From contig CAIIXF020000005.1 of NCBI GenBank assembly GCA_903813345.2, positions 17,551,375 to 17,615,374 of the forward strand: 64,000 nucleotides of DNA, written 5' to 3'. A program made the translations under genes and the position numbers. Within the stretch, counting starts at the first letter, position 1. The number at the start of each line of letters is the position of its first letter. Positions 1 to 64,000 of the stretch are shown here, piece after piece. Source of the DNA: Owenia fusiformis (Eukaryota; Annelida; Polychaeta; Sabellida; Oweniidae). The notes below the pieces were generated by a model. The model ran no database searches and was not told the DNA's origin. It worked only from the letters and a program-made list of their open reading frames with translations.

Positions 1-1170
1 ACCCCCCTATATAATTATATTGACTCTCTCTTATCGCATCATTCTTGGCCACTCGCTATTCAAGATCAAAACCAGCAAATTGTTGACTCCGAATACTTTA
101 TAAAGCTCTGCTAAAGTCAACATTGACAGGTAGTGCTAATACATGTTTTTCAATTTAACATGCATGCTTACATAAAAACCCAAAGTGATATCTGACATCT
201 AGGTTTGAATTCGATGCTTTGTCAAATGAATAATTCTAGAATAATTATTCGGTTATATTCTTTGAAGTCTCGGCACTAATTAGTATGTGTATGTCGTTTG
301 ACATTGGGTCACCAATATCTGTGCATATATGCATAATACCAAACCACAGTGCCCTTTTTCGAATTGCAGAATAGTTTTATTTATTAACGTTTATGTTTGT
401 TTGTATTCTTCAACTGTTGATCTTTATGAAGAGTATGGTTATTCCAAAACAATAAAAATAATTTATGACATTGCAGTTCTTGTTTTGCATCATAGATGAG
501 AAATCAAGAGTTTAGAAAGATTTCAAGTGTGTGAATGTAGAAAGCTTTCCATTGACTAGACCTGTTTCGATGTGCGTCTGTTCTTGCTATATAGTCTATT
601 TGCAGTGAATGTTAACTGAATGGGGTTTGCTTTTGTTTTGTGATTGTGTAATGTTGATTTCTGCTTTTTAACTTTTTCAGGATGGACAACTAATCTAAAA
701 CTGTTTTTGATTTTGAAATATAGATGGCTATACAAGTCACGAAGGAAAATGCTAAATCGCCGACTTCGGGACAATTCCACAGATAAATGCTGTAATGTAA
801 TCCAATGTGAAAATATTGAAATCTTTGAATTGATTATGAAAAAACGAGGATTTTCGGTACATAACCCCATATACCACGGGATAGCTCCATATGTCCCCTT
901 TCAAATCAAAACAAAAATTGCATAGAACACCCATTGAGAAAAAAAGATATGACTGCTTTTTCCGCCATCTATCCGAATTTTAAACAATTTTCAATAGATT
1001 TCAAACTCAAGACCACCGTCACAAAAAGTCAAATATTTGAAGTGAACCGAATCATTTCGTCATACTTTTTGTAAAACTATATACACACGAGATAAACAAA
1101 ATAAAATATAAAATCTGTACATTTTCACTGGTGATTGCACTGATAAATATTGATTTCAATCAACAATCAT

Positions 1171-1222
1171 CCCGATTTTAAATTTAGATTTTTTGTCCCG
1201 ATTTTAAATTTAGATTTTTTGT
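1171..1222. repeat. Perfect 26-bp tandem duplication
   Basis: Two identical 26-bp units, each beginning CCCGATTTTAAATTTAG, lie head to tail with no difference between them. This looks like a recent slippage or duplication event. Confidence 0.85.
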
Positions 1223-1584
1223 CTTCTACCTTTTCACTAGCGCCATCTGTGGAGTTATCCCTTCTTCACACAACCTTTAAAGTAATTCCCTTTGATTTTG
1301 AAAGATGTCTCATCTGATCATTCAAATCAATTTCCATATTCTAGCGTCTTTTAAGTTGTGCTTACTAGCTATAGTTGGAAAGATGGATCTGCTTTAAATG
1401 ATTGTTGACTTTGAATAATTATTATAGAATATTACAATGATAAATTCAGTACCATTCATTTACATATCTCCGAATATGAAGAATTGTAATATTATAATTA
1501 GTTTAATATTTTGAATGTGTCAACCCATGATATAATGTAATTAGCTTATGTTGCATGATGTCACAAAACTACGGAACAATATGG

Positions 1585-1875
1585 TAGTAGCCGGGACAGA
1601 ACAAGTCATTCCTCTCTTTTTCCTGATAATTTTTCCACCTTCAATGCTCAATATTTTTTTATGAAAATTTCACAGGATAGCCTCCAAAGCATTCCTAACA
1701 TACAAAGAATTTTGTTAAACTAGTTATCAATTTTCTTTATAATTACAGCTTTTTGAGTTGAAAATGATGGCCAAATTCTGTTAAAGAACCATTTTCTGTA
1801 TTTTTCGTGAAAATCATTGAGAATTGAAAGTTATCGGGAAAATAGATAGGGATGACATGCTCTGTCCCGGCTACT
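1585..1875. mobile_element. MITE with about 45-bp terminal inverted repeats
   Basis: The left end TAGTAGCCGGGACAGA is matched in inverse by TCTGTCCCGGCTACTA at the right end. The similarity continues inward for about 45 bp with scattered mismatches. The 291-bp element has no coding capacity. The superfamily is not determined; TA at each end would allow a Tc1/mariner-type origin. Confidence 0.75.
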
Positions 1876-4495
1876 AAGCACTAAGCATGCATATCCTATC
1901 GATAAAAATTGAAACGCTAATCCATCTTTTTTATGATACTTCAAACATTAGGCTTAATAAAATGCTGAGCATTGACAACTAAAAATGGAACACGGCACGT
2001 CATAAAAGAACATTGCAGTTGCAACAAGTCCAAAACGAAAACGTTTATAGGACATGTATACTTATATTAGTACCAATAATTTAATATCATCATCTATATA
2101 ACTGTTTGTTCCATTAGTTAATGGCAGAATCAGATCTATAGGCGTGACAAAATTACGAGCAACATGTACAAATGACCTACCTATCTATTCCTTACAATCT
2201 CAAAACTTATATCCCAAAAGATTCATCACGATTTGTTGTAAATTGTCAAATTGAAGAAGTTAATATAGATTCAAAGTGCAAAAATGGGTGAAAATGTTTA
2301 AATTCTCACAATTAAAAAGAATGGTAACCAAGAAATATTACATTATTGTAAAACTCTTTAGTTTTCCTGAAATAAAGTGTGCACATATTTTTAGAAAATA
2401 GATATGACAAGGAATGTCATGAGCCAGAAATATTCTAAATTAAAAAAAAATTATTGGCCTGCTTGCTATATCTGATATTCTCTAATTATACGGAAGATTT
2501 TAATAAATTAAAATGAACCTGGGAAGAAGTTGCCTAAATGGTTCATACCCTGATCACGAGCACCTCAATGTTTTAAATTAATCATTAATTGTATCAAACT
2601 GACTTGCTTATGAAGATACTTCATCTGTAAAAAATGCCCAAACGGTGTCTAATACATAATATATGATAATTTATAACATCGTGAACGTTACACTGGCGAC
2701 ATGATGAAAGTAAATTTGGACAAGAAGCGTGGTGTCCAACAATACACCGAAGAAACAAACAACCAAGAGCATAGAATTACTGATGACATTATTGTAATTT
2801 ATGTATGTTTTATCGTCATTTATTAATTACATTAACAATTAGTAGGCTCTGGTCGACGTCGCAGTGAATGTTTATTGAACGTGGAATACCTCTTCGAGGG
2901 GAGGAACGATCGTTGTATTGTCAATGCTCCTTGGGTCGGAAGAAACATTTGTACTCTTAACTCTAGTCTTTAATTAAAGCTACCGCTCTTTAACTAAACC
3001 ACAAAATAGCCATAAATTATAGATTCTCAAACGGCTACAAATAAAAGTTAAATATATTGTGGTATTTAATCAAAACTATTTTACATGTTAAGTACCCTGA
3101 TTAGTCCTCCAATGTGAAGTAAAGATTTATACCTTCCCAAACATGTTTTGTGTCTTTTTCAGCGTTTACCACCGCAATTCTATCATTGCATATAATTATT
3201 AAACAGTTGTCTAATTATTCCGCAAGGTGGTCTTTCTCTGTGAGTTACTCTGGCAATTTTGTTGTTTCAATGGGCCATGCTTGGTTTCTAATGAGCTACA
3301 GGGCAGTTGGTCTCTGTTGGAGAACAATCAATCATCAACAACAGTGTTACTGACACCCCTATGTAGTGCTATAAGGATTTAGTTACCTCCAATACAGTAG
3401 TGTTTTCTGTGTGAACACAATCAGTTGAGCTGCAAATTTATTTTAGATTCGAGTTTAAAAAATTGGTGTGATAGTACCTCAAGCTGAATGAATATATCAC
3501 TGTCTCATGTTAAAACACATATGAAAATAATGTGTTGGCACAAGGAATTGATATTCTTGACAGGACTAATTCTAGTTATTTCATAATTATCGTCTATGAG
3601 TCTATTATCTATGCTCTTGAGTAAGAGTCGTGAATTGTACCGGTGGGAGCAAGTGTCCCGGGAGAAACATAAGAAAATCTTATTGGAAAGAAAGAACAAA
3701 TAACGGGAATAATATAGGGTTGTTATTTCTTCTTTCATTACTTTACAGTTGCGCTATATAAATCAAAGAAACGCTAAAGGTGTTGAGAACAAACATAACA
3801 GTGATTTCACAAAGCTAGCTCTGTCTCTTATGTCGCAATATGTCACTGAAAACTACCTCGAATGCTCGCATTTCCCATCATTTACTAATGACCATACCGG
3901 TTTCTAATTATCTCTTCGACTTTGCAAATGGCTCTTAGAAATCATTCAACATGTCAGAATCTCCGCGAAGCACGACCCAATGGCTAACGAGCCAATGAAA
4001 TGATAGCGCCTGCGTGCATAATTAATACCCGAAACCGACCAAAACATCCCCGGGTATCATGTACTATGGCTGTGTTACCACGTACGGTTAAGCATCAATA
4101 AATATCTTTGAGGAACGCCGCTAATTAATTTTGCCATATCTTATGATTCTTCTGATTGGTCAACTAGTTGTGGGCCATTTTGGTAATTGAATTAGGGACC
4201 AATTACCATCAGTAAGGGACGATTAGTAAGTACAACAGCGCAAAACGAGGACCATATTAACGTCGGCGAGTGTTCCGCTGGCCATTTATCTTGCAACAAG
4301 GGAAGTCTAACACTTGATACGTCATTCGAAAACGCTACTTACGCCAACTTAAGACTTAAGAGGAGCACACGACTATAACGTGAATTTTGAGTGTTTCTTA
4401 AAAGAGATTCAGCTAAGACATTTTGGTCTCCGTTTATGACATCGTTTATGAAGACTGAAAAGAGCCACAGTTGTTTATCATTTCATAATATATCT

Positions 4496-4560
4496 TATAT
4501 AAGTAACCTCAGTGTAGTCGGTGACTTTAAAGTACAAGGCATATACATTAAAGGTAATCG
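4496..4560 (+). promoter_or_regulatory. Candidate Lbx core promoter and 5'UTR exon
   Basis: TATATAA at 4496-4502 lies about 60 bp before a consensus splice donor, GTAAGT at 4561. A matching acceptor, TTATTTTTCAG, ends at 4897 just before the Lbx start codon. I infer transcription starting near 4525, a short non-coding exon to 4560, and a 337-bp intron in the 5'UTR. Only the motifs are seen; cap-site data would be needed to prove it. Confidence 0.5.
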
Positions 4561-4903
4561 GTAAGTAATACTTTAGAATAATTTTTTAGAAATAACAGAA
4601 ACTGATATAATGCAGCTTAATAACATAACGGAGAATAATTTCTGCTTTTTCATTGACAAATTAAATCAAAAATCACATTGTCATGAAATTATAACAATTA
4701 AATAGGCATTAACTTATTTAAACTTTTAATCATGAATTTTTGCACATGAAAGGATGACTGGGATCAAGTGCAATTGCTAGGCAACTGTAAAGGGATGTAC
4801 AGGAACGAACATCGTCACGAAATATACAAATGACAACCAAATAATAAACAAAATTCAAAACATTTATGATCAATTGAAATATTAAATTATTTTTCAGGTT
4901 TAA

Positions 4904-4915
4904 ATGATGAGATAA
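4904..4915 (+). promoter_or_regulatory. Four-codon upstream ORF next to the Lbx start
   Basis: ATG ATG AGA TAA (Met-Met-Arg-stop) lies in the proposed exon. Its stop ends one base before the Lbx ATG at 4917. A second in-frame stop for the Lbx frame (TGA, 4908-4910) shows the protein cannot start further upstream in this exon. Such a start-stop arrangement could reduce Lbx translation or require reinitiation. Confidence 0.55.
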
Positions 4916-4916
4916 A

Positions 4917-7900
4917 ATGTCCAGTAGAGCAGATAGTTCATCAGATTCGGATGATAGCTTACACGAGCGCTACTCCCCCGTTAAGGTAATGGCTTTGTCT
5001 CAGTTACCACCCCCAAGGAACCCATCAACCAGCAAACCAGTCACTAGTTTTCTTATCAGAGACATCCTTCATAAAGATGCTGCAAAGAGCGCCCAAAAAC
5101 GTAAAGAATCGAGTGTTTCCTCACACACGCACACTCACGGACCTTTAAGCCCTTTAAATAGGTTTCATAGTAGTACTTTACACCAACCACCTCATATAAG
5201 GGGACCCCCATCACACGGACACTTTTCACCCCATATAGGCCTACAGATTGTTCGCCCATGGGATGCAGCATCTTCAAGGAAACGATCTAGTTCAATAGCT
5301 GCTCTTGATGATGTTGATTCAGAATCAGACAATAGCGATATAGAAATAGACATAGTTGGAGACGAAGAAGAAAAACCCAGTCCAAAAGTAAAGACCAAAT
5401 CAAAAGTTTCCCCTTTAGATGCCCTGTTTGAAATGACAAGTAAAACGTTTGATGGAAATGGTACCAATGCATTAGCAGGTAATTATATTATAAAACATAT
5501 CACTACGTATACTATATTCGGGATCGGATTATAATTTCTATTAAAACCACCACATGACATTTGTGGCATTAGTTGTTGACTCCAAAATATATTTTAATTA
5601 CCTGTAAATTAAAAGCAGGTTATAAATGTAAAATTAAGGTGTATATCTAAATTCTCTCTTCAAAGGCATCGCAGTATACATCAAATCAACAATTTTTAAA
5701 AATTGTTTATAAGACATAATCTTCAAATCTAATCCTAACTCTAATCTTTAAACTCTCGGGATTTCCTATACACATGTTTAGACGGAAACCATGGAAGTCT
5801 AAAATGAAATAAAAGGAAAACACAAATATGTATTTTATTTTGTAATGACTCACTGATCTCATTACAATATACAAAAGTAATTATACAATACTTATTATAA
5901 AACTTCTGATAAACTAAAACAAGACTTAACTAGATACAAAATGTAAATTGTAAAATATTATATAGAATGCCAAAATTGTAAAAATATCAAACCAATAGTT
6001 TATTATCGTCACATGCAAAGGGTCCCCATTCTGGATAACTTCTAATTTGGAAACAACGACAATTATTTGTGCATCTAAAAATAACAATAATACAATTCAC
6101 AATTGTGTATATTCTGTGATTCGGTCGTACTTTACCATTTCATTTCCTCAACAATTGGGAATTTGATAACAGATCGCTTTCTAAGACATATGTCGTGAGT
6201 TTTCTTCTTCATTAAATAAATGTTTTTCCACTACCTTCTTAATCACTATAATTGGTACAATTAGCTTCAAACAATCAAGTATTAACCACTGGGTATTCTT
6301 TATCTAATTATATCTACATCACGACAATTGATTTGACGTTAAAGTGGAAAAGTATAGACAGTTAATAGAAGCCCCTTACGGCAATTTTATATTAACTCGA
6401 GTGAATTTTGACATTGATACGCTATAATTTACTGGTATTCCACTTTTAATGGAGTTTATTAAATTTGGATGAAATGATATATCTATGTTGTATTGTTTTT
6501 CTTAGAGAGCACAAATGTCTTGGTAATAGAATATTATAAATTATATAATGTGGAGCTTTGATGTCTTGTAACCTCAATTTAAACTTATCAAAAATTAATT
6601 GTTTTGGCTTTCTTGAAAATCTACCACCTCTTACCTCCTTGGGTTATTACAACTGTTAATTTCTCTGTTTCAAAAAAGTCTTTATTTTTTCTGAATTGGA
6701 TAACAATCAAAAACAAATATCAATACTACTTTTGTTTTTCTTCATTTTTCTATTATTTCTATATTGTAGTAATTATTCGACGAAAACATGGTTATTACCA
6801 AACAACGGATATTAAAAGTAAACACAGTAACAAAATTCAACCAACAAATCATGATACGCATTATAGAACTATCATAAAGTGAATATGTGGTGGTCCTTGC
6901 GCTTGTTGAAGAGTTTTAAATAATGTAGAAAAAATTGGCTGCATTTGAGTTCATCTGGAACATTCTGACCCATTTTGGGCGGTGATGAGTGCTGTATTAT
7001 CCAGAGGCAAATTCTTCCAAGACCATTCTAAGTAAAACAATCATGTTTAAACATAGGTGAAATCCCAATGGTCCGCATTAGTGTAACTATATGACTAATT
7101 ACTCTTAATATATTTCAAATCTCCATGGCAACCGATAGCCTATGAGATGACACGGTACTAAATTGCTAGATAACTCCTGGATCACGGTTAATGATACCTT
7201 TTATGCCCATTTAACTAGTCACTCAAGTTAATTGATGTTTGGGAAACGACAAATGTATAATAAAAACATGTGTCCCATTAAGACAGAAATGATATGTTGA
7301 TATGTAGAATGATATTGTGTTGAATGATTATTTAACACAAACACGTAAACAGTCTGGGAACAATGTACAGTCCGTGGTGGTCGTTTGGCTCCAATATCAA
7401 ACATTCCATGGGGATAGGAAATTTGCAACACTCTCAACATAATACCAATGTATTGATATACAACTTTATGATATTCTGATTACATATTTTAATTAATATT
7501 CAATCAACTTTGGACAATAAGTTACAATCTTGTTTAAAATTGTGAGGGTGCCATTTCAGTGAGCCGGAATATATCCTCCCAGGTCCCGAGAGAATTGTTA
7601 CAATTTGACCATTAAGTATGTTGTCTTTTACTTACAACTTTTGTAACCACTCGGCTACCATTACAGAAACAATATTTTCCTTGGAAGATCACTTACTTGT
7701 AACAAGTCACCTAGTACATAAATACCACAAGTTTCTGCTAACTAGATGGAAAGCTGACATGCCACTCTTTGAGCTCATCTTTTCTATACATATGCAGATT
7801 CTTAAATTCCTAAGTTCTGGCATTGGTGAATTACTGACAGGTTTGGCTAAGCTAGCCGAGAACACTAATCTCTTGGAAAAAATTGTTAAATTATTAATTT

Positions 7901-10900
7901 CATAAATTCAATGAATATATATTTTGCGGTGTATCGAGAATTATGAATATATTCATTAAATCATATTTCACATATATTTTATACAAACTGTTATCATATC
8001 ATGTATATTTTCATTCATTGTTAGTACTAACTACTATTTTTAACTATGATATAATGAATTGTGGTACATCATGAAAATAAGCACCATAAACGAAATAGTC
8101 TTGCATTGTATATAAAAAACAATATTTATCAAAACTAGTTAACAAGATGTGAAATATGGCCTCAACTGTCTAATGTAGAATGAAGGAAACATTATATTGT
8201 AAGTAAGTAAACATAGAGAATATAGTTAGATTTTTTCTTGCCCGTGTTTGATGTGTATTAGCAAGAGATACAGATACAGGTTTAGTTCACGTGTTGTCTG
8301 CTTGTCTTGGTGCCTAATTTGCAATTCTGGCAACAATGTTTAAAATCTATATAAACTGTGGACCACTTCCAAAATGCATTTGTCAAGCTTAACAAAGGTA
8401 TACCCACAAACCATGGTATAAACAGACTTTCGTGTGATTAATTTCGTGTTTACCGAAATGTCATGTTTTTCATGAAAAAGATGATAAGTTATGATTCTGA
8501 TACTGATTCAGATCAAATTAACTCTGTTTTCATCCTTCTATGTATGTTTTTCAACCAGGAATCATTAGCATTGAAACTCCTTTGAGGATGGATTTCTGCT
8601 TCACTATGTATCTTTAAGTATTCGTTATTTATGTATCTAAATTAATTAAACTCTTTAGTCATGGCAAAATATGATCCAGAATATTTAGTGGCGTATATAA
8701 AGAAGTAATTTGATCATAGGGATGTGCTTGATATATACTTCCCGATGTCTTTTAACTTAGATAGCGGTTAAACATGAAAGGAAAGATAGACCCGACTGAA
8801 AATTATTTTAAGAGGGCTGTTAGTGATTTACAAGCTGATGAAAATACATTTCCAGTACCATTTTACTGCCCATTTTTCTCCCCATATCGGACGATAATGG
8901 CATCTAAAGCATATTTCACCATACGACGCCATGTGCCAATGTGGAGGTCTTTATCAAAGATCACATCTAATTGGGTATAATAACACTTGGGCAAAGTGAG
9001 AAAATATGAAACAGAATGACTCAAATTAGTTTCATAAATTCATGTTAATTATTTATGGAGTAAAGTTTAATCGTTCGTATTTGTTTTGTCGATCGATCTT
9101 TTATCACTAATCATTGTACTGATCTGATATGTTTTCAATAGTATCTAGCTCTGGCTGATGCCCTTTATTATGGAATGTTTTGGGGATTTTTTAGTATAAT
9201 TTTTATGGCTTGTCCTAATTCATTGAATTTATCCGTTTGTATTGTTTGTTGGGTTTTCATTGTGACACCTTCAAACATTACCCATTACGCATTATAATGA
9301 TTTGATTTGAAATTTAGATACTTAAATAAGTACGGCAGCAGGATCTCTAAGGGTATTTTCTTTGGAAGGACACCTCATATATTTCCAAGTTAGTTCATAA
9401 AGTTTCTTGGTAAGAGGAGCCGATCATTAGCGGAGTGTTTAATGTTTTTGCTTGTGATTAAAGTTTACTATCATAGTAAATGTTGCTTATCACTCGCCAC
9501 CAAAACCCAGTGTAAATTAAATGTTGGGGTTTTCCACTAAGTGTACGTAATTACTACTTTTAACCAGTGATAACCCCTGTATCACTTGTAAAATTTTATC
9601 AGTTTATTCTGCCTGGTTTGTAAATTGTTGCCCCACATCCAGACGAGTTGTCATGGCAACAAGACTATCACTTGTTTATTTAAATTGGAAGAGGTGTAAA
9701 GTCAAATATTTATAAACTTTGAAATCACAAGGATATGCTTTACAAAACTTCACGTTGTTGTTAATATTAAAATATATATAATATAGATAATAGAAAAGAA
9801 GCAAAATTACCAATTCTTAAATTAATTAGACAATTACATCATAGAAAATTAATTAACCTAAAATCTCAAGTTTGGTTATTATATAAGTATTACGAATAAC
9901 TATTACACAATTGTTTAACAAATGGTATTTGATGTGAACGGGACAGGGTTAGTGTGGATGGGTTTCTTTACTTTCAAATAGCCCGAAATCCCCAGGGGGA
10001 CAACCTTGTTAAAGATGCTTAATGTTTCTATAGAATACAACATCAAGGCCGGGGGACTATGGAGGGCATAACCTATAGTAGTTAATACAACTTACACCAT
10101 ATTTAATGGTATTTTACCATTGTAGGCCGACACAACTAAACTATTATTATAGCAATACAGGTGCACTGCCCAAGGAAAATTTTGTAACTTATTCCTCCTA
10201 CTTTTGAAATGTTTTTCTGTAAGAAGACTTGTTGAACGACCTAGGATTGTGTTCTACCGACCAAACTTCACATCACACTTGGCTTATGAAAACAATATAA
10301 ACGATCCCTTTAACCTACTAAACATATCAATTAGATACATTTTTGGTCACTTTAGAAACCGAACAAAATGATATTTTAGTTCAATATCATGATACCAAGT
10401 CCTTGATTGTGTTAGAATAACAGTATATAGTAGTGATTGTAGTATATATCTAGATGAATATAAAATTCAATTCAATGCGTGAAAACAAAGAATACAAAAC
10501 AATACAGAATATTGATATATTCTGTATTATATTTTTCATTCATTGAATCATATCTTAAAAACTCAAGAGTAACATTGCAAAGTGTCAATTAAACAATCTA
10601 ACGTTAACTCAGAAAAATCGTCTTTGTGTTTCCAACATGTATCAAGATAAACAACACAGTTACAACTTCAGGTGGTCCTAGAATTCAATCCGATGTTTCC
10701 GCAAATTATGAAGGATTCTTCGACAATTAAGAAACATCTACTTTTTCATGGTAATTATTTACAAATTACAGATCTTGGCATAGAGAGAGAAACTGTCGTT
10801 TACATCGATTTAATTGAGAACGATCCCCTAATTTGTTCCACATTATGTCAAGGTGTAGTATTAGGTCAAAACCTCATGGAAATGTCACACTAAAAGTGAC

Positions 10901-13900
10901 TTGCGTCAGTGATTAATTTTACTTCTCTTGGTCTTCACTGTTTAGGCCTGACACATACGCTCTAGAGGTGCATACCATCTCGTTTCACCCTGTGTGAAAA
11001 TCAAAACGCTGTACAGGGATCTCGGTATGCCTAAAATGAATACCCATGTGTCGTTAAGTTAAACATTTGATGTAGAAATAGCACTGATTTTATTAATTAT
11101 AAACCAGTTTGAGGTGTCATAGTAGTGTTCATTTTTATTTTTACTGGGAAAGCAAATTATAAGTTATAAGTTTAAGATGTTTTATCAAGTCTATAACATA
11201 GTATAATGTATACTTTAAACTATATAAATATGTTATAATAATAGTAATTATATATTAACAATCTTAGGATATATTAGGTTTAAGCAACGTTTGAAGAAAT
11301 TATATCAAGAAGTAAGCATTTTTCTAAATCCAATGTTAATTAATTCAATTTGTCTTGTTAATTATTTGTTATGCAAGGTACCATCAACAATTGATTGTGA
11401 TTTTATAGAATTTTAATTTTTTCAATAAATTGTAGTTATTATCTATATGCATAAATAATTGAAATAATGCGAAAAGGAAATATTGGTAATTTGGTACCGC
11501 ATTCACGATAAGCTGCTAAAGATGAGAATACGTGGCACTCGAATTCGCAGACAACTGATATCTGGAATAATTATGATGAGTTTCTTTCCACTTTGTTACC
11601 TGCAACGATCGTTAGGAAAACTATCTCAGACCACACAGAACCAAATCAAAGAAAGTTATTAATATTATAATGTATATTTCAAATAGAAACCATGACCGTG
11701 ATATATGGGAAATTCTCTCTGAAGAACGTATTGTTGATGGTACCTAGTATAATCAATTGGAATCAATTTCTGCAGAATATATTCAATTCGGCTATGATTG
11801 CTTTAATGAAATTCTCGTTAGAAGCATTAATGCAATTCCTTCTCTGGTGCCGTGGTTATGATCATGAGGCAGTCATCTAACCATAACGGCTCGTCGCTAC
11901 ATCAAAGGCGCCGACGGTCGTATACATCAACCCAAACAAGGGTTCCTACACGACCATGCACTCGACACTATAAAATTTCCTATCATGAGTTTTTTAAAAA
12001 GAAAGTTAAAGGAGAAAATTTTACCATCAGTCACAATTTATGGGACTAGATCAGCCATTGGGCGTGTCGCGTGCCCCGGTACAATCCTATAAAAGCTAAT
12101 AAATATATAGTAATAACTCCCAAACTTGCCGTTAGATTAAAGATGACGTTTTATTGATTCCGATTAAAAATCCAGCTGCAAATAAATAAATTCTAGAAAT
12201 CGAAAACTTTGTAGGGTAAACGTATTTTTACTTTATTCTAAAGTATTTTTATTTTAGTCAAGGGAATATAATTACATATTGACAATAAGCATGTCTGATT
12301 TTAATCTTGTGATTTGCGGTTTAACATCATCAGATCAGTGACAAGTCTAGCAATGAGTTTCTGACTTGAATGTAATGATGGCTTGGCCACATTCTAATAC
12401 CTGTTTGATGTCAGCAGTTAGTATTCGCTTATGTGAAGTTAACTGTGTTATAGGACGCTGTCACATAGCTTATCATCCGCTCATTAGTGTCTACATCCCA
12501 TCTCGACTTGTCACATATAGTCACATTTGACTCAAATCAAAGTGGCAAGTATTAAAAAAGTTGAGCTGAATTTGACAACGCTGATCACCGAGACTTCAAG
12601 TTTCGTTTGAAGTTAGAACTTGAGGTTTCCTTCAGTGACTTTCGTTGTATTTCGGCTAAATAGTGTATGTTTAGTAGGCTGACGGAAGACATTGTTGCTA
12701 CCCTTATCCATCAAATTTCCTGACATTCGCATGGGTGGGCCGGCTCTCTTTTTAGACTTTTTTATTTCTACAAAGTAATGTATATCAGAAATATAAAGAA
12801 AATAATCTCCGTGAAAATCAGTCGCATCTGTCAAAGGGAATTATAACAGGAGCCCTAACATGACAGGGATATATCAAACAAAACTAAATTCGAGCTGCTT
12901 GTGGGAAAAAAGTTACTTTAGTACTGCTCTAGTCTTTCCATTTTGCTTCACGGCAGAAGTAAGTGACGATTGATAGTAATTTGAATATAATTAATTAAAA
13001 TGCATCGATCCATTTAATTTTTATTCGTACAGTATATGATGGGGACACAGAAAACAAAGTTATAAAGATAAAAAACACCAATAGATTGAATCCTAAAATA
13101 TGTTTTAAAATAGTGAATCAATTCAATCTTTCAATTATTTGCTGTAGTATATAGTGATCATTGTGGCCAAACTAACAAAAGTTATTTGTATCTTGTGATT
13201 AGGGTCAGTGTTGCCTTTTGTGTCGGCAGAAGCTAAATTGAATTCACTGTTAATTAATGAGGAATAACATACTTAGGGGATTGACACAGCTGTCTTGTAA
13301 TGGTGTATCCATCTTTCAACGCTCGTTTAATTAAATGTTGGACACTGTCATCGTTGGCATCCTGACAGCTTATGCAACTACTGCCCCAGTCAACGCTGCT
13401 TTATCATGTCCAATCCCACTATTAATCTTTCAGGCATACCACCATGAATGAACAAATAAATTTTCTCCTATTAACAACTGAAATATGAATCAATTAATAA
13501 TTATCATTATTAACAATGGAACATTAAGTTTGCTAATTGTCAAAATTGTTGAAAGAAGCTTTAGAGACCGCATCAGCATTTGCATTCGAATATCGGAAAT
13601 TAAAATGTTGAATTTCAATTCGGGTGAAAAGTCATTTTTAGGATTGACACAAAGTCGACTGTTTTCCCATAGAGACAGATACTCTATCAAAATGATTAGG
13701 ATTAATAACAAATTAAATTGACATCAAGCAAACGTATGTGTTTAAATTGCCTAATTAGTGGACCCATTTGGTATTGAGTGTCTCTCTGTTTCTAGATTTA
13801 TTGCAGACATATGTCATACTATACCAAACATTTTTACTCACACTGGGGGACATTATCACCCACAAATTAGTCTGAACACTTACCACGATAACTAGATTAC

Positions 13901-16193
13901 ACGAGAGTGTGATAAGGAATATTCACACAAAAGATGCATTATATATTCCACGTAGGAACTTAATCTATATTGATTTTCTGGATTGTTGAAATTGCTTTCA
14001 AATCTTGCTGTTTTGTCACATTTTTCAGCCTTTTCATTTCGCGATTGAGCAATGGGTAAATATTTAAGACGCTTCGTTGTTCTGTTTTTATAACTTGTAC
14101 TGTTGTCATCAAAGGGTTACATTGATCTAAATCATATTAATATACGAACCACGACTTTCTGTAAATAACTATCTTTTACAGGGGTTTGTTTTGTGATTCC
14201 ATGAAAGAACAGAATAAATAGGAGTAGGCCAAGAAAAGGATTTTTGTCAGAAATGAATCCTTAAAAATGCCATTAATCTACCCACTTAGTAATTATATTT
14301 AAAGCTATACACACGAAACAATCAATAGAGGCACGTTCTAAAAAGGGTGTGAATAATTGCAGATAGATTAAAAACATATTTTGTAAATATTTGTATTTTA
14401 ACATCGTGAATGAATTTTAAACTGTAGCAAAATTATGGGTTTGCGCTTAACCCCCTAAAGTGAAAGTGACATTAAAATATAATATCAGTGAAACATCGAA
14501 TGCTTGCAAACACATGTTCAAAAGCTTTTAGGAAATTAATCATCATAATGAGATGGTGAGTTTGTGAAATATAATTTTTCATATTTTTCATCAAGTTGCA
14601 GTTATTAAGTTCAACATTAGTTTAACTTCGTTGAGAATAGACACTTAAAGGGTATATGTTTCACCAGGGGAAAATACAAACGCGCTCTTGTTCCAAAATT
14701 AGATTAATCCACCGTCATTAATGTTTGCCAGATTGTACAATTAAGAAAAATGATGATATTTAAGATGCATATACTCAATATGTAATGCTACTAATGGAGA
14801 ATATGTCACGGCTCGAACCTGTAGAATGATAATACCCTATGTGTTTGCACTATACACGGGTTCCCATCTATTTAAAGACGATACCACTGTTATTACTGTC
14901 TATTTACCGTTTGTCAGAGAAACCAAAAGTTAGTTTAAAACGATTAATCAAACGGCCAAGTCTTTGTAAAAGAATCTGATTTATATTCGCGGAGATATAT
15001 AAAAGATCAAAAGCAAGGGCACCGACTTTCAATTATCGTAGCCCTAAAATCAATCAGTCAAAAGTGAACCTCGTTTGATTGATGAATCCACTATTAATGA
15101 GACATAATCGTCACTATGGTTAAACTAAAGAATCCACTGTTATAAATTCTACTTAACAATACCAAAACTCCTCCAAATTGTTTAATTCATTATCATTTTA
15201 TGTTTCTCATTATAACTCTCCGATGTTAAATTTACATAAATAGCCCAACCGCAGTTCTGTACTGGAAAAGTGCTTCCATGCTTCGTAGATAATGGTTTCA
15301 ATTACTTTGCCATTAATTTAGAACCTAATGATCATTGTTAACTTTTGAAATATGGGGGGTGTATTTGAATATATTTTAGGTAGTGTACTCTGCAGTCTTC
15401 CTTGACATCGGTGATCAATTTAATTTAATTCGATGTTATCTCTCATATCGATTTAGCATATGATATCAAGAATATGATATCTATAACGGTTAAAAAATAG
15501 CGTAACTTTGTTAAATGATATACGCATGAGAATTAAGATTTATTGTGGTGTTTATTAGAGATCCAAATAAATATTTTTAAATGAGGATAATGTTGTCCTT
15601 CATTTTATTTATGCTTTCTCATGTATCCTTTTCCTGTTTATTGCTTTTTTCAGTATTTAGTCACTTGATAAAAAGTGTATATTATTGCGAATGTCGGATC
15701 TACCCGGCTGATCAATAAATTCTTGAGAAAAGGGCTATTTATAAAGTTTTGTGCACATTTCTTTAAAAATTTTACATCTTAATATTTCCTTTGTATTTTA
15801 CGATTTCTATTTTACAAACCCTTCTTATCTCTACTTTCAGAAGGAAACAAGAAAGAGCTCAGTGGAATGTTTAACAAATCACATCCACCTAAAAAACGGA
15901 GGAAAGCCAGAACAGCTTTCACAAACCAACAAATATATGAACTTGAAAAACGATTCCTTTATCAAAAATACCTGACACCGGCAGACAGAGACGAGATTGC
16001 GTCAACCTTAGGACTCTCGAACGCCCAGGTTATCACGTGGTTTCAAAACAGACGCGCGAAATTAAAACGAGACCTGGAAGAGTTGAAAAATGATGTAACT
16101 AATGCAACAACAGTTGAAAGTCCGGGTGCGCAAAAGGAATTACTAGAAAGTATGGAGCATTTACAAGCAGTTAAGACAGGAATGAAAAAATAG
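4917..16193 (+). CDS. Lbx: Lbx / ladybird homeobox transcription factor (exons 4917-5478, 15841-16193)
   Basis: A homeodomain repressor of the NK-like class; family members specify muscle-precursor, dorsal interneuron and heart/muscle cell fates. Two exons join in phase 1 across a 10,362-bp intron (donor CAG|GTAATT, acceptor TTTCAG) to give 304 residues. An eh1 Groucho-binding motif, FLIRDIL, lies at residues 45-51. A His/Pro-rich stretch follows (about 65-115), then an acidic Ser-rich region (about 132-157), then the Lbx-type LDALFEMTSKTF segment just before the intron. The homeodomain is residues 207-266 (15897-16076): Arg5, Thr47, Trp48, Phe49, Gln50 and Asn51 are all present, with the Lbx signatures IYELEKRFLYQKYL and VITWFQNRRAKLKRDLEE. 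The intron falls between the SKTF segment and the homeodomain, as in vertebrate LBX1. The start is the first ATG after an in-frame stop. No other homeobox gene is in the window. Confidence 0.96.
5479..15840 (+). other. Lbx intron
   Basis: A 10.4-kb AT-rich intron with consensus ends. I see no convincing internal gene; short open frames here lack similarity or codon bias. It contains a 12-bp perfect hairpin at 10501-10528 and patches rich in homeodomain-type AT motifs. Unlike the TBC and GK5 introns, I recognised no large palindromic transposon in it, which may reflect regulatory content. Confidence 0.7.
10501..10528. repeat. Small perfect hairpin in the Lbx intron
   Basis: AATACAGAATAT and its exact reverse complement are separated by four bases (TGAT). 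It is too short for a typical animal miRNA precursor; a chance or slippage palindrome is likely. Confidence 0.5.
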
Positions 16194-16280
16194 TTTACTT
16201 GAGTATTTACTTGAGTAAATTATCAGACTATCAGTTGTGCTTCCAAAAAATTATTGTAGATAATGTCATATTTGAGAATG

Positions 16281-16705
16281 AGAAGGTTAAGCTACACGTT
16301 TATAAGTGACCTAGCTTGTACGTGAACGTGAAGTATTATGACTTGGGATTACTGTCCCATTTTCCATTGGTTTTATCAGGAACCTGATTGCAACTATTTT
16401 CTTATATACTCAATCGGGTAAGAAATTACTACGAATGAGGAAACTAATCCTTAATGGGCCATAATTTTACACGCTCACTGACAAGTTTCCTATCAAACGC
16501 ATGGGCGTAGCCATGCATGAGGCAGGGGAGACAACTGACATGCCAAAATTTTACAGATAAATATCAACTCAGAGTTTTTTCAGTTCAAACTAGAAAACGA
16601 TGTCTTTTGACAGTATTTCCCTTTCATTCAAAATTTCATTACCAATTTACTTACTTGCCTCCCATTTTTAGCTTCACCCATAAAAACGTGTAGCTTGAAC
16701 TCCCT
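16281..16705. mobile_element. Inverted-repeat element in the Lbx 3' region
   Basis: GGTTAAGCTACACGTTT near the left end is inverted as AAACGTGTAGCTTGAAC near the right end (about 16685-16702). The same left-end motif occurs three times in the tandem array at 24.1-24.9 kb, so this is a dispersed MITE family. If Lbx uses the distal poly(A) signal, the element lies within its 3'UTR. Confidence 0.6.
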
Positions 16706-16877
16706 AATTTTTGGTGGTATTTACGCCAAAATAGTGTTTGTATGATTAAGACACATTGTTAAAGGCATTAAATGCAATTTATAGCACCTGAGGAATGACT
16801 CGCTAGTTTATGTCAAAATGTGCTTCTTTGCCAATTACTGGCGTTTGCGTCCTGCCAATATAATCACACATTTTCTA

Positions 16878-16992
16878 CACTCCCCATCGTAAGTTCAGCA
16901 ACTGAAAGTTTTCATTGGATAGCATATTAAAGACTGTCAATGATAAGTGATTCAAAATGAGCTTCCGGTTTCCAAACTTATGGAGGGCAGTG
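16878..16992. mobile_element. 115-bp Tc1-like MITE, TA target sites
   Basis: The element begins CACTCCCCATCGTAAGTT and ends AACTTATGGAGGGCAGTG, and is flanked by TA on both sides (16876-16877 and 16993-16994). The ends match the larger element at 28162-28961. A solitary right end, ACTTATGGAGGGGAGTGTA, follows at about 17012-17030. Confidence 0.7.
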
Positions 16993-17239
16993 TATTTAAA
17001 GATGTATATAACTTATGGAGGGGAGTGTATATCACTATCCATATTTTGAAAGCCATGTGCGCATTCTTGCGCAAAGTCTAAAGAAAAATGGCGATGCAGT
17101 TTCAAAATGATTATGTAAGTGAATGCTGCAACTGACTAAGTTCTTCCAAACTCATTTTATTAAATCATAAATGTAAGCTGTAATTAATTGTAAAATATGC
17201 ATATTAATTTATTGTACATATAAATCAACATTAATTGTA

Positions 17240-17245
17240 AATAAA
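17240..17245 (+). terminator. Candidate Lbx polyadenylation signal
   Basis: AATAAA in an AT-rich tract about 1.05 kb past the Lbx stop codon. It is the most plausible distal poly(A) signal by position; nothing else supports it. Confidence 0.4.
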
Positions 17246-17249
17246 ATCT

Positions 17250-20200
17250 ATGGATTACAAATTAATTGAAAACAATGACTTTTATTTGATTTTAATTGAA
17301 TCACTGAGAAAGGGGTGAACGTAAACTCTAAAACAAGGTCAGTAACCTGTCTTCCACTGCGTGACATCAAATGAGATCTGAATGAGAAAGCACAACATAT
17401 AAAAATCTTATTAACATATATAAAAATGAGATATCTTTCATGAACCATTTTATTTATTGTTTAGATTTCTAACGACATTTTCAAATAATATTTGAGATTT
17501 GAAAATAAAGACAAACGTACCAGAAATCAAATGTTATATTCATAATGAAAGGCACAAAGGGCAACATATCCAAACAAATATTCAATCATTACAGCAGTTT
17601 ATAGCAGTAAACTACACAAATAAATAACCACAGGGCTTTCAAATGAGTATTCAACTTGGTGCCATGGTTTCAATAAGCACCAATTAGTAATACTTTGGTA
17701 CCATTTAGGTTACGAAGCTAACCATGGCCAAGGAGCACATGATAACAAAGAGCAGAATATTAACTTAACATTCAAATATATACCCAAACCATGCACCAAA
17801 AAACCATCAGTTGATAAAATAAACACCCACAACAAATTCTTGTTCATGTGTGCGCAACGACCATAATTCCCAAAACAAGTAAGCCAATTCATAAGTACCA
17901 TCTGTATATTAATTAATACTGATACGTCAACAGTGCAAGCCACAAAAGTCAAAGCAACACACCAATCTACGATGTCGATTAATCTCTGCATGCAGACTGA
18001 AAATTATCTAAAAAGTTTCTTTCATAGTTCCATTTCTTATACGAATACTTAGTTTTTTGATTTGGTCTATGTAGGGAAAGGTTCGTAATTTAGATGAATT
18101 GTATAGGTACGTATTGTTTCGTATTTTAAATGTTGCCATTTGTGATTTTTCATTAAAAGCGCTTAGATTGGGCAAGGTATAGACGATAATTCCTTTGACC
18201 CATTTCCAGGTTCAGATTTGACCACCAGTGTAAAGTGTAAAGACCACCTTGGGCCCATAGCTCTCACACAAAACAATTCAGAGCCCTAAAAATCACACTT
18301 GGGTAGGTATACCACAGTGAAGTATCAACGGACACGATATATTGACATCGTGTAATACTATCACTTGATTACTTAATCATCATAACACAATGACACCATA
18401 TGGAAAATATCCTCTTGAACTTTGCAATTGTCAGATATTTGTTATAATTAATCCTGGCTTGAGGATCGTTCCCACCCTTCTCCGTAACAGGCTCACCTTC
18501 AGAATTGCTCGTGATTCAATTATAACTTCGCCACCAGCTCCCTTTCATCAACGAACAGCTAACAGTGGCAAAACATCAATTTAAGGTAAGTGATGAGATA
18601 TCAGTGAACTAACTAATTAGTATAAGTAGAATATACCTTCACAAATGTTCTTTTTCTCATTTAGGAGTAAACTCTATTAGAGGACTATTTGTTAACATCG
18701 AGTCAAGGTGCAGACAGAACAATTTTGTTTATTGGCGCAGCGACTCTTAAGAACAACTGTTTTGCCAAGCGAGATAATTAAAGGAGTTTTAAGTAACAAA
18801 AGATGATATGTTTTGGAGAAGGATCTTCACTCGTGTTGTTAATCAGCGTCCGTACTTTTGACATATGCTGTAAGTGATCCGGCAATTAAACTTAACGGCT
18901 GGTACTTAGTTCGCGTTCATCTACACCGCACAACTACCGGGCATTTGTCAAAACGCTAATCCCTTCTATTTTTGTAATCGAGGACACTTTCGGGGTGGGT
19001 GGGAGATCTTAGTCTTGTTCCAAGACTATGGATGCCCACCCCCCCCCCCTTCCCTATTTACCTCACAAACATAACACGTGTGGCTCACAAGGGCTAGACT
19101 AGGCGATCTCAGTATACTTATTTCTAATTTTGACATATCGTTTCTTTTGTATATTATTACTCAGTTTTATGACTGACATTATATTGGGTCAAAAAGGATT
19201 AACAAATTCGATATTGTATCATCCATGATGTAAAGTTAACTTTTTCAATTAATATTTTGTTCAGTAGTAAATGTTGCATATATGATACAATTACATAATC
19301 AAATCATATTCCAAACTTAATCATACTTATAAGTAATTCTAGGTTTTAATTGCGTAAAACAATATGATTTGATTACCCAAAACAAAGGAGAAATATATTG
19401 CATTTGATAATGTCAATTTGATTAAAAGCCTAATGATCGATGCTTTTGTTTAGGCGATTACGAAGATTCGGAAAATGATAATACATCACCAATTTAGTTG
19501 TTTGGTAAATAACTATGCTTAGATGTTTGTAACACCCCTATAGATGTTTCTTTTAACAACAACTTAGAAAAACAGAAAAATATGTTAAAGTCATTCTAAC
19601 GAAGGCGAAGCTATTTTGTAAATTAACCCAAAAATAAGGTGATAATATATCTCCCATATTTCAACATTCTTATGACAGACGAAAAAGATTGCAAATTAAG
19701 GCTCGTTAACGTATCGAGTTTAAAGGTGTCCAATTAAGAACAAGGGTGTTATTTTGCAAAACTTTTGGTATGCTGATAGAACTGAAGGTTTGGGTAATTA
19801 ACAGATTTGCTTAACTGAGTGTTTCTCGCTACGTTGACGCCAAAGGTTATAAATTAGTGCGCGCAAATATCAATAAGTCTTAACTTATTTGCAAGCTCAA
19901 ACGTCAAAACATACTCTGCCATAGAGCAGATGCGCATTTTCTAGATGATTACATTAGTAATTACTAACAAGCGTTGGTCTGAATGTAACCTCCATCAAAT
20001 GGCAAATATGCATCTGAGTTCGATGAGGGAAACTTGCGTATGCAACGGATGAATTGACACCGGGCAACTGTCAAATCCGGGTGTGAAACAGATTTCACAA
20101 GATTTGTATTTAGACCGTAAATTATTTAGCAACTTTCGGGGAAAGAGTATTGCGATCTTGGAATTTTTTGTCCCCATTTTGCGCTGTTTAGAAATAGATT

Positions 20201-20630
20201 TTTAATTGTTATTTAAGGTTCTCCCAATGTAAATGCTTATGGTATAAATGTGACTATCCGGATGATATGATTTCCCATGGGACTATTTTAATTATTATGC
20301 ATGAAGCGGAATGATATTTTAACGATTAATTGTGCACTTATGAGGGGGACTATTATTGCCGGAGCACAACTAATTGATATATCACTCCATCTTGTGTCAT
20401 CATGCATATCAATAGAGGTGCAATTTACGACATCAATTTACGACATTGAGATTGGGAAAACATATAGTTAAGCTCAATTAGTATGTCAGCCTGATGTCGG
20501 CTTATTCGAGCAAACATCCTTCATATCAACTGATTTGCAGCTATCTGTGCTCCGAAAATGATCTAATAAACATGCAGAAATATCTGATTGTATCTTTTAT
20601 CTTACACTATACACGTAATTTCTGTATCCG
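17250..20630. other. Intergenic region with possible transcript and regulatory blocks
   Basis: No protein-coding gene is recognised. A complete intron-like segment lies at 18586-18664. The surrounding 18.6-19.0 kb and 19.8-20.5 kb are less repetitive than their flanks and contain homeodomain core sites (TAATTA, TAATCC). At 18994-19052 a G-rich run (GGGGTGGGTGGG) pairs across AGTCTTG-TTC-CAAGACT with a C-rich run to form a hairpin. Confidence 0.45.
18586..18664 (+). other. Candidate 79-bp intron of an unannotated transcript
   Basis: The segment has a donor AAG|GTAAGT, a branch-point-like ACTAACTAAT, a pyrimidine-rich tract and an acceptor CATTTAG, all in the right order and spacing on the + strand. 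The upstream sequence has an open frame of 64 codons (18390-18584) that stops before the donor and matches nothing I know. A spliced non-coding RNA downstream of Lbx is possible; chance is not excluded. Confidence 0.35.
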
Positions 20631-20635
20631 TACCT

Positions 20636-20689
20636 GTGAGTGAGTAAGTGGGTGAGTGAGTGAGTGAGTGAGTGAGTGAGTGAGTGAGT
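20636..20689. repeat. (GTGA)n microsatellite
   Basis: About thirteen tetranucleotide units of GTGA/GAGT with one or two interruptions near the 5' side. A simple-sequence repeat with no coding role seen. Confidence 0.95.
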
Positions 20690-21225
20690 ACCATATCTGG
20701 TACCTCGAAACTATCACTCGTGGTTAAAATACAAAGAATTGTTTTGTTTAATTTTTTACTTATCTTTTGACCTCCCATTTACAAATATTAGAAAATGAGG
20801 TAATACTTGCTTCATCAATGGGCTTTGTGTTTTATGCAGTGTTTTCGTGAGGTTTGTAATAAAACCATTCGGAAGTGTCATCGTCACATACAGTACTTTG
20901 TAAAAATGTATTTTTGTTTTATCATGAAACAAAAACTCCTTCTCGATTTTCAGCAACTTTCTGAGTATAGTAATGAGTGGGTTAGGAATGTTTAATGACT
21001 CATTATACAGGCCGAGGGACCATATCTTTTAAATATATGATACTTGAAATCAGATTTAGCAGAACGCCAAATACGCCTAATCCGTTGGCCAAAAACTCTT
21101 CCATGGAGTTTTTCAACATTTTGAGCACTTTTCAAGTGCTATATCGTGTGTGTGTGTGAATCTGGGCCATCAAGATTTTTACAGTATTGGATTTGACGAG
21201 TGGAGTGTTCGGGAAGTGATAATGC

Positions 21226-21839
21226 ACAGGGTGTCAAATAAGTCCCGTCCCCCTGCTACAGCTAAAACCTTAACAGACGGTACCTAGTGTGATATACCAT
21301 TCGAAAGATCATCCAAAGTTATGTTAACTCACCAATTCTCAAGTATTTTGGATGAAATTTACTTATATTTTTATGATGTCTTTTATAGTTAACGTGCCCT
21401 CCTTTGAGTAGCTTTTTGCGTCAAAATGACAAGGATATAACCTCAGAAATACGTCAAAAAGTTAATCTTTTTCGCATTCCACTTGTAACAAAAAGGTTTT
21501 CACCACTTTCCTTGCACCTCTATTTTCTACACATCTAACCCTATCCAAAAATTGGTTATATTCCTCGCCATAAACATATAAAGTCATCTTTTGGTCCCTT
21601 GACCTTTCTTATACCCGATTCTTGAAATCCTGCAAAATACGCCAGATTCCCATGTTTCTAGGCATATGGTCACCTCAATTGATACAATTTTGTAAACATT
21701 TGTGAGATTGATTGACATGTGTCAGATATATGCCAATCAATCTAACTTTGGAAGACCTTTCCAATGATATATCACACTTGGTACCAAATATCTTGGTTTT
21801 GGCTGTAAAGGGAGGGACGGGACTTATTTGACACCCTGT
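21226..21839. mobile_element. 614-bp inverted-repeat DNA transposon relic
   Basis: The left end ACAGGGTGTCAAATAAGTCC is exactly inverted at the right end. Similarity continues inward for about 120 bp, with both arms sharing AGTGTGATAT and CCAAAGTTA. No transposase frame remains. The end resembles Tc1/mariner-type termini, but a clear target-site duplication is not visible. Confidence 0.8.
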
Positions 21840-21962
21840 AGAATTTTTACCACCTTGCCGGGCCAGTTCTATGGGTTTTTGTGCTAGTTTAGAAGGCATT
21901 CATTTTACTATATCGACCTAAGCAATATGTGACGTCATAGTGGTGGTAAAGAATGCATTTAA

Positions 21963-22316
21963 GGATGTTCCCTGGACGAAGTTGAAAACGATGAACACCA
22001 ACCCCTAATTTTTCTTTTCAAAATGTGAAGTACATAGCATAACTAAGTGTTTCTGTGAGTTTAAGAAAAAGTTAAATATTCAAAAGTGTGTTTTGGGGTG
22101 AAAACCTGATTTTTAACATGGGTTTCAATGAGAAAGTGCCACGCCCACTTTTGTCAAATATTGACACTTTAGAGGCCTCTTGCTCAGAAAAAAGCACACT
22201 AACATATGGTTTTTAAAGTTTTAATATTCTTTGTTGCCCGTGAGAATCCCAGAAAACCATTTTTGAGAAAAAGTTAAATACTATTGAATATTTTCCTATC
22301 TGACCAGGGAACATCC
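21963..22316. mobile_element. TTAA-flanked MITE (piggyBac-like target site)
   Basis: The 13-bp inverted ends GGATGTTCCCTGG and CCAGGGAACATCC are each bordered by TTAA (21959-21962 and 22317-22320). TTAA duplication is the hallmark of piggyBac elements; the terminal sequence itself does not prove the family. There is no coding capacity in 354 bp. Confidence 0.65.
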
Positions 22317-24142
22317 TTAACGACCGGTCGAGAATGCAAATACGACCGACAATTTTCCCCCGGGAAATTAGATATCGTTCAGTGCGTAAGATTTTCTTGC
22401 TGCTTCAGTCCTGGTCATTAACGGTGGTAATAATATTAATAACGTCATTTCTGCGGGCTTCGGCCCTCGGTCCAATATTTCACTCTACTGCCCTTCGAAA
22501 CGACGTTATTGTACTATTCAAACATAGCTAGGTACTGTAAGGTGTGTCCAATTCCAGCCAATCAGAACACGTTATTTCATATAACTGCATTGCATTTTAT
22601 CATAGGGAATAACAAGTTAGTTGCTTATGCAGGTCAAATGGGAAGTGTTAAATGGTTGTCAAGGTGACAAGTTGACTCTTGCAAAAAATTTCTTTGGATC
22701 TATATTTGAACACGAGTCAAAATCTTTTCAGTGATATTGTATAAAGCATTATGAATATGAATGTGTGAAAAGAATTTAAGTCCAAGACACAATGAATTGT
22801 GGCTGATTCATTTGTAATCATCAGATTTACAAAGGGTTCAAAAATTGATTAGCTAAAATTATAAGAATTATTATCATCATTTCATTTCAAAATAAAAATC
22901 AGAGTATAATTTACAATATGATATATTGTTGATATGACCATTCAAACCATTTTAGTGACTTATTCTTTGCTAATGTAGTTTTCCTGGAAAAGTAAAATGA
23001 GCACATTAACACATTGGATTTCAGGATTGATTTCTCATACCTTGATTCTAGGCAAGGAATACTAAACCATGGTGATTTTATAAATTCCAAGCAGCGTGGT
23101 CATGTGATAAGAAGGCATTATCTAGATCATATCAGGGTGTTCAATAAGAACATTTCTGGAAACGTATCTGTTTCTTCTATACTGTACTTTACTTTATTTA
23201 AATGTGCAGTAAAAACTATTACGTTGATTTTGATAAAGATGTCACGCTGCACTGCAAATTCGGGTTTATCATAGTGTCGATTCGTCTGCTTCTATCACTT
23301 GCAAATGCATTATGGTTATGTAACTAAACGATTTCATTCAACAAAGTCTGACAATTCTAACCATCTTCCATTTTGTTTAAGTAATTTACTTAGCAAGTTT
23401 TCAATTAAAAGTCAACGCATTACTTTTTTGACAGGACTAATTTTTCTCTGCAACAGAATTGCCAATTACCTCCAGCATTTATGATCGTTCTATATAATTA
23501 TAGCTTCACTTGCCTCTGCCGTTGAAACTAATACATCTTTATAATCAAATAATCCAACACACCTGGGAAAACTTAAAACTACTTAAAGCTATTATAATCT
23601 GAAATATTCATGATGCGTCTTAACTATTTTCACAAATTATCCATTTCTCTGACAATTTAGAAACGAGAACTCATCTGTTAGCCAAAATTGCCCCTTTTAC
23701 TGTATATCCTAATTAGCTATAATAGAATTTGATGTCTACACCGTATATTGTAATGGATAGCAGTGAGATAAAATGGGTTTAAATTTAATTTTGTTGAGGA
23801 AGTTGCTAGTTTTGAGATTCTGATTAATTACATATCTAGGCAGTCTCACTGCTTAGAGGCATTTGGGATTATTTTAGCAACCAGGCGGTAATTATTCTTC
23901 TATTGTAGATTGGCTTTATGGCTTTTTAGGAACATTAACATGTAAATCAACTAAACGAGTAATTTATCTTCAATAATGGAATTGTTTACATGATTCACAT
24001 GATTAACTTAGCCTGGTGGTAAGTCAAATAAAGTATGATTTGATGGAGTTGCGAAACTAAGGTCGTCTATTTTGAGATCAAAAATATACAACTGAGTGCT
24101 TTATGTATTGACTTGAGATATACCTTACCAAATATGATTCTA

Positions 24143-24895
24143 TTGACCGATTTAAAGTGTTAAAGCCCCTGTGATAATTTTTATTGCATTCAATAGCAGC
24201 GCATCAAGTCTATGGTTCCCTCATTTGGGGAGGTTAAGCTACACGTTTTTAAAAGCACTTGTCAATGAACGAGTAATATTCAATATGATGACCTCTAAGG
24301 ATTACTGCCCCCCCCCCCTTCAATTGTAAACGTGTATGAACCATAGAATTGCCAAATGATTGCCAGGGATTGCCAGAGATTACTGATTATTGACCGATTT
24401 AAAGTGTTAAAGCCCCTGTGATAATTTTTATTGCATTCAATAGCAGCGCATCAAGTCTATGGTTCCCTCATTTGGGGAGGTTAAGCTACACGTTTTTAAA
24501 AAGCACTTGTCAATGAACGAGTAATATTCAATATGATGACCTCTAAGGATTACTGCCCCCCCCCCCCCCCCCCTTCAATTGTAAACGTGTATGAACCATA
24601 GAATTGCCAAATGATTGCCAGGGATTGCCAGAGATTACTGATTATTGACCGATTTAAAGTGTTAAAGGCCCTGAGAACATTTTTATTGCATTCAATAGTA
24701 GTGCATCAAGTCTATGGTTCCCTCATTTGGGGAGGTTAAGCTACACGTTTTTAAAAGCACTTGTCAATAAACGAGTAATATTCAATATGATGACCTCTAA
24801 GGATTACTGCCCCTCCAACCTTCAATTGTAAACGTGTATGAAATATAGAATTGCCAAATGATTGCCAGGGATTGCCAGGGATTGCCAGGGATTAC
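24143..24895. repeat. Three-copy tandem array of about 250-bp units with poly-C tracts
   Basis: Units begin TTGACCGATTTAAAGTG at 24143, 24390 and 24645. Each contains GAGGTTAAGCTACACGTTTTT, and copies 1 and 2 contain poly-C runs of about 10 and 18 bases; in copy 3 the run is broken. Copies 1 and 2 are nearly identical apart from the C run; copy 3 has more substitutions. The third unit ends in an expanded GATTGCCAGG micro-repeat. Each unit carries a MITE end shared with 16281. Confidence 0.9.
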
Positions 24896-25188
24896 TGCAT
24901 TCCTGCCTCATCTCAATTGTTTTTCGAAGGGACCGGAATACACGTATTTTCCTTCTAATTATAGATTTCACTCAACTGGATATGTAAATACTACAAAACG
25001 AACAAAGAAAACTACAAATATTCACGTGCAAAATCTCTTAAAATTAAACGTGTGGCTCTATATTATCCATTGCTCCGCCGTTCTTTAGAATGTTACCCTT
25101 TGCATTCGTTTGATTTAGCCTCTTAAAAGATAGCTTCGTCATGAAACGAATTCGTCTAAACTAAACTCTGCGCTCGGGAAGTACAATA

Positions 25189-25795
25189 ATGAACACTATT
25201 TGAAACATATGGGTACTACGTTACACTTAATGAATACTATGTTACATAATAATGAACACCATATTAAACTAATGAACACTACATGATACTAATGGACACT
25301 ACGTTACACTAAATGAATACTACGTCACATAATCATGAACCCTCTATTGAACTATTGAAGATATAAATGCTCTCATTTTGTGATTTTGTCATAATCCCAC
25401 TTATTTTTTCAGAACGTGTAGATTATAATGTTAAAATATTATAAGTACATCTTGAATTACTTTTGAGATAAGGTTGCCATGGTAACCTGTATTTAGATAT
25501 AGCTATAATATATATGCATTATATATATATATATAAATAATCTAGCTACAAGTTCTGAAAAAATGAGAAGGATATTCGAAAAAATTCATAAAATCAGAGC
25601 ATTTTTATTAGGATATATGGATCGCCCCTTGTATATGACACTGGTAGGTGCAACGTTATACTTTTGCATACTACGTTACATGATAATGAACACTATATTA
25701 AACTAATGAACACTTTATGACACCAATGGGTACTACGTTACACTAAAAGAATACTACGTTACATAATAATGAACACGTAGGCGAATGAACGCTAC
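25189..25795. repeat. Degenerate about 83-bp tandem repeats around an inverted-repeat core
   Basis: ACTACGTTACACTAAATGAA-type units recur at 25189-25345 and again at about 25655-25790. Between them lies an imperfect palindrome (25365-25604) whose arms share AAATGCTCTCATTTT and TTTTTTCAGAAC. This looks like a MITE inserted into, or flanked by, a satellite-like repeat. An AT dinucleotide tract lies at about 25520-25535. Confidence 0.7.
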
Positions 25796-25799
25796 ACCA

Positions 25800-28155
25800 A
25801 AGTTCACTTCAATACACTTATGAAGACTTGAAAAGAAAAATGATAATTCCATGTGTATTACGGAAGAATCTGATCATGAACTATCTCGTTGAGTCCGGTT
25901 CTGACTTTAACTCAGAATAATAATCATTTGATTTTCAAGATTTTTTTAAAATTTAAATCTTTGATCAGATTCAATTCTTTTCTTAAAAAATAAAATAAGA
26001 ATGTCTGAAAATGATTTCTTTCAATATTAAACACTCTCTATCCCCCTTGAAAGAGTTTTATCTAAAAAATGATCCAGCAGTTTTTATAATGCCCATTATT
26101 TTCTTTCCAGTTCTTGGTTGCAGACATTTGTCGCAAAAAGTTCCTTGAAATTAATAGATACTAATAATAGTGGTGATAGTTTAATTATAAGTTTATTCTT
26201 TAAACGACCAGTTTGTTTAGCACGATCGACCATGAGCAGCTAAAAGGTATGCATTTTGCCTAATTATATCAACAGTGTAATGATCAACAGCTAAAAAACA
26301 TTACCAAGTTTTAAAGATAATCATATAGAATCTATATTCATTAGGCCTATTTAAACAGCTAATGACATGAAATTAATAAAAGATAAAATACTAATTTGTT
26401 AAAAAACTATTATTTGGTGATAATGCTATTAATCTTGCCTGAAAACATATTTTAGACAATGGTTTGTGATTTTATGAGTTTGGAAATTAAAGGCCTTGTT
26501 ATTAAAGAACAAGATTCCATGCGATAACACGAGCAGGTGTATGCTGAAAACCGACTATTATTTCGGGAATCAAACCTTGAAAAAGGGATGGTGGAGATCG
26601 GTATCCCATACTGTTTTAAATAACATCACTTACCCCGGTTTTAGCTTTATAATCTTGTCGTTTCATTGACAAAGATATACAAATAGGGAAGTGTAACGCA
26701 TAGCTACACTACACACAAAAAGTTTGGAAACACCAATTTTATATTGGACCATGTGATATTAAAGCCTGATTAGAAAAATCATCAAAGTCATAGTAGTCTA
26801 GCATTTTTAATCGATTTTTAATCCTTTAAATATAACACTTACATGCTATCAAATAGGGAGCCAATGTTGCAAGGCAATGGAAGGATAATTGAAAAAATAA
26901 GTTTTGGAATTTGAGAGGGGAGACTTGAAAATTGAAAATTTTGACTTTTTGATTTTTGCAACACTGTCTAGGCCTAGTAGATGAACGCAAATCTACTGAT
27001 TTAATAAACATGTATAAAACAGAGTCATTCTAGGATCGTAAGATTGATTTGAAAAATATTCAAATACCCCAACTGTCTTTTAATTTTTTGTATAACCTCT
27101 GCTTCTCCAGATTTAGAATTTAGAAGTCAGAAGTCAGAAAAAGACCAGAATGGATAGAGAAGAATTAAGAAAACGTTTCTAAAATTATATTTAATATTTG
27201 GTCAGATCTTTGTAGAATATAAAATTACCATGCAAGATTTTTTAAAAGATAAGTTCAGAGATGTAAACACGCTTTATTTATCTTCATTCTTGATCTGAAA
27301 TGTTCATATTCATTTTCAAAATTGATCAATCGTATCTGATTTATTTCATGTAAGATTAATTAACAATTATTATCTTATGAAAAGGTTTAAAGTATCTAAG
27401 AATGTCGCTGATCGTTGTGGGAGAATGTTCACTTTCATTATTGCCATAAGTATGATGAATTCCATTTTATGTTAAACTCTCAACATGTATGCAGATAATC
27501 ATGTTTTTATTTTTGAGTTACGATGCACCTCCCCCATCAACACTTCCTCTTCGATCTTCTCTTAGACAAAACTTAATCTTGATATGTTTGATAATTCCTT
27601 GACCTTACCTTGTTCTTAATATTCGTAATATTATGCTTTAACATGTACGGGTATAAACATCAGAAATGATGTCACCTGTTAAACCTTTTATATGTACTGT
27701 ATTTTATTATATTATTAAGGAATAAATTGAATTGAATTGAATACTAGTATTTCTTAAATCAAACATGAAAGTAAAGCGGTATTTTGAGCTTGAGAGACAC
27801 GAGCGACATCTTTATAACACACTATTGGTGTTTTGACTTTCTGAGATTCAAGAAGTAAGCTGCAGGATGTACGTTTCTCGTACTGATGTATTTACTGACA
27901 ATTCTTTACATTTTAATTCTCGATATTTGTTTCATTAACACTGGATTAATAGTGTGTCCATAATTACATTTTAGCATAACGTTTAATTGTTCAAAAAATT
28001 CAGAAAATTATTCAGAAAAAGTTTGTCTCATAATTATCATACTAATTGATTATTGAAAAGGAAATAACTTACCATTCTAGTCTTAACACTTATGGATGTT
28101 GAAAATGTATACATATAAAAATATAAACATTAAAACTAAAAAGGTTTGTCCAAGC
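25800..28155. other. Intergenic stretch, nothing recognised
   Basis: AT-rich sequence without gene-like open frames. A possible left end of the Tc1-like family lies near 26700 (TACACTACACACAAAAAGTT, then TGGAAACACC). No other structure was noticed. Confidence 0.5.
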
Positions 28156-28161
28156 TACATA

Positions 28162-28961
28162 CACTCTCCTCCATAAGTTTGGCAACCTTTTTCCCCCATT
28201 GAACTACGTGTTAAAGCCTCTTTACCTTTGAATTTTTATTTACTTAACCTGCGATGAAAATACTTATACTATTGATGGAAACGTAATTTGACTTTAATTG
28301 CAATACCTCCAAATTTTTTCAATTTTTTTCCTCAATTACAATAGGTCGAAAATTGATGATAAATTTGATGAATTTTTGAAAATCGACATTCCCATGTTAA
28401 CCAATGGGAAATGGTAGGTTTGCCGCAAGTCATATGACAGAATATCCATCCATCCGAGTCCTTGCAAAAAATACGAGTTAGGCAGGCAATTGAATTTGCT
28501 AACTTTATTTAACAAAAAATTGATATGTTTCTTCAGGTTCAACAAAGTTATAGGGCTTTAAAGTCAAAATTGTTTTTCAAAAAACCACACCCATTGAAAT
28601 AACACAGGAGGCGAAAAATTATTTTCAAAAATGACTTTGAAGCGCTGTAACTTTTTTGATGAATCTTTTACTGAAAAGATATCCTGATTTCTGATTTGCC
28701 CGGAACCCTCCATTTCCCATTGGATTACATGGGAATGACGATTTTCAAAAATTCATCAAATCTATCATCAATTGTCGACCCATTGTAACTGAGGAAAAAA
28801 ATTGAGAAAATTTGGAGGTATTGGAAATAAAGTCAAGTTACGTTTCCATCAATTCATAAGTTATTTCATCGCCGTTTAAGTAAATAAAAATTCAAACGTA
28901 AAGAGGTTTTAACACGTAGTTCAATGGGGGAAAAAGGTTGCCAAACTTATGGAGGGGAGTG
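28162..28961. mobile_element. 800-bp fold-back element with about 250-bp inverted arms, TA target sites
   Basis: The left arm (28162-28414) and right arm (28710-28961) are reverse complements over about 250 bp with scattered mismatches. The element begins CACTCTCCTCCATAAGTTTG and ends CAAACTTATGGAGGGGAGTG. TA flanks both ends (28160-28161, 28962-28963). The 295-bp spacer has no transposase. Ends and target site fit a non-autonomous Tc1/mariner element; smaller relatives lie at 16878, 17012 and about 49210. Confidence 0.9.
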
Positions 28962-29303
28962 TAGCTGTCACTTTGTTCAATTTTATCACCAATATCAGGC
29001 ATATCAACATCATAAATTAATTTATTTTGCAATTTATCTGAAATGCTTTAAAAACTAATATCATGTAATGGTGAACCATTTTCTAGAGGTTGATCTTTAT
29101 ATATTGGTCCCTGGTTCAGTTATAATGCCGGGTGTCAATTGTACGATAAAAGTCGTTCGAGACCCCTGTCTCTTTTGTGGCGTGTCATGACAAGTAATGG
29201 TACTCTTCAATCAGGAGGAGTGAAAATATTTTGGAAAGCAAAACCGCAGAGGCGCATCATTTCACGGTTTTTAACCATTCAAGGGCCTGCGTAGGCACTA
29301 GAT

Positions 29304-32300
29304 ATGACTTCAATGTTTGGAATAGATAAACATGAAGTAGTGCGTATGAAAGTAAAGGTAAGAAGAGAGAACTTTGGTCTGAAAAATTGAGTTCCATTTA
29401 GACTATGATTTTTGGTGTTTTGTTTTCATTGACGTCAGACGTTTTCATTTTCAATTTTCATAAATCATTATCACATTGTATTAGCCTCGTGGATTGTGTC
29501 ATTTATTAATGTCAGAAGGAAAGAATGGAAAATTATCTCAGGTTTTGTCTGATTTTGTCAAATGTACTGTTCACAAGATATCTGAGAAACGACTGAGACT
29601 AGATCTAACTGATGGTCTTAGAGTCCATTTCACTGCTTCAGTTCGTCAGTAGAACGGCAAAAATAAGAAATTGGGAGACTATTGTGCAATAATATATGGA
29701 AAAGTATATTCATAATGTACATGAATGACATTTGTATATTTCAGATTTTTTAGTTTTTTGTGCAATAAGCCTGTGCCGTCTTGTAATTTGAAGAATTTCA
29801 GCCATGTTAATCTTAATGAAAATAACATGGCAGAAAAACATCCAAATATAAGAGGCCACACACTTTATAAGCCAAACTAGAAGCAATCCAAGATATACAA
29901 ATGTCATTCGTGTACATTATGAATATACTTTTCCATATATTATTGCACAATGGTCTCCCAATTTCTTATTTTTGCCGTTCTACTGACGAACTGAAGCAGT
30001 GAAATGGACTTTAGGAAACGATGATAATATGATTTGTTTCAGTTTCACAGAGTTCGAATATTAATAATATTAAATGTATCTGTTCATATAGGGGTTTGAT
30101 CAATCTACATCAAATTATAAAGAGTCAGGTTACTTTTCGAGATATCATCGTCTATTTATTGTAATTCGCATTTGCTACCATATGCTCAGTTCTGAGATGA
30201 CGAGCACATGTGTAGTAAACATGCCCATGTCGGAAGTATTTTTGATCTATATCACTGATTTTGTAAACAAAATTAGAGTTGAACTCCTCCTCTTTATTTT
30301 GATACCAAATAACGGCATATTATCTATAGGTACCCTAGAAGCCAGCGTTATTTGGAACAAAATGACTATATAGGGGCAACAACTTTTGGTGGATGGATAT
30401 GGAAACTCACATAAAGAACAAGTTCATTTTGTAATTCTTGATCTTACCTTGCTAAGTTCTTGTACCTTGAATCTATAGCCTTCTATTTCTGGTACTCACT
30501 GAGTCAAATCGCGATGCACTAGCCAACTGGATGCAAAAACTCATGTGGTGTCTAGTACTACGAGTCAATCTGCAAGTTGGCCAGTAATTATCCCAGCACT
30601 TGTACCTGATCTATATATTCCTCAAAACAATGGGTTTTCAAGGAGGATTGTCAAGGTATTTCATGTATTTGACAATTTTGACCCAGAATCACCTGAAAAG
30701 TGCATGATGTGTTCATTGGTCATGATGTCATGTTTTATGCTTCCATTGTTGCAGAAGTGTGATGGCCTGGTCCAGCCAGAGTACAAAAAGCTATGTGTCG
30801 ACCCTCAGATTACATCATTTGAAGTGCTGCTGCATCTCCTTGCAACTGCATTCAAAATTAAAGGGTATGTATAAACTTAAAGGTATAATGTAGAGGAAAT
30901 AGAAGAGACAGAGACATAAGTTGAAAGTAAGTTTCAAACCAAAAAATTGCCACATTAAATTACGTAATAGTTTTTCTCTCATCATTCCATTTTATGTCAT
31001 TTTGTTAAGTCCAAGAGTTCTGTTTCATGGTAATCATTAGATTTTATGTCACCACCAGAAGTGATGACATATTTTTATTTTATAATCTCAAACTTTTTTG
31101 TGGATGGTGTTTGGTGTCTGTTACAGTTTGGCGGTTGGCATTTGTAACAAATGACAGGTGGTGACATTTTGCTTGTTTATACCCTGTTACTTTTATCTAT
31201 AAATAATATAATGAAAAGATTGCAATTGACATTTACAGTCTGTGTCCATTCTAATGCCTTGTGGGTTGTATCATTGTCATATACATTATGGAATAAACTT
31301 ATATAATAAATTATATCACGGAATAATTATTTGTTCAATGCATCCTCTTTGTTTACAGAGTTTGCGTATAATTACGCTCTTCATAGGTGAACAAGCACTA
31401 TGATTACCTTGCAAAAATGAACATTACTAATATTTTCAAAAAGTTTATATGTGGGTGTTAAGACTAGAGGTGCAAAATGAGGGTGTTTGGAGGTATGAAA
31501 ATTTTCGATGAGGGGTTTTGAAGGTCCAAAAATGTCTTATGAGGGGTGTTAGAAGGGATGCATGGAGAATTCAATCATTAATCTTACCTTGAGGATGTTA
31601 TGATATTATTCCTAGGGTACGTACATACAAGTACATACTTAGAATACTTATTATAGTAGAGATAATTAGTACTTATTGATACTATCCAGAAACAAGAGAA
31701 ACTCATGTAGCTTGGGGTTTAGTATACTCCAACTATATTAATCCCAGCTTACTGTGAACCCGTGCGAAAAATGTCTGATGATCATGCTTTGAAACACTAT
31801 TTAGATTAAAATCAGAACAGATTAGTGGTAACAGAGGTGTAATAAACACAGAAAAACAGACATATCTGCCAGATTTTAGAGAGAAAATACAAAAATAGGC
31901 ATAGGGGAAAATTTGGGGGAAAAGTACTAATTTAGTTTTCACTTTTACATCAAATTCTTGTGTTGGAAATTGTCTCCAGAGTAAATCTTGAAAATTTCTA
32001 TAAGAATGGTTGTTCCATTGCAAATATAAAGCAAAAAACGACTGCATCATTGAACCTCTCTGGGTTACTATATTGTGTCATTAACAAGAAATTACAGCCT
32101 CAACTTATGTTACCAGTCTTTGGCATCAGACTCATTTTTCATAAAACCATAACCCCATTTGTTAAAGTTTTTTTAATAACTAAATATACTACAAATTATA
32201 TACAAAGTTGTTGATTTTCTTTCTCAGAGATATTTTTTTTTTTAAATATCTCTGAGAAAGAAAATCAACAACTTTGTACATTACTACCAGAGAGATGAAC

Positions 32301-35300
32301 ATTCATAGAATACAAATTATATAATATGAAAACCACATTTGTATACTTATATAGTTCTGTATGAAGTGGTTCTCGTAATTCTTTTGTTTTATGTCACCAC
32401 GAAAAGTGCTAACGTATGGCCAATTTTTTCATGACAGCGGCTGGCATCCAGTATTCAGAGTTTGGCATTTGTAACAAATGATAGGTGGTGATATTTTGCA
32501 TGTTAATGCCTTTGTAAGAGTTAATTGTAATAAACCATGGAGAAAATTGCCTAAAGTGGTATTCTGATATATATAGTAGGACCAGCATGAATAGACAATC
32601 AAGTTATGAACACTCTATATTATAAATTCCAAGAACACCAGACATTTCTGTAAGAATACAAAGAGAACATTGTATTTTTCATCATATAGCATTGGCATGT
32701 CTGGAGAGAATATAAGGCACTGGAGAATAGCTTAACATCTATCAAATATTAATTTTCATCACCACAAGTATATGAGGTCTCATAAGTCCATTCATGAAGT
32801 TGTTTACAATAACTGAGCCCATGGATATAATATCTGAACCCATTGATATAATATCTCAACCCATTGATATAATATCTCAACCCATTGATATAATATCTCA
32901 ACCCATTGATATAATATCTCAACCCATCGATATAATATCATGTTGCCCATTTAAAATGGAAAATAAAATGGAAAAGGAAGAAATAACAAAAAATAAATCA
33001 AGCATGACATTAATTTTAAACATTCTAATCTTAGAAAAAATGGAAATATTTAATAGTAAGGGCAGTATTTTGTCCTCAGAATTGTCAAAATGAATATATT
33101 AAATATGTGTCACAGTGTCCTTCAACTTTTGATTTTCAACAATCTCTTGAATTATTTTCTCATCTATGCCATAAAAATTTATTGTTTTATGACAGTTATA
33201 ATTTTCCTTTCTCTGTCATCATGTACAGTAAAACCTGTCCCTGTCTAATCCAAACACCACTGGGACCGGTCAGAAGTGTTCATATTATCAAGTGTTCACA
33301 TTTCAAGGTTTTTAACATAGAAGTCTATGTCCACTGAAAAATTAGAGTGGTTAGATAATCAATGGTGCACAAAAACTTCATTTCATTTGTTATTCATTAC
33401 TGATATACCATGCACATGCCAAGATAAGAGGCATATTGGCATGTATGCATGGGCGTAGCGCCTGGTACGCTAGGTACGCACAGGCTTACCAGATGGTTGC
33501 AGATTTGCTCCAAATACAACCAAATTTCAAAATTTTCCTGGGGGAGACATGCTATGTTGTTTAAAAGGGATGCATATTTAGCAAATTCTCCAATGAATCT
33601 GCTTTGTATGTTAATCACATGCAAAACCTATTGACTTATAAGACCAAGCTGGCTGCATTAATTCAATAATTAATTTAATCGATTGCTTCTTATTACTCCA
33701 TTGTATTGTACTGGTGAAAATGTATTTTTATAGATTAACTTGCCAGTCATGATCATCGATGAATTAAGTCATGGTTTGATGCAATTTGCCCAAAGTATAA
33801 TTATCCCATCGAACGAAGTTCGGAGGGATATAGAGAACGCCTCCGTCCGTCCGTCCGTACGTACGTCTGTACGTCCGTCCGTCTGTCCGTCCATCTGTCC
33901 GTCCGGGCAATAACTCAAATACCGTTGGCCCGATTTTGTTCGTATTTTGTACACATATACCCTATGGGGGTAGAAGTTCTGCTCGAAAGCCGATTTTCAA
34001 AATGGCCGCTCATTTAAAAATGGCGGCCATTTTAGTGCCGATTTTACAGTAATTTAGGTGCAATATGTAAAACTGTAATAGCAATATGTTTTAAATGTAA
34101 AAAATTATATAGGACATTGATAAAGCTAGAAATAGAGATATTAAAGAAGCACATGGCAGCCATCTTGAAAAATGGCGGCCTTTACTCGTTATTTTACGAT
34201 ATTTGCAGTAACTCAAAAAGTAGTGAAGCGATTTTGTTCATATTTGGTTTGTGAATACTATAAGCATGGCACACTGTCTAATGACACTATTGGTAGGATG
34301 CGGCCATTTTGAAAAATGGCCGCCATTTTAATGTATTTTACTATAACTCGAAAAGTAGTGGAGCGATTTTGTTCATATTTGGTATGTGAATACTATAAAG
34401 AAAAAGCATATTACTTCTTCTGATGACAACTTGGCTAGTGAGCTACCATTTTGAAAATGGTGGCCTTTCTTATATGTGTTATTTTATGATATTTGCTGTA
34501 TATTTCGTTTGTTAAAATGCCAGCCATTTCTGTTCGATGGGATTCGCTACGCTTTGGCGTTGCCGTTGTTCTGGTTTTAGTATCATAGCCCATCTTGATC
34601 CATCAAGGTATTACATATTATGACTGAAGGAATACACTGGTTTAACAGTATGATCAGAGCCCAGTTCATTAGGTTCTGAATAAGAGAAATTAATATACAT
34701 TGTTTAGATGAAATATATAAAATGGCCTACTCTTCTTTATTTTGCATTTCTATTCATGACTGTGACGCTGTTTAACTCTTGTTTTATCACAATTTTATTA
34801 GGTAATCATTGCTGCTTCTTCAAGCAAGGCTCAAAGTCTGTAGTGTAATATACCATTCTTTAAGTCTCCATTAAACCTCAGCAAATTATAGGATTGAGTT
34901 ATATACAGTAATAAATGTGTTCTGTAATCAGACCCGTGACTTATAATTATAGAAGGTGGTAATAAAGTAGGAATTTACTAGTTGATTATGTCTTTGGAAA
35001 TATTGCAAATTATTATCTACTTATTTTTATGATAAATTGTTACCACCAGTAGTTTTTTGGACAGTGTATGGTGGTTGCTGTTTGGTGAATGCTGTTCAGC
35101 CATCTGTAACAAATAGCAGGCAGTGAAATTTTGCGTGTAAATGCCTTGTTTAATTTTATTTTCAAAAACATTTTTGCCTCTTTGTCAATTTCCAAATTCT
35201 CCCCTTTTTCCTGTCAAAGCATCACAGATTTGTTAAATTGGTCAGACCAATTTTGAAGAACGCAAAGAGTATTCAAGTTCACACATTGACCCAACCATCT

Positions 35301-38300
35301 GTTGCACTTAGACTTGATAGCAAATTGTCAGACAATATCAACACCATAACTTCTCTATCCTTTAAATCAATATTTTCATTGATAACGTACAGTACATGGT
35401 TTCATTTAATGTATACATATTTCAATGAAGTGTCTAATTTTCACATATTCCTATATGCCTATTAGTATTTTATACCTGGATTCTTCCACTACTTTTGGAT
35501 TTATTTGAAACCACTTCAATAGAAACAGCTTTTTGCCCCTTTCTAATAATATTAATCTGTTACTGAGAATTTCAGAAGTCAGTTATTTAATCTTTGAATG
35601 GCATTTCTATTATGCATATGTACACAGCCTGTTAGGCCATTACATATTAATTATGTGTTTTGTGGATTTTAGGGGAAATTAAGTCCACTTGATCAGGCTT
35701 TTGTTTAATTTGAAAATTACAAAATACATAAGCTAAGGGAATAAGCAGGTACAATATCTAGTAATAGAAAGGGGAGACCAGGTAAATGTTGGTGGTCTCC
35801 TTCTGGAGACAATGGGAGATACATAGTTACTATGGCTATTTAACTTTGGTATTCTATGACCTCATCTAATTCAAATTTCATGTCAAAATGAAAGAAAATC
35901 ATAAAATATTGAATAGGTCTTACAAGGGAGGTTTTGAGGTGCTAGGCTTATAACACTAAACATGCTTGTAATTTTGAACGGCCTCATAGATTGTCATTGT
36001 TTTCATTTATCTTTGTCTTAAGTTTGTCTGATTGTTCCTCACTGATCATGTTCTCACCAAGTGTATTGAGGGCAATATTCACATTATATCGCCTCTATCT
36101 ATTGAATCAATATTTTTACTGATTATGTGGCATCACATGACTTCATCTAATAACAATAATAAACATTGTTTTTCATCACGGGTTGGGATCGGGAGATTTG
36201 TCTACTATGGTGGAGCATGCTATTTTTCAGAAAAACTTCACAATATATTTTCACCCTATGCAGAGCCTGTGGGAAATATTGGGTGCGGAGCAAATGAGCG
36301 GAGGGTGCGGAGCTAACGGTCATTTTTTTGAATTTAAAATTGGGATATTTCTTATATTTTTTTATAAAAATTCGGAAATGTTTTTCAGATATGAGCCCCC
36401 TCTAAATATTGGGTGCGGAGGAGCTCCATAAACGTACCTCCGCACCCAATATTTAGAGGGGGCTCATTTTTATAAAATCACACAGATACTGCCTGGCTTC
36501 CAAGATGCAAAAATAATTTGCATGGGTAGTGTATCTTGAACACCATTTTTTATGAATGCTGGGGACGCAGTATTAAAAGGATAGTCTCAAAATATATAGG
36601 TCTGGGAAATGTTTAAGGCATACTGCGTCGCTATAAAATGAATTGCACTACTATTTTCACAATTTTATTGATATTTGGTGTCAAATACACATATCTTGGT
36701 ATATTTGAAGTCCCAAAACGGCTTAGTTTCAGAAATATCCCAATTTTAAATTCAAAAGTGACCGTTAGCTCTGCACCCTCCATTCATTTGCGCCGCACCC
36801 AATATTTCCCACAGGCTCTGTCTGCATAGGGTGATATTTTTAACTAATACGTTTCATTATGAAAATTACCTACCTCATACAATGGGTATATCATTTGCGG
36901 TTAACCTTCACTTCTGTTTGAAGTCTAATAACACTAGGAGTAAAAGCTATTAACACAGTCAGAGTATCATACTCGAAAATTGGCAATTTCTTTTTTAACT
37001 TTTTAATGGCACGATATAGTGATATGATAATATTTACATATATTTTCATTATAACTCTGGAAATATTAATGATATATAGATGTATTTGGTCTTTTTATCG
37101 CACCCTTCGGGGGCTATATTGTGTTCATTAATTTTTTTGTAAAAAATAATGCCCTTGTCCGCTATGGAGGAGCAGTTTCACATGTGAAATACAAATAAGA
37201 TTTCTAATATATCTTTTACAATTACACTTAAGAGGAGAAAATTTGTCATATCTCTCCCCACCATAGTGGACAAATCTTCAATCCCAACCCTTGTTCATAC
37301 TATGTTCGTACTATTTAAAACATCCTGGTACCTGGTTATTTTGGTATTTTCAGTTAAAACATCACAAGTTGATTAGCTTGGTGAAGATGACTCATAGATA
37401 AAAAAGATTTGTACATTTTATTCAAAAATTTCCCAAGAGATTTTTATCCAAAATGAATAAATACGACTCTGCACACATTCACTTCACATCCCCAATGTCT
37501 ATTTAGTATTAAACATTATATCTCCATATTCTATGTATTTTCAGGGATTTCACGGTATCCTATCTGTCTAGAGATGAGTACAACAGGGAGTGTTATCTTT
37601 CTCTGCTATCGGATTGGGATTTGGACGCTGCCTTCATGAGTGCCTCGGACCCTCTGCTCCGACTTAAAGTTGACTTGAAGCCATTTGAAGAAGGTGAGCT
37701 TATGCATGTGATGAAATATGTTCCTTCAAAAGTGAGTGGGGAAGACCAAAGAGAGGGCTGAAGGCTGTAAAGTAGAACCTGTTAAATGGAACACTTCAAT
37801 AATACAATACCTCCATAAGTGACCCCTCCACAATGACCCATGACCTATTGACCTAATGTCAAATGAACCTCTGTAAGTGGAACACCTCCCAAGTGGAACA
37901 CTTTGCAGATATACCAAAGGTGTTCCACTTACACAGGTCTTACTGTACACTAATAATATTCCTTATACTTTGCTTCGTTTGTAAAACTCATGTGTATGCC
38001 CATAAACTGACCAGATGCGAAAATTTATCAAATCTGCAAGCTTTTTTTCTGAGAACATTTGCGAATAATTCAAATAGTAAAAAATGTACTATTCTTTGTA
38101 TTCTCCTTGATAATGTAATAAGTATGATAATCATGAAATAGCAGCAATGAAAACTGGATGAATAGGAGGCCACGTGGATAATTATTATACTCTTTGAATC
38201 ACATCAGCCAGGACATTTTGACATGATAGACAATAAAGACCTATACATTGCGGGGAACGATTATTCAAAATTATCAGCTCCCGTTATGTCAAAATAACCT

Positions 38301-41300
38301 TGTATTGATCTCCCTAGGATTTGTTCTCAGCAGTGGTCAGGTCAGAATATCTCAATATTAATCAGTAGAATGTTACTTTTCTTCATTTTGTCATTGTGGC
38401 CAAATAATCTGTGATTATCACTCTATTTTTGTTACATCAGCTTTGGTGCCTGACTTTTACATAATGACACCTTTCGCAATTGACAACAACATGTGTGCTA
38501 ACAATTCCATAAGAGTTGTCTAAGAACCTGACTAATTAAGGAAAACAACTAAGAAGGCAGTTTGACTATTTTTATTGCTGTCTCCTCTCCCAATGGCCAT
38601 TGTTAGAATTCAGATAAAAGATAGGAAGTGATGATCATGACAAATGTGACATTCATGATTACTGTCCCTCTGTTGTTCACAATAAGCGTGCAGGCCCAAA
38701 GTCTTTCAAATCGTGCAGTTTTTGAGCATCTTTGAGTGATTTAGGGCCAGAATTTTTAAAGAACTCCCTGGAATTTTTATTTATAATTATACCCTCTCCA
38801 CTGGCGGATTAGGGCCCAGAAAAAAAAAATTGGACCAAAAAAAAATTTGGGCCAAAAAAGGCCTGAAGGCCCCAAAAAGTGGGCCTTTTTGGTAATAACT
38901 GGGCCTTTTAAGGCCTTGTTCTTAATTCAAGGCCAAATTTTGAAGAAAATGGGCCTCAAAATTTCAAATTTTTTTTCTCTGACCTGAAATTTGGGCCCCC
39001 CCCCCCCTTGTTCGTTCCCAGATCCGCCCCTGCTCTCCCCTTAGCAAAAACTGGCTACAGGGCATGCGCATCCTCCGATCACAGGGCTTCAAAATCCAGA
39101 ATATCTTCTTTCTTTTTACAACCTGCTATAAGCAGTTAGCATTTCCCCGATTAAGAACTCGCAATCTGATTGGCTGTCGCAACACTGCGACAGAAATCAT
39201 AATTAGATCACGTGATTCAGTTTAATCGGGCGCTTCCAAATTGGTTATAGCAGGGGGAAGAAGGAGGTACGGATTCTGGATACCTGCTTAGGAGGATGGG
39301 CATGCGTAGTTATAAATAATTCATCAGTTCGACTGATTTGTCAGATGAGTGATAAAACCTCAAGAAAGGCATTGAACCGTGGCATGATTCTCTCCAAAAA
39401 GAAACACTTTTCATAGCTATTAGCTATGACAAAATGGCCCATGAAAGACAAAAAGTACGATCTCAATTCAGAAATGTGATTCTTACAATTCCCATTCCCA
39501 AGTATGCCCATCTCCAATTATTCAAGTGATTTCCCTCATGTTGAGATATAAACTAGCCAATCATAGAGAAGTGATTTATGTAATCATCATTACACCATTC
39601 AATTCATTTCAATCCTAGTTGGGTTGATGGTTTACTTGAGAATCGTTATATAATATGGTTTTCTCGTCTCTCTATTGATTTATTAGCCTACAGTTTATAA
39701 TTTTGAAGTCTGCAACACATTTTGCCCTTTAGACTTTCGTTAAATCATATACAGTAAAACCTGTATATCAGAACAATTCTCTAATCCAAACATCTCTCAC
39801 TGCGAACACTATTTCTCAGTCCGAATTGCTTTCTCTCATTGACTCCTATATTAATAAACTTTGAATAAGAAACACCTATTATCCAAACAACTTGTCCCAC
39901 TCCCAGTGGAGTTTGGATTTAGACATGTTCTACTGTATTGTTTTGCAAGGCAGATATTATTTCTTACATTTCTGAAATTGATATAATGACACTTTCCCCT
40001 TAGAGCTAGGTAATATATAAGTGCCTATACTTAGCACAATTCTTGATACTCCATATCAAGCAAGACGTTTTCCCCAGGACGTTTTCGTGTATGATGCTAA
40101 CACTGCTGATTTAATTTTTGAAAGATGATATTGCTGTAATAGGTTTCAGTGACATTTAACATTTTCTTGAACTAGATGTTCCTCGAGAAAAGTACATTTT
40201 CTGACATCAGGAAAATCTGAGAAATTAATAAACCCAAGAAGAAATTATTATTAGAAATGCCTCATATTGTGACTCATGTTAAGCTAGCATATACAGTGTA
40301 CTGTGGAATCTTATATGGGAATAAAAATGAAGTAGGACTTGTCATTCTGGCATTCGCGATGTAACAAACATGAATGCAGTACAATTAGTGTAAGAATTCT
40401 TATAAGGAAACGTCGATTTTTAAAATGCTTTTGATTGAGGGAATATAAGTATCACATAGTTTTATGATTTTATCTAATGCTGATAGGAAATAATGTTGCA
40501 GGTCTAGATGATTGGGACATTGTCGCACCAGGGGACATCGGAACAAATAGGCTATCACAGCTGGTAGAGAAGTCATCACTCCTTGGATCTATTACAGCCT
40601 CTGTCTCTAGTCAGATGGGAAAGACTGTCTCAACTGTACAACAAGCTCTGGGTATGTAGATGTGCTTTTCTTATTAAGTCCTCAATTATCTAGTATGACC
40701 TTAAGGTTTAGTATCATTGGTTATAATGACATTACCACAACGGATTGTGTTTGGCGGTTCGCAGTCGATGTCTGTAACAAATGGCAGGTAGTGGCGTTTT
40801 GCATATTAATGCCTTGTTATTAATTTTTCAATAGAATAGAAAAGGATGTTTGATCTAATTTTAAATTTATTTAACAATTGTCATAATATTTACTCAATAA
40901 TCTTTTTTTAGGTATGAAAGTTGAACCTAGTGAAGTGATGAAGCCTCTTAAGCTACCAATGACAGATGCTGAATTCCACAACTTTATGGATGCTGTAGGA
41001 CATCTTGTTCAGCCCCAAGCTTTTCGTTTAAGTGTCTACCAGGGTGGGGTCGAGCCATCACTTCGTAAAGTTGTCTGGCGCCATCTATTGAATATATACC
41101 CCGAAGGTATGAATGGACGTGAAAGATTTGACTATCTGAAATCAAAATCGCAGGAGTATTTTAGATTACGGGATGAATGGCACAAAAAGCTCCAGTCCAG
41201 TGAGCAAAGTGAAGAGATGAGATTTGTGACGTCAATGGTGAAAAAAGACGTGCTTAGAACTGATAGGACGCATAAATTCTATGCTGGTTCTGATGAAAAT

Positions 41301-43097
41301 AAGAACATTGTATCCTTATTCAACATACTAGTCACTTATGCCATGACACATCCAGACGTATCCTATTGCCAAGGAATGAGCGATATTGCATCTCCGATTC
41401 TGGTCATACAGAAAGATGAAGCCCATGCTTACATCTGCTTTTGCGGGATTATGAAACGTGTGAAAACAAATTTTATGTTAGATGGACATGTGATGAGTAT
41501 CAAGTTCCAGCATTTATCACTTCTTCTACAGCACAATGACCCAGAGTTCTTTGCGTATCTTCAACAGCAGGATGCTTCTGATATGTTTTTCTGCTATCGA
41601 TGGCTTCTCTTAGAAATGAAGCGTGAATTTCCATTCGATGATGCTCTTCACATGTTAGAGGTCATGTGGAGCTCTTTGCCACCTGATTTACCCGCCAGCA
41701 GCGGCCTTGAACTATCTGACCCCAACTACAATATTATCCAATATTCTATGTCACCATCTTCCCCGACACCTACAAACAAAACAAGCGCCTATGAGAGACT
41801 CCGTTCTCTTAAGAGGGGATACAGTCCAAAAACAAAAGACATTAGCCCTAAACCGCGAGTTGTTCAAAGTGGTACAAAGTCTTTAACAACTGTTGGCTTC
41901 AAGGTCAACAGTAATACAGGAAAAGATGGGAAAAATTCAATGAATGATACAATAACACCATTGGAAGAAGAGAAACTTCTTGTCGATGCAAAAGACTTTG
42001 AATCTATCGAGGACTCAGTTACTCAGTCATTATCAGAAAAATCATCAAGTATAGATCGTTCATTTGGAAGTGATGGGACCTATTCAGAAAACATGAAACC
42101 CTCATTGGAGAGCATTCACAAAATTGAAGAGGACATTACCACAATTGAAGAGGACATTCCAACAATGGAAGAGGACATTCCTGCTATTGAAGAGGACACA
42201 AACAGGGGTGAGGAAGGCAATCAAAACAGTAATGCAGTAGAAAATTCCATAACTGTAAATGCTGGAAAATTAGATGGTGCTGTTCAAAAGAGACTCGCAG
42301 AGAGTCAGAAACAAGACTATGATAAGAAAGCTACACAAATTTTCAATGAACTCAAGCATAATCCAAATGGACCAAGGCAAAATTGTGTTGGAACTACACA
42401 AAAGCGTGATGAAATTACTCAAAATTCCAAACCTGAAAGGCATTCTGAATTTTATGTATCTCTAGATGAGGACTCCAGTGGTCCATTGGATAATGAACGA
42501 ATACGTCATTGCAGTAAAGTAAGTGATTCCAGCAGTGGAACAGGCCAGTCCCATTTTTATGTCTCCTTGGACTCCACGGGTGATCACGCAACTGGATCTT
42601 CAACTAAGCGTCCAAATGATATTCCAATTATAAATGTTCACCAAACAGAAGATGATTTCAGTGGAAATTCCACAGAGTCCACCATTCGTCATGGTAATAC
42701 TGAGGTCCATACAGATTCTGGGTACACTGACAGTTCTTGTGAAGTTGCTGCATCAGATTCGGCGACAAATTCCAGTGATATCGCCCAGGATTCACTCTCA
42801 ATGGAATATACAAAATTTACGCAAGAATTACCACCATTGCCAGCCCCAGATGAATTCGGCCAGGGCAACCCCTTTCTGATTTTCCTCTGCCTGACACTCC
42901 TGCTCCAGCATAGGGACCATATCATCCACAACGATATGGATTATAATGATCTTGCCATGCATTTTGATAAGATGGTGCGTAAACATAACATGCCAAGAGT
43001 GTTAAGACAAGCTCAGTCTCTATATGCTGCATATTTGCAGTCACAGGCAAGGCTTGCTGCTGAGAACAGAGAAAGCACAGAATATGGGAGTATCTAG
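29304..43097 (+). CDS. TBC1D25: TBC1D25/OATL1-like Rab GTPase-activating protein (5 exons)
   Basis: Human TBC1D25 is a Rab GAP recruited to autophagosomes by Atg8/LC3. Coding exons are 29304-29357, 30755-30864, 37545-37693, 40502-40651 and 40912-43097. All have GT-AG junctions with compatible phases, and together encode 882 residues. The ATG follows an in-frame TAG 12 bp upstream. Residues 1-104 match the N-terminal PB1-like region (VDPQITSFEVL; DWDLDAAF). DWDIV with Trp109 corresponds to the human LIR. The TBC domain is about 200-415, with the arginine finger in KKDVLRTDR (Arg270) and the glutamine finger in YCQGMSD (Gln308). The family's C-terminal block begins GQGNPFLIFLCL and runs to about residue 866. 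A Ser-rich insert of about 370 residues, including 7-residue IEEDI repeats, makes it longer than the 688-residue human protein. Catalytic residues are intact, so it should be active. Confidence 0.95.
29632..30010. mobile_element. Fold-back element in TBC1D25 intron 1
   Basis: The left arm starts AGTCCATTTCACTGCTTCAG (29632 on) and is matched in inverse by the right arm ending CTGAAGCAGTGAAATGGACT at 30010. The stems are about 110 bp and almost identical. The central 150 bp are unpaired. High arm identity suggests recent insertion or conversion between arms. Confidence 0.9.
31046..31190 (+). repeat. ATGTCACCAC dispersed repeat, copy A
   Basis: Starts ATGTCACCACCAGAAGTG and contains GTGGATGGTGTTTGGTG. 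It ends around TGTAACAAATGACAGGTGG, then TGACATTTTGC. Four relatives lie at 32391, 35041, 40731 and 58479, all in the same orientation. This is a short non-coding family; its class is unknown to me. Confidence 0.8.
32201..32278. repeat. Perfect 33-bp inverted repeat (hairpin) in TBC1D25 intron 2
   Basis: The arms 32201-32233 and 32246-32278 are exact reverse complements (TACAAAGTTG...GAGATAT) around a 12-base T/A loop. In RNA it would form a 33-bp perfect stem. It may be a minimal MITE or a palindromic duplication. Confidence 0.95.
32391..32513 (+). repeat. ATGTCACCAC dispersed repeat, copy B
   Basis: Shares ATGTCACCAC at the left, TTTGGCATTTGTAACAAATG in the middle, and GGTGGTGATATTTTGCATG, then TTAATGCC at the right with copy A. 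The interior is diverged. Confidence 0.75.
32818..32943 (+). repeat. 21-bp minisatellite, six units
   Basis: Six head-to-tail units of CCCATTGATATAATATCTCA plus A; the inner ones are nearly identical and the outer ones carry substitutions. The 21-bp period keeps a frame open in intron 2, which would read as repeats of PIDIISQ, but no splice sites or conservation support coding. Confidence 0.95.
33226..33380. mobile_element. pogo/Tigger-like MITE, right end missing
   Basis: TA then CAGTAAAACCTGTCCCTG marks the left end. The interior (AAGTGTTCA, TTTCAAGGTTTTTAACAT) matches the element at 63011-63398. No matching right terminus was found, so the right boundary is approximate and the copy is probably truncated. 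Confidence 0.6.
33804..34574 (+). mobile_element. Helitron/pearl-like non-autonomous element with CCGT microsatellite
   Basis: It starts TCCCATCGAACGAAGTTCGG after an A and ends in CTGG before a T. This fits the Helitron rule of 5' TC, 3' CTRR and insertion between A and T. A 5' subterminal hairpin (CGAAC-GAA-GTTCG) and a 3' hairpin (TACGC-TTT-GGCGT) are present, as is a short inverted repeat (CCCATCGAAC/GTTCGATGGG). Inside is a CCGT tract (about 33841-33903) followed by about 135-bp repeats sharing AAGTAGTGAAGCGATTTTGT. This matches the layout of pearl/CvA-type elements described in bivalves. No Rep/helicase gene is present. Confidence 0.75.
35041..35150 (+). repeat. ATGTCACCAC dispersed repeat, copy C
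   Basis: A diverged copy: TTACCACCAG at the left, GTATGGTGGTTGCTGTTTGG, CATCTGTAACAAATAGCAGG, and a right part ending AAATGCCTTGTT. Confidence 0.65.
36180..37290. mobile_element. Nested fold-back element, about 1.1 kb
   Basis: Three inverted-repeat levels are stacked. The outer ends GGGTTGGGAT and ATCCCAACCC carry flanking matches (GATTTGTCTACTATGGTGG / CCACCATAGTGGACAAATC). A middle pair of about 100-bp arms (about 36250-36350 and 36737-36836) shares CCTGTGGGAAATATTGGGTG. The third level, inside the middle pair, is a perfect 30-bp hairpin (36392-36421 with 36437-36466). The motif ATATTGGGTGCGG occurs in both the middle arms and the inner hairpin, which suggests repeated self-insertion or template switching. 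No open frame encodes a transposase. Confidence 0.85.
37770..37945. mobile_element. pogo/Tigger-like MITE in TBC1D25 intron 3
   Basis: The left end AAGTAGAACCTGTTAAATGG (first base changed from the family's C) and right end TTACACAGGTCTTACTG are bordered by TA on both sides. The interior carries repeats of GTGGAACACCTC and its inverse. It lies 76 bp downstream of exon 3. Confidence 0.75.
38799..39032. mobile_element. hAT-like MITE
   Basis: The left terminus CACTGGCGGATTAGGG and right terminus GATCCGCCCCTG are imperfect inverse copies of a CAGGGGCGGATC-type end, common in hAT elements. The interior is rich in GGGCCTTTT, TTGGGCC and a poly-C run. The flanks are similar CT-rich octamers but not identical, so the target-site duplication is uncertain. 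Confidence 0.65.
39752..39935. mobile_element. pogo/Tigger-like MITE in TBC1D25 intron 3
   Basis: Begins CAGTAAAACCTGTATATC and ends GACATGTTCTACTG, with TA on each side (39750-39751, 39936-39937). The interior has AATCCAAACA and its inverse GTTTGGATTT. 184 bp, non-coding. Confidence 0.8.
40731..40818 (+). repeat. ATGTCACCAC dispersed repeat, copy D
   Basis: A short copy inside the 260-bp intron 4: ATTACCACAACGG, GTGTTTGGCGG, ATGTCTGTAACAAATGGCAG and GCATATTAATGCCTTG. It occupies about a third of that intron. Confidence 0.65.
42123..42200 (+). repeat. In-frame 21-bp coding repeat in TBC1D25 exon 5
   Basis: Almost four units of ATTGAAGAGGACATTCCAAC plus A encode IEEDIPT/IEEDITT-type heptads at residues 559-584. 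The repeat is acidic and lies in the linker between the TBC domain and the C-terminal block. Units differ at the DNA level, so the array has been retained for some time. Confidence 0.9.
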
Positions 43098-45755
43098 AAA
43101 TTGATCAAAATGCTTAAACTCGATGCGATATCAAGGTAGTCACATTTTCCCTTGATATATGGGCTCGATTGGACAAAAAAGCAAAATGCAATGGGTTGGA
43201 CAATTCATTTAACTATTCCATTGGATAAATTAACTATTCCATTGGCCTATTTAACTGTTCCATTAGTTACGTAATGGATAATTTAACTCTTCCATTGGCT
43301 GATTTAACACTGTAAACTTCATTAATTACTCAGATCTGAGTAGGTAGTTACCAGTTTAGCCACCAGGTGGCTAATTCGGGGAAAATAACATGGCAGGGTA
43401 TTACAAAGTTCCCTTAAACTTAAATATTCATCAGTTTTAGTGGTTCACTTTTCATATTACCCTTATGTATCTGATAGTTATACAAATTAAAATATGTCCA
43501 GTAAAAGAAAATATTATCTGCCCAACAGAAGAAAATATATTACACTTTTTGTGATTTTACAACATGGGGTCTATGGGGAATCTCCCCGACCTTTTCGAAG
43601 AAAATTAGATTTTCAAAGTTGATAAACTCCTTGAAACCACATTTCTAGATGCAATTTTAAATGTAGATTCCAAATATGACAACAGTTTGACTGAAAGATT
43701 TAATGACGTAAATCAAGATTATTATTTCATTGGAGGTTTTAACTATTCCATTAGATGAGACAATATTCCACTGGACAATTTTATTGTAGTATTTTGTGGT
43801 ATCCACAAATTGAACATTATACATGAACAAGGACCATTCAAGCAATGCAACATTAGTTGAATGTAAATTTGCCCATGTGATGTCATGTTACCTTAGCAAC
43901 CATAACTATGACAGTGTTCCATAATTCCCAATCCTAGTCTAAATAGTAATACATGAATTTATTGTGGGATTGTTGAACATAATTGGTGCAGAATTGACAA
44001 AATAGCAGCACTAGTCCTCTTATCCTCTTACTTTTGGGACACCTTGTATTCATTAAGATGACAGCATGTAATAAAGTAGTGCTGGGTAAGGACATAGGCA
44101 TACTGTAAAAAGGTTATCTAAATATGCAGCTCAAAAAATAAGTAATCTTGTATTTACTGTAGATACATATACTACCTGTAGGTATGGTTTGAGAAAATAA
44201 TTAAAGAAAGTAGAAGGGATATGCCTAGGTATCTACTAAGTTCAAAAGTTGGTACTAAATTTCTGGATAATTCTTTGAATTTTTGGGTTATCTTGTTTGC
44301 TTTTTGAAAGCATTTTACAATCTCTTTTCCTTCTAATTCCTTCAATGGTTAAAATCAGTTGTCCATATATGTTCCAATTTTACTGACTAAACATAAAGGA
44401 GATGCGTACAAAACTTCGGAAAATGGGAATGCCCATTATTTGGAGATCTGCAAATCAAAAGTATTTTACAGTAGACCAAAAATATTGTATCATTTTTCTG
44501 ATTCATGCTTCGGAAATCCAGAGTAGCTGCCTAATGCAGAAATTTTCATTAATTTCGAGATCTCTTAATGAAATCAATTTGTGTCTAAAAATCCAAAATG
44601 GCATTCCAGATGCTTGTATCAAGAATTCTTAGAACTTCGATATACCCTTTATGTGTGAATCAAAGATATTTCAGTGTACAAATATTCTATTGTGACTTTC
44701 AGAATCATGAAAATTCAGCTTTAGAAATATTTTGTAAGTCATTTGGTATTTGCTTCTCCATGGCATTGCCATTTTCTAGTTCAGCATAAGCAGTATCTGT
44801 TATTTTAGCTTAACCATAGGTGACTGGTTGTTATGATGTTCTGTCAGCTTTAAGACATTGTGATGTAATAAATGCTTAATATGTATACACAAAGAGCACA
44901 TCACATTATAGAGACATTCGATTATCTATGTACATGTATGTATATATATGTAGTATATAGGTGACCAGACAATGGTGCTTCACTATATACATATCCTACA
45001 CTTAATTGTAATTCTGCAAATACTCTACTGGTGCTGGTGTACATTGTACAATGTGTTAAATTAATTGTAATGCAGGTTCTGTCTTCAGACTGAGCCCCTC
45101 AGACACATTTTCTCTACGGGGAGCTAACTTCAAGAAATCTATATATAGAAAATCTACCATGATTTATTCCTATATTTTATGCTGCATATTTCTCTCGATT
45201 TTGGGAGGCTACAGTCACCATATGGTTGCGATCGTAGATCAAATGTGACTGAGGCATTAGCCACATTAGTATCAAGATAAGAATTTCAATTTTCAAGAAA
45301 TTAAATTTCATATTTAATAACTTAACAACTTTCCATTTACATTGTATCAAGAACTAGGCTTCCAGATCTAGTGTACAGTAAAACCTGCTCAATTAAGCAC
45401 ACTTCCATGTTGGGAATTCTAAATAATAGTTTTTGAAAGAATTAACGCCATTGACATCACCCATCTACTAGGACCAATTTTGACTAGTGTGAAGTGAGTT
45501 CCATGTACACAGGTTTTACTGTATTAAAGCATTGGTATCGATATGTTGAACTTTTTGAAGACACATTTCTCTTAAACCAGTCATCAAAAAATTCTAAAAA
45601 TTGTACACGTCGTCAATTTAATTATCATCTTTTGAGTGGTAACAATATAATTTGAAAAAAATATATACTTTTCCCTATATTGTTTCAGAAAACACATCAG
45701 GCACTTCTTTTGTTTGTTCTTGGTAATATGTGTTCTGAATGAAATTCTTTCCGAA
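43098..45755 (+). other. TBC1D25 3' flank / probable 3'UTR
   Basis: No new gene is seen. Degenerate repeats of TTTAACTATTCCATTGG recur about five times at 43187-43310 and again near 43738-43780. AATAAA at 44867-44872 is a possible poly(A) signal; another lies at 47355-47360. A pogo-like MITE lies at 45376-45521. Confidence 0.5.
45376..45521. mobile_element. pogo/Tigger-like MITE, complete with TA target sites
   Basis: CAGTAAAACCTGCTCAATTA at the left and CACAGGTTTTACTG at the right are perfect over the first 12 bp. TA occurs at 45374-45375 and 45522-45523. 146 bp, non-coding. This is the cleanest copy of the family in the window. Confidence 0.9.
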
Positions 45756-45759
45756 CCTC

Positions 45760-46193
45760 ATTGGAACAAAACAACACAAACACAACTTGTTTATACTATA
45801 GGTCTCTCAATATTGTAATTGTACTGTAAAATTTTGGTTGATTTTAAAAAAGTATCTTGTTAATGACATAAAAGGTTTATCTTAATTTTTATCTATTTTG
45901 GGAGGTTTTGTTTTAATTTTTTGAATACTTTTCTTAAATCAACCCAAATTTCCTTTGTATAACTATAATATTGAGAGGTCTGAGAAAATGTTGTATATGC
46001 TATTTTGTTCCAACAAGGTTCGAAAAAACATTTTATTTCATTCTCAAGAATTGGTAGAAAGAAACAAAAAACTAAAAAACAAAAAATGTTAATAAAAACA
46101 GTTATACAAAACATATATAAATAATTTTCACATTAAATTGTTGTTAATCAGTCAACATTACAAAAAGGACTGTTTTTTTACAGATTGTTTTCA
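45760..46193. repeat. 430-bp direct repeat, copy 1
   Basis: From ATTGGAACAAAACAACAC to the bases TTGTTTTCA at 46193. Copy 2 (46299-46727) is identical except for a 5-bp deletion and what I read as one substitution. Exactly 105 bp separate the copies, and that spacer is a TBC1D25 exon fragment. Confidence 0.95.
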
Positions 46194-46298
46194 CTACACA
46201 AAAGTGTGATGAAATTATTCAAAATTCCAAACCTGAAAGGCATTCTGAGTTTTATGTATCTCTAGATGAGGACTCCAGTGGTCCATCGGATAATGAAC
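46194..46298 (+). pseudogene. 105-bp copy of TBC1D25 exon 5 between direct repeats
   Basis: The segment matches 42394-42498 over its full 105 bp with four substitutions (by eye). It begins CTACACAAAAGTGTGATG and ends GGATAATGAAC. The source encodes residues of the Ser-rich linker. The fragment fills the whole gap between two near-identical 430-bp direct repeats. It has no splice sites and is not a functional exon; it is a template-switch, transduction or gene-conversion product. Confidence 0.9.
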
Positions 46299-46727
46299 AT
46301 TGGAACAAAACAACACAAACACAACTTGTTTATAGGTCTCTCAATATTGTAATTGTACTGTAAAATTTTGGTTGATTTTAAAAAAGTATCTTGTTAATGA
46401 CATAAAAGGTTTATCTTAATTTTTATCTATTTTGGGAGGTTTTGTTTTAATTTTTTGAATACTTTTCTTAAATCAACCCAAATTTCCTTTGTATAACTAT
46501 AATATTGAGAGGTCTGAGAAAATGTTGTATATGCTATTTTGTTCCAACAAGGTTCGAAAAAACATTTTATTTCATTCTCAAGAATTGGTAGAAAGAAACA
46601 AAAAACTAAAAAACAAAAAATGTTAATAAAAACAGTTATACAAAATATATATAAATAATTTTCACATTAAATTGTTGTTAATCAGTCAACATTACAAAAA
46701 GGACTGTTTTTTTACAGATTGTTTTCA
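46299..46727. repeat. 430-bp direct repeat, copy 2
   Basis: The second copy of 45760-46193, five bases shorter (the first TATACTATAGG reads TATAGG). Near-identity implies the duplication is young compared with the surrounding MITEs. Confidence 0.95.
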
Positions 46728-49700
46728 ATAATTGTTTTAAGAGAAAAACATTGTTTAATTCAGTTCACCATATTGATACCTATCCTTTGCATGGTATTCT
46801 CTCTTTGATCTCAAAATGTTCATCCATGACCAACCCAATGTAAAATCTGCTGCAGGGTTCAGTGCTTTCCTAGAGGTATCGTGCTTATTTGAAGACATAG
46901 TGTTGCTCCAAAGCAACCCTGCGGCAGAGAAAAAAACTACCTGAAGACGAATCTCTCTTAGAAGTGATGTCGGACAAATGCAAAGGGTCTATGATGAATC
47001 AGATCCACACATCCTGAATGCATTTACCATTGGTCACACAGATACTTTGGAAGTGCATGTAAACTGACATTTACATGTAAGCCCCGATGCACATTCTATT
47101 TCATTGAAATTATTATTCTGGGTTTCACTTTTGGTACAATCGAAACTTACGATTCCAAGAAAATCATAGTCTTAAATGATGAACAATGACTGAACCAAAA
47201 TTGGAAGTAATGATGGTTCCAAAAATGGATCTCTGTATATTGTCTTGGTCTATTATTCATTAAGGCATTGAGAAAAATGCAAGAAAGCACAGATATACTA
47301 GAAAATAAATGCTCTCTTAGCAAATTATGTACAAGAAAATCATCTTATTTGTGCAATAAACTTAGTTTTATGGACTTAACACTGTGTTGTAAGCTATTTA
47401 TCTGAAGACAAAGTTTAAATGACTAATTAAGCGTACTCCATTTCATAAACTGCTATAACTGATTGTGTGGACAACAGTGCTGCAAAGGGAAAGATGAACA
47501 AACTTCAATCAGAAGATGACTCGTAAAGAACGATACTGTAGATACACTTATTTTGACGCTACTTTATTCGACGAATTTCAAATATTGGCGGCTATTTAAT
47601 TTGGTGGATTCAGGACTGAAGTTTAATTTTTGTCTATGTTTAGATAACAGGAAAGTTAAGTATTAATACACACCTCATTGGCTTGTGGTATAAACCAAAA
47701 CAACCCAATAAGGTGTGTATTAATGATTAACTTTCCTGTTATCTCAAAATCTGCTTGGAACTATACCATTGGATTACTATGGGAAATTCCTCTAAGAGAA
47801 ATTTTTGGGATTAAGGAAGGGGTACCATTTACACAAATTGAGAAATTATTGGCATTCATGAAACCTATTTAAAACAGCATTTATATTATTCAAAAGCATT
47901 CGTAATAATGATTTCCAGTCCTCTGAAGTTTGAAAAATAACAATACCTGGGTGTTAATCCATAGATAATCCTTGAAAATGAGAAATATTTTTTTAGGATT
48001 ATGGTATGTATATGGTGCATAGTCAATAAAATGTTTTAATGTGTATTGATGTTCTATAGATGAAAAACACAAGGGAAATGCATAAAAAAGCTCCCCGGAT
48101 TTTTATCCAATCCGTCAAATTAAAAATGGGAGCCAAATTAAGTGTATCTACTGTATCCCATTTTATTTCGAAATGGTGAGTTATTTCACCAAGGATCTTT
48201 TCTCCACACCAAATCATAAAATAAATTCCTTCAATATATTTATCTGTTGGGAGATTCCTCAGTGAGATCTCTATAATGACCTGCCATTTAATTGAAACAT
48301 AGATCACATTTAGTATAAATTATTATTTTATTAATAAAATCCTGTGGCAATTTGTATATATACAGTTGAATAAATGCAACAAAAATGTGCATTTCAAAAA
48401 CCACTCCAAACACACTAAGGTAGGCCTAGAGGGTGGAAATACAAGTAAATTAATGAAGGTATTGGTTAGATTACTCTTTGCACTCTATCTACCTTAATGC
48501 CATATAAGGTGTGGGAGATACTGGCATTTTGGCCAAGTTCCTCATACATACAACTTAGTGAATCAAAGCGAATCTCACATAATAAATGTACATGCATGTA
48601 CAGTACAGTGATATTCTTTCAAGATGTGTATGAATGGCTGAATTTGTTTTAAAACACTTGCTTCATACAGTTATACTTCATGTCTGACTTGACTCCATGT
48701 CACTGTACATTGTACTTTTACATACATTTTAATACAATCAGGTATTTATGCTCATATCAATGGTTTACTTTAATACCTTAATACAGCAATAGACTACATG
48801 GGTATACAATCAGTGATCTCCCCAGCACCTAAAAGGAACTAGGTATTGTGCCAGAACTTCCAAATTCACTTGCATAGGACAGAAAATTCACTTGCACCCA
48901 ATAGAATATAAATGACCTCAATCCAATGGAATATACACTTGCACTAAGTTGAGAATTTGGGACATACTTTATAGCAAACAATGAATTTTAACAATTTTCA
49001 GACTAGAATAATAACAAAGAGAATTTTGCACCCAATTAAGAAAGTCTTGAGGAGAAAACTGAATCTCAGACTATAACATAGAAAAATAAATATTAGATAT
49101 TGCAGAGTTGGTTTAAAATATTATATTGCATACATATAATATATTCACTTTTCTTCACATTCATCCATCTGACCACTGATCCAAAAATAGCACCAAGGTT
49201 TCCTATGGTTTTCCATATTAATGGAGGGGAGTGTACATTTATATTTTCTGGTTTAACACTTCAATGCTTGGGACATTTTATTTTAAAGAGCCTAAAGCTG
49301 CAATACTCATCCTTTATAGTTCTGAAATACAGTGTATATCTTAAATTATAATTCAGACTAATATGTTTGCAATCAATAGACTTATTTGTTGAAAATATCA
49401 TTGCTTGAAAAAAGTCTTCACCTATGTTGAATAAGACAAGATCAAATTGATAAAGTATAATTTCACCTTTTTTTAAAATTTACATGTTGTATGAATTACA
49501 AACAAAAAATTTGAATTATTTATGATGAAAATTGCTACAGGTATTAGACCTTTAAAGTGAGCTGCAAAAAAATTCATTTCAAAATCAAATTTATAATTTT
49601 TCATACCTTTGCTGGGGAGTGTACATGCACATAAGTAACACAAAAAGTTCATACTCATATATATAAGGCGTACTGACAACTCATTCACTTATATTCCATA

Positions 49701-49940
49701 TTTTTTCATACATAAAATGGGGAGTGTATATTCTTGTTTGTTGGAACAATTCATTCCGATTGTGACATGAAGAGATTCTGATGGATGGGTATTGATTAAT
49801 TGGACACAAATAATTCAGCAGTGTATACATGTAACATGAAGAACACATCATTTCAACTCATTTTTATACCTTTTTGGCTTTAACCACCTCAAAACATAAT
49901 TGTCTTTGCAGTCTGACAGATGATGAAAACATTTTTTTCA
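46728..49940. other. Convergent intergenic region between TBC1D25 and the zinc-finger gene
   Basis: No gene is recognised. It holds a candidate poly(A) signal on the + strand (AATAAA, 47355-47360), a MITE at 47642-47744, and isolated ends of the GGAGGGGAGTGTA family near 49210-49233, 49613-49623 and 49720-49730. Confidence 0.5.
47642..47744. mobile_element. 103-bp MITE with about 40-bp terminal inverted repeats
   Basis: AGATAACAGGAAAGTTAA at the left is inverted as TTAACTTTCCTGTTATCT at the right. The arms pair over about 40 bp with three mismatches, leaving a spacer of about 23 bases. No coding capacity; family unknown. Confidence 0.85.
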
Positions 49941-49949
49941 TTCATATTT

Positions 49950-49998
49950 GGTTTATTTTTGAAAACCTCAAAAAACCTAACACGTAAGAAGTTTTATT
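49950..49998 (-). terminator. Candidate poly(A) signals of the zinc-finger gene
   Basis: On the - strand AATAAA occurs at 49998-49993 and 49955-49950, 20 and about 63 bases after the stop codon. A very short 3'UTR would result; a more distal signal is also possible. Confidence 0.4.
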
Positions 49999-50017
49999 TT
50001 TATACTAAATTCGTAGG

Positions 50018-53000
50018 TTAGGTCACATGATTCATGGTTACACCATTTTTTCCTTTGTTTTTCTTCATTTTTTTGTAAATACCATTAACTGGACCTTCAA
50101 TTTCTTTCCTTTTCTTAGCTTCTCTTACATTATTTTCACAATCAAATGTTTTAGCAGTTGATTCTTTATGTATGGCACCATTTGTATTATTGAGATTGTC
50201 CTTTGTTGGCGTATCATCATCCGCATTTGTAGATTGCTCATCATCAGAAATATCAGTTATAGCCTCAAGATCCATTGTATTATGAGGAGCCTCTTCACAT
50301 ACTGTAACATCTGCATACTCATTAGGTTTTATTGCATTTATACCATTTACTTTTGGTGACACTGTAACATTGCTTTCAGATTCTGATATATCTTTTGTTT
50401 TAATCAGATCTTTGTTTGGCACATTTCTTCGCCTCTTTCGTTTAGGCTTTAGCTTGGATTGCATCGTCAGATCAACTGCACCAGCAGATGTATCGTCTTC
50501 CTGATCCCCATTGTTCAATTCCCTTGTTTGATTATTTTCAGCTTTTGATGAACTACACACATGCCTTATTAATCTAGACTCCAATTTGAATTTCTTCTTA
50601 CAAAGTTCACATTTGTAGTTTTCAAAATGAGATTTCATATGCGTGTTCAATTCTTTACGAGATTTGAAGTCAAGATCACACTCATTACAGCTATACTGAG
50701 GCGCACTTTCTGGATGGACTTTTCTATTATGGGCGTAGAGAACTGTCTTCCTAGTGAACCCCTTAGAACATAACTTACAATTAAACAATTTTGAATTGAC
50801 ACTTTTCTCACCATGAGCTCGCTGGGTATGCTGAGTTAATCCTTGGACAGTCAGAAATGATTCCTCACATAACTCACAAACGATAACCGACTTTTCTGCA
50901 TGCTTCTTCATGTGTGTATTGAGATGTGACCTTTGGGTAAATCGAAAGTCGCATACAGTACAAGGGAAGGGTTTGTTATGGTTTCGCGTATGTACCTTTA
51001 ATTTCGCTTCTGAATGGAACTGCTTTTCACATATATGACAATTGTAAACCTTCCCCTCGTGTTCCTTCATATGGAGCGTCTTACGATCTTTCTGAGCATA
51101 TGTTTTTCCACAAATCTCACATATATAAGGCTTAGTGCCAGTATGCACCCAGGAATGGTCCCGAAGGTGACGACGTTGACCAAACTGCCGTGGACAAAGA
51201 TCACATTTGTATTTCTTTACTCCAGTGTGGGTAGAGACATGCTGTGTCAGCCCACCAATTTGAGTGAATTTTCTCGAGCACACTGGGCAAGTATATTTCT
51301 TGTCTTTATCATCAAGATGAGTCTGTCTATGCTGTACCAAGGTGTCTAAACGTCTAAAACTTCTCCCACATTCTTCACAGCTGAATGGCTTTTCATTAGT
51401 ATGGCACACTTTATGTTTTATCATTGCATGTTTGTAACCGAAAGCTTTCCCGCAGATATCACACTCGAAAGGTCGGGCACCCAGATGCACGGCCCGGATG
51501 TGTTTCTCAAGATTTCCTCGTTGACTAAACATCTTCTGGCAATGTTGGCATTGATTCGATAAATCCTTTGATGGAGGGTTCTTTGGCGTACTTGAACGTG
51601 GCTCTGGGGTTGATGGTGGTGGATGGGGCAGAGGAGGGACAAGAAGGCACGATGGTGGTGGAAGACAAGATTTGACACCATCCTCAGAGGGTTCAGATTT
51701 TGGTGGTGCATGAGTTGCATAAACATATTCTGGAGGGGGAGATTCGATTGTCATTGGCATGTCAGAATTACTAAAATTGCTCAAAGCCTGTCGAATATGT
51801 GGTATCAAACTTGGCTTGTCTTCGAACCCCATAGGATGAACTGTAGTTAAGTTCTCCATTGCCACTGCAGCAAACCCTGAATTATCAATTCTATTTGGGT
51901 GTACAAGGTTTGTTGCAGCCAGCTCTGAATTGTTAATTCTATTTGTTTGTTCAACATTTGTTACGGCCAACACTGAATTGTCAATTCTATTTGGATGTTC
52001 CACATTTGTTGCATTTAGCCCTGAATTGCTTATTCTGTTTGGATGTTCCACATTTGTTGCATCCAGCCCTGAATTGTCAATTCTATTTGGATGTTCCACA
52101 TTTGGTGTGGCCAGCCCTGAATTATCAAGTCCATTGTGTTCAACATGCATATTATGATCAATGAGATTATGTTCAACAGTATGAGCCTGATTGATATTGC
52201 GTTGATCAAGCTCAATCTGCAAGTCTCTGGCTTTGCTAGCCTCAGCTCTCAACTGAGCTTTACGTTTAATGTTAATATACTCTCCATATAGATCATTCTG
52301 GGGTGTCTTAACATGTAGGTGAGTAGTTGGCAAGTTTATATTTGGTTTTGAATTGCTGAGAATTTGTGATTGTTCATGTAAATGAGCAGTTGACACACTG
52401 TTCAAGTTATTCGGTTTTGCATTCAGAATTTGAGATTGTTCATTTTCTAACATAGAGACCACATCAGCTACTGTCTCTGCAATGTTTAACGACTCCTTTG
52501 GTTCGACTACTCCAGTTTTTGTGTCCTCCTGGTCAGAATCAGAGTCACTAGCACCAAAGTCCTGACTAGGTACATTAATAGATTTTGGCGACATAAATGA
52601 ATTTGAAGCATTAATATCGAGTGGCTTTGAGAGTAGATTCTTATCTAATGGAAGAAGTGGGCTGTGCTGAAGAAAATTTGGACTTGGCAGATCATTGAGT
52701 AGACTTCTTGCCAAGTCAGGTTTTTGTTTTAATAATAATTGTACATCCAGGCCCTTCAGTTGTTCGTAAATGTCAAGCTGACCTTGGGGACGTTTCTCTG
52801 AGTAAGGTGCACTCATCAGATCTAGGGATTTAATGTTTGTGTAATAGCCTGAATCTAAACTCATGTTAATTGGTTCATTTCTGCGCTCGTATGTTGAAAT
52901 CAGATCTAAAGCAGTATCAGTAAGTGCATCATTACGTTCTCTTTCTAGTGGGTCATTATGTTGAACATCTGAGTAAAATGTTTGGCCAGGGGAAAATAGA

Positions 53001-53704
53001 TTCCCTGCGAGGATGGGAGGTTCTTGGTGCTTAGAGCTGGTTGGAAGACTGAATACTAAGGGTAAGCCTTGAGTAACATCAGAGCGTTTATCCCCTGTGA
53101 AAACACTATGTGTATCAATGTAATTATGACTGTCAGTTGTAGATTGCTTTGTTGGTCGATCCACTTGAAGCGAGACACTAGAGAGTAGACTCAAAGGGTT
53201 TGGAGCTTCTAAAGTCTGATTACGATCATTATGCATCGTGGAACTGTAGGCGGGGAGTTCAGGGTCACTTCCCTGGAGGCCTCCCATTGCACTTAAGTAT
53301 CCACCATGGTTGGAGCTCCTGCTTGTATAGGTCGGTTGGGGCTCTGTGTGAGGGGTCTGATCTTGCACAGACAGATACTGTTTATAATAGAAATCTTTGA
53401 ACGATATCGGTCTCTCCGTATATGGCTCCTGTATGGAACCTGAGATATATGTATCTGACACAGAGTTGGTTCCATCCGTGTACCCATCATTGAGAGTAGA
53501 GCCACTGCGGTAATCATGACCAAGCCCTTGTGAGAGTAAATCAGCACGCTCAGTGGGGAGATAATGTAAAGGAGTGATCCAGCTAGTGGTTGGAAGACTA
53601 GAGATTCGACCTCGTTCCTGGGTAAAGCTGAGAGATGATATAGAGGGTAATGGTCTAGTATGGGGCGGTTCTTCCTCCTCTGTGGAGACTGCTGGCTCCG
53701 TCAT
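50018..53704 (-). CDS. Twelve-finger C2H2 zinc-finger protein
   Basis: A probable DNA-binding nuclear regulator of 1,228 residues in one uninterrupted coding exon. Residues 1-715 are Ser/Pro/Asn-rich and low in complexity, including five 16-residue repeats (NVEHPNRIDNSGLDAT-like, residues 535-614) and a Pro-rich stretch just before the fingers. Twelve C2H2 fingers run from Cys719 to Cys1050, most joined by TGEKPY-like linkers (TNEKPF, TGVKKY, TGTKPY). The last finger is C2HC (HVC). A basic nuclear-localisation-like cluster, KPKRKRRR, follows, then an acidic tail. The start ATG follows a candidate 3' splice site (TTTCTTGCAG ending at 53743 on the - strand), so an untranslated exon is expected upstream. 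I do not recognise a specific ortholog; single-exon, many-finger genes often belong to lineage-specific families. No KRAB, BTB or PR domain is visible. Confidence 0.9.
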   Translation of the reverse strand: MTEPAVSTEEEEPPHTRPLPSISSLSFTQERGRISSLPTTSWITPLHYLPTERADLLSQGLGHDYRSGSTLNDGYTDGTNSVSDTYISGSIQEPYTERPISFKDFYYKQYLSVQDQTPHTEPQPTYTSRSSNHGGYLSAMGGLQGSDPELPAYSSTMHNDRNQTLEAPNPLSLLSSVSLQVDRPTKQSTTDSHNYIDTHSVFTGDKRSDVTQGLPLVFSLPTSSKHQEPPILAGNLFSPGQTFYSDVQHNDPLERERNDALTDTALDLISTYERRNEPINMSLDSGYYTNIKSLDLMSAPYSEKRPQGQLDIYEQLKGLDVQLLLKQKPDLARSLLNDLPSPNFLQHSPLLPLDKNLLSKPLDINASNSFMSPKSINVPSQDFGASDSDSDQEDTKTGVVEPKESLNIAETVADVVSMLENEQSQILNAKPNNLNSVSTAHLHEQSQILSNSKPNINLPTTHLHVKTPQNDLYGEYINIKRKAQLRAEASKARDLQIELDQRNINQAHTVEHNLIDHNMHVEHNGLDNSGLATPNVEHPNRIDNSGLDATNVEHPNRISNSGLNATNVEHPNRIDNSVLAVTNVEQTNRINNSELAATNLVHPNRIDNSGFAAVAMENLTTVHPMGFEDKPSLIPHIRQALSNFSNSDMPMTIESPPPEYVYATHAPPKSEPSEDGVKSCLPPPSCLLVPPLPHPPPSTPEPRSSTPKNPPSKDLSNQCQHCQKMFSQRGNLEKHIRAVHLGARPFECDICGKAFGYKHAMIKHKVCHTNEKPFSCEECGRSFRRLDTLVQHRQTHLDDKDKKYTCPVCSRKFTQIGGLTQHVSTHTGVKKYKCDLCPRQFGQRRHLRDHSWVHTGTKPYICEICGKTYAQKDRKTLHMKEHEGKVYNCHICEKQFHSEAKLKVHTRNHNKPFPCTVCDFRFTQRSHLNTHMKKHAEKSVIVCELCEESFLTVQGLTQHTQRAHGEKSVNSKLFNCKLCSKGFTRKTVLYAHNRKVHPESAPQYSCNECDLDFKSRKELNTHMKSHFENYKCELCKKKFKLESRLIRHVCSSSKAENNQTRELNNGDQEDDTSAGAVDLTMQSKLKPKRKRRRNVPNKDLIKTKDISESESNVTVSPKVNGINAIKPNEYADVTVCEEAPHNTMDLEAITDISDDEQSTNADDDTPTKDNLNNTNGAIHKESTAKTFDCENNVREAKKRKEIEGPVNGIYKKMKKNKGKNGVTMNHVT
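51863..52102 (-). repeat. 48-bp coding minisatellite in the zinc-finger gene
   Basis: Five in-frame units encode NVEHPNRIDNSGLDAT, NVEHPNRISNSGLNAT and three more diverged copies (residues 535-614), with a partial unit before them. The period is a multiple of three, so unit gain or loss would keep the frame. Confidence 0.9.
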
Positions 53705-54593
53705 GATAACCTCCTGTGTTGTCTAAACTGCAGTAAAATTTCTGCAAGAAAATATAAAACAATTATAGAGAAATACATGTACTAAAGTAATATTTGTTAA
53801 ATTATTCACAGCTTCATTCCTGTCACTATACAAATCTAATGCATCATCAATATCATAATGTTAGGAGAGAAAACACTGAGAAATTAAAAATTGAAAAACA
53901 ATTTCCTACTGTTTGATAATTTGCTTATGACTCATATTTGACAAAACAAGTGATGCGGTAATTGCATAAAATAATACAGGTAGGCTGTCTGGTTCCTGGA
54001 CTATACTCCTGCAAGCATCCGTATCCGTTGTCCGATTACAATATGCGATAATTTGGCATAAACTGTCAAAAATAACATAATTCTGCTGATAAATCCATAC
54101 GATCGACAATTCAACTACATGAAAAGAATCCCAAAAAATTACTAAGGAAGTTATTGTCATATATTATTTTTGTCAGTTTTACGTGCCAAACTCTCCCATA
54201 TTATAATCATAAAGATAACATATGGATGCTTGTAGGACTATAGTCCTTGAACCAGATCACTGGGAGGTACATGACAGTGGATAGACGATCATTCCCATTG
54301 GCTCACATTGTATTCGCATTTGTATCAAAATAAAGAGAAATAAAGAAGAAGTTTTGAACTCTCATTTTGCAATGTTGATCAAAAATATTCCCAAGTATTG
54401 ATTGGGAATGTCTCGTTCCATGTTGGATGATGATACCCCAACATTCTGAATGAATGAAAACATGAAAAGTTGAAAACCTTGAAAATAAAATAAAGGAAGT
54501 CATTATTTGGTAACACTTTCTATCAGCATTTCGCGGTCTACTGGATTCAAAGTAGTGGAAACTTATTAAACTATACATAACCTACATACATAC

Positions 54594-54780
54594 CTATTCT
54601 TGACCCCTCTGAAACCATTTTAACTGCGGAATTATTCGACTTTCTTGGGAGATTGTTCGGAAAATTTCGGCCATTTTTCTACTAAAATCTCCACTTTGAA
54701 GAGCTCTAATGGGGATCTGTCAATTTCTAAATGCCACGTAGAAAATCAAAATATTGAGCTTCTTAGAAATTTTCTTTGTA
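54594..54780 (-). promoter_or_regulatory. Candidate 5'UTR exon and promoter of the zinc-finger gene
   Basis: On the - strand AAGAATAG|GTATGTATGT at 54593/54594 is a good splice donor, and the matching acceptor precedes the ATG near 53744. GCCATTTT (54670-54677 on +) fits a YY1 site, common in intron-first housekeeping promoters. The upstream boundary is a guess. Confidence 0.4.
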
Positions 54781-54935
54781 TTCCAACACTACATACACTA
54801 CAGTAACGTTTGATAATATGTAAATATACTGGAAATAATGTCTGATATACAATATTTGGATGCAAACTGCAACAAAACAGATAACATATTCTTCAAAGAC
54901 GTATCACGTGACTTGTTCAAAATGGAGAATGAAAG
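54781..54935 (+). promoter_or_regulatory. Candidate GK5 promoter/5'UTR with CACGTG E-box
   Basis: The interval between the divergent zinc-finger and GK5 genes contains ATCACGTGACT (core CACGTG at 54905-54910), which matches USF/TFE-family and CLEAR-type sites. AAA|GTAAGG at 54935 could be the donor of a GK5 5'UTR exon spliced to the acceptor at 55222. Motif evidence only. Confidence 0.4.
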
Positions 54936-55257
54936 TAAGGAAAACTTATTTCACATAAAATTCAACATTTCCTTTATTTCAGACAAACTGAACAACTGTC
55001 AGATGATTCCATACGATTGTTTAACCTACGTTGATAATGTTTACATATTTATGTATTCAATCTTCGCGATTTTTATGTTAGTACCCGTTTATTCAATTTG
55101 ACAATTGAATTGGCCTTTGACTTTTGTACACTGGCCATAAAATAAAGGGCAAACAACCAATACACTGTTTGAGTATTCGACCTCTTTGATTAGACTACTA
55201 AATTTTATTATTTTATTTTTAGCTTCAAGGCAACAGCATCAGTTGTTGGAGTAAATA

Positions 55258-58200
55258 ATGACACAAGACAATTATTATACATCAAAGATGGACATTGCAG
55301 GGAGTCACAATAAAACATATATTATTGCGCTTGATATTGGAACCACCACTCTTAGGGCACATGTCTATGATACACAAACAAACATTGTGGGTGCCGGAAG
55401 TAAAAAGGTTTGTCAGTACTTGTAAATAAAACTAAGAGGGGGAATAACCCAAGGGTTCAAAGAAGACATAATTACATGTATGTCTATATTGTAAATCTGT
55501 ATTGAGAAGACATTGCTGTTGATTGGTCAAATGGATAATTAAATGACATCATTCAATGAGGGATTCAAAGTTTTCAAAACACGCTTCGAATGACAATATG
55601 TTGATTTCTGGGGTCATCCCTCCTTTTCTCTACTCTGTACTGTGTCAAATATTAAAAGAAAACATTACCACAAGCCTATGTTTTTCAGTCGTCTGCTGTA
55701 CAAGTACCTCAACCCCAAATTCTCTGAACATTCTTTTCATTTTCTCTGTTTGAATCAGAATAAATAATGATAGGCCATTCAATATGATGAAATTCTCCAT
55801 ACTCGTTGGACAGAGTGTCAGTAGAAATGCACTCTACAGTTTGTGCTTTGTACAACATTCTGTCCAACTCGTGCTTAATTTCACCATATTGAATGGCCTA
55901 TCATTATTTATTCCTTAAGTATATGCTATACCGAATAGATGTCGTGTGTCCCATTTTCACATACCCATTTTCTTCAAAATCGAAAAGCTCCAAATCAGAC
56001 AAATGGGTACATCATTCTTCCAGGACCCCATGTTGTGTGTCCCATTTCAAATGCCTGTTTTCTTCAAAAACGAAAAGCTCATTCTTCCAGGAGCCCATCA
56101 TTCTTCCAGGCTCTGCATTGTGTATTACACAGTTCAGGTCTCATAAAAAATATATGTTAACTGCAGATAGAACTCTTATATCCAAAGACAGGATGGGTGG
56201 AAATGGATCCTGGGGTTCTTTGGCAGCAAGTCCAAGATGTCATAAAAGAGGCCATTGCAGGTGCGTGTATTTTGTGTGGACATGTATTTGCAGGAGAAAA
56301 TAATTTAAGTAAATGTTTGAAAATGTGTAAGTTAGTTTAAGCCATTTTAAACACTTTCAAAACATTGAAGCCTATTTATTGTGTCATGAATGGTATTTTT
56401 GGAAGTGGATCTCAAAGCCCTAAAAAGCAGGGCCACCAGACCAGACCTGCACTGGATTTGTTTATGTTTTTGCATTATTATAATGTTACAATTAACAACT
56501 AGTCAATAACATACATGTACTGTAAGGGAAATCTCACAATGAAATGTTAGTATTTCACCTTCAAATGCATAACACTTTGCTTATCAGGAAAAAAGTTCAT
56601 GTGTATGCTGAATGAAATTTGAATACCTGTAAATTTGTAAAATGGAGTAATTTTGGACTTTATGTTAAAAGGTCTAATATAAAAATGTTAAAATTGTTCT
56701 TTTAGCTGCCAATTTAAAAGTTAGTGACATCGCATGTATGGGAATCACCACCCAGAGGGGCACATTTATCACATGGGACAGGTATATTTACAAATTCAAA
56801 TTTTATATTAGTGTACAAATATTGAAATAGTCTTGCACCAACCTCTTCCCTTCAACACTAACAAATGCACCTTCTACACTACTTGACTGGAATTATGATT
56901 GACCAAAGTGATCAAATACTGATGTTATTTTGATCAAGTACCCGAGAATTTCTTCAGAAAATCCATGCGCTTTTACAATCGAACGTATGTATAAGTACAG
57001 CCATGCACATTCTCCAAATAAATGTTTCAAGTGTTCCCCATTGATGGTAACCTAGAGATTCTGCATCTGGAGGCATCATTTCGTACAGTGCAATTGTGAT
57101 CAGCGCACCAAGAATTGATCAAAATAAACGTCAGTATTTGATCACTGTGACATTTTCAATAAGAGATGAATGGAAAAAACTTCTAAAACTTACATGTCTA
57201 CTTTAAGCCATGCCTGTCAAAATCAGGAAAATATGGTAACGGAATTGTGTATAAATCTTCCTGTATGACATATAACATTATGTATTACTTCTTTATCTAA
57301 TTATTTATCACGATTCTATATTGTTTTGTTTAAATACACAGTTTAGTTTTGGTATTTTTAAACAACCATGTTTTGCATGTTTAAGGGATTGGGTTATTGT
57401 ATACAGTAAAACCTGTCTAAGTGGAACACCTAACACTAAAATGTGTTCCGCTTGGGAGGTGGTCCTCTAATTGAGGTTCATTTACCATAAGACTTAGAAC
57501 TCTAAAAAGTGTTCCACAACAGAGGTGTTCCACTTACAGAGGTGTTCCACTAACAGAGGTGTTCCACTTCTAGAGGTGTTCCACTTTACAGGTTTCACTG
57601 TAATTTATTTGCAATACTTTTAATTTAACATCATTCTTTAGAATGGTTTTCTGCATGTTACAGGGACTCTCACAAACCATTCCACAACTTTATCACCTGG
57701 CAGGATTTACGAGGTAGTGATTATGTAAAACAATGGAATGAGTCAATCACTCTAAAGGCAAGCATCTCTTCATTTTCTATTTGAATCAGATGCGATGGTG
57801 GGCATTCTTTAAGTTGTAAAATATCAGTGAGGTTAAGTGACACATTTTTAAAAGAATATGTATAGGGTGGTAAAAAAAAATGGGAACCCTGTCACCATTT
57901 TCCTCATATCTTTGTCATTTTAGGGAATTACTCCCTGATATTTAGCACATTTGTACATCATTCAATTTCCTACCAGCCTTCTATATTTCATGACCATCAA
58001 ATTGATAGTCACAATATTACAGCACTTTAAACAACATGCTCCATTGGCCAATATTGCACTTTCGGCAAACCTGCATCTATCATCCAAAATGTCCCTACCT
58101 AACTTCAACCTGTGGTGATACACCAAAAAAGAGTGTACGAGAATAACCCCAGGATAACTGCAGACCTCAAAAAGCAGATCATCCATGTCATTCAGGCCAT

Positions 58201-61200
58201 ACCTGCTGAAAAATGTAGTCAGATCATTGACAACCTGTTCAGATTTGCCAATAGCCCGATGGTGGCCACATTGGGGCATCTTGTTCAAAGTGCTGTACCA
58301 TTGTGACTATCAATCTGATGGTCATGAAATATGATTAGCTGGTAGGAAATTGAATGTTGTACATGTGTGTCAAATTTCAGGGAATAATTACACAAAATGA
58401 CGAAGATATGAGGAAATGCAGGGTTTCCATTTTTTTTGACCACCCGTAAGTGAGTATAAGTGTCCTCATCTCAGTATAATGTCACCACAAGTGGTGACAT
58501 TATAGAGTCCGACTTTTTGTGGATGGTGTTTGGTGGTTGTTTGGTATTCTGTGGTAAGGTGCTCAGCAGTCAGCATCTGCAACAAATGGCAGGTGGTGGT
58601 GACATTTGCATGTTAAATGTTAATGCCTTGTTCTAGTCTGTATTTTAAAAACCTTAAAGTAATAAATATGACTAGGTGTCATACACAAAAGATCAAGAAA
58701 ATGTGTGGAAATAAAAAAAATTAAGAAGACAAAAATAATAACAAATGGGTTGACTTACTTCCCATGGGCCCAGGTGGGATTTCTCCTTCTAAAGTGCTTG
58801 AAGGTGACTTAGATTGAGCAAGTAATTCCTTTATACTTTATTAAGAACTAACCCATATGGGTCCATAAATGTACACATTTACATACACCTTTTCTTAGAA
58901 ATATATAGCTAACCTCCTAATTACATGATATATATATAAAAACTGTGCATGTGTCATGACTGTATAATCTCACTATCATTTTCTTATTTTTTTAAATTCT
59001 ATTAATTGGAATTAATAGTGAAAACTGCTAGACTTTAAAAATGACTTCTTGTTTTTATTTCAATATTGCAACTTCACCAAATTAAGTAGTCGCCAACTCT
59101 TCAAAACAGCAAATCCGCCAAAATAGGTAGCACCAAATTAAGTAGAAGTACAGTATTTGGATCTGATAGAAACATATGTTTTACAGGTTGGAGCAAAGAA
59201 TTTATTCTTCATTGATTTTTGGTCTATAATACTCAATATTTTAATCATCAAAAGACTAAAACTTACAAAACTGCATGTGCATGCTTACTGTACATTGAAT
59301 ATAATTGAAATTCGTTTGATCCACCCTGTTTTGCAGAGTTTCAATGCTGGTGCTAAACTACTACATGGTGTTTCAAGACAAAAGAGATTCCTCGCTGCAG
59401 CAGTGTTAAAGTTCCAAGCAATGCAGGTAATGCCTTGGTCACATTTGCTCAGATTTTCACCACGGCACCCTGCCAATTTGATCGGAGCAAATGTGACTTA
59501 CATGTAGGCATTAATTAGAACATATTTCCATGCAGGAACATGTGTTTCAATAGACAGCTACAGTTTTGTACTCCACTTTTCAGATTCATTCATTGAATGT
59601 GAAAGATACAATTAGCCTAATCAAAGAAAGTAATTTTTGTGAACGTCCAAGGCACAAACAGATTTTCATTTGATGTTAAATAAAACATACCTTATGTAAC
59701 TGCCATAATCAGCCATAATCAAAGTGTTTTTGTATTTGTATTTTTAGGTTTCAATGAGGCTACTTTGGGTTTTAAACAACAATTTAGAGGTTTGTATTTT
59801 AATTTATTGACCATTGGTACAGTACATATTTTTTATGTTTCCATGTTAAAATTATAGTTAATTGTTTTGATTTTAATGAATTCAACTGTAGAGAGAATGG
59901 CATTGAATAAAAATAAACCAGATGTCACGTTTGGTTATCTTATGGCTCTATATTTTAGATGCGGAGAAGATTGAATGAACAGAGGGTTCAGTTCGGAACA
60001 TTGGACACTTGGCTACTGTGGAAGTTTACTGAGGAAAAATTATGGTGCACGGAAATCTCTTGTGCTAGCTCAACAGGAATGTTCGACCCATTTGTGGTAC
60101 TTGTCATAAGACATTTTTTGTTAACATTAATTAGAAATCTAGGCAAGAAGTCAATTAATGACCGCCACCTTTCTTAAAGCTGTCACCAGCTTGTTTCAAA
60201 AACAAGGAAAATCAGTACAATTAAGAAATACAGACCGAAAAGCAGGGGTTATATCGTCGAATACACCTTGCAGGGCTAGGCACAAACGAACGACCGAAGG
60301 GAGTAAGGGGTTGGAAAGCTTTTGTGCCTAGCCCCAAGGGGTGTATTCGACGATATTACCCCTGCTCTGAGGTCTATATTATGATTCAAACATGAAAACT
60401 CACCAAATTGTTTCAAATATTCATCATGGTCCGCCATTACTACGACCCAACGTTATGACGTCACATATTACACGTATTAACTGGGTTATTAATCTTGAAT
60501 ATAACCCAGCTGAAGCATTGACTTCGTTTACAGTTTATAGAAGACATGAATACAGTCATGTTCGAATACAAATTACATGTACATTAGTTGAAGTGTAGGT
60601 TTATAACATTAAAGCCAATTTTGTTAGTTAAAAACATTATATTCAAAAGCACAATTAAATAATTGGAAAAAGGCACTAACTGACATTAAGATTTATAAGC
60701 CAAGGAAGTAATCGTTATCAATGGTTCTATTTTTATTACCAACCCCCCCCCCCCCCACCACCACTAACTAATCTTTGATTGCATGTTGCAGGTAGAATGG
60801 AGTAATATAGTCAACATGCTGCTTGGGATACCATTACACATGCTGCCACCTATTAAAGACACTTGGTAAGCAAAACTGGGCACTTTCTCAAATCCCACTC
60901 AAAAAAGCACCTGGAGTTGTCAATCAAGTAGGCCTACTGAAATCAAGAGATAATATCTGAGATCTGATATTTGCAAAGAGGTTATCTAACCCATTCTCAT
61001 GAGCAAAGGTTTGATGGGGCGATAACCAGTGAATTTACCACAGGTATATGTGTATAGGGAGACATGACGATTATAATTCAATTTTAAACCCATACATCTG
61101 GAATCCTAGGAATGTATCATCATGGGAAAGAATATTGTCATCATAATGCATTGAAATAAATATTGCAATCTCTCATTTTAGTTGAAAATAATCAACAGTT

Positions 61201-63852
61201 TGTATTAACTTCTTTTGGGAAATGTTTGTCATGATAAACAGAATTTTAATGGCCAACCATTATATATTTTCAGTACTGAATTCTGTCGGATCTCAAAAGG
61301 AATATTTGGTGCTGAAATCCCAATCACATCCGTGGTAAGAAACCTTTATCGCTGTCAATGGATGGCTGCATTGATTTCTTAAAAATCCTCGATAATATCA
61401 ATAATTGTTGGATATATTCACTTTCAAGCTTGTGGGAATGTGTATTTTTGCCATCTTAAACCATATACTTTTATAATAGCGAAGATTAGAAGAATTAAAC
61501 GTGACTTTTATCGCAATTAATTATGAGTGGAGCATATCAGATTGCAGATCAACAAGGTGCGATGTTTGGCCAGTGCTGTTTTAATGTTGGGGACGTAAAA
61601 TGTACGTTAGGCACAGGGACTTTCCTTGATCTCAATACTGGGAATAAACCACACGCATCCATTGCAGGTTAGTGTCTGCTCACACACTGGAATACTAAGA
61701 TATTAAGGTGGACAGGCCAGTGAATTCCCGCTGGAGAATGTTAAAGTGGAAAAAATGGAATGCATTTGGAATACATTAAAATCTGCCTTAGTGAACACCT
61801 GTCTCTAGTGAACACCATTCGCTCGCACTTACTCTACTGACTACTAAAACTCTACACTTGTTGGACAGAATGTCAGTACAAATATACTCACCTTCGGTTC
61901 GTGCTTTGTACAACATTCTGTACATTCTGAATGGCCTATCATTATTTATTCCTTAATTCAAATCTTTTTGTGCCTATCACTTTTTTGTACAAACTTTATT
62001 TTCCTCATATTCTCTAATCTTTACCAAATTGTTCAGAAGATTAAATATGCTGTGCTGTAGTTTGCCTATTGTTAAATAGCTTTAAAAATGACGGGACTTT
62101 TTCGCAAAAATCATAAATTTATCATTCTAAACCAAAGTGATTAATATTATTGTTTGAAATTTTGGTAGTATATTCACAACATTTATCTTTTTCACATATA
62201 TTCCGTGTTTTTCATCCTGAACCCCAGGGGCGGTGTATGGGGGGTCAGGAAAACAGAAATTTTCGCTAATTTTTAGATCTTTCTGAAGTATAGCTTTATT
62301 ATACTCAAATGAAAAGCAATTAAGAGTAGATTGCAAATATTGTATCTTTTTTCTGATTCGAGCCTCGTAAAATTCAAAATGGCCATCTAATGTACGATTT
62401 CGCAATAATTTTTCGATCCCTTCAAAGTATGGCTATATTATACTCAAATTGAAGGATTTTTGGAGTAGATCACAATTATGGTATTATTTTTCAGATTTGT
62501 ACCTCAGAAAATTCAAAATGGCTGCTTAGCAGGAATTCGCAATTCTAAAATCTAATTTTTTCAATTTTAACCAAAGTAATGAGTATAATTGATTGGAATT
62601 CGGTAATTGATATTTTGTTCGTTGGGATTTGCTACTCCGCGGAGTTGCCATTATCTAGTTCTTTCTGTTTTGTATTTTAGGATTATACCCTATTGTTGGT
62701 TGGAAAATAGGAAATGAGATTGTGTATATAGCGGAAGGGAGAGCCTCTGACACAGGCCCAGCCATAGACTGGCTTAGATCAATAGGTAAGGGTGCCAAAT
62801 AAGTAGTACTTATTAAGTACCTATCAATGGTCAAGGTCAGAAATTCATTTTGGCAGGTTAGATTTAAAATGAATCCATCAATTTGTACCTGTTAGAATTG
62901 CGTGTATAGCATCATTAGAAAGTATCATATTTAATTTTCATATTTGGTGGGACAAAGATATCATTTCACCTTTATCCTTCCTCTTAAGCATGATATGATA
63001 TTATATGATGCACTTTAACCTGTCTAATTTGAACGCTGCTGACAGTTGCCAAAAGTGTTCAGATTTGTAGCTATTCATGTTTCAAAGTTTTTTAACATGC
63101 AGGCCCATAGCTAGGGGGGGGGGTTCGCAGGGTTCGGGCGAACCCCCCATGGCCAAAAATTCTTTCAAAATCATGCAGTTTTTCACCATTTTGAGCACTT
63201 CTCAACTGATTTTAGCCATATTTGGGCCAAAATTGTCAAATGTGAACCCCCCTTGAAATCTTTGAAAACTGCACCCCCCTTGGCAAATCCTGGCTACGGG
63301 CCTGACAAGGTGATCTTTGGTAGATTGAAAAATTACAACTGAGAAAACACGTTCACATGGGTCAGATTAGAAAGCATTTGGATATACAGGTTTCACTGTG
63401 TCATTTGTAGATATGTATGATGATCTGAACGAATTGTCACGTGTGGCAGAGAGTGTACCAGACTCAGGCGGAGTTTATTTTGTCAACTCATTTAATGGCT
63501 TACAGGTTAGTAAAAGCTTAACTCATACACTGAATTGAAAATATACAAAAGAAAATGGAGGAAAAATGTGAAAGGATGACGAAGCGTTCTCAAATACAGG
63601 AGGACAGTGACAAGTACAGTAAAAAGCTGTCTGTAATAAAAAGTTACAGAGTTTAATCAAATAATAACAAATTAACTTCTAATTACAGGCCCCTATAAAT
63701 GATGACAAGGCTTGCTCAGGGATTCTAGGTCTCAATCCAAGTACATCTAAAGCTCAGATTGTAAGAGCGCTATTAGAGAATATATCTTTCCGCTTCAAGC
63801 TGCTATATGAAACTGCACTCACAGAAACTAGGATACCACTGTCACACATCAG
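55258..63852 (+). CDS. GK5: Glycerol kinase 5-like FGGY carbohydrate kinase, 3' end outside window
   Basis: An ATP-dependent kinase of the FGGY fold; GK5 is a glycerol-kinase paralogue. Thirteen coding exons: 55258-55407, 56167-56260, 56706-56781, 57664-57757, 59337-59426, 59748-59789, 59959-60096, 60792-60865, 61274-61334, 61541-61667, 62681-62785, 63411-63505 and 63689-63852. All phases agree and they give 436 residues plus two bases; human GK5 has 529, so about 90 are missing. Residues 26-33 (DIGTTTLR) are the phosphate loop; [10 protein letters not shown] (96-105) is the substrate-side QRxT motif; ITWQDLR is at 117-123. ADQQ contains the presumed catalytic base Asp276. [18 protein letters not shown] and [12 protein letters not shown] are FGGY signatures. 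The start follows an in-frame TAA two codons upstream. Exon 4 ends in a GC donor (AAG|GCAAGC). The Gly in QRG replaces the Glu that contacts glycerol in bacterial GlpK, so the substrate may not be glycerol. Confidence 0.95.
55758..55913. mobile_element. 156-bp MITE in GK5 intron 1
   Basis: GAATAAATAATGATAGGCCA at the left is exactly inverted at the right end (TGGCCTATCATTATTTATTC). The arms pair for about 55 bp, including GTTGGACAGA/CTGTCCAAC. A second, partly deleted copy lies at about 61860-61955 in intron 10. Confidence 0.9.
55944..56120. repeat. Diverged tandem duplication, about 85-bp unit, in GK5 intron 1
   Basis: Two units share GTGTGTCCCATTT, TTTTCTTCAAAA, CGAAAAGCTC and CATTCTTCCAGGA. 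The second is shorter, and a third CATTCTTCCAGG follows. The duplication ends about 50 bp before exon 2. Confidence 0.75.
57404..57600. mobile_element. pogo/Tigger-like MITE in GK5 intron 3
   Basis: CAGTAAAACCTGTCTAAGTG at the left and CTTTACAGGTTTCACTG at the right, TA on both sides. The right half contains four tandem units of AGAGGTGTTCCACTT. The element ends 63 bp before the exon 4 boundary. Confidence 0.85.
57865..58446. mobile_element. Fold-back element built from the 3' end of a Tc1/mariner-like transposase gene
   Basis: TA-flanked ends read GGGTGGTAAAAAAAAATGGG at the left and, at the right, TTTTTTTTGACCACCC. The two halves are diverged inverse copies over about 250 bp. On the + strand about 58112-58306 reads as a transposase C-terminal remnant ([20 protein letters not shown], then EKCSQIIDN), similar to the tail of DDE transposases of the Tc1/mariner group. 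The left half is the same region inverted. Catalytic residues are absent, so it cannot move by itself. Confidence 0.75.
58479..58632 (+). repeat. ATGTCACCAC dispersed repeat, copy E
   Basis: The best-preserved copy. A perfect palindrome, ATGTCACCAC-AA-GTGGTGACAT, opens it, followed by GTGGATGGTGTTTGGTGG, CAACAAATGGCAGGTGG and GTTAATGCCTTG. It lies in GK5 intron 4. Confidence 0.8.
60229..60377. mobile_element. MITE with about 60-bp inverted repeats in GK5 intron 7
   Basis: AGCAGGGGTTATATCGTCGA at the left is inverted as TCGACGATATTACCCCTGCT at the right, with one base missing. The arms continue through CCTAGCCC/GGGCTAGG to GGCACAAA/TTTGTGCC. The outer ends TACAGACC/GGTCTATA also pair. Spacer of about 35 bp. 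Confidence 0.9.
61860..61955. mobile_element. Partial second copy of the GAATAAATAATG MITE, GK5 intron 10
   Basis: GTTGGACAGAATGTCAGTA at the left and GAATGGCCTATCATTATTTA with TTCC at the right match the element at 55758-55913. The left terminal arm is missing, and part of the right arm is deleted. Confidence 0.75.
62080..62658 (+). mobile_element. Second Helitron/pearl-like element, 3' end 22 bp from GK5 exon 11
   Basis: Ends GTTCGTTGGGATTTGCTACT, then CCGCGGAGTTGCCATTATCTAG before a T; a palindrome (ACTCCGCGGAGT) precedes CTAG, as expected for a Helitron 3' end. The terminal sequence matches the element at 33804-34574. The interior has about 175-bp repeats sharing TATTATACTCAAAT and AAAATTCAAAATGGC. 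The 5' boundary is approximate and no CCGT tract is present. Confidence 0.65.
63011..63398. mobile_element. pogo/Tigger-like MITE interrupted by a hAT-like MITE, GK5 intron 11
   Basis: The outer element begins near CACTTTAACCTGTCTAATTT and ends GATATACAGGTTTCACTG. Its interior matches the copy at 33226. A second element (63100-63304) interrupts it. Its right end is only 12 bp before the exon 12 boundary at 63411. Confidence 0.7.
63100..63304. mobile_element. hAT-like MITE nested in the pogo-like element
   Basis: CAGGCCCATAGCTAGGG at the left and TCCTGGCTACGGGCCTG at the right are imperfect inverted ends of a type widespread among hAT elements. The interior has a poly-G run and TTTTGAGCACTTCTCAA; related interior sequence lies at about 21090-21140 and 38690-38760. 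No clear 8-bp target duplication was seen. Confidence 0.7.
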
Positions 63853-64000
63853 GTATTTGTGATTCGGGAACTAGGATACAACTGTTGCACAACAGATACT
63901 TGGTATTTGGTAAATTAAAGTATCACACATCAGCGTCGTGACAGTGTTTTAGATGGTATAAATACATATTAAATGAGACCAATCAAGTTTATGGAATGGT

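Follow-up and report, generated by a model that had tools for sequence, protein, structure and literature searches.

A host exon fragment at the join of an internal duplication within one inverted-repeat element of Owenia fusiformis

The window, a stretch of 64,000 nucleotides of the Owenia fusiformis genome (contig CAIIXF020000005.1, forward strand), contains an open frame with a RabGAP-TBC domain and, 2.4 kb downstream of it, one copy of a dispersed transposon. About 60% of the length of this copy is doubled internally, and a host-derived filler lies at the join. The features are as follows, with positions counted from the first base of the window.

40887..43097, plus strand: stop-to-stop open frame of 736 codons that includes a RabGAP-TBC domain (domain search, structure matches)
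42393..42498, plus strand: donor of the filler, within the RabGAP-TBC open frame (alignment, genome search, ORF list, domain search)
45527..46787, plus strand: whole element copy, ∼1,261 bp, retaining its terminal inverted repeats on both sides (family alignment, 20 further copies)
45527..45758, plus strand: element left end, single (family alignment)
45759..46193, plus strand: duplicated interior, first copy, 435 bp, reference positions ∼239–678 (pairwise alignment)
46193..46298, plus strand: filler, copy of a RabGAP-TBC exon, its end bases common to the adjoining repeats (alignment, genome search)
46298..46727, plus strand: duplicated interior, second copy, 430 bp (pairwise alignment)
46728..46787, plus strand: element right end, single (family alignment)

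The domain search assigned the RabGAP-TBC domain to the donor's open frame with E = 1.9e-36, and the solved structures that match the frame best are those of TBC1D17 and TBC1D15. In a preliminary description of the locus the donor gene was labelled TBC1D25 and the donor exon its exon 5, labels that are taken here as provisional. The same frame holds 21-bp tandem repeats (42108–42212) that encode EEDI-type repeats. Downstream of the element lies an inverted repeat at 47636–47750, with 51-nt arms that are 88% complementary and spaced 13 nt apart, which is possibly another small hairpin element. Further on, a long open frame on the minus strand (50018–53722) contains 48-bp repeats at 51866–51998 and also zinc-finger-like motifs, read by eye.

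The filler (46193–46298) aligns without gaps with 42393–42498, 102 of 106 positions being identical. Its length is 104–106 bp, depending on how the shared end bases are assigned, and no bases are left over on either side. The preliminary description had placed a 105-bp exon copy (source 42394–42498, four mismatches) between the two repeats with no spare bases, and the alignment confirms this. Filler and donor lie on the same strand, ∼3.7 kb apart. Used as a query, the filler finds the donor with E = 2.7e-42, and within the 498-Mb genome the filler with its joins was found at two places, itself and the donor (N and withheld stretches being invisible to the search). Since the E value is so low and no third place is listed, the match is not due to chance. 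Of 105 sites compared, four distinguish the filler from its donor; all are transitions and three alter an amino acid. The donor begins 1,506 bp from the start of the open frame and ends 599 bp from its end, well away from both. Poly-A or poly-T tracts at the ends of the insert are absent at both joins; a T run ∼15 bp to the left of the first join is element sequence that is present in other copies too. With no poly-A at the joins and a source inside the open frame, the filler is not a retrocopy, in agreement with the preliminary description.

The flanking repeats are nearly identical. Their sole substitution is a C at 46112 against a T at 46646 (1 of 430 aligned columns), and they differ also by one 5-bp indel at ∼45796, which bears out the earlier count of differences. 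Identity is 98.4% over 438 columns when the gap and a few end bases are counted. At the indel spot (45790–45802 in the first copy, 46329–46336 in the second) the repeats read TTTATACTATAGG and TTTATAGG, against TTTAGG in six displayed family copies. Since both are longer there than the family, the spot has changed length more than once.

At each join one base is common to both neighbours, an A on the left and a C on the right. The homology is thus 1 bp on each side, an overlap that chance often gives. Both joins were examined at three widths, each time against 4,000 random pairs, and none of the six tests was unusual (P 0.07–0.68). The motif TTGGAAC, noticed by eye near both templates, was given no evidential weight. 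Because homology is 1 bp at each join and the wider contexts resemble random ones, the joins do not discriminate between repair and replication.

What is repeated is the internal part of a dispersed terminal-inverted-repeat element of ∼720 bp. With the first repeat as query, the genome search gave 2,754 first-look candidates; 40 were scored, and 38 of these lie elsewhere, at 86–88% identity. We retrieved 37 of the 38 other scored copies (20 with 300 bp on each side, 16 more, and one in stretch L030). An alignment of the 20 shows that the family extends well past the repeats on both sides. The element runs from GGTATCGATATGG to its reverse complement, with AAAGG and CCTTT outside these. In 18 of the 20 copies the terminal motifs are 676–736 bp apart, and in the other two (L004 and L016) one end was not found. 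Genome-wide, the exact 19-place terminal motif has 2,603 matches, and its reversed control has none.

The terminal inverted repeats are long. Among 35 terminus pairs, this locus included, the target-site duplication of constant length that would be expected of a cut-and-paste terminal-inverted-repeat element is absent. For duplication lengths of 3–9 no boundary exceeds 4 exact matches in 35, and for a length of 2 the best boundary, set one base beyond the motif at either end, gives 11 of 35. Folded as single-stranded DNA, family copy L012 forms one long hairpin (z = −12.4), with none of 20 shuffled sequences as good. In another stretch (L025:297–836) the same termini enclose a different core of 540 bp, itself with 1,546 first-look genome candidates, and this is perhaps a chimeric subfamily that shares the element ends.

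At the locus the terminal motifs are 1,247 bp apart, and without the duplication and the filler the copy would measure ∼722 bp, the usual family size. The left end and first repeat together span reference positions 2–678 of 739, and the second repeat and right end span 239–739. The element ends are therefore present and lie outside the duplication, so the event took place within one copy. The preliminary description had set the structure apart from transposons, and in this respect it is revised; interrupted transposons are where surveys find such captures (PMC2671141, PMC8277862). It had also named joint dispersal of filler and repeat at many loci as a finding that would speak against it. Counted across the genome, the repeat unit is indeed dispersed, but the filler was found only here and at its donor.

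We then asked how often the family shows such a structure. No direct repeat of at least 60 bp and at least 98% identity was found in 55 other retrieved stretches, a small part of the family when set against 2,603 termini and mostly chosen by similarity (two of them, L013 and L039, overlap), so that rare further cases are possible. Seven of the 55 have a direct repeat of at least 60 bp that is 82–97% alike:

L013: 97% over 70 bp
L033: 96% over 182 bp
L030: 92% over 296 bp
L039: 92% over 308 bp
L048: 90%
L034: 88%
L043: 82%

In L013 and L039 the repeat is due to an adjacent partial copy, and in L033 to two copies 2.7 kb apart. L030 was considered as another internal duplication and rejected, its pieces being only 91.9% alike.

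Eighteen of the stretches were taken from the listed matches to the terminal motif, a part of the 2,603 and all on contig C1, and in six of these the ends are 875–3,700 bp apart. The inserts of L021, L024 and L025 were tried as single-donor captures and rejected, being repetitive (323, 248 and 1,546 first-look candidates, respectively, 40 scored each); because these inserts are genomic repeats, the three are regarded as nested or chimeric repeats. In the remaining three, the reference positions at the breakpoints overlap by 5 in L022 and by 2 in L023, and 5 are missing in L026. These are assumed, rather than proven, to be nested insertions.

The substitutions shared by the two repeats bear on when the event occurred. 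Over 427 sites compared, 12 substitutions are common to both repeats and absent from 43 other copies. The count was 17 with 18 comparison copies and fell to 12 with 43, declining as copies were added; 'private' here means private among 43 copies that were mostly chosen for likeness to the repeat, and an unsampled subfamily could carry some of the 12. In the single-copy ends, private substitutions occupy 9 of 227 sites on the left and 1 of 61 on the right, and the 43 other copies have 0.1–3.0% private sites (mean 1.4%). At the one site where the repeats differ, 42 of the 43 others agree with the second copy and the remaining one with the first. With 12 private substitutions in common and one differing column, the repeats must have been last identical long after the element inserted, as is expected of an event that is not tied to transposition.

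The filler, on the other hand, is more diverged from its donor (4/105) than the repeats are from each other (1/429; Fisher p = 0.006), so this part of the preliminary description holds. If the difference between the repeats is used as a clock, ∼0.25 differences are expected in the filler, and at least four has P = 0.0001, a point estimate that ignores the wide error of the clock itself. A single recent event with faithful copying therefore does not fit, and one of three things must be added: the repeats may have been homogenised by conversion or unequal exchange, the copying may have been error-prone, or a different allele may have served as donor. With the first of these the event could be old, capture and duplication having followed closely upon insertion and the repeats having been kept alike since then. 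The divergence of the filler does resemble the private divergence of the element (12/427, 9/227 and 1/61) rather than that of the repeats. However, there is no direct trace of conversion, and error-prone copying or an allelic donor would explain the same small numbers. We regard later homogenisation as a real prospect, falling a little short of an even chance. It concerns the date of the event and can be combined with any of the mechanisms discussed below, so its probability is not to be added to theirs.

The mechanism that we prefer, with modest confidence, starts with a break in an element prone to form hairpins, which was mended by over-extension of both ends on a sister copy and an exon patch at the join. 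What is observed is the anatomy of the locus, its single donor, the retention of both element ends, joins with almost no homology, and repeats that were still identical at a late date. The hairpin predicted for L012 makes the interior of the element a plausible site of breakage, and the kept ends, the single nearby donor, the one-base joins and the hairpin together suggest a break or stall inside the element. From these we infer that a break occurred, that both of its ends were extended and that polymerase-theta-type end joining sealed it. An old inverted-repeat element would have broken inside its hairpin-forming sequence. With an intact sister or homologous copy as template, the left end would have been lengthened as far as element position ∼678 and the right end extended leftward to ∼239, so that the new strands overlapped by ∼430 bp. 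If these overlapping strands failed to anneal, one end could have primed on the exon 3.7 kb away and copied ∼105 bp, and the patched end would then have been joined to the other with a one-base overlap at each join, giving the order element–filler–element. By analogy with worms, whose templated insertions typically come from sequence flanking the break, the origin of the patch 3.7 kb away would count against such a repair account.

The preliminary description had proposed a replication template switch. By fork stalling or microhomology-mediated break-induced replication, a nascent strand would have stalled at the hairpin, copied 105 bp of the exon and re-entered the element ∼430 bp behind its starting point. 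Templated copying in direct orientation with a return of ∼430 bp is supported by our analysis, the distance being ∼3.7 kb, and a fork would yield the same end-state: the hairpin could stall it, the donor is near and on the same strand, and low-fidelity copying would account for four mismatches that are all transitions. On the other hand, no feature of the sequence requires a fork, and two switches would be needed, the second into the same element, with 1 bp of homology at both joins. The end-state alone does not separate a template switch at a fork from break repair, nor can the sequence do so. We consider the switch possible but rather unlikely, and do not prefer it over break repair.

Repair linked to transposition, in which transposase excises the element and the gap is imperfectly refilled from the sister chromatid, would also keep the outer ends, and capture after excision has been described for P elements (PMC8277862). 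The 12 private substitutions common to the repeats speak against it, since they indicate that the element had long resided at the site. Moreover, after excision one would expect repair to produce larger deletions whose breakpoints lie close to the ends, and no duplication (PMC8277862). This course of events is improbable. An artefact of assembly is more improbable still: the structure is known from the assembled sequence alone, yet a mis-join would not readily create four mismatches in the filler or an indel of 5 bp and a substitution between the repeats. Least probable of all is the hybrid Pack-CACTA route of plants (PMC13317346), in which two neighbouring elements with complementary end deletions enclose host DNA; it would leave the same layout (positions 2–678, host DNA, 239–739), but separate insertions would differ as other copies do (in L030 and L039, pieces that lie side by side show ∼92% identity), whereas the repeats here have 12 private substitutions in common and a single differing column. 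Nor would that route account for the DNA between the repeats, which duplicates an exon that still stands in its original position 3.7 kb away.

Taken with its private markers, the locus records that a dispersed element trapped host coding sequence, apparently by repair and not by transposition. It also shows that a capture can carry a duplication of 430 bp, which scans designed for small gaps or short target duplications might overlook. Being one case, it exemplifies repair behaviour that is already known and does not change it. A broader idea, which we offer as speculation and think unlikely, is that gene-adjacent elements of the inverted-repeat kind serve as traps for repair in this genome, two-ended over-extension at their hairpins producing captures flanked by long, near-perfect duplications of the element that convert one another and can keep, multiply or delete the exon scrap. 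If true, new exon-bearing cassettes could arise in this way, and surveys based on small gaps or short target duplications would not separate them.

Among the closest described systems is the repair-mediated duplication of vertebrate genomes (Pace et al. 2009, PMC2671141). In human DNA that survey found 1,136 transposons interrupted by sequence present at one other place; captures with a donor less than 5 kb away numbered 824 (median 147 bp), and poly-A was present in none of 39 proximal cases inspected. Here, likewise, an insert of more than 50 bp interrupts a transposon and is present at exactly one other genomic place (outside N and withheld stretches, which the search does not see). The donor is also within 5 kb (∼3.7 kb), the ends of the insert carry no poly-A or poly-T, and the length, 105 bp, is similar to that median. 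The breakpoints are different. Signs such as microhomology of 2–9 nt, a deletion of 1–15 nt, filler or a target duplication of 4–21 nt accompanied 51 of the 68 breakpoints inspected there, whereas this locus has 1-bp joins, no extra bases and a duplication of ∼430 bp. Because the form of its breakpoints departs in this way, we regard the locus as a variant and not as a typical repair-mediated duplication.

Single-copy Pack-TIRs are similar in other respects. Tan et al. (2021, PMC8277862) surveyed 100 animal genomes and report 370 host captures in inverted-repeat transposons; among the 281 unique ones, 160 lie within 15 kb of the donor. They consider single-copy captures in animal inverted-repeat elements mostly independent of transposition. 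The locus shares with these a single-copy, non-transposon sequence between the inverted-repeat ends of one element, a nearby donor and, as far as the private substitutions tell, capture after insertion. Breakpoint overlaps there are 1–36 bp; the 1 bp at each join here lies within that range and is not above chance. The distance between the breakpoints, with a median of 4.6% of the element in Pack-TIRs, is negative here, ∼60% of the element being duplicated.

Two further systems have the duplication itself. For worms, Kamp et al. (2021, PMC8654963) trace tandem duplications of ∼100 bp to 10 kb, which occasionally carry templated insertions, to repair intermediates that were extended too far and then end-joined. 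The duplication here falls in the same size range and has a templated insertion at its join. The account given for worms matches the repair mechanism preferred above except for the distant patch: in helq-1 mutants the insertions typically come from sequence flanking the break, and here the patch comes from 3.7 kb away. Galileo of Drosophila willistoni (PMC4168063) is likewise an inverted-repeat element with internally duplicated copies, for which abortive gap repair and template switching have been discussed; in the available text its repeats sit within the terminal repeats and lengthen them, and no host exon at the join of a duplication is mentioned. Across the literature covered on gap repair, Pack-TIRs and templated tandem duplications, drawn in part and mostly from outside subscription journals, the combination seen here is singled out nowhere. 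We conclude that the case is real, well explained as to its kind and ordinary in principle, with a slightly unusual form: the accident belongs to a kind already known, and the long flanking duplication is its unusual part.
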